A DNA stretch of 64,000 nucleotides from Hexactinellida sp. DTS-2022. Its lineage: Eukaryota > Porifera > Hexactinellida. A program made the position numbers and the translations under genes. Under the pieces are notes generated by a model that saw nothing but the letters and a program-made list of their open reading frames with translations, did not search any database and was not told the origin of the DNA. This document shows, piece by piece, positions 1 to 64,000 of the stretch. The DNA lies in NCBI GenBank assembly GCA_028753945.1, contig JAPNXP010000001.1:4144501-4208500 (forward strand), written 5' to 3'. How positions within the stretch are numbered: the first letter of the stretch is position 1; every line of letters begins with the position of its first letter.

Positions 1-566
1 TGATTTCTGCAATTACCTTATCTAAGGAAGCCAAATAATCTATTACAAGCTATTTAACTGCTCTGAGGTAATCCACAGAAATGAGTCATCCTGGATCCTC
101 TTTGGAGTGACTATTTGTTTATTCCTATTATATTAATTTATGCGTAATACTACCAAATATACTAAATAAACTTCATCAATTTTAACATTGTCGTATAATT
201 GCTGGTAATGGCTAGTTGAATCCTAGTTTCATATCAATTTATTTAGATACTAGCACGCTTCGCTTGCTAGGTTGCCTCGCGGTAGATCAAGACCAAAGGT
301 TGTTGTTGGTTAATTCTTCTAACGTTGATTATCGAATGAAGAGGCTTATATAAAAATTAAAATGATAAAATAGTCAAATATAACATGTTACATTTTATTT
401 TTAATATTACGTCATAATTCGGCAATGAGTAAGCATATTGATAATCTCGTGTGACCAACATATCCGAGTCATTAATGTACATGTTACCATTAAATTTTTA
501 TATTTATATTTAGGGTGCGAATTATGAGCGATTATTAACAAGGGAAATGTGTAAACCTCAACTCGG

Positions 567-667
567 CTTGTTGTTGGGGCCAACAACAAGATTTTTTGGC
601 ATTCTTTCGTATGCCAAAAATCCGATTTGGAAACAGTCCATCATGGATGTTTCCGAATCGGATTTTT
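567..667. other. Three consecutive hairpins
   Basis: Positions 567-577 and 580-590 form an 11-bp perfect stem with a 2-base loop. Positions 593-602 pair with 611-620 around an 8-base loop. Positions 616-640 pair with 644-667 as a long near-perfect stem with a 12-bp arm, one G.T wobble, a 7-bp arm, one bulged G and a 4-bp tip with a TCA loop. Stems 2 and 3 share bases 616-620, so they are mutually exclusive at the base. No flanking duplication was recognised. Confidence 0.7.
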
Positions 668-897
668 GGACGTTCAGTTTCTTCAATCATCTCGGAACAT
701 ACAAATATTTGATAATATTTGAATGGCCGAACTACTAATTGTGCATAATTTCTGATCATTACGATTATTTACTACTGAGATACAGGCATATGGCCACATA
801 TCCATTTGTTCCACTAGTGGCACATAACAGGGACATTCATGCCACTTCAGTATATTGGCTGAAAATGACCTAAATCACAATGTTTAAAATGTACATA

Positions 898-1071
898 CAG
901 TGGTGTTCGCCTAATAGCAAGTCGCATTTAGCACGAAATTTCCTTGCTAATAGGCGAACTTGCTATTAGAGGAACAAAATTAACATTAAATGCTCGCTTG
1001 GAGACAAAAAATAACTTGCTAATAGAGCAAATATTGCTATTAGAGCAATTGCTATTAGGCGAACACTACTG
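898..1071. mobile_element. pogo/Tigger-like MITE (TTCGCCTAATAGC family)
   Basis: The terminal inverted repeats begin CAGTGGTGTTCGCCTAATAG on the left and, read inward, CAGTAGTGTTCGCCTAATAG on the right. TA dinucleotides flank both ends (896-897 and 1072-1073). The CAGT start, the GTTCGC core and the TA target duplication are typical of pogo/Tigger-type elements of the Tc1/mariner superfamily. At 174 bp it is non-coding and needs a transposase supplied elsewhere. Confidence 0.85.
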
Positions 1072-1495
1072 TATATCTATAGTAAGATATTTAAAGTCAT
1101 TTCAGAGTAGTTTAAGCATGTTGTAAATATGCTATTATTTCTGCATTAATTGTTCAAATATTTTGGTCGGGTAAAGTAATTTATATGTACATCATACCAG
1201 CCTTGTGTTTTTAACAGTATAGAATAACTGATGTGAGAAAGGTATGTTTAAATAGTAAATAACAAATAGATAAATAAGGAGAAGGTAGAAAAGAAGGGGC
1301 GAATCCCTAAATTAACTTTGGAATTTGACCCAGTCTCTAGTTAAGCAAATCCATTTTGATTTAAATTACCATTGCAGCAATTAAGATGTTAAACTTATAT
1401 CCATTGTTTACCAGATAGATAATGGAATTTTGATTAGGAATAATTAATAAAGTATCATAATGTCTAATATAATGTGTGTATCACATAGCATATTA

Positions 1496-1668
1496 CAGTC
1501 AACTCTCGTTGTAACGAAGTGCTTGGACCTGTAAATTCCTTTGTTATATCCGAATATTCGTTATAAGCGGATAATAATTAATGCATTTAGTGTTCTGGGG
1601 GAAAATATCCATTTCGTTATAAGCGGTTATTTCGTTATATACGACTTCGTTATAACGGGCGTTCCCTG
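1496..1668. mobile_element. Tigger-like MITE (TTCGTTATAACG family)
   Basis: The ends are CAGTCAACTCTCGTTGTAAC on the left and, read inward, CAGGGAACGCCCGTTATAAC on the right, each flanked by TA. The interior repeats TTCGTTATA several times. The same family recurs at 14625-15036, 32124-32297 and 57841-58013, so it is dispersed both inside and outside the duplicated unit. Confidence 0.85.
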
Positions 1669-2823
1669 TATATTCATATTAAGAATCGCTTATTGTGTCC
1701 GTTATAAAGAAGTAGGATATAATGAATCCCCAATACGGGTAAAGTAATTTATTTTACACCGCTTATAACGAACTACAGTTAGTATATCGAAGTAAATGAA
1801 GGGTCCAAGCACTTCGTTAAAATGGGAAATCACTGTCTGTATATATTAATAAAAACTGAAATTCCCAATTTCCAATTAATTTATAAGCAACATTAAATTA
1901 ATTTCATACAATTCTTATAGATTTGTGAAATGCACCAGAGGATTTGTTCTCTAAAAAAGAACGCAAGTCTGCTCAAAGTAGACAACCTTTAATCTGTTCG
2001 GAAGTAACAAAGTCAATTAATTTAATAAATTAAAGCCGCAGTATGGTAAATTCTGAAATAAAATAGAATAACACAATTTAAATTTAAAATATGATAATTT
2101 GTTCCAGCTGGAAGCAAATATTCCTAAAGGAATGAATCTCTTTAGTAACATTTTAAATTATTAATATATTTGGATTGTTAATAATAATGATTGTTGATAT
2201 AATATTTATTTGTGTCTACTCAAATAATGACAATTCAATTAATGGACTACCTACTAATAAACAATTCTAATAGGAAGAATGATTAACTAATCTCAGTTCA
2301 GAGTACGTACTATATCTATCCATAGCGGTATGATAAATTCAAATGAACCAGACAAAACATACATAGCTTTTAATAATTATTAGTATTATAGGTATGATTA
2401 AATTATGTTGTTCTATTAAAACAAAAACATTTAGCAGTTCCTAATTTAGTAGTATATCTATTACTTAACGTAGTTGAGAGAAAGCACGACGTATATTACG
2501 TACGTAATCAACCCATGACCTTTATACTTAGTCTGTGTTTATACAAACGAGGATACTAATAACAATAATTATTCATTAATGCAATGTGCTAATTGATATT
2601 ATAAGGCAAACACATTAATCTAAGTTTAAAGTCGGAGAAACAAACAGTAAATTGAATTTACAATGTTTTTAGCAATAATATATATCTACTGAAGTCTGTA
2701 ACGACAACTTAAAGGAATGTCTAATTGTTCAATTTTAATGTTAAATATAAATTTATAATATAAAGTTTACTTTAAGTATTCAGTGCAGTTGGCTCTATGC
2801 CCAACAATATAGGATATGGTTAC

Positions 2824-3803
2824 CTGGTCTGGAGGGAGTTCCCCTGTCTCTACCAGCTCCTCGACCTCGACAATAGTTATGTCGCTAGCCTTAGCCATAG
2901 GCGCATTGAAATTCCTGGCTGCCATCCTATATATGAGGTTGCCTTGGTGGTCAGCTCTCCACGCTTTGATGAGAGAGAAATTTCCCCTCAGAGCAGTCTC
3001 TAGGATATACTCTCTGTCTCCAAACTGTCTGGATTCGCGAGGAGAACTAGATATCTGGGGTTTTCCAGTTTTGTCAAACTTTATAGGTACGCCCCCCTGT
3101 TGAATGGGAGTGCCAATACCAGTCGGGGTGTAGAAGGCGGGAATACCAGCCCCTCCTGCTCGGATGCGCTCAGCTAAAGTCCCTTGAGGTATTAGCTCGA
3201 CCTACAAGATAATAGGATGTATAGAACAAGATCTATCGATCTAATTTAGTGACACCCAATAATATATTTATTATACTGCTCAGCTTAAACTGGGACAAAC
3301 TGCCTGAACCCAACTGCTTTCTAGTTTTGTAACGGAATTAATATAATAATTAATTAATTAAGGTTCTCTGCATGCGGATATATAACAATCACCTCAAGTT
3401 CGCCATCCAAGTACTGCCGTTGGAACTCCTTGTTCTCTCCCACATAGCTGGACATCATCCGTTTGACTTTGCGTGCGTTAAGGAGTATGCCTAGTCCGAA
3501 CTGATCAGTTCCTGCGTTATTGCTGACGCAGGTTAGATTGGATAAGTCTGAAGTCGCAATCGCTTGAATCAAGTTCTCTGGGATACCACAGAGACCAAAT
3601 CCCCCAACCAGAAGCCTGTCTCCATCTTTTATATCTCGAATAGCTTCCTCTACCGTACCGCACAATTCTGCTCGACGCAAGTGAGAGAGAGTAAGACAGC
3701 GGACAGGTACGAGCCGAGTCAGAGACAGTCTAACTAATAGCCTGGGATAGCTGCTGCGGAGCAGAATATTCATAAGAGCTAATAAATACTTAGACTGTAA
3801 CAT
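2824..3803 (-). CDS. OXCT1: Succinyl-CoA:3-ketoacid CoA-transferase (SCOT), 5' exons 1-2, unit 1
   Basis: This mitochondrial enzyme transfers CoA from succinyl-CoA to acetoacetate in ketone body use. Exon 1 (3393-3803) starts at the first ATG, giving an Arg/Leu/Ser-rich N-terminus that looks like a mitochondrial presequence; a second ATG at 3770 is a possible alternative. It carries the class I CoA-transferase signature GGFGLCGIP and the SSYVGEN block. Exon 2 (2824-3201) continues with the AGGAG/FYTPTG region and ends at PPDQ. Both junctions are GT-AG and phase 0 (donor after GELE, acceptor before VELIPQG). The C-terminal exon with the catalytic Glu should lie left of the window. It is in view for unit 2, where the full gene is described. 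Confidence 0.93.
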
Positions 3804-3821
3804 AACGTAGTGTAATGACAC

Positions 3822-6474
3822 GTTATTAACTTATTTCAAAAGAATACATAATCTAGATCTGTAGAGGGCAAATTAGGTCAAATGACATTGCATTGGATCG
3901 ATGGATGGAAAGATCCAAATTCCCTAAAGTTATGGAATAATGGTGTCAATTCATTACGCGAAAATCTTGTCCATTACCATGAAAGGTAAACAGTCAACAA
4001 CCGTTAATACAAATTATCAAGGGAAAATAAATTTGGTCGATTTAGCGAAGGTTAGAATTCAAGGATGTTGACTGCACCTATAAATTTTCGTTATTGGATA
4101 GAACTTTGAGATCTGACAGACAAATAACCAGTTCATACGGATTCCGAGAACCAAATGTTATAGCGGTAGTTGCAGCTAGATTTGGAATTAAATTCCTATT
4201 TCTAGACGAAAGAGTGAGTCTGTATATACTTTCAAGAAATATTTGAAGACATACCTATTTAAAATAAGTGAAAATGATATATGGCTCTAAATTGGGTTTT
4301 TCTAGATACATTAGCTATTAGCTCTATCATCCCTTCTTTGTGCACAACAAACTATTATTTATGTACATATTCTGTACTATTTATTTTTACTTGTAAAGCG
4401 CATATATTAATAGTACAATGTACAGCACTGCAAACAAATGAAATTTGGCATCTAATTTATCTATAGCAATTCGTTAATTTAATAAATTATAAAATAATAG
4501 TACTTATTATATTAGTTATAAAGCTAATATCCATTGTCATAACAGTTGACTGCATTTGTTGTATTCAGTTGTGATAGTTTACGCCTTATGGAGATCTTAG
4601 TAATTAATTAATTAAGCTAATAGCTACTTCAATAAACTATTTATATTTGTTCATTGTCAATGTAAAACTTCCTTACGTATAAATTGATTTGGTGGTGATA
4701 AAGAGTTACACTTCGAATGGTTAATGAGTACCAAAAGTGTAATCTTATATCAGCCATGAAAAACAGAACCAATGACACTATGTACAACTATACAGTCTAA
4801 TAAGTACGCAAATGCTGGATTAAAAAAGATATGGAAGTCATGCAAAGATATCTATTCATTTTTATCAGGTTTCGGAAACTTTAAGAATGTCTAAGGCACA
4901 CATGGTTCATTTGATGATAAAAGCATATATTTCTGTATTATGAATAATAATTCCATCATCCGAAATACAAGTGTAACTAGTTGGGATTTCAGTTGATTCA
5001 AGTTCTGAAAGAAATGTATTATAACTAGGTCTTAGGTCGCAGAAGAAACTCCAGAAACCCTGACTACACAGAATACATTATATCAATGTCTAAATAATTA
5101 GAGAATACATTAAAAATGAAAGAGATGCTTAATTATCCTATAGAGGTAGTTATTCTTATTAATTAACACAACTAATCTGTAACTTTTCGCACTTACTGGA
5201 GGAAATTTAAAAAATAATAGTCAACTGCTAATACAGTACATCCTCAATAATTCGAACCCTCGTTAATCCGAACTGGAGATCCCAAGATATATTTCAAATA
5301 TAAGTGGGAAAATAAAAAATAGCTCTTAGAGGTCGCAACGGGCCTATATCTTCGGCCCGATTTTACTCTTAATGTAAATTAAGTTCCCTTTTCAAACAGT
5401 TGATAAATAAAAAAATACTAATTTAATGTATAATGTGTTAGTTAGAACTAAGCCAGCGATTCCAAATCTGGGGTCCATAAATCTCTAGGAGGTCCCAGTG
5501 GCGTCCCACAGACCCACAAATCTCAAAATCTGTATTATGGGCAATGGGATGGGGCCACGAAATGTGGGCATTAGTTATAGGGGTCCACGGTTGAAAAAGG
5601 TAGGGGATCGCTGAATTAAGCTAAACTATAAATCCACGGCATAACTGTACTTTACTTAAATAAGTAGAGTGAATTCCTGATGACGATATCTTGTAACTTC
5701 TATAAATGAATTTAGGTTTGTTGAAATTAACTCCAAGTAACAAAATTTTGTTATTATGTTTTCTTTTAAACTTAATAGTTGAGCAATGAATAATAAGCAA
5801 ACTGAATAACTCACTAAATTTGTGGTCTCTCAACAAATTAGCTGAGGAATGTAATCGTTAGACTATCACATTCCATATAAATAAACTTAAATTACTGGAC
5901 AATTGATATCTCGTGACCTCGCGGCCTCGCCAATTAATTAATCTTGTATACCTATTCTCTAACTAAGTTCGGTGTAGGTGACAGTTTCTAAGAATTGAAA
6001 CTTGCTGAAATTATTGTACACGAGATTTTTTTAAAACTAGTGGACAAAGGAGATAAATTAAGTAATTTAGGCGTGTAAACTTTCACTTACAATCAAGGAA
6101 GGTTTAAATATAATATTATTTATAAGTTATTAATTATATTTTGTCAAAAAGTACATTAGAGGTGGGGAATTGTCGATGAGGATCAGAAATAATGTAAAGA
6201 TTATATACATTAATCTAGATTATTTGTTAGTGTGTTGTTGACAAAATGGAAACAAACATTCTTAGTCGTTGTTTGAAACAAATAAGAACATGCAAATTAG
6301 TAGAAATTATTAAAGTGACAGACTAATTGGCAAAGAGTATCCTGGGGCGACAGAAATTTGATTAATTAACACTTAACATGGCGTGGCATCCATTAGTAAG
6401 AATTATATCTGATTAATAAGTTTACAATAACTTAAAAATGCATAAACAAATTCCAATGTAAAGAATTTGTAATA
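3822..6474. other. Intergenic DNA between SCOT and the TASOR-like gene
   Basis: AT-rich DNA in which I see no exon. It contains the hAT-like MITE at 5454-5613 and, at about 5244-5365, a degenerate element with AATTCGAACCCTCGTTAATC resembling a Tigger-like terminus, followed by a CGGGCC/GGCCCG hairpin. The SCOT promoter should lie at its left edge. The copy in unit 2 is 37859-40511. Confidence 0.6.
5454..5613. mobile_element. hAT-like MITE, 160 bp
   Basis: The element begins CAGCGATTCC and ends GGGGATCGCTG, so the outer 8 bp are inverted repeats, with a further GGGGTCC/GGGGTCCAC pair inside. Flanking 8-mers AACTAAGC and AATTAAGC differ by one base, matching the 8-bp target duplication of hAT elements. 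It has no coding capacity. Confidence 0.75.
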
Positions 6475-9400
6475 TTATATAATGATGGAAACTGTTTGAC
6501 ATGCCTGTTCTTTAGAATTAGTAATACTGGTCTGGCAGGCAACATCAACAGTGGTGGAAGCTCCGCATTGACATTTGCAATTAAAAGGAGATGACATGTG
6601 CTGTGTGCCAATAGTTCGAGTAGTAATGAAAGGAACTCGTTGCAGAACAAATGGATACGGCCCTGCTGACGAAACATGACCATTGCAAACATTATTCTGA
6701 CCTTGAACCCGGGGAGTTATGAGTGTAGGAATTGGTTTGATAATAGAGCTTTTGTCCGAAGTTTGGGGAAAAGTGGATACTCCAGACGATGAGAGAATTG
6801 GCTGAATCAGCCGGTATATGAGAGCATGCAGAATGTTGGGGTGAAAGGAATGGGTTATCTTTAGGTGCTGTGTAAGATGGGAGGTTGGGATAATGTATAT
6901 TCTTGTAAATTCATCAACGTGGCCGTATGCAACTAGCTGCTTCTCTTGTAGGTGAGATATGAGAGCATTTAATATAGGAATTGCTGCTCCATCATATGGG
7001 CAAACCTCTGCATAATGAACAGAGTTATTCTTAATCACTATCGGGCAAGGTAACTTGGAGTCGTATAGCATTGGGTACGCCTAGAAAACAAATTATATAA
7101 GCATTGTGTAATCAACCAAAATTAGATCATCACTATGAAGTAAATGAAGCAAGACAGTAGTGCTTATAATACCAATTTATTCGATGAAGACGTCATTATC
7201 TGAAATTACTGTGATCCTCTCCTTGCAAATTAATTGCTCCAACATTACTCCAATCAAATAATACTTACTTGCAATGTGACTGCTTGTTCGTAAGCTTAAT
7301 TTAATCAAGTTAATAATTAGTCTAAGTTCAGTTGCATAACAATTAACTATTGGAATAATTTTTTGACAGTTTGTATCATTAGCAGTTTACGTAACATCAC
7401 AGTATGATTCATATAATGCACTAGCAAATTAAATATAATATTTAAGAAATCGAAATATCCATAAATAGCACCGAATTAAGATCGCGTCAATCTTAATTGG
7501 CTGCCCATGATTGGATGCACAGCCAAGCGATGTTTACGGGGGTTTCAGGATACTTTCTTAGATTTCCACTAGAATGATGAAGTACAAAAGTGAAGATAAT
7601 CAGAAAATTCTAGGCAAACTGTCTCTTCGTTTAGTCATGGAAATTAAATTTATGTTGATCTCATTTTTATAGTGCCAGAAGTTAAAATGTGTAGCAGAAG
7701 ATAATAAATGTAGAAAAGAAATGGATTCGATTGGAAGCCAATTTGCAGCAATCGTTGTTTTGAGGTTCCAACGCAAAATGATTATAAATGAGCTAGCATT
7801 GATTATATATTGAATTGAATGAGAGGCCAAAAGAGTCCATTGAGGTAGTAATTGCCAGTAAAAGTTAATTATTTAATAAAGCTTCACATAAAAACAAATA
7901 TGATAAAACACTTAATTATACAGATTCAAAAGAATTCATATCGTATGTACTTCAAAAATTTTTAATATTTCTTATGCATCAAGACAGAGAATATTTTGAT
8001 AATTTCATAGTGTATTCATAGAGAGAAAACTTTCAATAACATTCCTACCTGGTAGGCTATAGGAATACAGAATAACTACGGAAGTAGTATCATGTAAAGG
8101 TCAAGTGTTATAAAAAGCCGTTAATTCAGACTTGCGTGGGACAATCTGTATTATAATTAATATATTTTCAATGACTTAAGCATCTAAAGTGAGAAGAAAT
8201 ACATGCAATAATAGTCTCTCTGGAAACAGCCACTCTGGGTTGATAAACTGATTAATGGCTATTCGAGGATATTTTGTATTCCTAAGGAAGTGCAGTTGCA
8301 CGTGTGGCTTTAATAGCCCACATATTAAATAGTTTGGTATTTCAATAATTAGTCGTTAATCAATATTAATACAGAGATATAATCAGCTCATCAAGTGAAA
8401 TTGCCATAATCTTATCTTTAAAATGGATAACCAGTTCGTCTAACGAACATGAGATGAGAGAACTCTAATTTCTGAAATTAGATGCTGACAATCAGTTGCG
8501 CACAGATAAGTCAATTCTAATAAGGCTTACTTATATATCCGTAAAAAATCTCAGTATAAAACCCGACTTCGAAAAAGTGAACTATATGATATTAATAAAT
8601 AGTTGCCAGTAGAGCGAAAGCGACACAAACACGAACCATGTACGTGTCGTGTTGATCTAGTAGTTTTGTGTTCGTGTTTTAAAAAAGATTTTCGTGTCGT
8701 GTTCGTATTAAAATCAATACTGGGCCACTATAGTATAGTCGGCACTGTAAAAATATCTCGTTTTTAATTTAGTGTAGTTTGAGCTGTCCCGTTAATACAT
8801 TGTGCTTTATTGTTACGTTAGGTTATGCGTATAATTCACAGGTTATTCACTAATTGTCCAACTTGAGCATTCTAGTTCGTAAATTGGAAATTACTAGTCT
8901 CTTACTTATCCTTAAAGTAAAAATAAATAGCTCACTGTAGTGAAGAGCCCATTAGGAAACTCCTTGTAAAATAGATCAGAATGAGTGGAAAATTCAATGT
9001 TGATCAACTCAGAGAACTGCAGCGAGAAACTAGGTGGATAGTATGTGAGGAGTTTGATGGGACATAGTCGGTAGTCTCCGTTGTAAAGTACTCCGGTCCA
9101 AAGTTGAGAAGCACTCAGTGCAGCTTCTTTAAACCGTTTCCATAGCAATATTTTGTCCTCTCTGTGCTCCAACTTAATTGACGGGTTAAGTACTGAATCA
9201 AAGGGAAGTTTGTCTGTGCTGAGAAGAGGAAATTCCATATGTATTTTGGTTGAGAGTTTTCCTGACGGCATCGGTTGAGAAACGGGAGTTGTATCTTTGT
9301 TGTCAAGTTGGATACTACAGTGCTGGGAGGTAGGAGCGGCATGAGAGGATAAAGTGTTTTCAGTAGGAGGCAGATAGGGAGATCCATGATAGCTAAAGAG

Positions 9401-10456
9401 AGGATTATTATTATTATTAATTATTAATTTGGTGACGGAGTACAAAACACAGAATACTGACGTGTAGTGAATTACAGCAACAGGGAGACATTGTCGAGGA
9501 GCCAGTATGGGTTTGAACTGTCCATTGTGGTCCCAAAGGTAGATCAGTCCAGCTTCAAAGGATTCGGCCCAAGCAGGGTCTTGCTGTGTCTTACATAAGC
9601 TACGAACAGCCGAATGACAACCTTCTAAATACACATTTGCGCCAAATTTCCTATTTGTTGGGAAGCTGGGAGGCTGCTCATTCTTGTCAGAGACGGGATG
9701 GACCCACTGCACGCAGTCTATAGTAAGCGCGAGGTGACAGACTATAATGAAATGGGAGGAAGTCGGGTGTGGCTTATCCTTGGAAGTGTAATCTCCATGG
9801 AGACAGAGAAAAACGCCGTGTACGTCTGTTCCAAGGTAGATCGAGCCAGCTTGCTTACGAGGTACAACGCCACTCTTCGCGACCAGCTCTGCCTTAAGAG
9901 ATAGTTACTGGTAAAATAGCAATTGATATCCTGTTTAACTAATTGGACATCAAAATAATATGCTGTGGGTTTCATCCAGGCAAAATTTTTTGCACGCCTA
10001 GGTTAACTTTGACCTCGCTCACATGCGCCTAAATACTCACTTTAATACGTCTATGCATCTCTGGATTTTTGCGCGCCTAGACAAGTATTTTTTAAAATTA
10101 TGAGCCTGGAGGCGCGTCACGCACGCATGGATGAAACCCTGGCTGCGGTGACATGGGAACGATACCTGCTTCAAATCAGGAACCTCCATGAACCCGTAAT
10201 TGAAGCTAGAGCTGCCTAGCGGGTTAGGTTGAGAGGGCACTCGCAACTGAGAGCGGACTATTTGGAAGTTTCGAATAAGTTCTGCATTGGTTATACTATA
10301 TACAGATTTAATCAAGTAGTCCGTGTGTTGCTGTCCCTTAAAAGAATTGTAGAATATATCTATAATATCTTTTCGAGAAGAAAGCTCGGGGCTCAGCTCT
10401 TCCATCGTACATTGGATAGTCTTTCTGGGGATGACATAGTGAGGTGATAATGTCAT
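6475..10456 (-). CDS. TASOR-like protein (pseudo-PARP domain plus SPOC-like domain), unit 1
   Basis: Predicted 617 aa in three phase-0 exons: 10166-10456, 8936-9892 and 6475-7080. Exon 1 and the start of exon 2 resemble the DUF3715/pseudo-PARP domain of TASOR and TEX15: a FYNSFKG helix, a SVYSITNAELIRNFQ helix, then GSIYLGTDVHG and HFIIVCHLALT strands. The later part (LWTGVLYNGDYRLCPIKLL, then LFTT joined to AYPMLYD and LQEKQLVAYGHVDEFTRIYI) resembles the TASOR region after it, including a SPOC-like fold. Vertebrate TASOR is the scaffold of the HUSH silencing complex and is far longer. Exon 2 has a low-complexity, serine-rich middle. The exon 2 acceptor is taken at 9892 because the nearby CAG acceptor would give an immediate stop. 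Two CQT motifs (VACQTS, QACQTV) close the protein. Family placement is from memory of domain patterns, so medium confidence. Confidence 0.62.
9972..10141. mobile_element. MITE in the TASOR-like intron 1 (GGGTTTCATCC termini)
   Basis: The stretch starts GGGTTTCATCCAGGC and ends GCATGGATGAAACCCTG, so the ends are inverted repeats. The interior has GCGCCTAAAT and GGCGCGTC blocks. A diverged relative at 58789-58962 shares the CAGGGTTTCA termini and the TTTAGGCGCATGTGAGC block in the opposite orientation. The exact outer ends and target duplication are unclear here. Confidence 0.6.
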
Positions 10457-11254
10457 AACAACTGCACTAAACTATAAGAGAGACTTTCAATGTAAAGTAG
10501 TCCAGTGTCGTATCTGTCAAAAGATAATCGTTCTTATAATAAACGAGCGGTGAGGTCTCGGTTCTCCTCAACGGATCACTCAATCAATAAACTATTTCTC
10601 TTTTTAATTGTAAACCACACAATAAAACCACGAGAATAAAATTATAAATGCATAAATGCCAAATTCGAAATCAGTCTAGAAATTTATTCTATTATATCCG
10701 TTGGTAGCAGCTCTTGGTTCATTTTGAGTTTTCATTAATTTGTTTACTATTTTGTAAACAACAATAATAAATACGTATCCTTATTTGGAATTTGTAAATG
10801 CGAAATTTGCGCACAATATGCTTCTCTACCAATTTAGCAAATAACAATAATATAAATTATTATCTGGAATTTGTAAATGCGAAAATTTCACTTTTAAATA
10901 CTACAATGAGTTTACATCATTCTGACTGTTGATTTAAAATGAAATAAGAAAGCGAGCTCTAGCATCAATTTGTGCTGACAGGTTGAATATAGTCTGTCCC
11001 ATCTAGCTTCCTGCAGTTAGCTTCAAAAATCAAAACACTCCAGTTCTCCGTTTCTGTATAAAGTTATTTAATAAAGGAGTATCCATAATATGAAAAGTTG
11101 ACAACTGTAATACAGTCTTAGTAATGGATAAAATTGAAATAATTCAAACATGCACTAATAACAAATTACAATAAATGATAAAAAATATAATAAAACTCAA
11201 GAATAAGTGAATTAAAGACTATAAATTTCAGCTGATGGCTTACCAATTTGATGA
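10457..11254. other. Intergenic DNA between BCOR-like and TASOR-like genes
   Basis: About 800 bp of AT-rich sequence with a direct repeat of GGAATTTGTAAATGCGAAA (near 10789 and 10866). It should contain the BCOR-like 3' end and the TASOR-like promoter. No exon or transposon terminus was recognised. Confidence 0.5.
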
Positions 11255-13666
11255 CTATACTTCCATGTTCTGAATCTGTATCCCTAATAGCTGCTGTAGC
11301 GGGATGGTGTCTGCCACAAATTCCAGTTTTTCCGTCTCCGGGAATAAATGTGAAAGATCGTATTCAGTATCTGGTACGTGATTAAAAAAATCACATCTTG
11401 GAAACTTGAATATGGAGGTATCTGGTAAAACAAGAGAAAATCCTTCGAAATCAATTTCTAGTTGGTTTAGAACATCCTGCAGTAGGTAGAAGTTTCCAAC
11501 AAACTGGAGACCAGAATTCAAAGAGACAGGGAGAGAGAAGGTAGGTATGAATGGATGCTGGCTAGTCTCAAACATAGGACTAATATAATATAGATCGGAC
11601 TCAACCTCAGGAGGAATGCTCTGTTTGAGGAGTTGAGGGTCAGGTTGCAGAGTTTGTCGTGAGTTAGAGAAACAAGTTGGTTTGATGAATGTAGTGGGAG
11701 AAATAGGTGTGTCGGGATAGATAGGCAGGCCTGGATGGTAGTGCCCTCTCTGAATGGCTATATCTCGTAAGTAAGCACGGATCTGGTCACTGGTGTCCAT
11801 GTCCAGGGGAGAGATGTCTCCTTGATCCACCAGCGGATCAGCTCCGAAAGATACCAGGATCTTTAAGAAGTTAAAGTCTCTGCTGGTCACCGCATCATGA
11901 ACAGGAGCAGTACCATCATTGGAAACAATGTTAGGATTAGCTCCGTGCTGCAGCAAGAAAACCGCCACCTGTTTGTGCCCGCAGCTACAGGCCTCATGCA
12001 GCGCCGTCCAACCAGCGTTGTCCTGTGCATTCACTGGGATCTTCTGTTCCAGCACAGCGTGTTCCACAGCCCGGAGGTCTCCTGCTTGGGAGAAGCGGTG
12101 CAGGGGAGTGTCGCCGTATTGGTTCTTGCCTGGTCTGCTATTATAGTTCTTGCGTGAAGAGAGAGTAGGTGTCTGATTTAATTCAATGTTTAGATTTGAT
12201 GTAGTCTTGGTCTTGGTAACTGAGAGAAGAGACTTTTTTTTCAGTTTTTTGTTAGACACCTGTTTAACAACATTATCACTAGGCGGTACTGAAGCTAATT
12301 TGGTAGATATTTCGCTAGGGGGATTGTCTTGCTCACCTGCTTCTGTATAGCTAGATGTGTGCTGTATTGTAGGAGATAGTCTCTCTATTTTCGTTGTTAA
12401 GTCTGTGGAAAGTAATTTGTCCGTAATATCACTCATTAGTGAATTAGGGGACTGTTCCTGTTTTATTGTTTCGAGACAGGTATACAAGTCAGAAGAAACC
12501 CGTGTTAGAGACGCGTTAGTGGGAGAGAGTTTTAATTCTCGAGCCATGCGCGGTGTTGTGGTGGACACAATGAAACAACATTCATCTGGAGACTCTGCTA
12601 CAAAGGTAACGTCAGGCAACCCCTCACTTGAGTCAGAATCAGAAAAGGGAAGCGAACGTTTCCTGGAAAACCTCTGAATTAGAGGAGAGGGCGAGCTAGT
12701 CGGGGTAGCAAGAGAGGGAGGGGAGCAGCTAGAGGATCTTTGAACAGAGCTAGGTACCTGAGGATAAGAATTCATCTGAGAGTGTGGAGGAGAGAGAGAA
12801 ACTGCATCAGGGCTCACTAGATCCTCTAACTGAGAGAGAGGAGAATGTTGGTGGGAAAGTCGCTTTGGACTGGAAATAAATGGATAATCATGAGTTGAAG
12901 CTGCTCCGAAATTAGGATCTCTACATGGCTGTGGGGAATCGAAAGGAACAGAACCAGGAGAGGGACTATCCCTTGAATTATTAGTTTGAGTAGGATGTGG
13001 ATAACAGTCACTACCAATAGGTTCGGTTTGATTGAGAAAGGATTCTGAGTGTTTATCATTCATTAGAAGAGGGGACTCCTTCTCATGAGGCTGCATTTTA
13101 TCTTGTGACTGTTCAATGACAGAGTCTTTGCGTTGAGTTATGCTATCTGATGGTTGAGATAGTGCGTAATTGTCTTGAGTTCGACACATGAATCCGGACA
13201 ATTCTGCTGTCTGATTAGATTCTCCTGCACAAGACCTGTGGGAGAGACAGGAAGAAATGAGAGGAATGTTTTGAAGAGAAAGGAGCAGAGAGGCGCTGAA
13301 TTTAGGTGCAGGAGAGGTCAACTCTGGAGACCAAATAGATTCATAGTATAGCTCATCCTCAGATTGCTTGTGTAATAGAAGAGAAGGAGGATGTGTGGGA
13401 TTGCTGAGAGGAGGCTCCGATGTATTTAAATTACTACAGTAGCTATTAGAATCGGTTGTATTGGAGCCAGAAGGTTTGGGGATTGGAAACAAAGGGTGCG
13501 AATATTTGGCGGTAAATGCTGGTTCTTGATTGGCAGTTATGACTTCCATTCTGTTTGATGGGAGGACTGGAAAAGAGAGAGGTCTATGCGCAAGTGTATT
13601 TGGAGGAGGCCAGTAATAAGGATAATAGGAAAATTGACCTGCAGGGTAATTATATCTACCATACAT
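11255..13666 (-). CDS. BCOR: BCOR/BCORL1-like PRC1.1 subunit, unit 1
   Basis: An 803-aa protein in a single exon. Residues 1 to about 510 are low-complexity, rich in Ser/Pro/Gln, with no recognisable domain. Residues about 514-629 are three ankyrin repeats (GDTPLHRFSQAGDL, GWTALHEACSCGH, GTAPVHDAVTSRD). Residues about 693-803 fit the PUFD domain: the LPVSLNSG, NFYLLQDVLNQLEI and KLEFVADTIPLQQLLG segments match the order of the human BCOR C-terminus. In vertebrates PUFD binds the PCGF1 RAWUL fold and links BCOR to the variant Polycomb complex PRC1.1, which monoubiquitinates H2A. The ankyrin-linker-PUFD order is diagnostic. It is about half the human length, and the BCL6-binding part is not recognisable. 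Confidence 0.85.
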   Translation of the reverse strand: MYGRYNYPAGQFSYYPYYWPPPNTLAHRPLSFPVLPSNRMEVITANQEPAFTAKYSHPLFPIPKPSGSNTTDSNSYCSNLNTSEPPLSNPTHPPSLLLHKQSEDELYYESIWSPELTSPAPKFSASLLLSLQNIPLISSCLSHRSCAGESNQTAELSGFMCRTQDNYALSQPSDSITQRKDSVIEQSQDKMQPHEKESPLLMNDKHSESFLNQTEPIGSDCYPHPTQTNNSRDSPSPGSVPFDSPQPCRDPNFGAASTHDYPFISSPKRLSHQHSPLSQLEDLVSPDAVSLSPPHSQMNSYPQVPSSVQRSSSCSPPSLATPTSSPSPLIQRFSRKRSLPFSDSDSSEGLPDVTFVAESPDECCFIVSTTTPRMARELKLSPTNASLTRVSSDLYTCLETIKQEQSPNSLMSDITDKLLSTDLTTKIERLSPTIQHTSSYTEAGEQDNPPSEISTKLASVPPSDNVVKQVSNKKLKKKSLLSVTKTKTTSNLNIELNQTPTLSSRKNYNSRPGKNQYGDTPLHRFSQAGDLRAVEHAVLEQKIPVNAQDNAGWTALHEACSCGHKQVAVFLLQHGANPNIVSNDGTAPVHDAVTSRDFNFLKILVSFGADPLVDQGDISPLDMDTSDQIRAYLRDIAIQRGHYHPGLPIYPDTPISPTTFIKPTCFSNSRQTLQPDPQLLKQSIPPEVESDLYYISPMFETSQHPFIPTFSLPVSLNSGLQFVGNFYLLQDVLNQLEIDFEGFSLVLPDTSIFKFPRCDFFNHVPDTEYDLSHLFPETEKLEFVADTIPLQQLLGIQIQNMEV

Positions 13667-14624
13667 AACAGGTATTGATTGTGGAAGATATTGAGTGAAT
13701 AAGTGCGGTCATGTGACAAAATATTCGAAATATTCTAGTAATTCAACGTCTCAATTTCTCTAACCAAATGGGAAAGGAAAAAAAAATATAAAAATGTTTG
13801 AGGTAGACGTTAACATCCGGTCGTGAACATGAATATTTATAATTATCAACAATACATGTGTTATAAGTGTGCGGATATTCAATAGTAAAGACATGGCTTT
13901 AGCGACAAATCGCTAATAACGACTTTTCTCATGCCCACCGTAGAACTTACTTCGGGTTTATAATCAATTTGAATCAAGATAAGTAAATTCAAATAGGATT
14001 TGATAATACAAAGATGGGACATTAAGTAAAACTAAATGGCGTTGTCAATAAACTATGGTTTCAGTTTATGGCAACTATAATAAACAAAATATCGAGGAAA
14101 TATAAGTTGCTAGGCTTGGGAACTATTTGTAGTATACTGTACATATTTGAAGATTTCTAAAAATTAATTAATACATCCGTAGGAAGTTAACTAGAAAGTC
14201 TTCTTGCACACACTACTCCAAAAGGAACAAATAGTGGTACAAATTACAGTAAACTTTCGTCAAAAGAGTACTAGTTAGTGGTTTGTACAATACGTATACA
14301 AAATTAAATATTCTGGTCCAAATTCACAATTTCCATATTATAGTTATTAACCCGCTGATAACCACTTGTGACCCACATGCCCATATATGGGCATAAAGTG
14401 GTTTAGTTCCATTTCCGTGACCCATCGGTGGTAAACGTCGTGTTAAGCATATAATTAAATAAGTACATGAACAAGTGTAAGATAAGAGAATCAGATTATC
14501 TAAAATTATTATTTTGATGTAATATTATCCGCTTATAACGAATATCCGGAAATAAGAAAGGAATATACAGGTCTCAAGCATTTCGTTATAACGAGAGTTC
14601 TCTGTTTTAACTTTTAAATTAATA

Positions 14625-15036
14625 CAGTCAACTCCCGTAATAATGAAGTGCTCGGGACCGTAGTTTCATTTCGCTATAAGCGGAGTTTGTTATAACCGGA
14701 GTTCGTTATAAGCGGAGTTCGATCTAAAAAGAGTTCATTACAAGTTAAATTTCGTTGTAACCGGAGTTTATTATTAACGGATTTCGTTATAACCGGAGTT
14801 CGTTATAAGCAGAATTCGTTATAACCGGGGTTCGTTATAACCTGAGCAAAATCAATAGCTTAGAGGCTATATGGGATTTAAATCACTTCGTTATAAGCGG
14901 AGTTTCGTTATATCCATTTCATTGTAACCGAAGTTTTAATAATGCAATAAGATAGAAAAATTTCCGGACCATTGAATGACTTCGTTATAAGCAGGAACTT
15001 CGTTATATCCAACTTGGTTATAACGGGAGTTGACTG
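14625..15036. mobile_element. Tigger-like MITE expanded by internal short tandem repeats
   Basis: The termini are CAGTCAACTCCCG on the left and CGGGAGTTGACTG on the right, inverted copies of each other. Between about 14680 and 14845 the core CGGAGTTCGTTATAA occurs many times in slightly different versions, alternating AACCGGAG and AAGCGGAG. Other members of the family are about 173 bp, so this copy has grown to 412 bp by multiplying its subterminal motif. TA precedes the left end; the right flank is TTAT. Confidence 0.8.
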
Positions 15037-15055
15037 TTATGAATTTTGGCTATAC

Positions 15056-15243
15056 TACAGTAGAACCTTGTTACTAGTACGAACACCAGCGGGCCGTCAA
15101 AATGTGTTCGCCTTATCCGGAATCGTATTGACCAAGTGTAATTTGTATTGAAGTCTTTAAATGGGACTAAAGTAGTGTTCGTATTAACCGGAATTTTATT
15201 AACCGTGTTCTTACCAAAGAGGTAATACCGTAATACTGTATCT
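15056..15243. mobile_element. Tigger-like element (GTTCGCCTTATCCGGAA family)
   Basis: It begins ACAGTAGAACCTTG and carries TGTTCGCCTTATCCGGAA and TGTTCGTATTAACCGGAA blocks. Related copies are at 22547-22640, 30793-30930 and 58400-58529, where a CAGTAGAGTC/GTCTACTG pair marks both ends. The right end here is less certain. Confidence 0.6.
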
Positions 15244-16326
15244 AGATCGTACAAACTAATTAGTGTATATCATCTGATCACATTTAAAGGGTAAGGGGAA
15301 ACGAAATTGTAGTAGTCTGCACGAGGTAGTAAAAGTTTTAAGTTTACAAACATAATCGAAACTGTTTAATAAGGACATGATGGATTCTGGCAGTTAGATA
15401 TTATTGACCGAAATAATAGTACAACCAGTATATTGGCATAGCAATATGTGGTCAGGGGCGGATCAAGGATTTTGAAGGGGAATACAGGGGCAAGCGTTGC
15501 GAGCTAATTTAGGGAGGTCTTGGGGCCTTTCCCCCCTTAAAAAAATTGAATCTTAACCACTCAAAGAACGATCTACATATAATCACCCAATAATTGTATT
15601 TAGTACTCATATTTTGGGTCGCAACGTTTAAATTAGCTGAAATTTCATCAATATTTTTTTCTCAAAAAGCGTGTGTGTTTGAAGATGGGTCAAGGACAGA
15701 TTACTTAAGTAGTTGATACAAATTATTTTGAACTAATTTATAGGGGTAAAATTAATTACGGTCTTGTTACAATAAAAGTAAACTCAGCGATATATCGCAT
15801 TAACAAGTATAAATACCTTGAAATTGATGAAATTAAGCACCACTGTGAGAAGATTGACAAGGTCATATTAGATTTACATCATATTATGTAGTACGTTTTA
15901 AAGCCACAAATATTTCAAACAAGCAGAAGAATTGATTGTGATACTTTCTTAGATTTCTGAAATTGGCTCTTGAATAGCTATGTATAAATTAATTCAAATA
16001 TTATCACTGAATTAATACATTATTGATATTAATTCAACACTATAACTGATGTCATCCAAAATAATTTATAATTGATGTCATCCAAAATAGTTTATAATTA
16101 ATGCACTAAGCATGTGTGATTTATTGAGTTGAGATAATAAATATCGCTATGATTAACACGATTTAAATATTAGGTGTTGTGTGTGTGTGGAGCTTGTCAT
16201 CATAACTCTATAATATGAGGAGAAAAACCATAATATGAGGAATACAATCTAACAGAGGTATTTAGTTTTATAATTCTACATTGAAGGAGGTTTGGAAATG
16301 TTAACAGTAGATGAAATTGATATTTA

Positions 16327-16441
16327 CAGTGGTGTTTGCCTAATAGTAAAACTACATATTGGACTATGTTCTTCCATTAGCAAGTCGCATTTTAGCTAAG
16401 AAATTTCTTGAAAAATGAGACTTGCTATCAGGCGAACACTC
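16327..16441. mobile_element. pogo-like MITE, second member of the TTCGCCTAATAGC family
   Basis: It begins CAGTGGTGTTTGCCTAATAG after TA and ends CTTGCTATCAGGCGAACACT followed by TA, so it is a shorter and more diverged relative of 898-1071. The central part keeps the GCAAGTCGCATTTTAGC block. The last few terminal bases appear lost. Confidence 0.7.
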
Positions 16442-17089
16442 TAATATTCGAACGAAAATTACTCCTAACAAATATATATCCCTCAAGTCAAGTTATAGGT
16501 ATTTTGAATTTAAATTCAAATAGAGCAAAGTAAATTGAGTGCCTTGAAATAAGGATATCGTGGTAAATGTAAAATAATTGTTAATTGTTCAAACTGTTAC
16601 TCGAAAAGCAGAATCCTAATTAGACAAAACATTGAATTCTATTACCAACTAAGCATTGACAATAGCATGGATAAATGATCCGAAGTTTTGATTAGAATAT
16701 CATTTGTAAAACATTTGATAAAAATTAGTGTGTCTACAAATTATGATGTAAAATCCATTCAGTGCTCCTTAAATTCTAATTAATATACGTATATAAAAAT
16801 GTAAAGAATATTTGAGGAAAAGATTGTAAAAGTAAATTTAAGAACCGATGTAATAATAGAAAGTTAATGACAGATTGTCAATAGAAGTAACAAAAAGGAT
16901 TTGGTTGCACTTAGAACAAATGTAATTAGGGCATACGTATTTAGCTTAATAAAAACGAATTAAAAGCACATCAGTTACGTAAAAGACTCCCACTACAAGC
17001 GGTATATTTTGGTATTAATTCGTATAACACAAATACTCACAAACAAACAATTTTGTATTAATATGCAGCCTACTCTGTATGGTATAGAA

Positions 17090-17232
17090 CAGTAGTTCTC
17101 AACCTTTAATGGTCCGTGGTCCCCCTACCGAGACCTTCAGTACCCGTGGCCCCCTACCCTTCAATAAAAAGCCTCGTGGCGAAGGCCTCGTGGCCCCCCA
17201 AGGGGGCCACGGGCCCCGGTTGAGAAACGCTG
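17090..17232. mobile_element. hAT MITE with perfect 8-bp target duplication
   Basis: The 143-bp element starts CAGTAGTTCTCAACC and ends GGTTGAGAAACGCTG, inverted repeats with two mismatches. It is flanked by GTATAGAA at 17082-17089 and 17233-17240, a perfect 8-bp target site duplication. The GC-rich interior (GGCCCCCTACC, GGGGGCCACGGGCCCC) stands out from its AT-rich surroundings. This is a textbook non-autonomous hAT structure. Confidence 0.93.
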
Positions 17233-17700
17233 GTATAGAAAGTATACATACAACTGGATGTTTTAGGATGATTAAATAAATATGTAATTATATTCGGGTG
17301 AATCATATCAAAATATAAATTAATTTAATATTAATATGGATAGGGTGCGTAAGGAATCAGTAGCATACCTTGAATAATTAAATTATATAAGAAAAAGAAA
17401 CTCTACGAATGATATTAGGTTGCTTATGACTATAGTAAGTTAATTATAAGCAAAAGCAAGTAATTTCTTATGCTCCATAAGTTAGATCAAGACTTATCAA
17501 CTAGCGGCACTCCGTTGTCTGCAGGGTTAATAAAAAATCATGATTAAACCCTCTCAACTAACTAAGTCGTGAGCCATTTTGATGCGGAACTAATTAGCCC
17601 GAGGATTGAAGATACTAAACGTTTACTTCAACAGCTATCGTTCTAAATTTTGACAAATTTTCAGCTGTTAAATATATTTTCAATATCTTTAAAAATAGTC

Positions 17701-18473
17701 CTGTTGCATGAGAAATTGACCCCCGTGAGAAAATGACCCCCCTCTTCATATGAACCATGGATACCGTTTAGGGGGTCATTTTCTCACGGGGGTCATTTCT
17801 TTATGCAAGCCCCGTAAGAAAATGACCCCCCCCATAAATTTCCGCATTGTCATTGCAATAATGTAAAGACTACTTGAACAAAACAATGATGTAGTGACAA
17901 TTATACAAAATGACCAGACAACATACTAATTACTTGGAACTATAAATATTGAAGCTCTAACTCTTATTTGTCATTAAAATGGCTAATTTCGAATAATTAT
18001 GGCTAAATAAAGTTTACTCAAAAAATACTCTTATTTATCATATTACTAGTACCAACAAATATAAATAGTACATTGCCAGAAGAAGTATTCAGTTAATTAA
18101 CATAGTTGCCAAGTCATTTTGTATAATTGTCACTACATCATTGTTTTGTTCAAGTAGTCTACATTATTGCAATGACAACGCGGAAATTTATGGGGGGTCA
18201 TTTTCTCACGGGGCTTGCATAAAGAAATGACCCCCGTGAGAAAATGACCCCCTAAACGGTATCCATGGTTCATATGAAGAGGGGGGTCATTTTCTCATGG
18301 GGGTCAATTTCTCATGCAACAGCTCAACGCGGAAATTTATGGGGGGGGTCATTTTCTTACGGGGCTTGCATAAAGAAATGACCCCCGTGAGAAAATGACC
18401 CCCTAAACGGTATCCATGGTTCATATGAAGAGGGGGGTCATTTTCTCATGGGGGTCAATTTCTCATGCAACAG
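17701..18473. mobile_element. Fold-back element with long inverted arms and a duplicated right arm
   Basis: The left arm 17701-17914 is the near-perfect inverted copy of 18113-18322, with a spacer of about 200 bp. The outer ends read CTGTTGCATGAGAAATTGAC. Within each arm there are shorter inverted repeats of GGGGGTCATTTTCTCACGGG. The outer about 150 bp of the right arm is repeated in tandem at 18323-18473. No coding sequence or clear target duplication is visible. The structure resembles fold-back/long-TIR MITEs. Confidence 0.8.
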
Positions 18474-19613
18474 CCCCGTGCCACTGATTGATAAGTCTTG
18501 ATCTAATTTATCTTTCTTGCTTTTATTTGATGCAAATTTGTCAATTACATCAGTAAATTCAACATTTTTTGCAATTCTGTTTTATATACTTAATAATGTA
18601 GGATGGTGGAAGAGACGTTCTTGGTCCATTGTAGAACGTAAGTAGGTTTTGACAAGCTCAAGTTTGTTAAAACTTCTCTCTCAAGAAAGCAATTGTGTCT
18701 GGTAAAATATAAAAATTATGATAAGTTATATAAGTTATGATAAGTTATCACTGCAACGACATACTGGTATAACTCAGCTAATTAATAATCATATATTGTA
18801 ATAGTTTCTAAAGGCAAGACAGTTTTTGGCTTTAGCTCAATTACGAATACATTCTGATAGCGTTGACAAAACAAAAACCGATTATATTAATATATCGTCA
18901 CCACAAGGTAATCAATAGAATAGACCCTCCTCCGATTTTCAATCCTATGCCCCTGTATATCTTATTATTTTCTTGGAAAATAATGTAATCAAATACCATC
19001 TCGCTTGTATTATCCAGGATTTGCTTCGTTTTTATTCCATTCCGGGAAAGGAATGATCAATCTTAGTTCTTGCATAATTCAGCGGCCCATTTGCCTGGAC
19101 TTTTTCTTCACATTTTAGCGCCCAGGACATAAAACTTTTTGACGCAATTAGTACGATTACAGTACAGTACTTGTGTTAAATCCATATCTACATATCTTAC
19201 TAATTGAACTACGTGTCAATGTGATGTATAAAAAAATGACTTATTTCTAGACATAATATAAGAATAATTACATAAATTTTTAAAAGGGCCGGCTAGAAGT
19301 AATTCAACTATTTGAAATTAACTAAATATGTAAACAACTGCGTGTGATGAGTTAAATCATTTGGAAAATAACTTTTAGATTCTATAAAATGTAAATAGAA
19401 GTGGATTATAAAATTATGAACAAAATACGAAACTAGACTTGGAATAATAAAGCGAAGAATGAAACAAGTCTTTTGGAGACAAGACGTACAAAGTAGGACT
19501 AGTACTGACATACTGGTGCAATATTATAAATAACTATTTATCAATTTTAAATTAGAATGGGGCACAAGTTCATAGTAAAAGATAGACATACTAGAGAGCG
19601 TCTCAGTTCTTAT

Positions 19614-20618
19614 CTAATCCTTGTCTGTTTTCTGCATATGGACATCTGACAATTTCTCAACCTCATTGCGCAACATGTCACGTTCTGACTTGACCATATA
19701 GATCTGCTTCTTTAGATCGTCAATTTCTCCATTCAGGTCCTTTATCTTGGTTTGCTTCTTGTCCCGACAAATTTTGGCCGCGAGCTTGTTACGATGCCTT
19801 CTTCTATAATGTCTAGCCTTCTGTTTTAGGAGAGGGGATAGAAACTCGGAGTCTACGAGCTCTTGAAAGACAACGAAGGATATCTTGCCAAAGACATCAG
19901 GATCAGCTTGTGCTGAAATTGCGAGGTCTTGTAAATACTCCTTGTTTATATGAAACTTGCGTTCAGGATCAGGGGTAAGTAATTCTATTTCTTCATCAGA
20001 GCGTATACTGGTTAGATCATCATCATCATCTCGTGCAGAGAGAGTAGGGGAGCCGAGGTTGCTGATTCCAGACTGTTGGGATGGAGAAAACACATTATCC
20101 CAACCAGAATTAGATGGACGAATGTCCTTCTTCAAATCCAACTGATCCAACATTTTCAGCGAGGAGGCAGATGAAGGAATATAGTCAATATTGCCAGAAA
20201 TATCGCTTGCGTTATGAGGCGACTTGAGAATAGTTTTGACTAAGTGGGGATCTTTGATGTCGGTAACAGAGTTTGAGATAGAATCCAATGGACTAGGAGC
20301 TTGAATAAATTGCATGGGAAGAGGGTAGTTGGTAGCTTGGAGAGCGGCGGCATTGGGGAAGTATATGGGGCAAAAAGGTGCAGAAAGCATCATTGAATTG
20401 TGTGCAGGTTGCTGTAGACATATTCCAGCCATTGACCCAGGAAGGGACTGCACCTGTAATTGCTGCTGGGGAACTGGAGTCATCCAACTTTTTTCATCCT
20501 GCTTCTGGCCCTGAAAGAATGAGAAGCTGTGTTGTTGTTGTTGTTGCAAATCAAGGCCAGGTGTTTGAGGAATGTAATTCGGGTAACGAACATAAACAGT
20601 ACTACTATTTGTAGACAT
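19614..20618 (-). CDS. bZIP transcription factor, possibly CNC/NRF type, unit 1
   Basis: A 334-aa protein in a single exon. The N-terminal two thirds is Gln/Ser/Pro-rich with a short CAA-encoded Gln run. An acidic DDDDDL stretch follows near the middle. The basic region (about residues 272-290) has the invariant N-x2-A-A-x2-C-R signature in RNKLAAKICR, and a coiled coil with Leu/Ile heptads follows to about residue 325. The helix ahead of the basic region (VVFQELVDSEFLSPLLKQ) and the RRRHRNK lead-in recall the CNC domain of NRF/NFE2 proteins, but the match is partial. It should bind DNA as a dimer in the nucleus. bZIP identity is firm; the CNC assignment is tentative. Confidence 0.85.
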   Translation of the reverse strand: MSTNSSTVYVRYPNYIPQTPGLDLQQQQQHSFSFFQGQKQDEKSWMTPVPQQQLQVQSLPGSMAGICLQQPAHNSMMLSAPFCPIYFPNAAALQATNYPLPMQFIQAPSPLDSISNSVTDIKDPHLVKTILKSPHNASDISGNIDYIPSSASSLKMLDQLDLKKDIRPSNSGWDNVFSPSQQSGISNLGSPTLSARDDDDDLTSIRSDEEIELLTPDPERKFHINKEYLQDLAISAQADPDVFGKISFVVFQELVDSEFLSPLLKQKARHYRRRHRNKLAAKICRDKKQTKIKDLNGEIDDLKKQIYMVKSERDMLRNEVEKLSDVHMQKTDKD

Positions 20619-22646
20619 CTTCCAGAAAAATCAAGAACAATAAATACTTAGTAAAAAGTGCAACTACGAGAAAGCAATAGAAAAAGCATAATAGAAAGTA
20701 AGTCAAGTTTTCTCTATTTATAGCAGTGGTTGCTCATTATTCAGTAGGAGTAATAATATAATCTAACTAGGCATATATATGCGGTTGAAGTAGCAAACTA
20801 GACAAAAATAACGACTAGCATTGTGGAGACTACTAATTAAAAATATGAATTATATTTGTACCAATAGTTGGGTGTTATATTAATTACCAATGCAAAAATC
20901 AAAAACTCAAGCCTATAAGGAGAACAATAGAATTGATTGAATCGATGATAACACAGAATAACTTCATTAATTGTAAAGAAATTGGGAGAATATATATAAT
21001 GCATTTCATTAGCAAGAGTTGAACTAAGGACAAAAACAGTGAGATATTATAATTCTAAATGCTAGTTCAACTTTAAATTTCAATATATCATCATGTATAA
21101 TTACAATTCACATATTGGGCAAATTCATAAAAACATTCATCAGGTATGACTGATAATCTGGGCAAATTGGGAAAATGGAAATGTTAACTATGCCAAGACT
21201 TGGAGGTTGTATTTATTAGTTCGTATGTTCCGAGTTTATTTGATGAGAAACTTTCCAAATCGGTTTCCAAATGTGATTTTTGACTTTCTGGTGTAACTTT
21301 TGGCCAATTTGGGCGCTAAAAATTTAACATTAATCGCCAAGTTATGGCCTCTAACATTTTTGAGTAATGTGAAGATACACTTAATTAATCACACATAATT
21401 CACACCCTCTACAAGATAAAAATTTGCGTTAGAAGTAGTAAACTATACAATAACCGCGAAGCGGTTGTTGTTAGGTTGGTTGTGTTCTGCAGCAAACTTT
21501 TGAGACATTTTGTCCATTTCAGTTTGTTCATCACTACGTGGATAAAATATATCATCAGAGAAGGTGAATCTCAGAATTCTTTACAAGGAATCAATAGTAA
21601 AGATGACTATATTAAATGAGAAATATAGTATCTGATTACAGAGGTTATATTTCATACAGTCATCGGATTTATTGGATAATTATCCCTTGTCGTTGTATAC
21701 GTATTATCTATTTATAAAATTGTCGTGTATAGAGTAAGGCCATATAAAATAAATACGTAACTTGTTTATCATCCCCGTCCGTCCCAATTTTTTCCCTAAG
21801 TCCGTATATATTTTATTATTATCTTATGAACATAAACATACAAAATATTAGAAATAAACTTGTGTAGAGTAGGGAGTTAACTTATGTCTAACTGGGCCGC
21901 GAAAATGTAATGTGGGGGGAATGATGATTTTGACCAAATGCTTAGTCTTGTGTAAATATCTTTTGAAAATTCAGAGGGTCTATTAAAGAGCCGATTCTTT
22001 GAATCGAATTAATTATAAGAATTTTGAGAAGCAGTAGAGTTCATATACGTAGAAGTTCAGTTTATTAAAGAAATCATAGGGTCACAAGGTGTAAGTATAT
22101 AGAAGTATTCTAAATATCCAAACTCACTTGATTACAAGCCAATTCGCTGGAATCTTGAATTCAATTTTCAATTCACCGTAGGCATATATCGTAATACAAA
22201 TATATAATAGTTCCAGTTTCACAAATAATTCTATAATAAGAAAAGTATAAGAGCTAGAGTCGATTTCTTTTCGACATTTTATATCTAATACATTAAACTA
22301 ACTAAATAAAATGCACTATAATCGATAGAAATAATGGATTCACCGGGGACATCTCGCCTTAAGGTGCTTATAACCGGCATGTTCTTATAACCGACATAAA
22401 TTATACAGGGTATATGGCAAACGTTTTCCAACATAGTGTGCTTATATCTGATATGTTCTTATAACCGGTGTGCTTATATCCGACATCTACTGTATAGCTG
22501 ATTTATATCCATGGTGAATATTCGAATAGCTATTGAATATAATAGAGTTGTCCCGGTTAGTACGAACATCATCAGGGGATCATCGGAAATTATTTCGTTT
22601 GCCTTATCCCAATTTCGTATTAAATGTACAAGTCAGTGAGTGTATT
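20619..22646. other. Noncoding DNA across the duplication junction
   Basis: It is AT-rich with no exon recognised. It includes a short hairpin AACCGCGAAGCGGTT (near 21453) and, at about 22340-22495, a MITE-like stretch with repeated CTTATAACCGGCATG-type motifs. The tandem-duplication junction (22362/22363) lies inside that stretch. A degenerate GTTCG-family MITE end follows at about 22547-22640. Confidence 0.55.
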
Positions 22647-22647
22647 A

Positions 22648-24230
22648 ATCTATAATATTAAAAACTTTATTGTTGTTTGTTTGTTCGGATTGTATTAAAG
22701 AGATAGGGGATAGTAACCGAATTTATTAAACTAACTTCCAAATGTTATTATAGGTAAACAAGTATGCTGAATTTGAATTTCACATTAAAATATTATAATA
22801 TGAATTTTTAGTGTTGTTGTTTACTAAAACAGGTAAACAAATTAATGCAAATTCAAAATGAACCTAGAGGCAAAAAAATTAGTTGTTGTCGGTTGCTACA
22901 TCATGTTCTGCTGGTAAGTAGCGGAGTGCGAATGATTTGACTGAAAGGATCGCCTAATATTTGCCTGTGGCATTGTAGTTACATACTTACGTAAATTGTG
23001 AGTTAATCTATATTATTAAATCTCGATTGTTGTGTGTTTGTGTGTGTGTTTGTTTGTCCGGATTGTATTAAAGTGATGGGGGAATAGAAACCGCATTTAT
23101 ATATGAGATATAAACTAACTTTCAAATGTTATAATTGGTAAACAAAAGTTATAAGGGGTAAACAAGTATGCTGATTTCGAATTTCGCGTTTATAACTTTC
23201 TCATATTAATATTTGTTGTTGTTGTTTACACAAAATAGGTAAACAAATTAATGAAATTCAAAATCAACCTAGAAGTTTGCTTTCAACGGGTATTATAGGT
23301 AAACAAGTATGCTGATTTCGAATTTCGCGTTTATAAATTTCTCATCTTAATATTTGTTGTTGTTGTTTACACAAAATAGGTAAACAAATTAATGAAATTC
23401 AAAATCAACCTAGAAGTTTGCTTTCAACGGGTATTATAGGTAAACAAGTATGCAGAACACGAATTTCGCATTTAAAATTTTCTAATATGAATTTTTTTGT
23501 TGTTGTTGTTTACACAAATAGGTAAACAAATTAATGAAAATTCAAAATCAACCTAGAAGTTAGCTTTCAACGGGTATTATAGGTAAACAAGTATGCTGAT
23601 TTCGAATTTCGCGTTTATAAATTTCTCATCTTAATATTTGTTGTTGTTGTTTACACAAAATAGGTAAACAAATTAATGAAATTCAAAATCAACCTAGAAG
23701 TTTGCTTTCAACGGGTATTATAGGTAAACAAGTATGCTGATTTCGAATTTCGCGTTTACAAATTTCTAATGTGAATATTTGTTGTTGTTGTTTACACACA
23801 AAATAGGTAAACAAATTAATGAAAATTCAAAATCAACCTAGATGTTAGCTTTCAACGGGTATTATAGGTAAACAAGTATGCAGAACACGAATTTCGCATT
23901 TAAAATTTTCTAATATGAATTTTTTTGTTGTTGTTGTTTACACAAATAGGTAAACAAATTAATGAAAATTCAAAATCAACCTAGAAGTTAGCTTTCAACG
24001 GGTATTATAGGTAAACAAGTATGCTGAACACGATTTTCGCGTTTAAAAATTTAGAATATGAAAAACAAGTTAAAACATGGAAATCTTATATAGGGATCTA
24101 TATAACGTCCCTTTCTACCATTTTCCATGGCAGAAGGGTGAGGAGTAAGGCCGCATAGCGGCCGTTAACTGAGGTGCGTAGCACCGATCTGTCGCAAAGC
24201 GACCGAGACCGAAGGGCTCGTTAATCAATA
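22648..24230. mobile_element. Helentron-like non-autonomous element with minisatellite and hairpin tail
   Basis: Two partial heads (from about 22648 and 23005) share ATCTATA-TATTAAA followed by TTGTT/TGTTTGTTTG and GGATTGTATTAAAG, a pattern typical of Helentron/HINE starts. About six tandem units of 141-144 bp follow, starting near 23287, 23429, 23570, 23711, 23855 and 23999; each has GTTTAC...GTAAAC inverted pairs and GGTATTATAGGTAAACAAG. The tail has four mini-hairpins at 24149-24219. Central tandem repeats plus terminal hairpins are features of Helentron-derived elements. Assignment is by structure only. Confidence 0.55.
24149..24219. repeat. Four consecutive mini-hairpins with three-base loops
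   Basis: GGCCGC-ATA-GCGGCC (24149-24163), GGTGC-GTA-GCACC (24173-24185), GTCGC-AAA-GCGAC (24191-24203) and GAGaCC-GAA-GGgCTC (24205-24219) follow each other within 71 bp. The stems differ in sequence, so they are not copies, yet each keeps a trinucleotide loop. Confidence 0.85.
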
Positions 24231-24602
24231 AATGTATACGTATACGTATGCAAGACTAACCAGTATGGCTATTGAGTATTCTAACAATGATGTGATAGTG
24301 CTCATACACTACGTAGAGCTACTAAGCCAAGTAACCAGGTGTAGCTCTAATACAATAACAAATAATACGAGGTACAAATACGACTTGTAAATCTGGTAAA
24401 GGTCATAGTAATTAGTTTTGACTACAGCGTGGTCTAACACTATTAGGCGATCCTAGTGATAATTATACAATTAAAACTTCCATGTAGTATGTCAGGTTAT
24501 TTCGTAGTCTCATAAAATGTTTACAAGAATATCTAAGTTTTACATTAAACCTCACAAATCTGAATTAATAATTAGACTACAATATATATTCTAATCCAAT
24601 CT
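24231..24602. other. Spacer before the GNL3-like 3' end
   Basis: AT-rich DNA with a short TATACG palindromic run (TGTATACGTATACGTATGC near 24232). No gene or transposon is recognised. It should contain the GNL3-like polyadenylation region at its right end. Confidence 0.5.
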
Positions 24603-26251
24603 CTACTTTTTATCTAAACTGGAAATATAATATTCATGACTAGTGCTCTGGTCCATGGCGCCATCATCCTCACTCTCTCCCAGATCAGAGCTGACTCCAT
24701 CCTCTGAGTCTGTATTCAGTCTGTCTAACTCCCCACTCAGCTGCACCCCCAGTCCCTCTGCTGGCTGCAGCTTCGCAAGTTCCTCTTCTTCGCACTTCAG
24801 GAGAGATTCTATGTCGAACTCTGCTGACCAGTTTCTCACTACGACTGTAGTCTCAGTCGGGTCTTCGGGAGATTCAGGTGTAGGCGGAAGTTTGTAAAAG
24901 CGTATCTTTCCACTTGACCAGTCCTGAATCAAGACTCTGGCTGCCCCACGGACATCAGGAAACCCTTTCTTCTTAAGTTTACCTTTCTTGTGGGCCAGAA
25001 TTGCGAGAAATTCATCTGAACTTCCTTCGAATTCTGGAAGTCGATACAAGCTCATCAACTGCTCAACAGGACAACGAATGTAGATCTCTTTCGCAACCTC
25101 AATCGGATCTCCCTGTCCAGACGGAGTCAGGGATCCGAGAAGAGAGAGAGAAGATGTAATAGATTTCTATAAAGTAAATAGTGTAATGGAAGAACTATTC
25201 ATCCTAAATGATTGATTACCTGAGCAGGCAACACTCCCGGAGAGTCCAGCATCTTAATATGCTTATCCAGGGACACCTTTGTCATGACACGAGTCATTCC
25301 GGGAGTAGCCCCCACCCGACACGACCTGTTGCGCATCATAGAGTTAATAACAGAGCTCTTCCCAACGTTAGGACAGCCTATCACTCCAACGGTAATGCTC
25401 TTCTTTACGGTGCCGCCCGACAGCCTGCAGTAGTTGCCGAGCAGCTGCATCAGAGTACTAGCTCCAAGGCAAGAGGAGGTCTCCTTCAGCTTTTCTGGGG
25501 CGAATAGCGGATTGAACTTCTTCCTTCCCAGCCGTCTCTGCTTAGACTGAGTAGAACTCTTGAATACGACTGTTGGATACTCTCTCCGCAGGTAGAGCAG
25601 CCAGCTCAGAGTGACGTCACGCGGCACTAGGTCTACCTTGTTGAGCAAGAGGACTAGTCTCTTGTCCTGAGAAGAAGACACGAGGGTCTCTGCCTGCGTG
25701 TTCCTGCAGGCGAGAGGGTCTCTCGCATCTAATACCTCTATTACCACGTCTGACGCGTCTACCACCTGCTGGAACTCCTTGTAGTACGCCCTCCGTGTCA
25801 TGATATACTCTGAATTCAATGGCGAATTGGCCTGCAAGGGAAGATAACAAATAAAAAGCTGCAATGAAAAAAGCATATATTATATCGAAAATGTTATAAC
25901 AGTAAGTAATCCACTCACTATTGGTTGGTGTTTGGAATCTTTTTGAGATTTATCAAAAATTTTGGTTTTCCTTTTAGCTTCAAGTTGTAACCTCTTTAAA
26001 GACATCTTTTGAACCTTCTTTTGATTCTCAATCTGCTGCTTGTGCTCTTCTACCTCTCTCAAAATCTGTTCCTTCATTGGATGCAGTCTCGGTATCCCAG
26101 GATCCTTTTTGAGAATACTCAAACCAGACTTGTTCTTTGATTTTTCTTCCTTCCTTGACTTTCGAAGATGCTCTCTTATTTTCTGCTGTATCTTGTAGCG
26201 TTTACTGCAGGTCACACGTTTGCTCTGAACTTTCTTATTCTTTTTCACCAT
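24603..26251 (-). CDS. GNL3L: Nucleostemin/GNL3L-like nucleolar GTPase
   Basis: Predicted 502 aa in three exons: 25919-26251, 25220-25831 and 24603-25166, all phase 0 with GT-AG borders. Exon 1 encodes a very basic N-terminus (KKNKKVQSKR) and a coiled coil, as in nucleolar GNL3 proteins. Exon 2 holds the circularly permuted GTPase motifs in the expected order: G4 NKVD (about 175-178), G1 GCPNVGKSS (about 263-271), G2 GATPGMT and G3 DSPG (about 307-310). Exon 3 has the RLPEF and LKKKGFPDVRGAARVL segments and an acidic tail. The family acts in the nucleolus in 60S ribosomal subunit biogenesis. For exon 3, the acceptor at 25166 keeps a short segment ahead of GQGDPIEVAK that vertebrate proteins have; a downstream CAG acceptor would skip it. 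GNL3 versus GNL3L cannot be separated by eye. Confidence 0.9.
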
Positions 26252-26592
26252 TCTTGTGGATGCAATTATGAATCAGTGTATATCAATGGATTCTGAATAT
26301 TATTTCTATCTAATTATGTTTAATATTACGTTATACTATTTCTAATTCCAATATTAATGAGAATACTGAATACGCACTTTAATTACTGAGTGCACATGAC
26401 GAGACACATTAAGTAATGTTAATGAAATTCTTAATTAAGAAAAAGGATAAATTCATTCAATTACCCTTCGTCTTCGGTTATCAAGAACAAACGAAGCTAC
26501 CACTCTAGAGATCTGTATATAGGTATATAATTATTGTATTCTGTAAGAAATGCAATATTTCTACCTGTGTGTAGACTGGAGAAGATAATTAA
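26252..26592. other. Short spacer between GNL3-like and GCN5-like genes
   Basis: About 340 bp of AT-rich DNA separate the GNL3-like ATG from the GCN5-like stop codon. It must hold the promoter of one gene and the 3' end of the other, both in the same orientation. No repeats or extra exons were recognised. Confidence 0.5.
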
Positions 26593-28636
<2,044 letters not shown>

Positions 28637-30047
28637 TCAACACACTATCACCAATTAGGAGAATTCCCAATTTTCAGATTAACAGTACAGTTAACTATCT
28701 ACTGATAAATCCACTATCAAAAATCGTTTCCAAAATTATTTGCTCCAGTGAATTCTTATAGTTCCATATTGCGGAATATTAAATTCCTATACCTCCCTGT
28801 AAGTATGTGCGCCCAACTAGCAAAAAACACAGAAATTAAAGAATGTGCTTATTAATTAATTAAATATATCTACTTTGAGTTCTACTCTTGCATTTTAATC
28901 TAACAGTCTTGAGAATACCACATAGATTAATACAACAATTCCTACAACAAATCCTGGACATAACTTTTCGAAATTTCATGTTTTTGATAAATATTGGAGT
29001 CATTCCTATAAAGTTAAACAAGTAGTCTGAATATCCACAAATTTAGGGGTCTGACTGAATGGTGGAAAATGGTGGAATTTCTGAATTTTCGTCGAAATGA
29101 CTGAATGGTGGAAAGTGGTGGAATTTCTATAAATCGACTGAAAGGTGTTAAATGGTGGAAAACGACTGAATGGTGGAAAATGGTAGAAAGTTGTGGAAAA
29201 TGGCTGAATGATGGAACCATCTTTATAATAAGTTATAATATATGTATATAGTAGTATATCATATATACTATAAGTCTATAACCTTATTATAAAGATGGTC
29301 CCATCTATCAGCCATTTCCCACAACTTTCTACTATTTTTCCACCATTTTCAACCATTCTCGGATGTTTTCCATAATTTTCCACCATTCAGTCACACCCAA
29401 AATTTAGTTATATGATTGGTTTTACAGAATTCCTACCCTTCGGCAGTGCTAAAAGTATTTCCTCCACAAAACCATCTAAATCAGAAAATAATTGTCAGAA
29501 AGACTCCAAACCAGATCGTGTGAAACATATGACCCTTCTCTGCAAATTAATATATATTTAATAATTAATAAAACAAAACTATAATAGGGTCGTAGATTAG
29601 CGTTACGTTTTCATGAATCTTAAGAAGTATAATTACATAATTTCCAGTCTTTATTTAGTAGCGGATATTGGGCGGTCACAGGGGTCCTCTGAAAAATATT
29701 CTGAATTAACGCACTGTCACGTACAATATTTCAATATGAACTAAAAAATATTTGGTACGAATTCTTAAGCATAAGAAACCTTCCGAAATATGCAATAACA
29801 AGTGAAACTTCAATTAGTGTGTTTTCGTCAATGATTCGAGCTCAAATTATCAAGCATTTTGTATAAGAATTGTATAACAGCTTGTTATTAAGGAAAACCT
29901 AAATATAAATGATTGAATTACTAACAAGCACTCCTTCAAATGTAATCTTCAACTAAAACAAAATAACAGCACTGCTACACTACTAGATTAATTATTCAAC
30001 TAAATTCAGGCTAGTATCACTATAAATAAGAAAGGTCCACAGCTTAG
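28637..30047. other. Intergenic DNA between GCN5-like and TCTP genes
   Basis: I looked here for an upstream exon encoding the missing PCAF_N domain and saw none. The region contains a fold-back element (29039-29406). The rest is AT-rich and featureless. Confidence 0.55.
29039..29406. mobile_element. Fold-back element made of GACTGAATGGTGGAAAATGG repeats
   Basis: The left arm (to about 29230) contains several imperfect copies of GACTGAATGGTGGAAAATGG and ends at CCATCTTTATAATAAG. The right arm is the inverted equivalent (CTTATTATAAAGATGG, CCACAACTTTCTAC, CCACCATTCAGTC). Outer ends read AAATTTAGGGG and inverted AAATTTTGGGTG. The centre is a TATATA-rich palindrome. It is non-coding, and the arms are about 175 bp each. 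Confidence 0.75.
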
Positions 30048-30557
30048 TTACTGCTTTTCCGAAATGAACCCATCTTTGAAGAAGACCATATATGGAGTAA
30101 GTTCATCATCTCGGTAATTCAGGAATCCAATCCCACCTTCTGGATTGAAACTAGGACCGTAATAGAATTTCCATTCCTTGAATGTTTCCAACAATTTCTT
30201 GCAGAAGGTATTGGCAGCTTGTTTGAAAGCTGGAATACGTTGGGGTTCGGTCTTATTAAGGTGTTCAACTATCTTGCCCATATAACCCTTGATATAGATT
30301 TTGAAGTCTCCCTTTGACATTTGCACTTCCTGTAGCTTACAGCCCACAATTAGATCCATTCCGGTTACCACATTGTCCGCCATAGCTTCTGCACCACCTT
30401 CAGCACTAGCATTGCCTCCAATAAGCCCTTCGTCAATTCCTCCTTTCTCTGATAACGGTTGACCTTCAATCTCGTATATTACATCTCCCAAAAGTTTATT
30501 TGGATAGGCATCTGTGAACATCTCATCTCCGGTTATGATATCCTTGAATATCAACAT
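30048..30557 (-). CDS. TPT1: Translationally controlled tumour protein (TCTP)
   Basis: A 169-aa protein, the usual family length being about 170. The signature IGGNASAEGG is present near residue 47, and the C-terminal YMVFFKDG block matches the family. TCTP is an abundant, conserved cytosolic calcium- and tubulin-binding protein linked to growth control and survival. The coding region is a single exon here. The sequence just before the ATG reads as an intron end (TTTTAG followed by CTGTGAAATCAAC), so a 5' untranslated exon is likely. Confidence 0.97.
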   Translation of the reverse strand: MLIFKDIITGDEMFTDAYPNKLLGDVIYEIEGQPLSEKGGIDEGLIGGNASAEGGAEAMADNVVTGMDLIVGCKLQEVQMSKGDFKIYIKGYMGKIVEHLNKTEPQRIPAFKQAANTFCKKLLETFKEWKFYYGPSFNPEGGIGFLNYRDDELTPYMVFFKDGFISEKQ

Positions 30558-31182
30558 GTTGATTTCACAGCTAAAACGGTAGACATATTAATTAATTATA
30601 GTGGAAACCTGTAAAGAATATTTTTGTTATTCGTTTAAATTGATATGGCATTATAAACATAAAATAACAGTACATATGTAGGCTATGGGCCCCAGGTTGG
30701 GCCGGGGGAAATTATCTTTCTAAGAAAAGTGCCGGCCCAGAAAATTTAGTCTATATTAAAGTAATTTACACTGTAAATGTATAATACTATACAGTATAAC
30801 CTCATTTGTAAAACGCCAGGGGACTATCAAAATGAGTTCGCCTTATCCGGAATTCGTATTAACCAATATCATTTGTATTGAAAAGGATTTTAATGGGACA
30901 AAAGTAGTGTTCGTAATAACCTGAATTTCGTACATGAATATACAAAAACATAGTTATATCAGTGGCACATACTACAACATTTTGTATGAACGAAATTGGA
31001 TTATTTGATTGTCAAAAATTGACCTATGAAAGGTAGTGAGTGACCCACTCTGTAGTGAGTTCGAGTAATAGCAAGTCGCAATTTGCCGAATTTTTTTGCT
31101 TACAAGGCGAATGTGTGTAGACGAATTACTGATACGCGAATTCGATTGTAATCGAAAGTATAAAAGGATTACAATTTACTAG
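30558..31182. other. Spacer between TCTP and SCOT with two MITE remnants
   Basis: It contains a GTTCGCCTTATCCGGAA-family element at about 30793-30930 (ACAGTATAACCTCATTTG start) and a degenerate piece of the TTCGCCTAATAGC family at about 31050-31125 (AGTAATAGCAAGTCGCAATT). No exon is seen. Confidence 0.6.
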
Positions 31183-34100
31183 TTAAAGAAATTCAATTTT
31201 CTTAAGATCTTCTGCGACCTTAAACTCAGCCCCGGTAGCTCTTCTAATGTCTTCAACTGAGTAACCATCTGAAATCTCAGTGAGGACCAACCCACAGCTC
31301 TTCTCAATCCGAAAAACGCACTTTTCAGTGATAATACAATTAACTACGCATTTTCCAGTTAATGGAAGTTCGCATTCTTTGAGTATTTTAGCTGCTCCAG
31401 ACCTAGTATTGTGCTCCATCGTAACAACCACTTTAGTATGCTCTGCAGAAACCAGATCCATAGCACCGCCCATGCCTTTAACCTTCTGGCCTGGAATCAT
31501 CCAGTTAGCAAGGTCTCCCTTCTCAGACACTTGCATTGCTCCTAACATTGTCAAATCAATATGTCCCCCTCGTATCATAGCAAATGAATCGTCAGAGCTG
31601 AAGTAGGACCCGCCTTCTACCAGAGTTACTGTTTCTTTCCCAGCATTGATCAGGTCTGCATCGACCTGTTCCTCAGTGGGAAATGGTCCCAGCCCCAGGA
31701 TTCCATTCTCAGACTGTAGGGTCACAGATGTACTAGCAGATATGTAGTTGCTAGCGAGCATTGGAATGCCGATTCCTAAGTTTACATGCATTCCGTATTT
31801 AAATTCTTTGGCTGCTCGCCTGATAATCCTTTCGCGGGATGTCATTTCTACAGACGAGGAATCCCTAGATAAGTGCAGCGTTCGCTTCTCTATTGGCTTC
31901 TTGTAATGTTTACCGACTACGATTCTATCCACAAATATTCCCGGTGTGTGTATCTAGATAATAAAGCGGTAATTAATTTGTTTAAAATGATATAAATTAG
32001 ATTAACAAATTAAACTATAATACCTAATACAAGTACAATGTACACATCCCCTAATAGGCCAATCAACGTATACTCAATAAAATAGTCCTAAAGTCGACTA
32101 CAAGGAAAATCTGAAATATTCTACAGTTGTTAACTCTCGTTATAACGAAGTCTTGGGACCTATAAATTCCTTCGTTATATCCGGATATTCGTTATAAGCG
32201 GTTAATAATTAATGCATTTAGTGCTCTGGGGGGAAAATTCCATTTCGTTATTACGAATCTGGTTATTTCGTTAAATCCGACTTCGTTCTAACGGGATAAT
32301 TATAAATCTATTGATCCAAAGTCCGAGTGATACTCACAAATAGTCAATCCATTTAATCATTGTTAAGATTATAATTAACGTCATTCTCGTATCCCTAGAG
32401 TGCGACCATAAACAGAGGATACTTTGTCCCAAGATAACTAACAAGTACAAATTAATATGTTGGGTAATGGTGATATATTATTATTATTATGAGAACTATT
32501 AACAACCATAATTCAGTAGACATAAGGGATACTGTACAAATGATCAGATAAGTCCGAGTAGATAGATTAGCCATAATATAGGGTTAAAAATGTATAGCCA
32601 AAATATATCTCGGCTCTTACAAAGATGGCTAAGTAATTACTTTACATTAGAAAAGCAATTACGCGAGTTCATAGAAATTAACTTCAGTTACAGAAAAACA
32701 GATCGCGCTAGATCGGCAATAAATATGTGAGGTATTGGTTAACTTTCAGGCTGAGTCCAAATGCAATTTGAAAATTATTTCTATTATGTATACCAGGGTT
32801 CCGAAAACTTTCAGTTATATCAGGCCACATAATCTTAACAAAAATTTTCCTCAGGCCGCAAACAATATCGAGAATTTTTTTGAAATTTATATAAAAAACT
32901 ATTATGTTGTTGAAATACTAGAACTATACTAATTCTAAGCAAAAAGTGCATAAAGCACTCTAGTCAAAAGGTAATAATCAGTGTGTATATGTGTACAGGT
33001 TAGATGAAAATTTGAAATGTCTCTCAGGCCACACATGATACTAATTTCCAATTTCCATTGAGCTATCAGGACACACATAAGGTTGTTTCAGGCCGCATGC
33101 GGCCTGAAAAACCTAGTTTGCGAAACCCTGATGTATACCGTATGTCATACCACTTCTATTAAATATATGTACTTCACTCAAAGATCGAAATAACGTTCAG
33201 TTAAGAAGTAGGTATGACAATATTTCTTTTAAATATGAATGGTAGCGGAAAATGGTCGCGGGGAAGTTTAGTTGCACTAGAATGATCGCTGAGCATTATG
33301 CCTCATTTTTAACTATAGTAATATACTAATTTGTTGTTTTATTATTATTATAACAGGATTATACTTCAAATTTAGAATAAAAATTAGTATAATGAATGAA
33401 ATAAAATGTTGAAGAAAATATGTCTTAAAATTCGAAAGTATATGCTATTTTTTTCAGAAAAGACAAGGTTTTACGGGATTTGTAATCAGCGACAAGGGAT
33501 AATATGCTAGTATCATGTACAAAATAATTTTTGAACATTCTTTTGCATCTCCACCTTCCCATTTCTCAAGAACATCCTCTTGCATCGACTGATCCATTTG
33601 AAGAAGTTTTCAAAAACTTGAATGGGAATCAATCACCGTCGATTTTAAGCCTTGTGATCGTGGCTTTTGAGATAATAATAAATTTATACCAAGTGACATC
33701 CTCATAACATTGAGTGAATATCAAGAGTAGATAATTAATCTTTAATAATATCATTATGTTTCGTCGATGCGATGATTAATCGACTCAATTTTCACCATAT
33801 TACCAGCGACCAATTTTCCCCGCGGCTCGCGGCCAGTATTCTTAGTGAATACGGTCACTTAATACAAGAGTCGATTGACCGATATTTCACTATCACTACG
33901 ATTTAATTAATTGATGAAGTCATCTAATGTGTGAGTGCTTTGTGCTAATTCTATTTGTTCAATCGACATTACTTTTATGACCTTACTATTGTGCTAAGAT
34001 ATACGGTATTTTGAATGACAAACTCAATTATCTTTTGTGATTTCTGCAATTACCTTATCTAAGGAAGCCAAATAATCTATTACAAGCTATTTAACTGCTC

Positions 34101-37100
34101 TGAGGTAATCCACAGAAATGAGTCATCCTGGATCCTCTTTGGAGTGACTATTTGTTTATTCCTATTATATTAATTTATGCGTAATACTACCAAATATACT
34201 AAATAAACTTCATCAATTTTAACATTGTCGTATAATTGCTGGTAATGGCTAGTTGAATCCTAGTTTCATATCAATTTATTTAGATACTAGCACGCTTCGC
34301 TTGCTAGGTTGCCTCGCGGTAGATCAAGACCAAAGGTTGTTGTTGGTTAATTCTTCTAACGTTGATTATCGAATGAAGAGGCTTATATAAAAATTAAAAT
34401 GATAAAATAGTCAAATATAACATGTTACATTTTATTTTTAATATTACGTCATAATTCGGCAATGAGTAAGCATATTGATAATCTCGTGTGACCAACATAT
34501 CCGAGTCATTAATGTACATGTTACCATTAAATTTTTATATTTATATTTAGGGTGCGAATTATGAGCGATTATTAACAAGGGAAATGTGTAAACCTCAACT
34601 CGGCTTGTTGTTGGGGCCAACAACAAGATTTTTTGGCATTCTTTCGTATGCCAAAAATCCGATTTGGAAACAGTCCATCATGGATGTTTCCGAATCGGAT
34701 TTTTGGACGTTCAGTTTCTTCAATCATCTCGGAACATACAAATATTTGATAATATTTGAATGGCCGAACTACTAATTGTGCATAATTTCTGATCATTACG
34801 ATTATTTACTACTGAGATACAGGCATATGGCCACATATCCATTTGTTCCACTAGTGGCACATAACAGGGACATTCATGCCACTTCAGTATATTGGCTGAA
34901 AATGACCTAAATCACAATGTTTAAAATGTACATACAGTGGTGTTCGCCTAATAGCAAGTCGCATTTAGCACGAAATTTCCTTGCTAATAGGCGAACTTGC
35001 TATTAGAGGAACAAAATTAACATTAAATGCTCGCTTGGAGACAAAAAATAACTTGCTAATAGAGCAAATATTGCTATTAGAGCAATTGCTATTAGGCGAA
35101 CACTACTGTATATCTATAGTAAGATATTTAAAGTCATTTCAGAGTAGTTTAAGCATGTTGTAAATATGCTATTATTTCTGCATTAATTGTTCAAATATTT
35201 TGGTCGGGTAAAGTAATTTATATGTACATCATACCAGCCTTGTGTTTTTAACAGTATAGAATAACTGATGTGAGAAAGGTATGTTTAAATAGTAAATAAC
35301 AAATAGATAAATAAGGAGAAGGTAGAAAAGAAGGGGCGAATCCCTAAATTAACTTTGGAATTTGACCCAGTCTCTAGTTAAGCAAATCCATTTTGATTTA
35401 AATTACCATTGCAGCAATTAAGATGTTAAACTTATATCCATTGTTTACCAGATAGATAATGGAATTTTGATTAGGAATAATTAATAAAGTATCATAATGT
35501 CTAATATAATGTGTGTATCACATAGCATATTACAGTCAACTCTCGTTGTAACGAAGTGCTTGGACCTGTAAATTCCTTTGTTATATCCGAATATTCGTTA
35601 TAAGCGGATAATAATTAATGCATTTAGTGTTCTGGGGGAAAATATCCATTTCGTTATAAGCGGTTATTTCGTTATATACGACTTCGTTATAACGGGCGTT
35701 CCCTGTATATTCATATTAAGAATCGCTTATTGTGTCCGTTATAAAGAAGTAGGATATAATGAATCCCCAATACGGGTAAAGTAATTTATTTTACACCGCT
35801 TATAACGAACTACAGTTAGTATATCGAAGTAAATGAAGGGTCCAAGCACTTCGTTAAAATGGGAAATCACTGTCTGTATATATTAATAAAAACTGAAATT
35901 CCCAATTTCCAATTAATTTATAAGCAACATTAAATTAATTTCATACAATTCTTATAGATTTGTGAAATGCACCAGAGGATTTGTTCTCTAAAAAAGAACG
36001 CAAGTCTGCTCAAAGTAGACAACCTTTAATCTGTTCGGAAGTAACAAAGTCAATTAATTTAATAAATTAAAGCCGCAGTATGGTAAATTCTGAAATAAAA
36101 TAGAATAACACAATTTAAATTTAAAATATGATAATTTGTTCCAGCTGGAAGCAAATATTCCTAAAGGAATGAATCTCTTTAGTAACATTTTAAATTATTA
36201 ATATATTTGGATTGTTAATAATAATGATTGTTGATATAATATTTATTTGTGTCTACTCAAATAATGACAATTCAATTAATGGACTACCTACTAATAAACA
36301 ATTCTAATAGGAAGAATGATTAACTAATCTCAGTTCAGAGTACGTACTATATCTATCCATAGCGGTATGATAAATTCAAATGAACCAGACAAAACATACA
36401 TAGCTTTTAATAATTATTAGTATTATAGGTATGATTAAATTATGTTGTTCTATTAAAACAAAAACATTTAGCAGTTCCTAATTTAGTAGTATATCTATTA
36501 CTTAACGTAGTTGAGAGAAAGCACGACGTATATTACGTACGTAATCAACCCATGACCTTTATACTTAGTCTGTGTTTATACAAACGAGGATACTAATAAC
36601 AATAATTATTCATTAATGCAATGTGCTAATTGATATTATAAGGCAAACACATTAATCTAAGTTTAAAGTCGGAGAAACAAACAGTAAATTGAATTTACAA
36701 TGTTTTTAGCAATAATATATATCTACTGAAGTCTGTAACGACAACTTAAAGGAATGTCTAATTGTTCAATTTTAATGTTAAATATAAATTTATAATATAA
36801 AGTTTACTTTAAGTATTCAGTGCAGTTGGCTCTATGCCCAACAATATAGGATATGGTTACCTGGTCTGGAGGGAGTTCCCCTGTCTCTACCAGCTCCTCG
36901 ACCTCGACAATAGTTATGTCGCTAGCCTTAGCCATAGGCGCATTGAAATTCCTGGCTGCCATCCTATATATGAGGTTGCCTTGGTGGTCAGCTCTCCACG
37001 CTTTGATGAGAGAGAAATTTCCCCTCAGAGCAGTCTCTAGGATATACTCTCTGTCTCCAAACTGTCTGGATTCGCGAGGAGAACTAGATATCTGGGGTTT

Positions 37101-37840
37101 TCCAGTTTTGTCAAACTTTATAGGTACGCCCCCCTGTTGAATGGGAGTGCCAATACCAGTCGGGGTGTAGAAGGCGGGAATACCAGCCCCTCCTGCTCGG
37201 ATGCGCTCAGCTAAAGTCCCTTGAGGTATTAGCTCGACCTACAAGATAATAGGATGTATAGAACAAGATCTATCGATCTAATTTAGTGACACCCAATAAT
37301 ATATTTATTATACTGCTCAGCTTAAACTGGGACAAACTGCCTGAACCCAACTGCTTTCTAGTTTTGTAACGGAATTAATATAATAATTAATTAATTAAGG
37401 TTCTCTGCATGCGGATATATAACAATCACCTCAAGTTCGCCATCCAAGTACTGCCGTTGGAACTCCTTGTTCTCTCCCACATAGCTGGACATCATCCGTT
37501 TGACTTTGCGTGCGTTAAGGAGTATGCCTAGTCCGAACTGATCAGTTCCTGCGTTATTGCTGACGCAGGTTAGATTGGATAAGTCTGAAGTCGCAATCGC
37601 TTGAATCAAGTTCTCTGGGATACCACAGAGACCAAATCCCCCAACCAGAAGCCTGTCTCCATCTTTTATATCTCGAATAGCTTCCTCTACCGTACCGCAC
37701 AATTCTGCTCGACGCAAGTGAGAGAGAGTAAGACAGCGGACAGGTACGAGCCGAGTCAGAGACAGTCTAACTAATAGCCTGGGATAGCTGCTGCGGAGCA
37801 GAATATTCATAAGAGCTAATAAATACTTAGACTGTAACAT
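31183..37840 (-). CDS. OXCT1: Succinyl-CoA:3-ketoacid CoA-transferase (SCOT), complete gene, unit 2
   Basis: Three phase-0 exons: 37430-37840, 36861-37238 and 31183-31953, giving 519 aa, against about 520 in human. Exon 1 has a presequence-like N-terminus and the N-terminal CoA-transferase fold (GGFGLCGIP). Exon 2 ends at PPDQ, and exon 3 resumes at [10 protein letters not shown] after a TATCTAG acceptor. Exon 3 holds the catalytic Glu, about residue 345, in [12 protein letters not shown], followed by [19 protein letters not shown] and GANWMIPG-like blocks of the C-terminal domain. It catalyses the first mitochondrial step of ketone body oxidation. The 4.9-kb intron 2 contains a hAT element (32794-33130), a TTCGTTATAA MITE (32124-32297), the triple hairpin and two more MITEs. 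Confidence 0.95.
32124..32297. mobile_element. Tigger-like MITE (TTCGTTATAACG family), right end eroded
   Basis: It starts CAGTTGTTAACTCTCGTTAT after TA and contains TTCGTTATATCCGGATATTC and the GTGCTCTGGGGGG core also seen at 1496-1668 and 57841-58013. The right end stops at CTTCGTTCTAACGGGA without a matching CTG terminus. Confidence 0.75.
32794..33130. mobile_element. hAT MITE with perfect 8-bp target duplication in SCOT intron 2
   Basis: The 337-bp element begins CAGGGTTCCGAAAACT and ends AGTTTGCGAAACCCTG, inverted repeats with a few mismatches. ATGTATAC flanks it exactly on both sides (32786-32793 and 33131-33138). CAGGCCGC/GGCCTGA motifs recur inside, including a GGCCGCATGCGGCC palindrome near the right end. 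No coding capacity. Confidence 0.93.
34604..34704. other. Three consecutive hairpins, unit 2 copy
   Basis: Same bases as 567-667. Here the flanking genes show that it sits inside SCOT intron 2, so it is transcribed with the pre-mRNA on the minus strand if the gene model holds. Confidence 0.7.
34935..35108. mobile_element. pogo/Tigger-like MITE, unit 2 copy
   Basis: Copy of 898-1071 with the same CAGTGGTG and CACTACTG ends and flanking TA. It lies in SCOT intron 2. Confidence 0.85.
35533..35705. mobile_element. Tigger-like TTCGTTATAACG MITE, unit 2 copy
   Basis: Copy of 1496-1668, also within SCOT intron 2, with the same TA flanks. Confidence 0.85.
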
Positions 37841-37858
37841 AACGTAGTGTAATGACAC

Positions 37859-40511
37859 GTTATTAACTTATTTCAAAAGAATACATAATCTAGATCTGTA
37901 GAGGGCAAATTAGGTCAAATGACATTGCATTGGATCGATGGATGGAAAGATCCAAATTCCCTAAAGTTATGGAATAATGGTGTCAATTCATTACGCGAAA
38001 ATCTTGTCCATTACCATGAAAGGTAAACAGTCAACAACCGTTAATACAAATTATCAAGGGAAAATAAATTTGGTCGATTTAGCGAAGGTTAGAATTCAAG
38101 GATGTTGACTGCACCTATAAATTTTCGTTATTGGATAGAACTTTGAGATCTGACAGACAAATAACCAGTTCATACGGATTCCGAGAACCAAATGTTATAG
38201 CGGTAGTTGCAGCTAGATTTGGAATTAAATTCCTATTTCTAGACGAAAGAGTGAGTCTGTATATACTTTCAAGAAATATTTGAAGACATACCTATTTAAA
38301 ATAAGTGAAAATGATATATGGCTCTAAATTGGGTTTTTCTAGATACATTAGCTATTAGCTCTATCATCCCTTCTTTGTGCACAACAAACTATTATTTATG
38401 TACATATTCTGTACTATTTATTTTTACTTGTAAAGCGCATATATTAATAGTACAATGTACAGCACTGCAAACAAATGAAATTTGGCATCTAATTTATCTA
38501 TAGCAATTCGTTAATTTAATAAATTATAAAATAATAGTACTTATTATATTAGTTATAAAGCTAATATCCATTGTCATAACAGTTGACTGCATTTGTTGTA
38601 TTCAGTTGTGATAGTTTACGCCTTATGGAGATCTTAGTAATTAATTAATTAAGCTAATAGCTACTTCAATAAACTATTTATATTTGTTCATTGTCAATGT
38701 AAAACTTCCTTACGTATAAATTGATTTGGTGGTGATAAAGAGTTACACTTCGAATGGTTAATGAGTACCAAAAGTGTAATCTTATATCAGCCATGAAAAA
38801 CAGAACCAATGACACTATGTACAACTATACAGTCTAATAAGTACGCAAATGCTGGATTAAAAAAGATATGGAAGTCATGCAAAGATATCTATTCATTTTT
38901 ATCAGGTTTCGGAAACTTTAAGAATGTCTAAGGCACACATGGTTCATTTGATGATAAAAGCATATATTTCTGTATTATGAATAATAATTCCATCATCCGA
39001 AATACAAGTGTAACTAGTTGGGATTTCAGTTGATTCAAGTTCTGAAAGAAATGTATTATAACTAGGTCTTAGGTCGCAGAAGAAACTCCAGAAACCCTGA
39101 CTACACAGAATACATTATATCAATGTCTAAATAATTAGAGAATACATTAAAAATGAAAGAGATGCTTAATTATCCTATAGAGGTAGTTATTCTTATTAAT
39201 TAACACAACTAATCTGTAACTTTTCGCACTTACTGGAGGAAATTTAAAAAATAATAGTCAACTGCTAATACAGTACATCCTCAATAATTCGAACCCTCGT
39301 TAATCCGAACTGGAGATCCCAAGATATATTTCAAATATAAGTGGGAAAATAAAAAATAGCTCTTAGAGGTCGCAACGGGCCTATATCTTCGGCCCGATTT
39401 TACTCTTAATGTAAATTAAGTTCCCTTTTCAAACAGTTGATAAATAAAAAAATACTAATTTAATGTATAATGTGTTAGTTAGAACTAAGCCAGCGATTCC
39501 AAATCTGGGGTCCATAAATCTCTAGGAGGTCCCAGTGGCGTCCCACAGACCCACAAATCTCAAAATCTGTATTATGGGCAATGGGATGGGGCCACGAAAT
39601 GTGGGCATTAGTTATAGGGGTCCACGGTTGAAAAAGGTAGGGGATCGCTGAATTAAGCTAAACTATAAATCCACGGCATAACTGTACTTTACTTAAATAA
39701 GTAGAGTGAATTCCTGATGACGATATCTTGTAACTTCTATAAATGAATTTAGGTTTGTTGAAATTAACTCCAAGTAACAAAATTTTGTTATTATGTTTTC
39801 TTTTAAACTTAATAGTTGAGCAATGAATAATAAGCAAACTGAATAACTCACTAAATTTGTGGTCTCTCAACAAATTAGCTGAGGAATGTAATCGTTAGAC
39901 TATCACATTCCATATAAATAAACTTAAATTACTGGACAATTGATATCTCGTGACCTCGCGGCCTCGCCAATTAATTAATCTTGTATACCTATTCTCTAAC
40001 TAAGTTCGGTGTAGGTGACAGTTTCTAAGAATTGAAACTTGCTGAAATTATTGTACACGAGATTTTTTTAAAACTAGTGGACAAAGGAGATAAATTAAGT
40101 AATTTAGGCGTGTAAACTTTCACTTACAATCAAGGAAGGTTTAAATATAATATTATTTATAAGTTATTAATTATATTTTGTCAAAAAGTACATTAGAGGT
40201 GGGGAATTGTCGATGAGGATCAGAAATAATGTAAAGATTATATACATTAATCTAGATTATTTGTTAGTGTGTTGTTGACAAAATGGAAACAAACATTCTT
40301 AGTCGTTGTTTGAAACAAATAAGAACATGCAAATTAGTAGAAATTATTAAAGTGACAGACTAATTGGCAAAGAGTATCCTGGGGCGACAGAAATTTGATT
40401 AATTAACACTTAACATGGCGTGGCATCCATTAGTAAGAATTATATCTGATTAATAAGTTTACAATAACTTAAAAATGCATAAACAAATTCCAATGTAAAG
40501 AATTTGTAATA
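37859..40511. other. Intergenic DNA between SCOT and the TASOR-like gene, unit 2
   Basis: Copy of 3822-6474. It carries the hAT-like MITE at 39491-39650 and a degenerate Tigger-like terminus near 39281. No exon seen. Confidence 0.6.
39491..39650. mobile_element. hAT-like MITE, unit 2 copy
   Basis: Copy of 5454-5613, with the same CAGCGAT/ATCGCTG ends and near-identical AACTAAGC/AATTAAGC flanks. Confidence 0.75.
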
Positions 40512-43500
40512 TTATATAATGATGGAAACTGTTTGACATGCCTGTTCTTTAGAATTAGTAATACTGGTCTGGCAGGCAACATCAACAGTGGTGGAAGCTC
40601 CGCATTGACATTTGCAATTAAAAGGAGATGACATGTGCTGTGTGCCAATAGTTCGAGTAGTAATGAAAGGAACTCGTTGCAGAACAAATGGATACGGCCC
40701 TGCTGACGAAACATGACCATTGCAAACATTATTCTGACCTTGAACCCGGGGAGTTATGAGTGTAGGAATTGGTTTGATAATAGAGCTTTTGTCCGAAGTT
40801 TGGGGAAAAGTGGATACTCCAGACGATGAGAGAATTGGCTGAATCAGCCGGTATATGAGAGCATGCAGAATGTTGGGGTGAAAGGAATGGGTTATCTTTA
40901 GGTGCTGTGTAAGATGGGAGGTTGGGATAATGTATATTCTTGTAAATTCATCAACGTGGCCGTATGCAACTAGCTGCTTCTCTTGTAGGTGAGATATGAG
41001 AGCATTTAATATAGGAATTGCTGCTCCATCATATGGGCAAACCTCTGCATAATGAACAGAGTTATTCTTAATCACTATCGGGCAAGGTAACTTGGAGTCG
41101 TATAGCATTGGGTACGCCTAGAAAACAAATTATATAAGCATTGTGTAATCAACCAAAATTAGATCATCACTATGAAGTAAATGAAGCAAGACAGTAGTGC
41201 TTATAATACCAATTTATTCGATGAAGACGTCATTATCTGAAATTACTGTGATCCTCTCCTTGCAAATTAATTGCTCCAACATTACTCCAATCAAATAATA
41301 CTTACTTGCAATGTGACTGCTTGTTCGTAAGCTTAATTTAATCAAGTTAATAATTAGTCTAAGTTCAGTTGCATAACAATTAACTATTGGAATAATTTTT
41401 TGACAGTTTGTATCATTAGCAGTTTACGTAACATCACAGTATGATTCATATAATGCACTAGCAAATTAAATATAATATTTAAGAAATCGAAATATCCATA
41501 AATAGCACCGAATTAAGATCGCGTCAATCTTAATTGGCTGCCCATGATTGGATGCACAGCCAAGCGATGTTTACGGGGGTTTCAGGATACTTTCTTAGAT
41601 TTCCACTAGAATGATGAAGTACAAAAGTGAAGATAATCAGAAAATTCTAGGCAAACTGTCTCTTCGTTTAGTCATGGAAATTAAATTTATGTTGATCTCA
41701 TTTTTATAGTGCCAGAAGTTAAAATGTGTAGCAGAAGATAATAAATGTAGAAAAGAAATGGATTCGATTGGAAGCCAATTTGCAGCAATCGTTGTTTTGA
41801 GGTTCCAACGCAAAATGATTATAAATGAGCTAGCATTGATTATATATTGAATTGAATGAGAGGCCAAAAGAGTCCATTGAGGTAGTAATTGCCAGTAAAA
41901 GTTAATTATTTAATAAAGCTTCACATAAAAACAAATATGATAAAACACTTAATTATACAGATTCAAAAGAATTCATATCGTATGTACTTCAAAAATTTTT
42001 AATATTTCTTATGCATCAAGACAGAGAATATTTTGATAATTTCATAGTGTATTCATAGAGAGAAAACTTTCAATAACATTCCTACCTGGTAGGCTATAGG
42101 AATACAGAATAACTACGGAAGTAGTATCATGTAAAGGTCAAGTGTTATAAAAAGCCGTTAATTCAGACTTGCGTGGGACAATCTGTATTATAATTAATAT
42201 ATTTTCAATGACTTAAGCATCTAAAGTGAGAAGAAATACATGCAATAATAGTCTCTCTGGAAACAGCCACTCTGGGTTGATAAACTGATTAATGGCTATT
42301 CGAGGATATTTTGTATTCCTAAGGAAGTGCAGTTGCACGTGTGGCTTTAATAGCCCACATATTAAATAGTTTGGTATTTCAATAATTAGTCGTTAATCAA
42401 TATTAATACAGAGATATAATCAGCTCATCAAGTGAAATTGCCATAATCTTATCTTTAAAATGGATAACCAGTTCGTCTAACGAACATGAGATGAGAGAAC
42501 TCTAATTTCTGAAATTAGATGCTGACAATCAGTTGCGCACAGATAAGTCAATTCTAATAAGGCTTACTTATATATCCGTAAAAAATCTCAGTATAAAACC
42601 CGACTTCGAAAAAGTGAACTATATGATATTAATAAATAGTTGCCAGTAGAGCGAAAGCGACACAAACACGAACCATGTACGTGTCGTGTTGATCTAGTAG
42701 TTTTGTGTTCGTGTTTTAAAAAAGATTTTCGTGTCGTGTTCGTATTAAAATCAATACTGGGCCACTATAGTATAGTCGGCACTGTAAAAATATCTCGTTT
42801 TTAATTTAGTGTAGTTTGAGCTGTCCCGTTAATACATTGTGCTTTATTGTTACGTTAGGTTATGCGTATAATTCACAGGTTATTCACTAATTGTCCAACT
42901 TGAGCATTCTAGTTCGTAAATTGGAAATTACTAGTCTCTTACTTATCCTTAAAGTAAAAATAAATAGCTCACTGTAGTGAAGAGCCCATTAGGAAACTCC
43001 TTGTAAAATAGATCAGAATGAGTGGAAAATTCAATGTTGATCAACTCAGAGAACTGCAGCGAGAAACTAGGTGGATAGTATGTGAGGAGTTTGATGGGAC
43101 ATAGTCGGTAGTCTCCGTTGTAAAGTACTCCGGTCCAAAGTTGAGAAGCACTCAGTGCAGCTTCTTTAAACCGTTTCCATAGCAATATTTTGTCCTCTCT
43201 GTGCTCCAACTTAATTGACGGGTTAAGTACTGAATCAAAGGGAAGTTTGTCTGTGCTGAGAAGAGGAAATTCCATATGTATTTTGGTTGAGAGTTTTCCT
43301 GACGGCATCGGTTGAGAAACGGGAGTTGTATCTTTGTTGTCAAGTTGGATACTACAGTGCTGGGAGGTAGGAGCGGCATGAGAGGATAAAGTGTTTTCAG
43401 TAGGAGGCAGATAGGGAGATCCATGATAGCTAAAGAGAGGATTATTATTATTATTAATTATTAATTTGGTGACGGAGTACAAAACACAGAATACTGACGT

Positions 43501-44493
43501 GTAGTGAATTACAGCAACAGGGAGACATTGTCGAGGAGCCAGTATGGGTTTGAACTGTCCATTGTGGTCCCAAAGGTAGATCAGTCCAGCTTCAAAGGAT
43601 TCGGCCCAAGCAGGGTCTTGCTGTGTCTTACATAAGCTACGAACAGCCGAATGACAACCTTCTAAATACACATTTGCGCCAAATTTCCTATTTGTTGGGA
43701 AGCTGGGAGGCTGCTCATTCTTGTCAGAGACGGGATGGACCCACTGCACGCAGTCTATAGTAAGCGCGAGGTGACAGACTATAATGAAATGGGAGGAAGT
43801 CGGGTGTGGCTTATCCTTGGAAGTGTAATCTCCATGGAGACAGAGAAAAACGCCGTGTACGTCTGTTCCAAGGTAGATCGAGCCAGCTTGCTTACGAGGT
43901 ACAACGCCACTCTTCGCGACCAGCTCTGCCTTAAGAGATAGTTACTGGTAAAATAGCAATTGATATCCTGTTTAACTAATTGGACATCAAAATAATATGC
44001 TGTGGGTTTCATCCAGGCAAAATTTTTTGCACGCCTAGGTTAACTTTGACCTCGCTCACATGCGCCTAAATACTCACTTTAATACGTCTATGCATCTCTG
44101 GATTTTTGCGCGCCTAGACAAGTATTTTTTAAAATTATGAGCCTGGAGGCGCGTCACGCACGCATGGATGAAACCCTGGCTGCGGTGACATGGGAACGAT
44201 ACCTGCTTCAAATCAGGAACCTCCATGAACCCGTAATTGAAGCTAGAGCTGCCTAGCGGGTTAGGTTGAGAGGGCACTCGCAACTGAGAGCGGACTATTT
44301 GGAAGTTTCGAATAAGTTCTGCATTGGTTATACTATATACAGATTTAATCAAGTAGTCCGTGTGTTGCTGTCCCTTAAAAGAATTGTAGAATATATCTAT
44401 AATATCTTTTCGAGAAGAAAGCTCGGGGCTCAGCTCTTCCATCGTACATTGGATAGTCTTTCTGGGGATGACATAGTGAGGTGATAATGTCAT
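40512..44493 (-). CDS. TASOR-like protein, unit 2
   Basis: Exons at 44203-44493, 42973-43929 and 40512-41117 encode the same 617-aa protein as the unit 1 gene: pseudo-PARP/DUF3715-like N-terminus, serine-rich middle, SPOC-like region and two C-terminal CQT motifs. With the first copy identical, the locus would produce a double dose if the duplication is real. Intron 1 contains the MITE copy at 44009-44178; intron 2 (about 1.85 kb) has no recognisable element. Confidence 0.62.
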
Positions 44494-45291
44494 AACAACT
44501 GCACTAAACTATAAGAGAGACTTTCAATGTAAAGTAGTCCAGTGTCGTATCTGTCAAAAGATAATCGTTCTTATAATAAACGAGCGGTGAGGTCTCGGTT
44601 CTCCTCAACGGATCACTCAATCAATAAACTATTTCTCTTTTTAATTGTAAACCACACAATAAAACCACGAGAATAAAATTATAAATGCATAAATGCCAAA
44701 TTCGAAATCAGTCTAGAAATTTATTCTATTATATCCGTTGGTAGCAGCTCTTGGTTCATTTTGAGTTTTCATTAATTTGTTTACTATTTTGTAAACAACA
44801 ATAATAAATACGTATCCTTATTTGGAATTTGTAAATGCGAAATTTGCGCACAATATGCTTCTCTACCAATTTAGCAAATAACAATAATATAAATTATTAT
44901 CTGGAATTTGTAAATGCGAAAATTTCACTTTTAAATACTACAATGAGTTTACATCATTCTGACTGTTGATTTAAAATGAAATAAGAAAGCGAGCTCTAGC
45001 ATCAATTTGTGCTGACAGGTTGAATATAGTCTGTCCCATCTAGCTTCCTGCAGTTAGCTTCAAAAATCAAAACACTCCAGTTCTCCGTTTCTGTATAAAG
45101 TTATTTAATAAAGGAGTATCCATAATATGAAAAGTTGACAACTGTAATACAGTCTTAGTAATGGATAAAATTGAAATAATTCAAACATGCACTAATAACA
45201 AATTACAATAAATGATAAAAAATATAATAAAACTCAAGAATAAGTGAATTAAAGACTATAAATTTCAGCTGATGGCTTACCAATTTGATGA

Positions 45292-47703
45292 CTATACTTC
45301 CATGTTCTGAATCTGTATCCCTAATAGCTGCTGTAGCGGGATGGTGTCTGCCACAAATTCCAGTTTTTCCGTCTCCGGGAATAAATGTGAAAGATCGTAT
45401 TCAGTATCTGGTACGTGATTAAAAAAATCACATCTTGGAAACTTGAATATGGAGGTATCTGGTAAAACAAGAGAAAATCCTTCGAAATCAATTTCTAGTT
45501 GGTTTAGAACATCCTGCAGTAGGTAGAAGTTTCCAACAAACTGGAGACCAGAATTCAAAGAGACAGGGAGAGAGAAGGTAGGTATGAATGGATGCTGGCT
45601 AGTCTCAAACATAGGACTAATATAATATAGATCGGACTCAACCTCAGGAGGAATGCTCTGTTTGAGGAGTTGAGGGTCAGGTTGCAGAGTTTGTCGTGAG
45701 TTAGAGAAACAAGTTGGTTTGATGAATGTAGTGGGAGAAATAGGTGTGTCGGGATAGATAGGCAGGCCTGGATGGTAGTGCCCTCTCTGAATGGCTATAT
45801 CTCGTAAGTAAGCACGGATCTGGTCACTGGTGTCCATGTCCAGGGGAGAGATGTCTCCTTGATCCACCAGCGGATCAGCTCCGAAAGATACCAGGATCTT
45901 TAAGAAGTTAAAGTCTCTGCTGGTCACCGCATCATGAACAGGAGCAGTACCATCATTGGAAACAATGTTAGGATTAGCTCCGTGCTGCAGCAAGAAAACC
46001 GCCACCTGTTTGTGCCCGCAGCTACAGGCCTCATGCAGCGCCGTCCAACCAGCGTTGTCCTGTGCATTCACTGGGATCTTCTGTTCCAGCACAGCGTGTT
46101 CCACAGCCCGGAGGTCTCCTGCTTGGGAGAAGCGGTGCAGGGGAGTGTCGCCGTATTGGTTCTTGCCTGGTCTGCTATTATAGTTCTTGCGTGAAGAGAG
46201 AGTAGGTGTCTGATTTAATTCAATGTTTAGATTTGATGTAGTCTTGGTCTTGGTAACTGAGAGAAGAGACTTTTTTTTCAGTTTTTTGTTAGACACCTGT
46301 TTAACAACATTATCACTAGGCGGTACTGAAGCTAATTTGGTAGATATTTCGCTAGGGGGATTGTCTTGCTCACCTGCTTCTGTATAGCTAGATGTGTGCT
46401 GTATTGTAGGAGATAGTCTCTCTATTTTCGTTGTTAAGTCTGTGGAAAGTAATTTGTCCGTAATATCACTCATTAGTGAATTAGGGGACTGTTCCTGTTT
46501 TATTGTTTCGAGACAGGTATACAAGTCAGAAGAAACCCGTGTTAGAGACGCGTTAGTGGGAGAGAGTTTTAATTCTCGAGCCATGCGCGGTGTTGTGGTG
46601 GACACAATGAAACAACATTCATCTGGAGACTCTGCTACAAAGGTAACGTCAGGCAACCCCTCACTTGAGTCAGAATCAGAAAAGGGAAGCGAACGTTTCC
46701 TGGAAAACCTCTGAATTAGAGGAGAGGGCGAGCTAGTCGGGGTAGCAAGAGAGGGAGGGGAGCAGCTAGAGGATCTTTGAACAGAGCTAGGTACCTGAGG
46801 ATAAGAATTCATCTGAGAGTGTGGAGGAGAGAGAGAAACTGCATCAGGGCTCACTAGATCCTCTAACTGAGAGAGAGGAGAATGTTGGTGGGAAAGTCGC
46901 TTTGGACTGGAAATAAATGGATAATCATGAGTTGAAGCTGCTCCGAAATTAGGATCTCTACATGGCTGTGGGGAATCGAAAGGAACAGAACCAGGAGAGG
47001 GACTATCCCTTGAATTATTAGTTTGAGTAGGATGTGGATAACAGTCACTACCAATAGGTTCGGTTTGATTGAGAAAGGATTCTGAGTGTTTATCATTCAT
47101 TAGAAGAGGGGACTCCTTCTCATGAGGCTGCATTTTATCTTGTGACTGTTCAATGACAGAGTCTTTGCGTTGAGTTATGCTATCTGATGGTTGAGATAGT
47201 GCGTAATTGTCTTGAGTTCGACACATGAATCCGGACAATTCTGCTGTCTGATTAGATTCTCCTGCACAAGACCTGTGGGAGAGACAGGAAGAAATGAGAG
47301 GAATGTTTTGAAGAGAAAGGAGCAGAGAGGCGCTGAATTTAGGTGCAGGAGAGGTCAACTCTGGAGACCAAATAGATTCATAGTATAGCTCATCCTCAGA
47401 TTGCTTGTGTAATAGAAGAGAAGGAGGATGTGTGGGATTGCTGAGAGGAGGCTCCGATGTATTTAAATTACTACAGTAGCTATTAGAATCGGTTGTATTG
47501 GAGCCAGAAGGTTTGGGGATTGGAAACAAAGGGTGCGAATATTTGGCGGTAAATGCTGGTTCTTGATTGGCAGTTATGACTTCCATTCTGTTTGATGGGA
47601 GGACTGGAAAAGAGAGAGGTCTATGCGCAAGTGTATTTGGAGGAGGCCAGTAATAAGGATAATAGGAAAATTGACCTGCAGGGTAATTATATCTACCATA
47701 CAT
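45292..47703 (-). CDS. BCOR: BCOR/BCORL1-like PRC1.1 subunit, unit 2
   Basis: Encodes the same 803 residues as 11255-13666: disordered Ser/Pro-rich N-terminus, three ankyrin repeats at about 514-629 and a C-terminal PUFD domain at about 693-803. No substitution distinguishes it from the first copy in the translations, which is striking for a long disordered region that normally drifts fast. Confidence 0.85.
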   Translation of the reverse strand: MYGRYNYPAGQFSYYPYYWPPPNTLAHRPLSFPVLPSNRMEVITANQEPAFTAKYSHPLFPIPKPSGSNTTDSNSYCSNLNTSEPPLSNPTHPPSLLLHKQSEDELYYESIWSPELTSPAPKFSASLLLSLQNIPLISSCLSHRSCAGESNQTAELSGFMCRTQDNYALSQPSDSITQRKDSVIEQSQDKMQPHEKESPLLMNDKHSESFLNQTEPIGSDCYPHPTQTNNSRDSPSPGSVPFDSPQPCRDPNFGAASTHDYPFISSPKRLSHQHSPLSQLEDLVSPDAVSLSPPHSQMNSYPQVPSSVQRSSSCSPPSLATPTSSPSPLIQRFSRKRSLPFSDSDSSEGLPDVTFVAESPDECCFIVSTTTPRMARELKLSPTNASLTRVSSDLYTCLETIKQEQSPNSLMSDITDKLLSTDLTTKIERLSPTIQHTSSYTEAGEQDNPPSEISTKLASVPPSDNVVKQVSNKKLKKKSLLSVTKTKTTSNLNIELNQTPTLSSRKNYNSRPGKNQYGDTPLHRFSQAGDLRAVEHAVLEQKIPVNAQDNAGWTALHEACSCGHKQVAVFLLQHGANPNIVSNDGTAPVHDAVTSRDFNFLKILVSFGADPLVDQGDISPLDMDTSDQIRAYLRDIAIQRGHYHPGLPIYPDTPISPTTFIKPTCFSNSRQTLQPDPQLLKQSIPPEVESDLYYISPMFETSQHPFIPTFSLPVSLNSGLQFVGNFYLLQDVLNQLEIDFEGFSLVLPDTSIFKFPRCDFFNHVPDTEYDLSHLFPETEKLEFVADTIPLQQLLGIQIQNMEV

Positions 47704-50700
47704 AACAGGTATTGATTGTGGAAGATATTGAGTGAATAAGTGCGGTCATGTGACAAAATATTCGAAATATTCTAGTAATTCAACGTCTCAATTTCTCTAA
47801 CCAAATGGGAAAGGAAAAAAAAATATAAAAATGTTTGAGGTAGACGTTAACATCCGGTCGTGAACATGAATATTTATAATTATCAACAATACATGTGTTA
47901 TAAGTGTGCGGATATTCAATAGTAAAGACATGGCTTTAGCGACAAATCGCTAATAACGACTTTTCTCATGCCCACCGTAGAACTTACTTCGGGTTTATAA
48001 TCAATTTGAATCAAGATAAGTAAATTCAAATAGGATTTGATAATACAAAGATGGGACATTAAGTAAAACTAAATGGCGTTGTCAATAAACTATGGTTTCA
48101 GTTTATGGCAACTATAATAAACAAAATATCGAGGAAATATAAGTTGCTAGGCTTGGGAACTATTTGTAGTATACTGTACATATTTGAAGATTTCTAAAAA
48201 TTAATTAATACATCCGTAGGAAGTTAACTAGAAAGTCTTCTTGCACACACTACTCCAAAAGGAACAAATAGTGGTACAAATTACAGTAAACTTTCGTCAA
48301 AAGAGTACTAGTTAGTGGTTTGTACAATACGTATACAAAATTAAATATTCTGGTCCAAATTCACAATTTCCATATTATAGTTATTAACCCGCTGATAACC
48401 ACTTGTGACCCACATGCCCATATATGGGCATAAAGTGGTTTAGTTCCATTTCCGTGACCCATCGGTGGTAAACGTCGTGTTAAGCATATAATTAAATAAG
48501 TACATGAACAAGTGTAAGATAAGAGAATCAGATTATCTAAAATTATTATTTTGATGTAATATTATCCGCTTATAACGAATATCCGGAAATAAGAAAGGAA
48601 TATACAGGTCTCAAGCATTTCGTTATAACGAGAGTTCTCTGTTTTAACTTTTAAATTAATACAGTCAACTCCCGTAATAATGAAGTGCTCGGGACCGTAG
48701 TTTCATTTCGCTATAAGCGGAGTTTGTTATAACCGGAGTTCGTTATAAGCGGAGTTCGATCTAAAAAGAGTTCATTACAAGTTAAATTTCGTTGTAACCG
48801 GAGTTTATTATTAACGGATTTCGTTATAACCGGAGTTCGTTATAAGCAGAATTCGTTATAACCGGGGTTCGTTATAACCTGAGCAAAATCAATAGCTTAG
48901 AGGCTATATGGGATTTAAATCACTTCGTTATAAGCGGAGTTTCGTTATATCCATTTCATTGTAACCGAAGTTTTAATAATGCAATAAGATAGAAAAATTT
49001 CCGGACCATTGAATGACTTCGTTATAAGCAGGAACTTCGTTATATCCAACTTGGTTATAACGGGAGTTGACTGTTATGAATTTTGGCTATACTACAGTAG
49101 AACCTTGTTACTAGTACGAACACCAGCGGGCCGTCAAAATGTGTTCGCCTTATCCGGAATCGTATTGACCAAGTGTAATTTGTATTGAAGTCTTTAAATG
49201 GGACTAAAGTAGTGTTCGTATTAACCGGAATTTTATTAACCGTGTTCTTACCAAAGAGGTAATACCGTAATACTGTATCTAGATCGTACAAACTAATTAG
49301 TGTATATCATCTGATCACATTTAAAGGGTAAGGGGAAACGAAATTGTAGTAGTCTGCACGAGGTAGTAAAAGTTTTAAGTTTACAAACATAATCGAAACT
49401 GTTTAATAAGGACATGATGGATTCTGGCAGTTAGATATTATTGACCGAAATAATAGTACAACCAGTATATTGGCATAGCAATATGTGGTCAGGGGCGGAT
49501 CAAGGATTTTGAAGGGGAATACAGGGGCAAGCGTTGCGAGCTAATTTAGGGAGGTCTTGGGGCCTTTCCCCCCTTAAAAAAATTGAATCTTAACCACTCA
49601 AAGAACGATCTACATATAATCACCCAATAATTGTATTTAGTACTCATATTTTGGGTCGCAACGTTTAAATTAGCTGAAATTTCATCAATATTTTTTTCTC
49701 AAAAAGCGTGTGTGTTTGAAGATGGGTCAAGGACAGATTACTTAAGTAGTTGATACAAATTATTTTGAACTAATTTATAGGGGTAAAATTAATTACGGTC
49801 TTGTTACAATAAAAGTAAACTCAGCGATATATCGCATTAACAAGTATAAATACCTTGAAATTGATGAAATTAAGCACCACTGTGAGAAGATTGACAAGGT
49901 CATATTAGATTTACATCATATTATGTAGTACGTTTTAAAGCCACAAATATTTCAAACAAGCAGAAGAATTGATTGTGATACTTTCTTAGATTTCTGAAAT
50001 TGGCTCTTGAATAGCTATGTATAAATTAATTCAAATATTATCACTGAATTAATACATTATTGATATTAATTCAACACTATAACTGATGTCATCCAAAATA
50101 ATTTATAATTGATGTCATCCAAAATAGTTTATAATTAATGCACTAAGCATGTGTGATTTATTGAGTTGAGATAATAAATATCGCTATGATTAACACGATT
50201 TAAATATTAGGTGTTGTGTGTGTGTGGAGCTTGTCATCATAACTCTATAATATGAGGAGAAAAACCATAATATGAGGAATACAATCTAACAGAGGTATTT
50301 AGTTTTATAATTCTACATTGAAGGAGGTTTGGAAATGTTAACAGTAGATGAAATTGATATTTACAGTGGTGTTTGCCTAATAGTAAAACTACATATTGGA
50401 CTATGTTCTTCCATTAGCAAGTCGCATTTTAGCTAAGAAATTTCTTGAAAAATGAGACTTGCTATCAGGCGAACACTCTAATATTCGAACGAAAATTACT
50501 CCTAACAAATATATATCCCTCAAGTCAAGTTATAGGTATTTTGAATTTAAATTCAAATAGAGCAAAGTAAATTGAGTGCCTTGAAATAAGGATATCGTGG
50601 TAAATGTAAAATAATTGTTAATTGTTCAAACTGTTACTCGAAAAGCAGAATCCTAATTAGACAAAACATTGAATTCTATTACCAACTAAGCATTGACAAT

Positions 50701-51126
50701 AGCATGGATAAATGATCCGAAGTTTTGATTAGAATATCATTTGTAAAACATTTGATAAAAATTAGTGTGTCTACAAATTATGATGTAAAATCCATTCAGT
50801 GCTCCTTAAATTCTAATTAATATACGTATATAAAAATGTAAAGAATATTTGAGGAAAAGATTGTAAAAGTAAATTTAAGAACCGATGTAATAATAGAAAG
50901 TTAATGACAGATTGTCAATAGAAGTAACAAAAAGGATTTGGTTGCACTTAGAACAAATGTAATTAGGGCATACGTATTTAGCTTAATAAAAACGAATTAA
51001 AAGCACATCAGTTACGTAAAAGACTCCCACTACAAGCGGTATATTTTGGTATTAATTCGTATAACACAAATACTCACAAACAAACAATTTTGTATTAATA
51101 TGCAGCCTACTCTGTATGGTATAGAA

Positions 51127-51269
51127 CAGTAGTTCTCAACCTTTAATGGTCCGTGGTCCCCCTACCGAGACCTTCAGTACCCGTGGCCCCCTACCCTTCA
51201 ATAAAAAGCCTCGTGGCGAAGGCCTCGTGGCCCCCCAAGGGGGCCACGGGCCCCGGTTGAGAAACGCTG
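51127..51269. mobile_element. hAT MITE, unit 2 copy
   Basis: Copy of 17090-17232 including the GTATAGAA target duplications on both sides. Confidence 0.93.
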
Positions 51270-51737
51270 GTATAGAAAGTATACATACAACTGGATGTTT
51301 TAGGATGATTAAATAAATATGTAATTATATTCGGGTGAATCATATCAAAATATAAATTAATTTAATATTAATATGGATAGGGTGCGTAAGGAATCAGTAG
51401 CATACCTTGAATAATTAAATTATATAAGAAAAAGAAACTCTACGAATGATATTAGGTTGCTTATGACTATAGTAAGTTAATTATAAGCAAAAGCAAGTAA
51501 TTTCTTATGCTCCATAAGTTAGATCAAGACTTATCAACTAGCGGCACTCCGTTGTCTGCAGGGTTAATAAAAAATCATGATTAAACCCTCTCAACTAACT
51601 AAGTCGTGAGCCATTTTGATGCGGAACTAATTAGCCCGAGGATTGAAGATACTAAACGTTTACTTCAACAGCTATCGTTCTAAATTTTGACAAATTTTCA
51701 GCTGTTAAATATATTTTCAATATCTTTAAAAATAGTC

Positions 51738-52510
51738 CTGTTGCATGAGAAATTGACCCCCGTGAGAAAATGACCCCCCTCTTCATATGAACCATGGATA
51801 CCGTTTAGGGGGTCATTTTCTCACGGGGGTCATTTCTTTATGCAAGCCCCGTAAGAAAATGACCCCCCCCATAAATTTCCGCATTGTCATTGCAATAATG
51901 TAAAGACTACTTGAACAAAACAATGATGTAGTGACAATTATACAAAATGACCAGACAACATACTAATTACTTGGAACTATAAATATTGAAGCTCTAACTC
52001 TTATTTGTCATTAAAATGGCTAATTTCGAATAATTATGGCTAAATAAAGTTTACTCAAAAAATACTCTTATTTATCATATTACTAGTACCAACAAATATA
52101 AATAGTACATTGCCAGAAGAAGTATTCAGTTAATTAACATAGTTGCCAAGTCATTTTGTATAATTGTCACTACATCATTGTTTTGTTCAAGTAGTCTACA
52201 TTATTGCAATGACAACGCGGAAATTTATGGGGGGTCATTTTCTCACGGGGCTTGCATAAAGAAATGACCCCCGTGAGAAAATGACCCCCTAAACGGTATC
52301 CATGGTTCATATGAAGAGGGGGGTCATTTTCTCATGGGGGTCAATTTCTCATGCAACAGCTCAACGCGGAAATTTATGGGGGGGGTCATTTTCTTACGGG
52401 GCTTGCATAAAGAAATGACCCCCGTGAGAAAATGACCCCCTAAACGGTATCCATGGTTCATATGAAGAGGGGGGTCATTTTCTCATGGGGGTCAATTTCT
52501 CATGCAACAG
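51738..52510. mobile_element. Fold-back element, unit 2 copy
   Basis: Copy of 17701-18473 with the same inverted arms and the same extra tandem copy of the outer right arm. Long inverted repeats of this kind are often unstable, so an unchanged second copy is notable. Confidence 0.8.
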
Positions 52511-53650
52511 CCCCGTGCCACTGATTGATAAGTCTTGATCTAATTTATCTTTCTTGCTTTTATTTGATGCAAATTTGTCAATTACATCAGTAAATTCAAC
52601 ATTTTTTGCAATTCTGTTTTATATACTTAATAATGTAGGATGGTGGAAGAGACGTTCTTGGTCCATTGTAGAACGTAAGTAGGTTTTGACAAGCTCAAGT
52701 TTGTTAAAACTTCTCTCTCAAGAAAGCAATTGTGTCTGGTAAAATATAAAAATTATGATAAGTTATATAAGTTATGATAAGTTATCACTGCAACGACATA
52801 CTGGTATAACTCAGCTAATTAATAATCATATATTGTAATAGTTTCTAAAGGCAAGACAGTTTTTGGCTTTAGCTCAATTACGAATACATTCTGATAGCGT
52901 TGACAAAACAAAAACCGATTATATTAATATATCGTCACCACAAGGTAATCAATAGAATAGACCCTCCTCCGATTTTCAATCCTATGCCCCTGTATATCTT
53001 ATTATTTTCTTGGAAAATAATGTAATCAAATACCATCTCGCTTGTATTATCCAGGATTTGCTTCGTTTTTATTCCATTCCGGGAAAGGAATGATCAATCT
53101 TAGTTCTTGCATAATTCAGCGGCCCATTTGCCTGGACTTTTTCTTCACATTTTAGCGCCCAGGACATAAAACTTTTTGACGCAATTAGTACGATTACAGT
53201 ACAGTACTTGTGTTAAATCCATATCTACATATCTTACTAATTGAACTACGTGTCAATGTGATGTATAAAAAAATGACTTATTTCTAGACATAATATAAGA
53301 ATAATTACATAAATTTTTAAAAGGGCCGGCTAGAAGTAATTCAACTATTTGAAATTAACTAAATATGTAAACAACTGCGTGTGATGAGTTAAATCATTTG
53401 GAAAATAACTTTTAGATTCTATAAAATGTAAATAGAAGTGGATTATAAAATTATGAACAAAATACGAAACTAGACTTGGAATAATAAAGCGAAGAATGAA
53501 ACAAGTCTTTTGGAGACAAGACGTACAAAGTAGGACTAGTACTGACATACTGGTGCAATATTATAAATAACTATTTATCAATTTTAAATTAGAATGGGGC
53601 ACAAGTTCATAGTAAAAGATAGACATACTAGAGAGCGTCTCAGTTCTTAT

Positions 53651-54655
53651 CTAATCCTTGTCTGTTTTCTGCATATGGACATCTGACAATTTCTCAACCT
53701 CATTGCGCAACATGTCACGTTCTGACTTGACCATATAGATCTGCTTCTTTAGATCGTCAATTTCTCCATTCAGGTCCTTTATCTTGGTTTGCTTCTTGTC
53801 CCGACAAATTTTGGCCGCGAGCTTGTTACGATGCCTTCTTCTATAATGTCTAGCCTTCTGTTTTAGGAGAGGGGATAGAAACTCGGAGTCTACGAGCTCT
53901 TGAAAGACAACGAAGGATATCTTGCCAAAGACATCAGGATCAGCTTGTGCTGAAATTGCGAGGTCTTGTAAATACTCCTTGTTTATATGAAACTTGCGTT
54001 CAGGATCAGGGGTAAGTAATTCTATTTCTTCATCAGAGCGTATACTGGTTAGATCATCATCATCATCTCGTGCAGAGAGAGTAGGGGAGCCGAGGTTGCT
54101 GATTCCAGACTGTTGGGATGGAGAAAACACATTATCCCAACCAGAATTAGATGGACGAATGTCCTTCTTCAAATCCAACTGATCCAACATTTTCAGCGAG
54201 GAGGCAGATGAAGGAATATAGTCAATATTGCCAGAAATATCGCTTGCGTTATGAGGCGACTTGAGAATAGTTTTGACTAAGTGGGGATCTTTGATGTCGG
54301 TAACAGAGTTTGAGATAGAATCCAATGGACTAGGAGCTTGAATAAATTGCATGGGAAGAGGGTAGTTGGTAGCTTGGAGAGCGGCGGCATTGGGGAAGTA
54401 TATGGGGCAAAAAGGTGCAGAAAGCATCATTGAATTGTGTGCAGGTTGCTGTAGACATATTCCAGCCATTGACCCAGGAAGGGACTGCACCTGTAATTGC
54501 TGCTGGGGAACTGGAGTCATCCAACTTTTTTCATCCTGCTTCTGGCCCTGAAAGAATGAGAAGCTGTGTTGTTGTTGTTGTTGCAAATCAAGGCCAGGTG
54601 TTTGAGGAATGTAATTCGGGTAACGAACATAAACAGTACTACTATTTGTAGACAT
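53651..54655 (-). CDS. bZIP transcription factor, unit 2
   Basis: Identical in protein to 19614-20618: Gln/Ser-rich N-terminus, acidic patch, RNKLAAKICR basic region and a leucine zipper of about four heptads. It is the first gene of the unit in transcription order and lies about 1.75 kb from the right duplication edge. Confidence 0.85.
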   Translation of the reverse strand: MSTNSSTVYVRYPNYIPQTPGLDLQQQQQHSFSFFQGQKQDEKSWMTPVPQQQLQVQSLPGSMAGICLQQPAHNSMMLSAPFCPIYFPNAAALQATNYPLPMQFIQAPSPLDSISNSVTDIKDPHLVKTILKSPHNASDISGNIDYIPSSASSLKMLDQLDLKKDIRPSNSGWDNVFSPSQQSGISNLGSPTLSARDDDDDLTSIRSDEEIELLTPDPERKFHINKEYLQDLAISAQADPDVFGKISFVVFQELVDSEFLSPLLKQKARHYRRRHRNKLAAKICRDKKQTKIKDLNGEIDDLKKQIYMVKSERDMLRNEVEKLSDVHMQKTDKD

Positions 54656-56399
54656 CTTCCAGAAAAATCAAGAACAATAAATACTTAGTAAAAAGTGCAA
54701 CTACGAGAAAGCAATAGAAAAAGCATAATAGAAAGTAAGTCAAGTTTTCTCTATTTATAGCAGTGGTTGCTCATTATTCAGTAGGAGTAATAATATAATC
54801 TAACTAGGCATATATATGCGGTTGAAGTAGCAAACTAGACAAAAATAACGACTAGCATTGTGGAGACTACTAATTAAAAATATGAATTATATTTGTACCA
54901 ATAGTTGGGTGTTATATTAATTACCAATGCAAAAATCAAAAACTCAAGCCTATAAGGAGAACAATAGAATTGATTGAATCGATGATAACACAGAATAACT
55001 TCATTAATTGTAAAGAAATTGGGAGAATATATATAATGCATTTCATTAGCAAGAGTTGAACTAAGGACAAAAACAGTGAGATATTATAATTCTAAATGCT
55101 AGTTCAACTTTAAATTTCAATATATCATCATGTATAATTACAATTCACATATTGGGCAAATTCATAAAAACATTCATCAGGTATGACTGATAATCTGGGC
55201 AAATTGGGAAAATGGAAATGTTAACTATGCCAAGACTTGGAGGTTGTATTTATTAGTTCGTATGTTCCGAGTTTATTTGATGAGAAACTTTCCAAATCGG
55301 TTTCCAAATGTGATTTTTGACTTTCTGGTGTAACTTTTGGCCAATTTGGGCGCTAAAAATTTAACATTAATCGCCAAGTTATGGCCTCTAACATTTTTGA
55401 GTAATGTGAAGATACACTTAATTAATCACACATAATTCACACCCTCTACAAGATAAAAATTTGCGTTAGAAGTAGTAAACTATACAATAACCGCGAAGCG
55501 GTTGTTGTTAGGTTGGTTGTGTTCTGCAGCAAACTTTTGAGACATTTTGTCCATTTCAGTTTGTTCATCACTACGTGGATAAAATATATCATCAGAGAAG
55601 GTGAATCTCAGAATTCTTTACAAGGAATCAATAGTAAAGATGACTATATTAAATGAGAAATATAGTATCTGATTACAGAGGTTATATTTCATACAGTCAT
55701 CGGATTTATTGGATAATTATCCCTTGTCGTTGTATACGTATTATCTATTTATAAAATTGTCGTGTATAGAGTAAGGCCATATAAAATAAATACGTAACTT
55801 GTTTATCATCCCCGTCCGTCCCAATTTTTTCCCTAAGTCCGTATATATTTTATTATTATCTTATGAACATAAACATACAAAATATTAGAAATAAACTTGT
55901 GTAGAGTAGGGAGTTAACTTATGTCTAACTGGGCCGCGAAAATGTAATGTGGGGGGAATGATGATTTTGACCAAATGCTTAGTCTTGTGTAAATATCTTT
56001 TGAAAATTCAGAGGGTCTATTAAAGAGCCGATTCTTTGAATCGAATTAATTATAAGAATTTTGAGAAGCAGTAGAGTTCATATACGTAGAAGTTCAGTTT
56101 ATTAAAGAAATCATAGGGTCACAAGGTGTAAGTATATAGAAGTATTCTAAATATCCAAACTCACTTGATTACAAGCCAATTCGCTGGAATCTTGAATTCA
56201 ATTTTCAATTCACCGTAGGCATATATCGTAATACAAATATATAATAGTTCCAGTTTCACAAATAATTCTATAATAAGAAAAGTATAAGAGCTAGAGTCGA
56301 TTTCTTTTCGACATTTTATATCTAATACATTAAACTAACTAAATAAAATGCACTATAATCGATAGAAATAATGGATTCACCGGGGACATCTCGCCTTAA
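54656..56399. other. Noncoding DNA up to the right edge of the duplication
   Basis: Copy of 20619-22362. It ends within a MITE-like motif at CTCGCCTTAA, after which unrelated sequence begins. It should hold the bZIP promoter; nothing else was recognised apart from the AACCGCGAAGCGGTT hairpin near 55490. Confidence 0.55.
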
Positions 56400-57035
56400 A
56401 TACTGATTTGTTTGTATAATTATTTTTTATTAGTTTCTGCACACTCTGCACTAGCCTGGGATGGCAATAAATGTTGATGGTCCCAGGTTCCTGGACCTGC
56501 TTATTCAGCTCGTTTCCACCATCAAATAATCCTACAGGGGATAAGGAGCGGTGGAGTAGATAGGATTATAATTTACGCAGTGTACACCTGGGCCTACTCA
56601 TAAATACACGGCTAAGATAATAATTTAAGTGGGAAATACGAAAGGTTGGGCCTGAGCTGAATCAAGTAGGGTTTACCCAGGCCCCCTGACTGCGAACCGG
56701 CAAGGAGGTCCACCTATCTTAACAGCCGGTGACACCCTACCTAGTTTCACCCTTTACTTTTTTTGACCATTTACCAAAAATATTAGGGGATAAAAGATAA
56801 TCTCGCCCTTCCTGACCTATGAATATAAATAGTCACACTATTGAATACCTAAGAACTGTTTGTTTCTTAAAAGTAATAATTCGTATTCCATCATATGACC
56901 ATGGTTTGAGTTGTTGATAATGACAAATGCTAAATTGAAGTTGGTGTTGAAAAAATTAGTATTATACATAATTCGTCTAATTTCTCCTTGATCCAGAAAA
57001 AGTTAATGCCATTGTTGTAGTGTATATTAGAATGC

Positions 57036-57113
<78 letters not shown>

Positions 57114-57420
57114 CTCAATATTGCCATGGTGGATCAAATTGACCATAGTCTAAAATGTTTCACAATTGACCCCAGTCAAAAACTATATTTTTGAGCTCAA
57201 AGTTGACTCCACTGTGTCAAGAACGCAGAGCCGGATTAACCACTAAAGAAAGACCGCCAGGCCTACATTTTCATAATTTTTTTCGAGGTGTAAGTATAAA
57301 ATGTGTTTTATAATCAGGACTATTCCCCTTATTATTATCTAAATTCCTAGTAGAGCTGTTGTATAAAATTTGACCCCTCAATAGAGAAACAATGGACACA
57401 CAGGAGTCAATATTCTACGC
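56400..57420. other. Unique flank: unidentified GC-richer block and microsatellite
   Basis: From about 56440 to 56760 the composition rises in GC compared with its surroundings (for example GGCCCCCTGACTGCGAACC and AGCCGGTGACACCC). It looks like part of a transposon or untranslated region, but I cannot identify it. A (ATA)n microsatellite follows at 57037-57113, then a fragment with CAGAGCCGGATTAACC (57226), a motif common at hAT-like ends. No exon was seen. Confidence 0.45.
57037..57113. repeat. (ATA)n microsatellite, 77 bp
   Basis: About 25 uninterrupted copies of the trinucleotide ATA/TAA. Confidence 0.98.
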
Positions 57421-57467
57421 TACTGTTATAGATATCACCTATAGTCTTCAGTACTGTCCTTGGGAAA

Positions 57468-57616
57468 GGCAGTAGGTGGCAGTACGGGACACTACATGAG
57501 TAAGTCTGTAGGGTTAGTCCGGCAGTACAACTGGTAGCCATAGTCTAGGACTATGGATACATGGGCAGTACGGCACTCGCAGGAGCTACGGGCTGGAGCG
57601 AGAGGTGCGGCAGTAC
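57468..57616 (+). repeat. Phased GGCAGTAC repeats leading into the hammerhead
   Basis: GGCAGTAC occurs at 57478, 57521, 57564 and 57609, that is at spacings of 43, 43 and 45 bp, with a variant GGCAGTAG at 57468. The sequence between copies is mostly unrelated. One interval contains a perfect hairpin (CCATAGTC-TAG-GACTATGG, 57538-57556), and another hairpin with a GGG loop lies at about 57452-57474. The last copy abuts the hammerhead by five bases. Confidence 0.75.
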
Positions 57617-57620
57617 GCAT

Positions 57621-57672
57621 GGTGGTCGAGGGTTATCCTCCTGATGAGTCCCTGCAATGGGACGAAACCACT
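57621..57672 (+). ncRNA. Type III hammerhead ribozyme
   Basis: All three stems and the full catalytic core can be read. Stem III is 57621-57626 with 57667-57672 (GGTGGT/ACCACT, five pairs plus a G.T). The cleavage triplet GTC ends at 57627. Stem I is GAGG/CCTC (57628-57631 and 57637-57640) closed by a five-base loop. The core CTGATGA is 57641-57647. Stem II is GTCCC/GGGAC (57648-57652 and 57659-57663) with loop TGCAAT. The core GAAA is 57664-57667. Stem III is the open stem, which makes this type III. Self-cleavage is expected after C57627 of a plus-strand transcript. Stem I and stem III are short; loop-loop contacts cannot be judged by eye. Confidence 0.85.
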
Positions 57673-57840
57673 CACATAACATCCCTATGATTTGAGGTAG
57701 ACTAAAGCGGCTAGTCTTCATACTAATGCGTGACCTCATCTCGTATCACTACCTGTATAGGAATACTAATAGAAAATTGACTCTACTCTGGAGATTACAA
57801 ATTCTTTAACTGTGATATGACGACACACATGATGTAAATA

Positions 57841-58013
57841 CAGTGAACTCTCGTTATAGCGGTTGGGTGGGACCTGTAATTTCCTTCGTTATATCCGGAT
57901 ATTCGTTATAAGCGGATAATAATTAATGCACATAGTGCTCTGGGAGGAAATCTCCATTTCGTTCTAAGTAGGTATTTTGTTATATCCGACTTCGATATTA
58001 CGGGAGTTCACTG
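57841..58013. mobile_element. Tigger-like MITE (TTCGTTATAACG family), outside the duplication
   Basis: It begins CAGTGAACTCTCGTTATAGC and ends TTACGGGAGTTCACTG, with TA on both sides (57839-57840 and 58014-58015). The interior shares TTCGTTATATCCGGATATTC and GTGCTCTGGGAGG with the other members. Confidence 0.9.
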
Positions 58014-58399
58014 TATGTTAGATAACATAAGTATTAACTACATCAAACAAGTCTCGTTTTATGAAAATTGCTACTTAAGTACACTGTATAGCACAGATAA
58101 TAATGATAGAACACGTATCAATACAGCTAATCATCTCATGTGGCAAAAAAATTAAGCTAATTTTCATCCAACAATGTATTACACATTCCAAATTAAATAA
58201 ACACAATGAAAATTGTTTGAATAGAAAAAGAGTAGTAATTCCAGCAAGTAATACTCGTATAACGAGATTCAGTTTGATTATGAACGACTAAATTAGGAGT
58301 GGAAATAACAAAGAAAAAGGACTATGGATGAATTATACGTAAGTGCAGTTGACATTTTGCCTATTAGTTGTCAACTTTAAACGTGAAAAAATGTAATTG

Positions 58400-58529
58400 C
58401 AGTAGAGTCTCGTTAATACGAACATTAATTCCCCTTAGCCTATACGTACATAGGCATGCAAATGACTCTGGACATAACATGAACAAATTTTGACGGTCCC
58501 CTGGTGTTGATATTAACGAAAGTCTACTG
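58400..58529. mobile_element. Tigger-like MITE (GTTCG-family), 130 bp
   Basis: The left end CAGTAGAGTCTCGTTAATAC and the right end GTTGATATTAACGAAAGTCTACTG are inverted repeats. The interior TTTGACGGTCCCCTGGTG is the inverted form of the CCAGCGGGCCGTCAAAATG block at 15090. Confidence 0.75.
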
Positions 58530-58788
58530 TCTCTGTTTGTCCGGGTCGTTATAAAGATATTCTACCCCGAAATACTATAATTAAAAAAGTCTCCAATGCT
58601 AGCTATACTTATCAACCAATAAATTTCAGCTAGTTGATTTGGCGCTTTCTTGAAGGTGAAGAGTAACGTTATTTTTAAAGCTTAATTTTAATAATTTACA
58701 ATATCTGAAGGCCACTTCAGACATCAATATATCTCGACAAGTCATATTCATAGTGTCTGTAATACCAGTATCTTTGTTCTCAGTAAAT

Positions 58789-58962
58789 CAGGGTTTCACC
58801 CAGGTGAGCGGGATGCGCCTCCAGGCGTAATTTTGAAAGGAAATTTGTATAGGAGAGCAAAAATCGAGAGATGCTCCAATACAAATTGTGTATTTTAGGC
58901 GCATGTGAGCAAGTTTAAACTTAATCTAGGCGCACATAAAATATTGCCAGGGTGAAAGCCTG
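58789..58962. mobile_element. hAT-like MITE (CAGGGTTTCACCC termini)
   Basis: It begins CAGGGTTTCACCCAGG and ends CCAGGGTGAAAGCCTG, inverted repeats, flanked by CAGTAAAT and CAATAAAA-like 8-mers. The interior shares GCGCCTCCAGGC and TTTAGGCGCATGTGAGC with the element in intron 1 of the TASOR-like gene. Confidence 0.75.
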
Positions 58963-59623
58963 CAATAAAAAGTTTAATAGATTGATGAATAACCACCAAT
59001 CAACACAAAGGAGTGGAGATCATGAGTGTCGAAGTGGATCAAGTTTAGATCATGAATAATTTCAATATAATGAGTTCACCCCTGTGGATGGAGAAAAGTT
59101 GACAATAAACTGTTCAAGGGTAAGCTCACTATGTTCTGTTGACATGAGAATAAATTTATACTCTAGAAATATCAGAACCTCGGGAGGTCGAGAATGAATG
59201 GGTTTCTGGCTTGATTATTTCATTATTCTAAGTGCATTCTTGCTTAGAAACTTGCTCTCTTTCACACACCCAGTATTATACATTTCGCAAAGTTGTTCAA
59301 TGTGTAAAGTCCTTGTCCTTGTTTCTTTAACTTTTAACAACTAATAATTCAAACATGTGGTTTCATAATACTATATTGATAGTTTTTGGACCATGGATAA
59401 AAGGTAATGTACAAATTTTGTATGACGTCATAATCAAAACGAGGCGCATGCATTAGTTCGACATCCGAAGTTGTCATCAGCTCGAATTTGGACAGTTGTC
59501 ACTAGCTCGACTATACTTTTGGGCAGTTGTCATTAGTTCAACAATATTTCTATAGATTCCTTTTAATTTTAGTCAACTAATGACAGTAAATTACAAAACA
59601 ACAAATACATAACTGATCTAAGT

Positions 59624-62094
59624 TCAGTATTTCTTAAATTTCCTAGCCTTTCGAGAGTTGTCTCCACGAAAACTAACTTTAGAATTATAATCTTTAACCT
59701 TATTGGAGATCAGGTAGTTCGCGATTACACCAAACATTTTCTGCAATATATGCCAATAAATCATGTTGCATGAAGAACAAGTATCACCCAAAGTTTCACT
59801 GCAATTGTTTTCTATATACTCTATAGCTAGAGAAACTAATATCTGTTTTGAAGGTCCCTGAACTAGTTCTTTCATTAGCGAGATGTCATAATCAATTCCG
59901 ACGAAAAATTCCATAAAATAACAACTGCTCTCAAGATAGTATCTGATGGCTACTTAAGTGATCTACTGTCCACAATTTCCAAATATGCGAACCTTGAATC
60001 TTTGGGCAAATCGATCATGAATTCTTTGTCGGTGGTGAGGTAATCGAAACAGATAGGGCTTTTATTTGATCGTTTGTAAATTGATGCACATCAAAACCAG
60101 TCATGAAGGTTAAAGCTTGCGCTTCTAAATTTGGGAGTTGGTTCATTATCGGTTCTTTTGTTTGAAGTGATATAGCTGAAGAGTCCTGGTCATCTACTGA
60201 AAAATTAGAGAATCGCTTAATAAAATCTTGAACAGAAATTTGTTCTGCACTTAATTGGTACAATTTAAGCATACTAGATACTTTCAGTCGTCGCTGAGAC
60301 TCTAGTATTTGACAATATGATATATGATAATTGGCTCCAGACATTTGTCTGTACAGTCCAAAATGGTGCTCTAACGCATCATTCTGTAAAAAGGAGGTCA
60401 AAACATATGAAAAACCACAGTTGTTAGTTAGATGACGAACTAAAAGTGGCAATGCTATGCACGTGTGCCTTAGACTAGTGAATGTCTGGCGGGTGAGTGA
60501 AGCTTTGTTTTCTTTTGTTGTTGCTTCCCAGGTTTCAATCTAAACTACAATATGCTCTAGGAAAGAAAAGCGTGGATCGTCTCGTACTAGGGATTTTGAA
60601 AATTCGTCTCTCAAACGTGTTCCTTTCTGTGGTGTACTGATATTAAATATTTTCCAGATTTTAAAAATGAAAGATATAAATTCGGCTGTTTGGGTTTTGA
60701 ATACATTATCTCGCGAATCATTATGAATTTGCAGGCCAGCAATAGTTGATTCATGAAATATCTTGAGTGCGAGTTTTACGTTCTGACGTTCCATGCTCGA
60801 AGGCCAGCACGATTTAGCTGTCAGATGGTGAGCAATTTTGGCCAAAGAGTGCTGTTCTTGCTTCTAGAGTAATCTCACATCTTCAAAACAAGCTTTGTAC
60901 TGGGTAAGAGGATATTTGATAGAGTCAGTGGAAATATCATCAATAGAGGGAAAAAGGAATGTGTGGTTATAATCTTTGGTGTTTAGCCAATTGTTCCGAA
61001 TACATTTCAATATATATGAACCGCATCAAATAACAGGAAAAGGTTCCTGGTAATGTCAACTGGATGAGGAACAATGGAAGTAAGAGTCTTTTGATCAGGA
61101 TAAAACTTCTTAAAAATGTTAACATTTTGAGGGTAGTTATCAGAACAAATTACCTGAACGAATAGCCCGCATTTTTCGACTTCACAAATAAAATATTTTC
61201 TGGACTGTTGTTAATCTAATGCATTGGTAGAGGACTGAGGGAATAGGCGAACAATGGTTGACCATTTCTTGTGGAGACTAGAAACCATTATTGCTAAAAC
61301 CGTCTAATTGGATCTTCTGTGTCGAGTGTCGGTGCAATGATATTACCCCCCTTATACGCAATCTCTGACTTGACATGAACTTCATCAATTTGGACGATGA
61401 CGTTCTTTTGCTGGAGTGAGAAGTCTTTTGTTGCATTTTTTAGAAAAACAAAGTATTCGCTCTTTAACCCAATAGGATGGTACAGCCTCTGTAACGTGTG
61501 GAAATGTGGGAGTGATAAACAGTCAAGAGATTGCTAGTAGTTATAACAGGAGTGGGAGTAGATATGAGCCTTGAGCGACAAAACCTAAAAATACAAAATT
61601 GTTTAAATTCACAAATATATAAGGAGCTTCTTGTTGAAATATATAAGTACGTACCTGTGTAATAATGTTGTATCTGCGCCTATTTTTTTGGAACCATGAT
61701 ATTCTCAACCTGGCCTAAAATGAATTGAAGTCGAGGGAGGTATGTAGATATCACATTATCTTCTTTATTCAGTTTTAGATCTTTTGCGGTACAGTCCTCT
61801 ATTTCATCAATGATATGTACTTTAGCTGAATTAACATGATGACATATAGAATCAGTCTCAGAACTAGTCTTTATAAATGGGCAACATACAATTAAACTAA
61901 AAAGAGCTTCAACTTGGCTTATATCATTTAGCACATTCAGGGAGAGAGAAATCGGTTCGTCTTCGTAAAAAGCGTTGGTAGTTAAATCAGAATTAACAGA
62001 TAGACTGGATTCAATTGATATCCTTGATTTTTCTAACCGTGGGAGTAAAAAATGAATTGAACTATCACTCGAATACCAAATAACCCAGTTCTAA
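59624..62094 (-). pseudogene. Decayed P-element/THAP9-like transposase
   Basis: Read on the minus strand, segments match the P-element transposase in order: LSLPHFHTLQRLY, the catalytic-strand region VIVQIDEVHVKSEIAY, TVLAIMVSSLHKKWSTIVRL, VEKCGLFVQVICSDNYPQN, FDAVH then KCIRNNWLNTKD, then CWPSSMERQNVKLALKIF and the C-terminal LQNDALEHHFGLYRQMSG. An 80-odd-bp GT-AG intron (donor CAG-GTACGT) is still visible at about 61590-61670. It is broken: in-frame stops at 60540-60542, 60864-60866 and 61211-61213, a two-base shift near 61013 between FDAVH and KCIRNNW, and another shift near 61310. No THAP zinc finger was found upstream; the first exon seen begins at about 62094 after a TTTAG acceptor. It is a transposon relic rather than a working gene. 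Confidence 0.85.
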
Positions 62095-62563
62095 AGATGG
62101 ATGTGAAGTTAGCAGCGCGAAAAGTGAGCACGACATAACTGGTTATAACTTTTCACTTAGGCTGAATATCCAGTTTAAATTTGTATCACAGCTTTATGAG
62201 AGAGGTAGTTTTGCATCATTCCAATTTTTTGTCCCTCTCTTCAAAAACCACTTCACAATGACTTTGCAAAAATTCCCGATTTTCACTTTACAAACTCATA
62301 TACAATTTGAGTTGCATATTTGTAGTACACAGTAGAGTTAGGTATAAAATGCTATTGTCATATATTGTTAATTGTCGTCATTTGTAGTTAATTTTGGACG
62401 AATATTTTGACGTATCATTCTTTTGGCTTCTGTGACTATAGCATAATATTCTGATAAATACAATATATATAGTTAATAGTTAATACGATTATTCTTTGGT
62501 TATTGGATAATATTGAACTTATTCGAATTTCACGCCTATAACATTTCAGTTTTGCATTTACTA

Positions 62564-64000
62564 ATGGGAGTTGATCTTTGTACATTGCGCAACCACATTG
62601 GGATATTCAATTCACGGAAATCTGCAAAATCTAGATGCTGCAAAATGATAGATATTCCTGGATTTGTTACATGCAACATTTTGATCTCCATCTTAACAAT
62701 TTTATCTCTATTCCTTATTATTTGGGGAGATGTAGAAGTGAACCCAGGACCAAGATATAATGGTTAGTTATTTTACATGTACTACATACGTATTATTATT
62801 GATGTTTCATATAATAAGTGATAATAAATTTGATTCAAAGAATTTATTATAGAAACTGGTGATGTCAAGCAAAGTAACGAGATTGTCTCAAAGATGACCT
62901 ATGCCTTATCCAAGTTAACTGGACATAGTTCATTAATTTTGAATAATCTCGAATTGCTTAAAACACGAAATTGGCGGGATGCCTCTTCTATCTGGGGTAA
63001 ACTGGCAAAATGTGTTTATAGAAGAAATCGCTTGCAACTACGAGCGAAACTTATGAACATCTGGCGAAACAACCACTGGAATATCAAATCTCAGGTAACA
63101 CAAGCATTGACACTACCTAAAGATAAATTTACTCTACCTATCAGTATCAACATTTCTGAATTACCAGATACTCAGGTAACACAAGCATTGACACTACCTA
63201 AAGATAAATTTACTCTACCTATCAGTATCAACATTTCTGAATTACCAGATACTCAGGTAACACAAGCATTGACACTACCTAAAGATAAATTTACTCTACC
63301 TATCAGTATCAACATTTCTGAATTACCAGATATTCGTAATCATAGCGTGCTTTTCTCCCATTCTGATAATTCACTAGAATCAGACATCAGCTCAATTATT
63401 ACCTTTGAATCCACTGATCAGGTATCTAGTAAAATGCACATAGTTCAGTCGACAAATCGAGGTGAATTTGGATTGACAGTCCAAGAATGGAAAAAAAATC
63501 CAAATTTTTCAAATAGTGCTCTAAAGTCAGAATGGACAACCTTATTTAATGAGAAAATTTTCGTTTACTACCCGTTTTGTGTTCTAAAATTTTTATACCA
63601 TCGAATTAACAAAAGCTATTCAAGACGTGGATGTGCATTTCTTATTGCAGCAGCAGTTTGCAAGTTTAGCAATTGTTTTACCTTCAAATTTGAAATGGAA
63701 ACACCGCAAACAAACGCAAGCAATCTTTATCTCGTTAATTATACTGCTACTGGATCAATCTCTGAAGAACATTCATATAATTTAATTTCGCACAGCCGAT
63801 ATTTATCTGGAGACAGAAGAGAAGCCACTGCGAAACAGCTGGAACTTTCCAGTCCTTCTAATCTTCATTATTCTCTCTTTGTTGATTCACAAAATTTATC
63901 CGTTGCCACAAAAGGAAACTTCAATTATTTACACTCAACCGATGTCATTAGAAAGGTCAAGTCACAGCACTTTGAAAAAAGCCGATTTAATAATGATATG
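62564..64000 (+). CDS. 2A-leader gene of unknown family, running off the right edge
   Basis: Exon 1 (62564-62762) joins exon 2 (62853-64000) across a 90-bp GT-AG intron (GTTAGT...TTATTATAG); the frame stays open to the window end, 449 codons. Exon 1 encodes a hydrophobic segment ILISILTILSLFLIIW followed by GDVEVNPGP, the 2A-like ribosome-skipping motif, with the break expected between the last G and P. A second ATG at 62645 would give a 36-residue leader made almost only of this hydrophobic segment and 2A. Exon 2 has three exact 27-residue repeats (63092-63334, beginning QVTQALTLPKDKF), then a globular part with RGCAFLIAAAVCKF, RYLSGDRREATAKQLELSSP and TDVIRKVKSQ. I do not recognise the domain with certainty. 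2A leaders occur in invertebrate retrotransposon ORFs and in some sea urchin and sponge proteins, so a transposon-encoded protein is likely. Confidence 0.75.
63092..63334 (+). repeat. Three exact in-frame 81-bp tandem repeats
   Basis: Units at 63092-63172, 63173-63253 and 63254-63334 are identical apart from the final two bases of the third (GATACT versus GATATT). Each encodes 27 residues from QVTQALT to SELPDT. The period is a multiple of three, so the reading frame is kept. Confidence 0.95.

Follow-up and report, generated by a model that had tools for sequence, protein, structure and literature searches.

A type III hammerhead ribozyme in a probable LTR-retrozyme-like element of a sponge genome

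Plant LTR retrozymes, as described in the accessible text of their defining study, carry type III hammerhead ribozymes in their LTRs and have 4-bp duplications, a polypurine tract, Ty3/gypsy-like ends and a tRNA-Met primer site (Cervera, Urbina, de la Pena 2016, PMC4918200). The retrozymes of animals, by contrast, are presented in the available portions of PMC7229834 and PMC7761336 as having type I hammerheads and being without LTR, primer site or polypurine tract, and the accessible part of a 2024 review gives the same picture (PMC11722881). The preliminary description of the locus studied here had held that animal hammerheads are mostly of type I, a statement that agrees with what is accessible of PMC7229834, PMC7761336 and PMC4918200 and is qualified by type III hammerheads in dipterans, a termite and HDV-like agents (PMC7936874) and by an atypical, discontinuous type III hammerhead in mammalian Clec2 genes (PMC6155905). 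Insect elements with type III hammerheads are mentioned in the available text of one review, which cites work in preparation (PMC7761336), and a 2011 survey reports many metazoan hammerheads, with sponges not named in its accessible part (PMC3088659). Our search of the literature, mostly without subscription papers and with no preprints, found no hammerhead ribozyme in Porifera, the "sponge" mentions that we checked in the hammerhead literature being microRNA sponges in reference lists. An LTR retrozyme in any animal was likewise not found in the accessible text of this literature, which is no proof of novelty.

The stretch of DNA analysed here (the window, 64,000 nucleotides) encodes a TCTP with matches at 89-65% identity, for which the closest named relative is that of the glass sponge Oopsacas minuta (60%); identity is 43% to the fishes Esox and Hypanus and 42% to a Drosophila. 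It also encodes a protein with ankyrin repeats and a match to PUFD (BCORL-PCGF1-binding) slightly below the cut-off, as well as bZIP and bromodomain proteins. The relationship of the TCTP and the ankyrin and PUFD protein bear out the earlier assignment to an animal genome, and the host is an animal and probably a hexactinellid sponge, as judged mainly from one protein, the TCTP. Two parts of the window (1-22362 and 34038-56399) are direct copies of 22,362 bp with 100% identity, to be explained by a duplication of very recent date or by an error of assembly.

When the whole window was scanned with cmscan against Rfam at gathering thresholds, the sole match to any family was Hammerhead_3 (RF00008) at 57620-57673 on the plus strand, scoring 55.8 bits against a cut-off of 48.5 (E-value 1.1e-9) and spanning model positions 1-54 of 54. 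A covariance-model scan of this kind had been proposed in the preliminary description, and its full-length match upholds the claim made there that all conserved core positions are present in a type III topology; on reading the sequence, the coordinates, core and stem lengths given earlier also proved correct (Table 1). Our own descriptor of the core and three stems fits a single place in the window, the same ribozyme, and found nothing on either strand of 150 random sequences of 64 kb generated at the dinucleotide frequencies of the window. Judged from its sequence, the motif is a genuine type III hammerhead for which self-cleavage is predicted.

Table 1. Positions in the window of the ribozyme, its parts and the unit that contains it
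Feature	Position	Strand	Basis
Solo LTR-like unit, 325 bp, TGTTATAG...CGTATCA	57424..57748	+	Alignment with other copies stops at both ends
5' target-site duplication CTAC	57420..57423		Sequence; 4/4 match
3' target-site duplication CTAC	57749..57752		Sequence; 4/4 match
Type III hammerhead ribozyme	57621..57672	+	RF00008 match and covariation over 37 distinct copies
Predicted cleavage site, after C57627	between 57627 and 57628		Read from sequence
Stem III, 5 bp, plus G57621-U57672	G57622-U57626 / A57667-C57671		
Stem I, 5 bp, last pair G-U; loop UUA	G57628-G57632 / U57636-C57640		
Core CUGAUGA	57641-57647		
Stem II, 5 bp; loop UGCAAU	G57648-C57652 / G57659-C57663		
Core GAA	57664-57666		

The preliminary description had also proposed a search of the genome for other copies, with attention to compensatory changes in the stems, and both are found. 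In the 112.4-Mb assembly (18 contigs), 64 of 68 scored matches passed the RF00008 cut-off, a lower bound since these 68 were drawn from 12,319 first-look candidates; the window's own copy is absent from that list. Rfam scans of 20 loci gave 22 matches, 15 of them at places outside the 68-match list, with zero matches in L069 and in two Ty3 elements (L057 and L058), and the two scans tallied together give at least 79 hammerheads above the cut-off besides the window's. For covariation, 53 copies were reduced to 37 distinct ones over 55 bases in a gapless alignment, in which 99.3% of the 555 stem cells are standard pairs, a proportion that falls to 47-65% when partners are slid. Changes on both sides occur at 5 of the 15 pairs (matched by 1 of 500 shuffles) and in 19 cells versus 3.8 in shuffles (reached by 0 of 500), counts that are not to be taken as probabilities since the copies are kin. 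The hammerhead structure thus appears to have been kept by selection. Over 45 distinct copies, with the window left out, identity to the window is 94% in the ribozyme, 50% in the 52 bases before it and 58% in the 54 bases after it, the two flank values being lowered by indels in an ungapped register. The Hammerhead_HH10 model had zero matches in this genome and also zero in control genomes, which gives that result little weight, and an exact 26-base ribozyme pattern returned 0 matches in IMG/VR viral contigs. We also observed a second group of hammerheads, at L016, L033 (3889-3942, minus strand) and L013 (1527-1580, plus strand), with stem III GGGGU/ACCCC, other flanks and CCCCACTAG after the core.

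Around the ribozyme lies a mobile element that was absent from the preliminary description. Its 325-bp unit has TG...CA ends and a GC content of 0.50, versus 0.33 in its flanks, and its near full-length matches in the genome are 79-89% identical (40 of 376 candidates scored). As in plant LTR retrozymes, the target-site duplications are of 4 bp: they are perfect, and differ in sequence from unit to unit, at 17 of the 20 solo units with recognised ends; the remaining three agree at 3 (L038), 2 (L078) and 1 (L030) of the 4 bases. This comparison started from 67 copies and yielded 30 distinct rows, the rest having no recognised end or repeating a row, and 10 of the 30, being composite inner junctions (L012, L040 five times, L047, L049 twice and L066), were not counted as solo. 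Unit ends were set from alignments and end motifs, the latter written after the ends of some of those copies had been seen, and automatic end finding by inverted repeats (8 of 12 bases) was discarded as mostly noise after candidates also appeared at 210 of 500 random centres. For the window copy, the best reading is a solo LTR of an LTR-retrozyme-like element, and since this copy has one ribozyme and no second cut, it would not release a unit; at most, transcripts reading through it would be cut.

Several other repeats were seen in passing. Right after the window's LTR, at 57838-58016, a short element bounded by 24-nt inverted ends (complementary at 88%) contains GTTATA repeats and resembles a pogo/Tigger-type MITE. 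Part of the LTR (query positions about 95-152) occurs seven times at a spacing of about 44 bp at G000 C1:17175811-17176387, a small satellite derived from the element, and at L034 other DNA, including a second unit (duplication GCAT), interrupts a retrozyme-type unit (duplication ATGT), forming nested insertions.

Among the loci read, the only clean two-LTR copy is L049, in which two 330-bp LTRs enclose 174 bp of non-coding interior within an outer duplication, TACT. Its LTRs differ at 1 of 330 bases, marking it as a young copy, and each carries a ribozyme above the RF00008 cut-off, the two lying 504 bp apart, so that a type III hammerhead is found in direct repeats within the 300-400 bp of the LTR-retrozyme definition. 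The 504-nt unit has a GC content of 0.54 and a predicted circular fold of -203.7 kcal/mol (z -5.3 against 60 shuffles). At L040, a five-unit composite (+ + - - -) with outer duplication CTAT, the direct pair is spaced at 486 bp, leaving an interior of 161 bp (486 minus the 325-bp unit); both interiors thus fall short of the non-coding 300-600 bp by which LTR retrozymes are defined. L066 consists of an LTR, the interior and a diverged, truncated second LTR, and L067 of one LTR and part of the interior. The 174-bp interior has six matches (two in L049, two in L066, one in L067 and one 51-base piece), and since only three places outside L049 contain it, intact full copies are rare.

The interiors of L049 and L040 end with a polypurine box, AAGGGAAGGTGA, immediately 5' of the LTR, which corresponds to the Ty3/gypsy-like polypurine tract expected before the 3' LTR of an LTR retrozyme. 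The junction AAGGGAAGGTGA|TGT is present in L049, L040 and the Ty3 element L057, has one mismatch in L058 and is degenerate in L066. With at most one mismatch, the box and TGT occur at 20 places in the genome, versus 9 for a reversed control. Two of the 20 are preceded, at a distance of 1.06-1.17 kb and on the same strand, by a gypsy integrase zinc-binding match, and both of these (L057 and L058) are elements with paired LTRs (about 187 and 173-176 bp) and the box directly before the 3' LTR. They have reverse transcriptase and protease matches, integrase core (rve) matches below the curated cut-off, frames in several pieces and flanks that, by eye, match at 3 of 4 bases; Rfam found no hammerhead in their LTRs. 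The 13 box places that we looked at comprise four in retrozyme-like copies (three in L040, one in L049), these two Ty3/gypsy elements, L064, whose context is like that of L057, L065 and L059-L063. At L065 (about 1215), a retrozyme-like internal end with the polypurine box precedes TGTCACAGGGCATCAC, and a core pattern search found no hammerhead in that stretch. L059-L063 are five copies of one unclassified repeat sharing the box AGGGGAAGGTGATGT, upstream of which no retroelement reading frame was seen. Elsewhere, the box at C6:2826725 has an integrase match 1.5 kb away on the opposite strand, and that at C15:3248381 lies 2.7 kb upstream of an integrase match.

Priming is where the sponge copies depart from the plant elements. 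No TGG-type tRNA primer site is present in the first 40 bases past the LTR in L049, L040 or L066, and L067 has a TGG only about 35 bases past it, so that the tRNA primer site of LTR retrozymes (tRNA-Met in plants) is missing as judged by TGG alone. The two Ty3 elements have, after their 5' LTR, a stretch that could pair with the interior of the LTR, 14 nt long in one (0 of 300 shuffles) and 12 nt in the other (1 of 300), whereas in L049 and L040 such complementarity extends over just 7 and 5 nt (reached by 154 and 284 of 300 shuffles; 51 of 300 for L049 when the LTR end was placed exactly and the shuffle was simpler). The pattern in the Ty3 elements resembles the self-priming known from Tf1. 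Since it is clear in these elements and unseen in L049 and L040, the apparent priming site is not shared; what retrozyme-like copies and Ty3 elements have in common is the polypurine box and the LTR ends.

In copies read with an interior or an inverted partner, the end of the LTR instead leads into a hairpin, of which the far arm is complementary to that end, and all eight copies folded have a strong fold here although their sequences differ, with the stem hardly entering the LTR in L047. Such pairing is automatic in inverted dimers, which makes L049, L066 and L067, as direct copies, and the direct part of L040 the informative ones. L025 and L048 each consist of two units arranged tail to tail around the hairpin, with duplications CGTA and TGAA, respectively, while L012 and L047 have a similar inverted arrangement in which no outer duplication is clear. 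Units joined tail to tail in inverted orientation and flanked by 4-bp duplications, as in L025, L040 and L048, are not a normal LTR product. One tentative explanation, which we hold possible without favoring it, is an animal lineage of LTR retrozymes in which tRNA priming has been replaced by the hairpin built into the LTR end. The 3' arm of the hairpin would serve as its own primer for copying, and snap-back synthesis may then yield inverted palindromic dimers that acquire target-site duplications; recombination or a DNA transposon route could yield the inverted dimers instead.

We consider it likely that the ribozyme is part of the LTRs of a small retroelement without coding capacity, one working like a plant LTR retrozyme. 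The observations on the element are of its DNA anatomy and of ribozyme covariation only, and the cycle would run as follows. In a transcript with two LTRs, both hammerheads would cut and free a unit of about 490-500 nt (504 in L049), which a host ligase may circularize. The putative circular RNA would be reverse-transcribed by Ty3/gypsy enzymes as candidate helpers, and the cDNA would be integrated with a 4-bp target duplication, the solo LTR in the window being the presumed end product. The family would accordingly be called a variant working like an LTR retrozyme and not a plain member, because its tRNA primer site and interior length miss the plant definition.

Chance resemblance, which the preliminary description had called very improbable for this core with three stems, is as good as negligible given the E-value of the Rfam match, the empty result in random windows and the dozens of covarying copies. 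Retention for a host function, as a cis-acting cutter of a transcript, would fit the intact state of every core position in the window copy, but that copy belongs to a dispersed repeat, is flanked by a target-site duplication and has no open frame of at least 150 aa over it, and we regard this role as very improbable. Two described kinds of hammerhead element were set aside on structure: a metazoan non-LTR retrozyme (type I, tandem, no LTR) by the type III match and the LTR structure, and a Penelope-like element (minimal type I in terminal repeats) by the canonical type III motif, the TG...CA units and the 4-bp duplications.

The remaining alternatives concern the kind of mobile element. Ginger-like DNA transposons use a gypsy-integrase-type transposase and have 4-bp duplications and TG...CA ends, and the units might be MITE-like, non-autonomous dependents of such a transposase with the hammerhead as passenger. 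The inverted composites with outer 4-bp duplications (CGTA in L025, CTAT in L040, TGAA in L048) raised this reading, and the unit ends, both TGTNATGAG-like, form terminal inverted repeats, short and imperfect, that also fit it. However, a direct LTR-interior-LTR copy (L049) that has a duplication of its own and LTRs that are nearly identical, the polypurine box shared with Ty3/gypsy elements before the 3' LTR and a conserved, covarying ribozyme that implies an RNA stage all speak for a retroelement, and the two-LTR copy together with the box reduces the transposon to an unlikely rival. The LTR might also come from an ordinary autonomous Ty3/gypsy element with hammerheads in its LTRs, of which the small copies are deletion derivatives. 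In L013, a hammerhead (2501-2554, minus strand) directly follows a frame on the same strand whose RT_RNaseH match is weak (20.6 bits, cut-off 24.8), and an RVT_1 fragment is nearby, also on the same strand (29.7 bits, cut-off 29.6). In L018, the strand opposite to two hammerheads carries an integrase zinc-binding match at a distance of about 1 kb. Yet neither L013 nor L018 has a repeated pair beyond about 50 hammerhead bases: in L018 (2501-2867, minus strand; 3639-4670, plus strand), which has the gypsy integrase match, the two hammerheads, 313 bp apart, share only that much. With no repeated pair except the hammerhead itself, we read the hammerheads beside these coding remnants as probable insertions. 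Hammerheads are also absent from the LTRs of both paired-LTR Ty3/gypsy elements read (at least 150 integrase matches were listed and three places read), and the clean young copy L049 has just 174 non-coding internal bases; a derivation from autonomous elements therefore seems quite improbable.

The LTR-retrozyme-like reading places the sponge family closest to the plant elements. As far as the accessible text of PMC4918200 describes them, the two have in common type III hammerheads in LTRs of about 330 bp, 4-bp duplications, a polypurine tract, a non-coding interior, solo LTRs, a GC-rich and strongly folded unit and Ty3/gypsy-like ends. Unlike the plant retrozymes, the sponge element has an animal host, a hairpin begun inside the LTR end in place of the tRNA-Met site, an interior of 161-174 bp versus 300-600, a unit of about 490-500 nt versus 600-800, and inverted dimers. 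With the metazoan non-LTR retrozymes, as available from PMC7229834, it shares an animal host, a small non-coding element and a unit of a few hundred nucleotides, but these have type I hammerheads, tandem copies, low GC and, when duplications are present, longer ones, and are given there as without LTR, primer site or polypurine tract. The type III hammerheads of dipterans, the termite and HDV-like agents also occur in animals but have an atypical long helix I and a loop-loop pseudoknot, and no LTR element is described for them in the accessible part of PMC7936874. That of Clec2, again type III in an animal, belongs to the 3' UTR of a single gene, has a very large helix I and is neither dispersed nor mobile (PMC6155905, accessible text). 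Bivalve TRIM elements are likewise miniature non-coding animal LTR elements with solo repeats, without mention of a ribozyme in the abstract of PMC6934838.

In the sources as far as accessible, retrozymes divide into LTR elements with type III hammerheads in plants and non-LTR elements with type I hammerheads in animals, and the sponge element, if read correctly, breaks this division. The finding is relevant to the question of whether self-cleaving circles of the viroid-like kind had one origin, spread by transfer or originated repeatedly, and an early-branching animal would be a new host in which to seek such circular RNA. This host, in which the genome is small, one copy is young and Ty3 elements are resident, would make the question directly testable.
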